Source of the DNA: Desulfonatronospira sp.
GTDB lineage: Bacteria > Desulfobacterota > Desulfovibrionia > Desulfovibrionales > Desulfonatronovibrionaceae
Assembly: GCA_003563255.1 (NCBI GenBank)
Contig: PWSL01000181.1
Location: forward strand, 1 to 12,725
DNA: 12,725 nucleotides
Direction of reading: 5' to 3'
The notes beneath the pieces were generated by a model. The model had not been told where the DNA came from. It was given only the letters and a program-made list of their open reading frames with translations, and searched no databases. How positions within the stretch are numbered: position 1 is the stretch's first letter; the number at the start of each line of letters is the position of its first letter. The translations under genes were made by a program, and so were the position numbers. Shown piece by piece: positions 1-12,725 of this stretch.

Positions 1-1089
1 AGAGTCATTATATCCTTTGAAAACATAAGCAGAACCTCCTTGGTGAAAATTTGGAGATCTGCTACCTGAAATTGTGAGCAAAATCAAAAAATCAAATTCC
101 ACAGTCAACGTCGAAGAGCCATATTTACAAATCAGGATTGGGCGATCAAAAACCCACGACATTTTGAATCAGGGAAATCATTTTTTATTGGTGATATTGA
201 AATTACGCCATATTTGATGGACCACTCTGCATTTGATGCTTATGCCTTTCTAATCAAAGCTGATGGAAAGTCTCTTTTTTACAGTGGTGACTTCAGAATA
301 CACGGCAGAAAAACAAAAGCATTTGGTTGGTTCAGCTACAATACTGAGCAAAATATTGATTATCTGCTTCTTGAAGGAACAACTGTCGGTCGAGTGAATA
401 AACCGTTCCCGACCGAAAGTGATATAGAAGAGGAATTTGTAAATGTTTTTAAAACGAGCAAAGGAATCAATTTAATTTATACATCAGGTCAAAACATTGA
501 CCGGCTCGTATCAATTTATAGAGCTTGCAAAAGAACGGGAAAGACTCTTGCTGTTGATTTTTATATTGCAAACATTCTTAAAGAGTTGTCAGATTTTGCT
601 ACAATTCCGTATCCATCTAAAAACTTTCCCGAAATAAAAGTGTTTTTCCCATATCGACTTTCTCGAATGATTAGCAGCAAAGGGAATGAAAAATTATTGT
701 ACCGTTTCAAGGACTATAAAATCACGAAAGAACAAATCGAATCGCAGTTTGATAAAACGGTAATGATTGTGCGACCAAGTATGTTGAAAGATCTGGAATA
801 TATAAAAAGATTAAAAGACGGCACATTTATCTATTCGATGTGGGATGGGTATAAAAAAGAAAAAACAACTAAAGAATTCATTGGTTTTCTTATTGGAAAA
901 GGAATGACTGAAAAAGCGATTCACACAAGTGGACATGCTGATCGAGATGCATTGAAAAGAATGGTTGAGGTTTTGAATCCGAAGGCTCTTGTTCCAATCC
1001 ATACATTTGAAGGAGATGAATATAAAAAGATATTCACAAGCACAAAAGTGATGCGGATAAACGATAATGAGGAGGTAACAATTGGCTAA
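1..1089 (+). pseudogene. MBL-fold / beta-CASP-like nuclease gene with a broken 5' end
   Basis: The continuous frame runs from 70 to the TAA at 1087-1089 and reads convincingly as an MBL protein from about 130. Visible metal-ligand and family motifs are DHS (His at 223-225), YSGD (Asp at 289-291), LLLEGT (Glu at 373-375), HTSGHAD (His at 922-924 and 934-936) and PIH (His at 1000-1002), as in RNA-processing metallo-beta-lactamase/beta-CASP hydrolases. The N-terminal HxHxDH motif is absent from this frame, which is stopped by TGA at 67-69. Plausible pieces of the missing part lie in other frames: SHY at 3-11 (frame 3), ENISRTSLVK around 25-54 (frame 1) and EIVSKIKKSNSTVN at 68-109 (frame 2). This suggests at least two frameshifts, either real decay or assembly error. 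The TTG/ATG at 214/217 sit inside the conserved motif and are unlikely to be true starts. Family is fairly sure; substrate (RNA or DNA) is unknown. Confidence 0.7.
1071..1076 (+). promoter_or_regulatory. Ribosome binding site deciding the TTG start of the HEPN gene
   Basis: GGAGGT lies inside the last codons of the MBL gene, five bases before TTG at 1082. It is the strongest SD nearby, and no ATG exists near the beginning of the 1082 frame. This supports an unusual TTG start and translational coupling of the two genes. Confidence 0.6.
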
Positions 1090-1516
1090 AACACATAACA
1101 AATCACAGAGGGATCAATTCTTTCGGGACAATAAAAAGTTGGTAGCGACTAACTCTTCGAATTTTGAACGCTGGCTTCTTCATCGAAATAGCCAGCATAG
1201 GTTATTTGGAGTTTATAAATCCGACTATCGTGCAGCAAGCCCACAACAAAAGACTGCTTATAAAAAGAGAGCAGTTAAAAAATTTCGGTCAAGATTTGAT
1301 CTGATATTTCAGCGTCGTAATGACTGCATTCACAACTGCGATAGGCCAAAAATCGCAGTTCAATCATCACAGCTACAGGATTCGTATGTTTGCAAGGTGA
1401 TTGAAGATTTAAAATTTTTAGTAATCAGATGCAACGAAGACTTTGTGGCAGAGTTTCCTATTTACCTAACCAATTTGGGCTTCAGTCCTTTAACAAGGAA
1501 TGGTGTAGGTGCATAG
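1082..1516 (+). CDS. Small HEPN-type protein (putative ribonuclease or toxin-like)
   Basis: This 144-residue basic protein contains RRNDCIHNCDRPK at residues 78-90. It includes an exact RNxxxH (R79, N80, H84), the signature of HEPN-fold RNases found in toxins, CRISPR effectors and abortive-infection proteins. The C-terminal end (a predicted helix 107-123, then YLTNLGFSPLTRNGV) fits, from memory, the tail of HEPN proteins of the RiboL-PSP/MAE_28990 kind. These usually have a longer N-terminus, so this copy may be shortened or a minimal version. TTG is chosen as start because of the GGAGGT five bases upstream; the gene overlaps the preceding MBL frame by eight bases. If the motif is active, the likely reaction is metal-independent RNA cleavage. 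No recognisable antitoxin (such as an MNT nucleotidyltransferase) lies next to it. Function is inferred from the motif only. Confidence 0.6.
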   Translation: MAKTHNKSQRDQFFRDNKKLVATNSSNFERWLLHRNSQHRLFGVYKSDYRAASPQQKTAYKKRAVKKFRSRFDLIFQRRNDCIHNCDRPKIAVQSSQLQDSYVCKVIEDLKFLVIRCNEDFVAEFPIYLTNLGFSPLTRNGVGA

Positions 1517-1529
1517 GGATTGTTTTTGC

Positions 1530-1658
1530 AACTAACCAGTCAGCTCAGGTGACATCCAGGGCCGACGGCGTTTTGATAAGCTTGTGGGGAATTGATCGTC
1601 AAACAATTTCAATCAGGTCTGTGGAAGCCCTGGCTGCTCCTGGCTTCCAACGTTATGT
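1530..1658 (+). other. attC-like recombination site 1 (after the HEPN gene)
   Basis: AACTAAC (1530-1536) begins 14 bases after the HEPN stop and GTTATGT (1652-1658) ends 18 bases before the next ATG. In between, 1542-1562 pairs with 1627-1645: 17 base pairs, two mismatches and two unpaired bases (T1545, A1552), both in the left half. A second weaker pairing, GTTTTGA (1570-1576) with TCAAAC (1599-1604), lies inside. Terminal AAC and GTT cores, a long imperfect stem and one-sided extra bases are the features by which integron attC sites are recognised. At 129 bases it is long but within the known range. It could instead be an unrelated imperfect palindrome. This also accounts for the 160 bases between the two genes. 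Confidence 0.45.
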
Positions 1659-1676
1659 GGAAAGGAAAAAAGACCA

Positions 1677-2699
1677 ATGCTTTATAAACTTGGATCAACC
1701 GACGGTAAGTTTGACAAACTCGAACCTGTAACATTCAAGGATTTCTCCAGTTTTGGTAATTTAGAAAAAGATTTGGAGGAGCTGATCGCATCAAGCATTT
1801 TAGATGTCCTATTTGAAGACGCCAGCTTAATGCCAATATTTCAAGAGCGTCAGTATCAAGCTGAAGCTGATATCTACGCACTAAACGAAAAAGGTGAACT
1901 CATTATTTTTGAGTTAAAGAGGGGTGCTGCCGGTGAAGGCGCAGTACATCAGGCATTGCGATATGCACAAGATGCCGGGCAATGGACTTTCTCAACTCTT
2001 CAGAATAAATACCAACAATATGCAGGAAACAATACCGATTTGCACTTGGCGCATAAAGAGGCATTCAATCTTGAACATTCATTAGATGCGAAAGAACTTA
2101 ACAAAAAACAACATCTGATAATAATAGGTAGTGCCGCTGATGATAGCCTCATTAGTGCTGTCGACTACTGGAAACACCAAGGCATCTCAATCGATTTCCT
2201 TCCTTATAGAATCTATGAAATCGATGGCAAAAAGTACTTCGAATTTTTTGCCTTGCCTTATGACAAGCACAAAAATCCAGGCGATGTAAAAGGTGTATTG
2301 TTTGATACCAATAGAAGCTGGGATGAGGAATCAATCTGGTATATGATGGAAAATAGTCGAGTGGCGGCATTTGGCGATGCAAAGCGGTTCGTCGAATATG
2401 TCTACCCTGGTGATATTGTGTTTTTTTCACACAAGTGGACAGGTCTTGTCGCAGCAGGGCGAGTTAAAAAAGGTGCCATAAAGTCACCGGATGACGAAAC
2501 GTTATATCGTGATGTGGAATTTATCACTCCAATTCCAAAGAAGGGACAAACGATTAACGCGATGCCGTTTGGGAAAGCCTCTGAAATCACTGGGAAGAGT
2601 TTTTTCTGGGCTCGAACCATCAAGGTGCCCTATCTTTCAAAGGATGAGGCTGAAAATTTGGCAAAAGAGTTGAAAACATACCTTGAGCAAAACACATAA
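1677..2699 (+). CDS. PD-(D/E)XK nuclease with C-terminal PUA/EVE-like domain
   Basis: This 340-residue protein appears to have two domains. Residues about 30-180 resemble a PD-(D/E)XK nuclease: acidic helix LEKDLEEL (29-36), AEADIYAL with D65, then E79-L-K81 at the end of a strand, and a QxxxY motif (Q92, Y96) as in RecB/NucS-type nucleases. Residues about 205-320 resemble the PUA superfamily (EVE/ASCH type): NRSWDEESIW, then YPGDIVFFSHKWTGLVAAGRV, a beta-rich core of the kind used to read modified bases. Linked to a nuclease, this suggests sensing and cutting modified DNA or RNA, as in type IV-like restriction; that is inference. The start ATG follows AAAGGA at 1661-1666. The TAA stop lies inside the ACATAAC box of the next attC-like site. 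Other possibilities are a DUF91-like DNA repair nuclease or an orphan Cas4-like protein. Confidence 0.65.
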   Translation: MLYKLGSTDGKFDKLEPVTFKDFSSFGNLEKDLEELIASSILDVLFEDASLMPIFQERQYQAEADIYALNEKGELIIFELKRGAAGEGAVHQALRYAQDAGQWTFSTLQNKYQQYAGNNTDLHLAHKEAFNLEHSLDAKELNKKQHLIIIGSAADDSLISAVDYWKHQGISIDFLPYRIYEIDGKKYFEFFALPYDKHKNPGDVKGVLFDTNRSWDEESIWYMMENSRVAAFGDAKRFVEYVYPGDIVFFSHKWTGLVAAGRVKKGAIKSPDDETLYRDVEFITPIPKKGQTINAMPFGKASEITGKSFFWARTIKVPYLSKDEAENLAKELKTYLEQNT

Positions 2700-2768
2700 C
2701 AACCGCATAAACTCGGACTGGCAATTCCGCTGCGCTCCATTGCCAGCCGGTTATGCGGAGCGTTGGCG
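2694..2768 (+). other. attC-like recombination site 2 (after the PD-(D/E)XK gene)
   Basis: ACATAAC (2694-2700) contains the stop codon of the upstream gene. The left half 2703-2725 folds onto 2739-2758: CCGCATAA with TTATGCGG, C plus CGG with CCGG, and CTGGCAAT with ATTGCCAG. That gives 20 base pairs around a 13-base loop. Three single bases stay unpaired, all in the left half (A2711, T2713, A2717). The right core GTTGGCG (2762-2768) matches GTT of GTTRRRY but not its last two bases. This is the best fold of the three sites and is typical in size (75 bases) for an attC. Confidence 0.55.
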
Positions 2769-2785
2769 CCGCCTCCGACGGCGCC

Positions 2786-2929
2786 AATGCGGAGTTGAGC
2801 CTGCGCTCTCGCCCGACTGGTTGACGCCGCCTCCGGCGGCTAGCCAACCAGTCGTTCGAGACCGATAGGTTCCTCGCCTTACGGAACTAAAGTTCCGACG
2901 GCGAGGAACCTACGGCTCAACTCCGCATT
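2786..2929. repeat. 144-base nested palindrome able to form a three-way junction
   Basis: The outer stem is a perfect 16-base inverted repeat (2786-2801 with 2914-2929). It encloses two perfect hairpin arms. Arm A pairs CGACTGGTTG (2814-2823) with 2845-2854 and has an inner GCCGCC/GGCGGC stem (2826-2831/2835-2840). Arm B pairs TAGGTTCCTCGCC (2866-2878) with 2900-2912 and has an inner CGGAACT/AGTTCCG stem (2882-2888/2891-2897). A further hairpin, TTGGCGCC/GGCGCCAA (2763-2770/2780-2787), touches its left edge. Such perfect nested pairing cannot be chance. There is no poly-T after it, so it is not a simple terminator. It could be a miniature hairpin element, a complex recombination site or a structured RNA leader of the TIR gene. 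Apart from these folds and the SD AGGGGG (2945-2950), I see nothing else between 2769 and 2957. Confidence 0.75.
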
Positions 2930-2957
2930 ATGTACCTAAACAACAGGGGGCTCTTAA

Positions 2958-4532
2958 ATGAAGCCTGTATTTGAGAAGCCAAAAATATTCATAAGCCATG
3001 GACACGCAGGCGAATCTCTAAATATTTTTAGGTCATTTCTGGAATCACTAGAGTTTGAGGTGATAGTTGTAATAGATGAGCCAAGTAGCGGTATGGCTCT
3101 TTCCCAAAAGGTCAAAGCATTTATTCAGGAAAGTGATTGCGTCTTAGTAATAGCGACACCAGATAACAAAGACGAAGCCACATCGACTTTCCAGCCAAGG
3201 GCGAACGTATCCCATGAAATTGGTTATGCTGAAGCGTTGGCAAAGCCGATAATTTATTTAAAGCATAATGACGTTAGTTTCGGTACAAATTATAGCGACA
3301 AAGTATGGATTGCATTTTCAGAAAAAGAGTATCATGACGCATACCAGCAGATTATTGAAGAAACAAAGAAGATAAAGCTTCTTTCAATCGTTGGAAAAAT
3401 AAATAAAGAAAGTGTTAAGTCTGAAATAATAGAGAAAAGTTTGAAATTGGTAGATATTCTCAATATAAAAGACTACACGATTAAATCCAACATATTATAC
3501 GAATTAAGTTTGGCTTTATATGAAAAGTCCGAAGTATTAACTGATGCAGAAACAAGAGATTTCTTTCACTTTTATCCCGAGTATACGCAAACCTGTGCTT
3601 ATGACGGATACAAAAACGAGAATCTTGATGGCGCAATAAGGCTTATGTCGTTTTCCCTTCAGCTAAATCCGTTGTCATCACGAAAAGTAGACTACATATC
3701 CATGCTGAGTGATGCCATATATATTGGTGAAGGGATGCTTGATGAAGACATTAAAAAAGAACTCAATGCCCTCCTAATGGAAGAAGCCAGAAATGGTAAT
3801 CTTTTTCGGAACGAAAAACATATCGAAAAAGTTGGCTTCTATCTGGACATTCTGAGCAGTGAAAATCGCCCCCTTTTCTGGGGTCACGCGGCTAATACAC
3901 CTGAAATATCTCCGGATCTTGTAACTTATTTGAAGCATTTGATAATCGGCTTGTTTGGGTGTCAGGGTGCAAAACTGCCCCAATCTAACAAGCCATCAGG
4001 ATTTCCCACCTTTTTGAGCACCAATCAATCTGACTGGTTGCTTGATGGTTTTCAGTTCAAGACACAACTTGAAGAGAAATTGGAGTCGGCCGTAGAAAAT
4101 GAAAAGAGACTGATCTTTAGATTTCTGTCAAAGCACGTGACAGATGAAGATTCAGATGGATGCATTTCAATAATAGCGAATGGAACAGAGGATCTGGCAG
4201 CAAGGACGATATGGGTTATTGGCGAGGCAGGTTTAATCATTAACGAAAAGATGGTTAAGACATTTGAAGATGTTTTCGATCGAAAGCATCATAGGCTGAT
4301 CGGAATTCTGGCAACAGCAATCGGAAAGCTTGGTACGAACCAGTTCAACGATCGGTTGATTAGTTCATTAATGGATTTCGAGTTTGATAGTAGAAGGCGG
4401 ATAGTGTGGTGTATGGGAAGACTCGCGAGCCCGGAATTTAAAGAAGTTTTAGAGAGTCTTAATATCGAAGAGAACAATTTTGCGCTTCAAGAAGAACTAT
4501 CATGTGCGTTGACAGAGCTATCCGAAAAATGA
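2958..4532 (+). CDS. TIR-like domain protein with HEAT-like helical C-terminus
   Basis: This is a 524-residue soluble protein. Residues about 8-122 look like the TIR-like nucleotide-binding family found in bacterial defence (CAP12/Pycsar-type TIR). KIFISHGH (9-16) is the first strand and loop, ESDCVLVIATPD (58-69) a middle strand, and QPRANVSHEIGYAEAL (79-94) the helix carrying the likely catalytic glutamate E87. PIIYLKHNDV follows. Such domains cleave NAD+ to deplete the cell during infection. Residues about 145-524 are mainly helical. The last 150 contain HEAT-like turns (IWVIGEAG 418-425, ILATAIGKLG 450-459, IVWCMGRLA 482-490), probably a sensing or oligomerising platform. ATG follows AGGGGG by seven bases. 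No cyclic-nucleotide synthase is adjacent, so the trigger is unknown. An attC-like site follows the stop. TIR assignment is fairly confident; NADase activity and a defence role are inferred. Confidence 0.72.
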   Translation: MKPVFEKPKIFISHGHAGESLNIFRSFLESLEFEVIVVIDEPSSGMALSQKVKAFIQESDCVLVIATPDNKDEATSTFQPRANVSHEIGYAEALAKPIIYLKHNDVSFGTNYSDKVWIAFSEKEYHDAYQQIIEETKKIKLLSIVGKINKESVKSEIIEKSLKLVDILNIKDYTIKSNILYELSLALYEKSEVLTDAETRDFFHFYPEYTQTCAYDGYKNENLDGAIRLMSFSLQLNPLSSRKVDYISMLSDAIYIGEGMLDEDIKKELNALLMEEARNGNLFRNEKHIEKVGFYLDILSSENRPLFWGHAANTPEISPDLVTYLKHLIIGLFGCQGAKLPQSNKPSGFPTFLSTNQSDWLLDGFQFKTQLEEKLESAVENEKRLIFRFLSKHVTDEDSDGCISIIANGTEDLAARTIWVIGEAGLIINEKMVKTFEDVFDRKHHRLIGILATAIGKLGTNQFNDRLISSLMDFEFDSRRRIVWCMGRLASPEFKEVLESLNIEENNFALQEELSCALTELSEK

Positions 4533-4537
4533 AAAAG

Positions 4538-4599
4538 ACATAACCTTGCTGGTTCAGGGGACGGCAAAAAGCGCGCCGCCCCTGACCAGCCCGTTGAGC
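4538..4599 (+). other. attC-like recombination site 3 (after the TIR gene)
   Basis: ACATAAC (4538-4544) begins six bases after the TIR stop. It is followed by a strong hairpin, 4548-4565 with 4575-4590: 16 base pairs with two unpaired bases (a T at 4553/4554 and A4561), both in the left half, and a 9-base loop. GTTGAGC (4593-4599) fits the GTTRRRY right core exactly. Total length is 62 bases, that of the classical 59-base element. No T run follows the hairpin, which argues against an intrinsic terminator. The hsdM SD begins 12 bases downstream. Confidence 0.55.
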
Positions 4600-4610
4600 A
4601 GCCAAATAAT

Positions 4611-4617
4611 AAGGAGA
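4611..4617 (+). promoter_or_regulatory. Ribosome binding site for the GTG start of hsdM
   Basis: AAGGAGA lies six bases before GTG at 4624. It supports this start, which gives the usual HsdM N-terminus with [16 protein letters not shown]. Confidence 0.65.
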
Positions 4618-4623
4618 TAATAC

Positions 4624-6174
4624 GTGGCCACCAAGCATAATAACGGTGCCAACCTCGGCTTTGAAAACCAGATGTGGGCCGCAGCTGACAAGCTCCGGGG
4701 CCATATGGACGCCTCGGAGTACAAATACGTGGTCCTGGGGTTGATTTTCTTGAAGTACATCTCTGATTCCTTTCAGGCCAAATATAAGGAACTGGAAGCC
4801 TTAAGAGATACCGAATACACTGACCCCGAGGACCGGGACGAATATGCTGCAGCCAATACCTTCTGGGTTCCTCAGGAGGCCCGCTGGGAAAAGCTGCAGG
4901 CCAATGCCAAGCAGCCGACCATAGGTAAGTTGATTGATGATGCCATGGTGGCTATTGAAAAGGAAAACCCGGAGCTCAAGGGTGTTCTTCCCAAGGACTA
5001 TTCACGCCCGGCCCTGGACAAATATCGCTTGGGAGAATTGATTGATATTATCAGCAAGATCGGTCTTGGAGATGATGAGTCAAAATCAAGGGATATCCTG
5101 GGCAGGGTATATGAGTACTTTCTGGGCAAGTTTGCGGCCTCCGAAGGCAAGGCAGGGGGCGAATTCTACACGCCCAGGTGCGTGGTCAAACTGCTGGTCA
5201 ACATGATCGAGCCTTACAAAGGCAGGATCTTTGACCCTTGCTGTGGTTCAGGGGGCATGTTTGTCCAGAGCGAAAAATTTGTGGAGGAGCACGGGGGCAG
5301 ACTGGGCGATATTTCCATCTACGGCCAGGAATCAAACCCCTCCACCTGGAGGCTGGCCAAAATGAATCTTGCCATTCGGGGTATAGAGGCCAATCTTGGC
5401 GGCCAACCTGCTGACAGCTTCCACAACAATCTGCACAAGGACCTGCGTGCCGATTATATCCTGGCCAATCCGCCCTTTAACATGAGCGACTGGGGCGGCG
5501 AGCGGCTGCGGGAGGATGCCCGCTGGAAATATGGCGTTCCGCCGGCAAACAACGCCAATTACGCCTGGATACAGCATTTCATCCATCACCTGTCGCCTGC
5601 AGGAATCGCAGGCTTTGTAATGGCTAACGGCTCCATGTCCACAAACACTTCCAGCGAAGGAGAAATTCGGAAGAATATCATCGAAGACGACCTGGTGGAC
5701 TGCATGATTGCTTTGCCCGGCCAGCTTTTCTACACCACGCAGATCCCTGCCTGCCTGTGGTTTTTGTCCCGAAACAAGCAGAACGGCAAGTTCCAAGACA
5801 GGCGCAGGCAAACGCTGTTTATCGATGCCCGGAATATGGGCGGCATGATTGACCGGGTTCACAGAGACCTTTCTGATGAAGAAATACAAAAGATTGCCTC
5901 CACCTACCATGCCTGGCGCGGAGAAAAAGATGCAGGCGAATATAAGGATGTGCCGGGCTTTTGCAGAAGTGTTCCCACAGATGAAATTAAGGGACATGGC
6001 TATGTGTTGACCCCAGGCAGATATGTGGGCGCGGCCAAGATCGAAGACGACGGCATCCCATTCGAGGAAAAGATGGCTGAACTTTCAGCCACGCTCTACG
6101 ATCAGTTTGCCGAAGCGGACCGGCTCGAAGCCACCATCAAAAGGAATTTGGAGGTTTTGGGCTATGGGGAGTGA
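4624..6174 (+). CDS. hsdM: Type I restriction-modification DNA methyltransferase subunit
   Basis: HsdM transfers a methyl group from S-adenosylmethionine to adenine N6 in the bipartite site chosen by HsdS. It is part of both the M2S methylase and the R2M2S nuclease. The N-terminal helical domain (about 10-160) contains the family sequence [16 protein letters not shown]. The catalytic domain begins with GGEFYTPR (178-185), then SAM motif [11 protein letters not shown] (203-212) and catalytic motif IV NPPF (282-285) followed by NMSDW. At 516 residues it is normal full length, and no key motif is missing. The start is GTG with AAGGAGA upstream. The end overlaps hsdS by 11 bases, so the two are probably translationally coupled. 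Its base composition is clearly GC-richer than the genes to the left, so it likely has a separate origin. Confidence 0.96.
6150..6155 (+). promoter_or_regulatory. Ribosome binding site deciding the hsdS start
   Basis: GGAGGT lies eight bases before ATG at 6164. The frame is open further upstream (to about 6023), but that part only repeats hsdM coding sequence in another frame. The SD therefore fixes the start at 6164. Confidence 0.7.
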
Positions 6175-7468
6175 TTGGCCGGAAATCCCAGTAGCTGACG
6201 TATGTAATATTTTCCTTGGCGGCACTCCTAAAAGATCTGAGCCCACCTATTGGGGCGGGTCCATCAAATGGGCAAGTGCAAAGGATGTTGCTAATTGCCG
6301 AACTCGCTATCTGACGTTTACAGAGGAAACGATTACCCAAAAGGGGCTTGATAATTCAGCGGCTAAGCTCCTAGACAAAAATACTATTGTAATCACAGCA
6401 CGGGGGACAGTTGGGGCATTATGCATGCTTGGTGAGCCGATGTCGTTCAATCAGACATGTTATGGCCTTGTGGGTCTACCTGGGACAAGCTCTCATTATC
6501 TCTATTATGCGTTGAAGGCCGCGATAGCACAAATACGCTCGATCTCCTACGGCACTGTGTTTGACACAATTACCATGAAGTCATTCACAAACCTTATGGT
6601 ACCGCTGCCAAGTAGAGATCAACAGTTAGCCATTTCACACATCCTCGGCTCCCTGGACGACAAAATAGAGCTCAACCGCCGGATGAACAAGACCCTGGAA
6701 TCCATGGCCCGGGCCATATTCAAGTCATGGTTCGTGGATTTTGATCCGGTTCGCGCCAAGGCTGAGGGTCGGGATACAGGCCTGCCTGAGGAGATTGCAG
6801 AGCTTTTTCCCGATAGTTTTGAGGATTCGGAGCTGGGGGAGATTCCTGCTGGATGGGAATCACGTTCATTATATGAGTCTGCAAAATACATAAATGGTGC
6901 CGCATATCGCAACTCCCATTTTACTGATGAAGAAGGCGCATTGCCCGTTGTCAAAATCGCCGAACTGAAAAACGGGGTTACAGGCCAGACCAAGTTCACG
7001 AAGACAGAACTGGACGACAAATACAGGATCAGCGATGGTGAAATCTTGTTATCCTGGTCGGGTAATCCTGATACCTCTATTGGGACCTTTGTCTGGTGTG
7101 GAGGACCAGCCTGGTTGAACCAACACATATTCCGTGTTCTTCCATATCAGGCAATCGAAAAGCACTTTGTATTTTACCTGTTAAAATATCTGCGTCCTGT
7201 CTTTGCTGAAATAGCGAGGGATAAGCAGACCACTGGTCTCGGCCACTTTACTGTTCGCGATATGAAGCAGCTCATAGTCGTACATCCACCTAAAAAACTC
7301 CTTGTCACATTTAATGATTTCGTAGGACCTATTTTTGATCAATCTTATGGCAATCTTTTTGAATCAAACACTCTCGCTTCCCTCGGCTATACCCTCCTTC
7401 CCAGACTCATTTCCGGCGAACTGCGTGTCCCGGATGCCGAGAAGTTTGTTGAGGAGGCTGGGGTATGA
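6164..7468 (+). CDS. hsdS: Type I restriction-modification specificity subunit
   Basis: HsdS reads the split DNA target and anchors HsdM and HsdR. This 434-residue protein has the expected two-fold layout. Target recognition domain 1 is at about 1-150, including the typical IKWASAKDV and the closing [14 protein letters not shown]. The central conserved helix is at about 160-200 ([37 protein letters not shown]). A hinge, [10 protein letters not shown], follows at 223-232. Recognition domain 2 is at about 233-375, and the distal helix (385-420) ends with [12 protein letters not shown]. The two recognition domains differ in sequence, so the two half-sites should differ; the target itself cannot be read from sequence. 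The gene overlaps hsdM by 11 bases and the next gene by four (ATGA). Both domains look complete, with no sign of phase-variable tracts or duplicated segments. Confidence 0.94.
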
Positions 7469-9744
7469 GGATCACTTCCTTAAAGTCGTTAAGCGGGTGT
7501 GGGGTTTTTCATGATTTCTCCTGGCCATCTGACCTTCCTGGATTTGGCCGGTACAACATTATTTACGGCTGGAACGGAACGGGCAAAACGACTTTGAGCC
7601 GGATATTCAGGGCCTTGGAACAAAGAATAACGCCAGCCATAGGTAAAACTACCGTCTGCATTGACGAAACCGATTTCTCTTGTTCGGAGTTCCCCCAGGC
7701 GAGGATTCCTATCCGCGTTTTTAACCGGGATTTTGTGAACGAAAGTATCTTTCCCTTAGAAGGCGGCAATGTTCCGCCTATATATGTGATAGGGCCGGAA
7801 AGCGCAAATAAGCAGAAGGAAGTGGAAAAGCTGAAAGAGAAACGAGGTGATGCAGAATCTGATGTCAACTCCGCCAAAACGAAGCGCCAGGAAGCAGAAA
7901 GGGCTCTTGATCGCTACTCTCAGGATCGCGCGCGGGTAATAAAAGACACGTTACGGTCATCAGGCCAGAATCCCTACAACAATTATAACAAGTCCGATTT
8001 CCATGATAGAGCCTTGAAGATGCTTTCTGATAAAGATGCCGCTAACCATCTTTTAAGTGATACTGACCGGGAAAACCTTCTCGCCCAACACCAAGCAACT
8101 CTGAAGCCGAAGCTGTCGGAGTGTAAATATCAGATGCCGGATTTACAGGAACTGGCAAGTATCACGTCTAACCTCCTTGCAAAGACAGTGTTATCGGAGA
8201 CCATTGAATCGCTTAAAAATGATCACAATCTCAACGACTGGATCCGTCAAGGGCTTGGATTACACAAGGAAAGGCAAGCAGATATATGCTTATTTTGCGA
8301 GCAGCCACTACCGGAAGGCCGAGTTGCTGCACTGGAAGCGCACTTTAGTGCTGAATATGAACATTTTGTGAAAGCACTTAATGAGTATATTAGCAGCCTA
8401 AAGGCGATGCTGGAGAAGATATCCGAACTGAAGCTACCTAATAAGGCCGAACTTTACGATGACATGGCTGCTGAATATGAGTCTGCAGAGCAATCTCTCC
8501 AACAGGAATTTAACAAAATCCGTTCGTTCTTGGAGGCGCTTATTGACGCCTTTGAGAATAAGAAAACGAAAGTTTTTGACAAGCTCCACCTGGAGATAAC
8601 CATACCAGAAACCAAAGCGGAACTCCCTGAACGACTGAATGAAGTCATTCGCAAACACAATAAAGCCTCGGACGAATTTCAGGACCGCGTGTCCTCTGCC
8701 CGTGATAGACTTGCTTTGAATCTTATTGCAGCAGATATTGATGAATTCTCCCGGCTATGTGAAGAGGTCCAGCAAGCGTCAAACGAAAAAAAACAGGCAG
8801 ATAAAAAAGTGGAGGCACTTAACTCTAAAGTTACAGAGATTGAGAAGACAATAATTGAACATCGCCAACCTGCGGAAGAATTGAATAAAGACCTACGAAA
8901 ATATCTTGGTCATAATGAACTCCAGTTAAAGGTGGAGAAAACCGGATACAAGATTATAAGAAATGACGAACCCGCTGAAGATATAAGCGAGGGTGAAATT
9001 ACCGCTATTTCCTTGCTATATTTCTTAAAAACATTGCGGGACAGAAGTTTTGACTTAGAAAATGGAGTTGTTGTGCTCGATGATCCGGTTTCCAGCCTGG
9101 ACGCCAATGCTTTATATTATGCATTCGGGTTCATGAGAGAATATACAGCAGAAGCTGGACAACTTTTTATACTTACCCACAACTTCGCCTTCTTTCAACA
9201 GGTCCAGAATTGGTTCAATTATTTCAAGGGGCGAAAACAACCAAATACCAGCCAGAAGTCTACCCGTTTTTATATGACGGATTGCACAAATAAGGGCAAC
9301 AAACGCTGCTCCAAGCTAACTGCCCTTGACCCACTATTGGAACAATACAACTCTGAATATCATTATTTGTTTGCTCGCATTTATAGAAAAGTTCAGGATA
9401 ATTCTAAAAAAAACCTTGAAGAATATTATATATTCCCAAACATGGCCAGGCGCGTTTTGGAGACCTTCCTATCCTTTCGGTGCCCTCAAATTAAAGGAGG
9501 TCTTAGGAGCAAACTTCATGCAAATGAATTTGATCAATCCAAGAAAACACGGATTCTTCGCTTCGTACACACCCACTCCCATAGCGGTGCTATTGGAGAA
9601 CCGGAACATGACATGTCGATTTTAAGTGAAACAAATAGTGTGCTGAACGATTTACTTGATTTCATGAAATATCAAGATGAGAAACATTTTTTGGCAATGG
9701 AACAACTTGTAAAGAGTACTTATGGTGGTGAGGAGGGGGAATGA
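7465..9744 (+). CDS. rloC: RloC-like anticodon nuclease: AAA/ABC-type ATPase with zinc hook
   Basis: This 759-residue protein is built like an SMC/Rad50 ATPase joined to a tRNase. Walker A is [10 protein letters not shown] (35-44) and [10 protein letters not shown] (85-94) follows, as in PrrC/RloC proteins. A charged coiled coil (about 115-165 and 290-480) flanks CLFC (275-278), a CxxC zinc-hook candidate. The ABC signature is ISEGE (507-511), Walker [13 protein letters not shown] (535-546) and the H-loop THN (571-573). The C-terminal region carries R662-x3-E666, then a His cluster (H702, H704, H706). This resembles the Arg-Glu-His anticodon-nuclease triad of PrrC (R320, E324, H356). PrrC is about 400 residues and lacks the hook, so RloC fits better. 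RloC excises the wobble nucleotide of tRNA; here it should be held silent by the restriction complex and released when phage disables it. ATGA overlaps join it to hsdS and hsdR. Confidence 0.85.
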
Positions 9745-12725
9745 GTAATCCCGTTTTATCCGAAACCACCCTTGAACAAACCACCCTGGACTGGTTCTCC
9801 TCCCTTGGCTGGCAGACCGCCTTCGGCCCGGACATCAGCCCGGAAGGCCCGGCATGTGAGCGCGATTCCTATGATCAGGTTGTGCTTACAAAAAGACTCC
9901 GGGCTGTTTTAAAGGGCATCAATCCGACGATCCCGGAGGACTGCATTGAGGAGGCGATACGCAAAATCACCCGCTCGGAAACTCCGGGACTGATTGAAAG
10001 CAATCGCCGGTTGCATCGGATGCTTACCGACGGGGTGGATGTCGCATACATTAAAGAGGGCCGGGAGACTTATGACAAGGTCTGGCTCCTGGACCTGGAG
10101 GATCTGGAAAATAACGATTGGCTGGCTGTCAACCAGTTTACCGTGCTTCAAAATCGGAAAACCAGGCGGCCGGATATTGTTGTCTTTGTAAACGGCCTGC
10201 CTCTGGCTGTAATTGAGCTCAAAAATCCCGCTGATGAAAAGGCCACGCTTTACCATGCCTTCAATCAGATCCAGACCTATAAGGCGGACATCCCGGATTT
10301 GTTCAATTACAATGAACTGCTCATCATATCAGACGGACTCGAAGCCCGCGCCGGTACTTTAACAAGCGGCTGGGACCGGTTCATGCCCTGGAGAACCATT
10401 GATGGGAAAGAAGTGGCCCCCAGAGGTTCTGTGGAGCTGGAGGTTCTTCTCAAGGGGATTTTTAAAAAAAGCAGCTTTCTGGACCTGGCCTTAAATTTTA
10501 CGGTTTTTGATGACGACGGGATTTCCATAGCCAAAAAGGCGGCGGCCTATCACCAGTATCACGCGGTAAACAAGGCAATCGAGTGCACCCTGTCGGCCTG
10601 TGGCATAGAAACAGACCAGGGCCTGCTTTATGCCCGCTTCCCCAGACATGACGAGCACAACCCGTTTGCTGTGCATGAAGACCAGGTGGAGTACGGGCAG
10701 GGGTCACAACACTTCGGCGGCCGCCGCATAGGAGTGATCTGGCATACCCAGGGAAGCGGGAAAAGTCTTTTGATGGCCTTTTTTGCAGGAAAGGTCATCC
10801 GCCATCCGGCCATGCAGAACCCGACACTTGTCGTTATTACAGATCGCAATGACCTGGATGACCAACTTTTTGGGACCTTCTCTTCATGCCGGGATCTTAT
10901 CCGCCAGGTGCCGGTCCAGGCGGAGAACCGTGAACATCTGAAGGAACTGCTCAAGGTCCCGGCTGGCGGGGTGGTGTTCACCACTATTCAGAAATTTTTG
11001 CCGGAAAAAGGATATCAATATCCACAACTATCGTCACGCAGCAACATTGTTGTTATTGCCGATGAAGCCCACCGCAGCCAGTATGACTTTATAGACGGTT
11101 TTGCCAGGCATATGCACGACGCCCTGCCGAATGCGTCTTTTATAGGGTTTACGGGCACACCCATTGAGCGGGATGACCGCAGTACTCCGGCAGTGTTCGG
11201 AAATTATATTGATAAATATGATATTTTGCGGGCTGTAGAAGACGGGGCTACAGTCCCTATTTACTATGAGGGCCGGCTGGCCAGGATTGATCTCAGCGAA
11301 GAAGAAAGGCCCAAGATCGATCCCGAGTTTGAGGAGATTACAGAGGGGGAAGAAGAGTCAAAAAAACAGAGGCTTCGCACCAAGTGGGCCGCCCTGGAGG
11401 CCATGGTCGGGACCGAAAAACGCATAGCCCTGGTTGCAGAAGACTTGCTGAACCATTTTGAGGATCGTCTCCGGGTATTGGCGGGCAAAGCCATGGTAGT
11501 GTGCATGAGCCGCAGAATCTGCGTGGATATGTACAACGCTCTGATGAGGCTCAGGCCGCAGTGGCACAGTGAAGACGATGACAAAGGAGAAGTCAAAATT
11601 GTAATGTCAGGCTCGGCCTCCGATCAATCCGACTGGCAGCCCCACATCAGGAACAAGCAGCGGCGGGAGGCTTTGGCCAGAAGGTTCAAGGATCCGGAAG
11701 ATCCTCTGAAAATAGTCATTGTACGGGATATGTGGCTTACAGGATTTGACTGCCCGGCTCTGCATACAATGTATATCGACAAGCCCATGCGCGGACACGG
11801 TCTGATGCAGGCAATAGCAAGGGTGAACCGGGTATTCAAGGACAAGCCGGGGGGTCTGGTGGTGGACTATCTGGGCATAGCAGACCAGCTCAAGCAGGCC
11901 CTGAACGATTACACTGAAGCTGGGGGCAGAGGCGATGCGGCTATCCTTCAGGAGGAAGCGGTTAATATAATGCTGGAAAAATACCATGTGGTTGTTTCCA
12001 TGTTGCATGGTTTTGATTATTCCCCTTTCCTGGAGGAGTCATCCCAAAACAGGCTTTCCGGTATTGCCGCCGCCATGGAGCATATTCTGCAGCTGGAGGA
12101 CGGGAAAAGGCGTTTTTTGAGAGAGATGACAGCCTTATCAAAAGCCTTTGCCCTTGCAGTTCCTCATGATGAGGCCCTTAAAATCCGCGACAAGGTCGGT
12201 TTCTTCCAAGAGGTCCGTTCAGGTTTGGCAAAATCCACCGTAAATGGGGAGGGCAAGACTCCGGAGGAACTGGATTCCGCCATACGGCAGCTTGTGTCCC
12301 GGGCTGTGGCACCACAAGGCGTTGTAGACATATTTGCGGAAGCCGGTCTTAAAAAGCCGGATATTTCCATTCTCTCGGACGAATTCCTTTCGGAAGTAAA
12401 GCAGCTTCCGCACAGAAACCTTGCCGTGGAGATGCTGAACAAGCTCCTGAAAGATGAGATTAGGACCAAGTCCCAGAAAAATCTCGTCCAGGCCCGATCC
12501 TTTGCTGAAATGCTGGATAAAAGCATACGCAAGTATCAGAACAGGGCCATTGAAGCCGCCCAGGTGATAGAGGAATTGATAAAGCTGGCCCAGGAAATGC
12601 GCGAGGCTTATAAGCGCGGAGAAAATCTCGGCATGTCCGATGATGAAATAGCCTTCTACGACGCATTAGAGGTGAGCGACAGCGCGGTAAAGGTACTGGG
12701 GGATGAAACCTTGAAAACGATTGCC
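9741..12725 (+). CDS. hsdR: Type I restriction endonuclease / translocase subunit (3' end beyond window)
   Basis: HsdR cuts DNA after ATP-driven translocation when the HsdM-HsdS target is unmethylated. The frame from ATG 9741 is open to the window end: 995 residues and no stop. The N-terminal nuclease has the PD-ExK signature D145, E159-L-K161 (RRPDIVVF then AVIELKNP). The SF2 motor shows Walker A HTQGSGKS (335-342), [11 protein letters not shown], the DEAH box (D441-H444, [10 protein letters not shown]) and GFTGTP (469-474), followed by the second RecA-like domain ([22 protein letters not shown] segment) and a long helical C-terminus that binds HsdM/HsdS. Family members reach about 1000-1050 residues, so perhaps only the last few dozen are missing. 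The start codon overlaps the preceding stop (ATGA) with AGGAGG four bases upstream. All catalytic residues appear intact. Confidence 0.95.

Follow-up and report, generated by a model that had tools for sequence, protein, structure and literature searches.

Integron cassettes with defence functions are already published, both in sedentary chromosomal integrons (Darracq 2025 and Getz 2025, as described in the accessible part of PMC12409362) and in mobile integrons that carry phage-defence genes (Kieffer 2025, as cited in the accessible parts of PMC12409362 and PMC12444791). Cassette arrays lacking an integrase are likewise a known kind, classified as CALIN by IntegronFinder, and the authors of this program point out, in the portion of PMC9024848 at hand, that draft assemblies inflate CALIN counts.

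In this work, we analyzed a 12,725-nucleotide stretch of DNA, hereafter the window, for which the original prediction proposed a cassette array of defence-like genes. We conclude, with a probability of about 0.93, that its positions 1-4599 belong to an array of integron cassettes that has no integrase next to it (a CALIN). The gene order is: IS end, truncated MBL gene, truncated HEPN gene, site 1, nuclease-PUA gene with site 2, ORF-less insert, TIR gene with site 3, and hsd operon. The following features were distinguished:

1..120, strand not assigned: probable IS end that breaks into the MBL gene
214..1089, +: MBL / beta-CASP-type gene lacking its N-terminus (RMMBL E 6.1e-6)
1082..1516, +: HEPN-like frame, 5'-truncated, 144 aa
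1093..1099, +: ACATAAC box, 3 nt past the end of the MBL gene
1530..1658, +: site 1, putative long lineage-specific attC (comparison with the copy in genome G001)
1653..2762, +: nuclease cassette, crossover to crossover, with ends GTTATGT / ACATAAC complementary at 7 of 7 bases
1677..2699, +: NucS-like nuclease whose C-terminal domain is PUA/YTH-like (PDC-S11, NucS_C)
2694..2768, +: site 2, attC (models R1 and R2, fold)
2763..2927, +: ORF-less palindromic insert of 165 bp, an ORF-less cassette or a MITE (fold, inverted repeat)
2842..2933, +: attC-like site with the altered core ATT, terminating the insert (R1, R2)
2958..4532, +: TIR (CAP12-type) protein with a HEAT-like C-terminus (PF10137 E 8.6e-15); cassette 2928-4593
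4538..4599, +: site 3, attC with a long, nearly perfect stem (R2, fold)
4624..12725, +: type I R-M operon past the last attC (hsdM, hsdS, AAA_13 (PrrC-like) ATPase and hsdR, the last cut by the contig end)

attC sites and cassette ends

Two attC models, R1 and the wider R2, were built without any window sequence; the training set of R2 includes three sites from another contig of the same genome (C203) and two sites flanking the Leucothrix nuclease. The best attC match outside this genome reached 15.7 bits across 270,268 bases without known arrays. Bottom-strand folds were compared with 200 shuffles. Site 2 is a textbook attC (R1: 44.1 bits, E 1.6e-9; R2: 58.9 bits, E 5.7e-13; fold z -3.65), in which the R'' box ACATAAC (2694-2700) overlaps the nuclease stop codon TAA (2697-2699) and the core GTTGGCG occupies 2762-2768. 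Site 3 is matched weakly by R1 (11.3 bits, E 0.53) and well by R2 (26.3 bits, E 9.5e-5) and folds with z -3.50; its R'' box ACATAAC (4538-4544) lies 5 nt past the TIR stop and its core GTTGAGC (4593-4599) precedes the hsdM start codon GTG. Both sites show attC sequence and structure: R''/R' boxes are present, and the stem carries single-base bulges.

Site 1 has the R'' box AACTAAC (1530-1536), 13 nt past the HEPN stop, and the core GTTATGT (1652-1658) in front of the nuclease ATG (1677). R1 does not match it, R2 gives 13.8 bits (E 0.13), and its stem is unsupported by folding (z -0.80) because 40 of the 200 shuffles folded equally well. Comparison, rather than model or fold, identifies it as a probable attC: the site recurs at 1427-1557 of locus L075 in G001, another species of the genus, 83% identical and between other genes, and R2 does not detect that copy either. 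Copies of site 2 with 96-97% identity stand behind other genes in genomes G006 and G008, and its arms occur in G001. Both site types are attached to differing genes across related genomes instead of belonging to one fixed block, the arrangement that would have spoken against the original prediction. That prediction had also placed attC-like boxes in gene orientation after three unrelated genes, and these were read directly at 1530, 2694 and 4538. Two of the three cores do lie about 20 bases before a start codon (18 nt for site 1 and 24 nt for site 3, against 189 nt between site 2 and the next long start at 2958). The proposed stems were supported by folding for sites 2 and 3 but not for site 1, and the suggested attC-model search came out strong for site 2, moderate for site 3 and poor for site 1.

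The 5' end of each cassette is complementary to its own R'' at 7, 6 and 6 of 7 bases (nuclease, insert and TIR, respectively), compared with 6-7 of 7 in control cassettes (all seven cassettes of G054 and the four tested in G001). On the + strand of the window ACATAAC occurs three times (1093, 2694 and 4538), each time across or just behind a stop codon, versus 1.1 copies expected anywhere in the window from base composition. Among 259 long frames of the collected loci, duplicates excluded, eight have CATAAC near the stop (from 6 bases before to 13 after its end): MBL, nuclease and TIR in the window, one in the integron of G007, and four nuclease homologues. The box at 1093-1099 is either an R'' left over from an attC that has disappeared or a chance occurrence inside the HEPN frame; like the attC-like site at 2842-2933, it is additional to the three sites predicted originally.

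A simple hairpin scan picks up site 2, site 3 and the known arrays, does not recover site 1, and produces apparent false hits in L013, L028 and L037, plus one in L056. Rfam at gathering thresholds had no match in the whole window. The pattern TAACAA..GCGTTRG has seven hits in the genome (site 2, one inside the TIR gene, and five in an unrelated repeat on four contigs) and is no evidence, because a backward control also gave five. The stretch 2690-2960 matches one plasmid record over 32 nt (a Geoalkalibacter plasmid) and, in E. coli, two plasmids at 84% over its first 60 bases, the attC arm; both E. coli matches fall in a stretch annotated as a TrlF-family ATPase.

That the locus is an ordinary defence island, with terminator-like hairpins at gene ends that resemble attC by coincidence, would fit the position of the sites behind genes, their folding, the poor model fit of site 1 and the lack of intI; it is nevertheless highly improbable, since sites 1 and 2 turn up next to different genes in other genomes, which contradicts it, and since the attC model scores and the complementary cassette ends speak against it as well. 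For the insert at 2763-2927, it is quite conceivable that a MITE-like palindromic element, rather than an ORF-less cassette, landed in an attC junction. The insert contains a 16-nt perfect inverted repeat, 2786-2929 folds with z -15.3 (200 shuffles), and insert fragments are found in G001 (54 nt, 96%) and in G055 (43 nt, 93%), the latter without an R2 attC match. The ends of the insert, however, coincide with attC crossover positions and are complementary as stated above, its terminal site scores 16.8 bits with R1 (E 0.019) and 22.2 bits with R2 (E 0.001), and the genome has no further copy. No match to 2755-2940 was found in phages.

Integrase and state of the array

The intI expected by the original prediction did not turn up: in this genome TIGR02249 found nothing over the cut-off, the best of five weaker matches reaching 87.1 of 265 bits, so the array lacks the adjacent intI of a complete integron. 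At E <= 1e-60 none of the seven genus genomes (this one and six others) has intI, whereas attC is present in at least six of the seven, including G006 (97% complete, five contigs). The CALIN assignment follows from this combination of attC in genus genomes with no intI above the cut-off. Within the genome, further attC sites are located on contigs C203, C99 and C459. In the family, intI was found in 2 of 18 genomes, and attC in at least 13 at E <= 1e-3 and at least 15 at 0.05; all whole-genome attC counts are lower bounds, since at most 150 candidates per genome were scored and site 3 is not among the matches listed. A 123-aa recombinase fragment on C203 was rejected as an intI remnant; it matches Phage_int_SAM_4, a similar frame was seen by eye in L075, and we take it to be an IS-linked integrase.

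A complete integron whose intI sits on a missing or unbinned contig is fairly unlikely. The 532-contig assembly leaves attC on short contigs (12.7 kb for the contig of the window, and 5.8, 7.9 and 3.2 kb for C203, C99 and C459), the attC sites of C203 and C99 lie no more than 330 bases from one end of their contigs, and the inflation of CALIN counts in drafts points the same way; against this stands the lack of intI in all seven genus genomes, G006 with its attC included. It is unlikely, too, that the genus exchanges cassettes from a defence-rich pool through its own attC types, the long site 1 type among them, without an integrase of its own and with movement in trans; if so, the integrase would be a visitor on other elements or a resident of neighbouring genera. 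For the integrase-less array that we favour, the cassettes would have been captured by IntI working on the folded attC bottom strand, and the capturing integrase may since have been lost, be absent from the assembly, or act from elsewhere.

The array reading was thus upheld by model matches and site recurrence, with the qualification that the array is partly degraded as well as integrase-less. The IS end at 1-120 is 98% (117/120) identical to positions 165-284 of L075/L073 in G001, and an ISL3-like transposase frame, judged by eye, adjoins the G001 copy. Both the MBL and HEPN frames are 5'-truncated. The MBL frame has an in-frame stop upstream; the HEPN-like frame has no Pfam match, and eight of the nine relatives read have 211-251 aa, versus 144 aa here. 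Of the three genes said to be separated by the sites, the nuclease and TIR genes were borne out and HEPN only as a truncated frame; the hsd operon does begin at the right edge of the array.

Cassette genes

The nuclease is a predicted defence gene that would cut DNA carrying modified bases. It matches PADLOC PDC-S11 (E 4.5e-24) and, under the cut-off of 24 bits, NucS_C (18.2 bits, E 0.0025); its PD-(D/E)XK residues D65, E79 and K81, presumably the catalytic set, are invariant across 21 sequences. Foldseek with a low-confidence model gave no match at E <= 0.001, the best hits being YTH and EndoMS. The nuclease-PUA family has 1091 homologues. Six of the 12 further loci inspected have attC boxes around the gene, with a box at its stop that is absent in the remaining 6/12, so that in several named loci it looks like a cassette there as well. 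Two Caballeronia plasmid records match at 69.5%; viral contigs gave none.

The TIR protein is likewise predicted to act in defence and would consume NAD upon infection. Its C-terminus matches alphaRep chains, and glutamate E87 of the PF10137 domain is invariant in 11 sequences. Searches for relatives returned only its own copy in 395 genomes of the phylum and none among plasmids and viral contigs. We found no paper joining gene cassettes, attC, a TIR domain and phage, in a search that leaves absence unproven, most subscription journals being outside it. Both genes are probably expressed from their own signals. The defence-like cargo proposed originally is thus a prediction from family resemblance.

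Comparison with known systems

The nuclease resembles EVE-HNH modification-dependent nucleases such as VcaM4I (accessible part of PMC7897488) in the fusion to a PUA-superfamily-like domain, but is of NucS type, not HNH, and its PUA likeness comes from the low-confidence model. It gains here a cassette context for its family. With the mobile integrons of Kieffer 2025, as cited in the texts above, the array shares integron cassettes of defence-like genes; it differs in having no intI, the sole mobile element identified being the IS end. The sedentary chromosomal integrons, as far as PMC12409362 could be consulted, also have small defence-like genes as cassettes, whereas the present array has few cassettes, no integrase and a defence role read from families, and lies in another lineage. 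It thereby contributes a further lineage, other than Vibrio, whose integron cassettes bear defence-like genes, and the genus offers attC arrays that persist and differ between species with no integrase found.

The array shares with the CALIN class, as defined in the available text of PMC9024848, at least two attC in the same orientation within 4 kb, single-gene cassettes and no adjoining intI. Unlike that definition, one junction of the present array has an ATT core, and site 1 appears to be a long lineage-specific attC. Comparison between genomes reveals such sites where a general attC model comes close to overlooking them.

attC-like sites at gene ends in the window

A box and a GTT core were claimed in the original prediction behind each of the HEPN, nuclease and TIR genes, and direct reading places both at all three. 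The + strand of the window carries three copies of ACATAAC (1093, 2694 and 4538), every one adjoining a stop codon, against 1.1 copies expected anywhere from base composition. CATAAC lies at the stop in 8 of 259 frames (at least 250 codons, loci under study, duplicates excluded), three of them in the window (MBL, nuclease and TIR), one in the integron of genome G007 and four in nuclease homologues. Two attC models were built: R1 from 12 aligned attC of the G007 and G054 arrays and the Leucothrix pacifica nuclease locus, none from the window, and the wider R2 from 33 matches, all outside the window, including three sites of contig C203 of the same genome and two flanking the Leucothrix nuclease. 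The sites scored as follows.

1530-1658, site 1, behind the HEPN frame: no match in the R1 search of the window; R2 13.8 bits, E 0.13
2694-2768, site 2, behind the nuclease gene: R1 44.1 bits, E 1.6e-9; R2 58.9 bits, E 5.7e-13
2842-2933, additional attC-like site: R1 16.8 bits, E 0.019; R2 22.2 bits, E 0.001
4538-4599, site 3, behind the TIR gene: R1 11.3 bits, E 0.53; R2 26.3 bits, E 9.5e-5

These are the four highest of 13 R2 matches. Site 2 is recognized as an attC by both models and site 3 by R2 but only weakly by R1; site 1 scores poorly. In the R2 background (33 sources, 270,268 bases, other arrays kept out), the top match outside the own genome reached 15.7 bits, and it sits immediately 3' of a nuclease homologue (locus L041). 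The additional site, missing from the original prediction, lies inside a strongly palindromic insert (fold z -15.3), which may be either an ORF-less cassette or a MITE.

A cassette is expected to open with bases that complement its own R'' box. This complementarity covers 6 or 7 of 7 bases in 7/7 cassettes tested of G054 and 4/4 tested of G001, from a different species in the genus; in the window it covers 7/7 bases for the nuclease cassette and 6/7 for the ORF-less insert and for the TIR cassette, the bounds of these two having been picked after sequence inspection.

Several gene assignments were revised. The HEPN frame exists in shortened form (144 aa versus 211-251 aa in 8 of 9 relatives read), and the MBL frame lacks its N-terminus. 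The array had been drawn from base 1; positions 1-120 probably represent the end of an IS, common with G001 (L075 165-284, 98% identity), which is inserted in the MBL gene in the window and adjoins an array in G001, where by eye an ISL3-like transposase frame adjoins it. At 1082-1110, the end of the MBL gene, the ACATAACAAA box and the HEPN gene interior are joined, possibly by a deletion between short matching stretches. An AAA_13 (PrrC/RloC-like) ATPase gene (7465-9744; PADLOC PDC-S06 E 2e-256, PrrC E 7e-13) separates hsdS from hsdR in the type I hsd operon.

Recurrence of the sites beside other genes

In related genomes, sites 1 and 2 were found beside different genes, in G001 and in G006 and G008, respectively. 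The copy of site 1 on G001 contig C190 (83% identity, 132 bases; arms almost identical, middle diverged) is placed between genes of 244 aa and 149 aa. Across the 1.9-kb stretch compared (the whole 244-aa gene and part of the 149-aa gene), DNA that clearly matches the window is confined to site 1, the IS end of 120 bases and 54 bases of the ORF-less insert. R2 also missed this copy, and site 1 folds no better than shuffles (z -0.80); site 1 as a putative attC rests on comparison, on neither model nor fold. Its 5' arm also recurs in G055, of another family (L076 5313-5360, - strand; 85% over 48 nt), behind what by eye is a MazF-like toxin gene.

Counterparts of site 2 stand behind a 227-aa gene in G006 of the same genus (97% identity over 68 nt) and behind a 272-aa gene, by eye an arsenite methyltransferase, in G008 of another genus (96% identity). 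Its arms recur in G001 (92-93% identity, different loop) behind a ThsB-like TIR gene; this array contains two such genes (PADLOC ThsB E 1e-61 and 2e-8) with a 158-aa gene between, flanked by two attC (L075 2109-3757). An attC-like stretch of two E. coli plasmids (hits H2 and H3), 84% identical to window 2690-2749, falls under a TrlF-family ATPase annotation.

Elsewhere in the own genome, attC were found on contigs C203 (229-315; R1 40.1 bits), C99 (7539-7613; R1 18.6 bits, E 1.8 genome-wide; R2 24.1 bits) and C459 (1310-1390; R2 43.8 bits). Contig C203 encodes a HEPN protein of ApeA type along with an HSDR_N-like nuclease (under Pfam cut-off), and C99 has a PLD-like gene (under cut-off) and a second PDC-S11 nuclease. 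By eye, the same methyltransferase-like gene begins behind attC on C99 (L069 7539-7886) and in G001 (L075 8475-11058), there behind the array's last attC, and appears to form a right edge common to both, unlike the hsd operon of the window. A repeat with TAACAAnTAACAAATAACAGAnAACTGGGTTGCGGGC in the own genome (G000; contigs C102, C138, C249 and C317; L043-L047) was rejected as an attC.

Nuclease and TIR cargo

The nuclease combines a NucS-type domain (PDC-S11) with a PUA/YTH-like domain, and D65, E79 and K81 are invariant in 21 sequences. Its structural model (pLDDT 59.9) gave no Foldseek match at E <= 1e-3, the top matches being YTH (E 2.3e-3) and EndoMS (E 5.3e-3). Its likeliest role would be cleavage of DNA bearing modified bases, and the PF10137 TIR protein would be predicted to consume NAD upon infection. 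The nuclease has 1091 homologues at E 1e-3 or better; the 120 matches listed show 76-97% identity, some in genomes named as Meiothermus, Nitrospira and Aeromonas. At 12 loci in named genomes, an R''-type box crosses the nuclease stop in six (L031, L033, L034, L035, L038, L042) and is absent in the other six. Four of the boxed loci (L033, L034, L038, L042) have a GTT core beginning 25-27 bases 5' of the nuclease start; L041, without a box, has a core 40 bases upstream. R1 detects attC on both sides of the nuclease at L034 (part of its training set), upstream at L031 and, weakly, downstream at L042 (17.9 bits).

attC and integrase across the family

The integrase sought near the array was not found: no IntI above the TIGR02249 cut-off occurs anywhere in the own genome (3.52 Mb, 532 contigs, completeness 99.1%), of which the window is one entire contig (C434, 12,725 bases), and by this criterion intI is present in 2/18 family and 9/348 class genomes. 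R2 matches attC in at least 13/18 family genomes at E <= 1e-3 and at least 15/18 at 0.05, including three that supplied training sites (G000, G007, G015). Within the genus, at least 6/7 genomes carry attC and 0/7 carry intI at E <= 1e-60, a threshold that a shortened intI could escape outside the own genome; among them, G006 (97% complete, 5 contigs) has four attC inside 2.7 kb. In the G007 integron, one attC appears by eye to be split by a group II intron remnant (L012 about 14400-14830, - strand). We infer that the cassettes would have been captured by an integron integrase working on attC folded from the bottom strand, and stranded once it was lost or left.

Defence genes as integron cassettes have already been published (Darracq 2025 and Getz 2025, both described in PMC12409362; Kieffer 2025, as cited in PMC12409362 and PMC12444791), and attC arrays without a neighbouring integrase are a named class, CALIN, according to PMC9024848.
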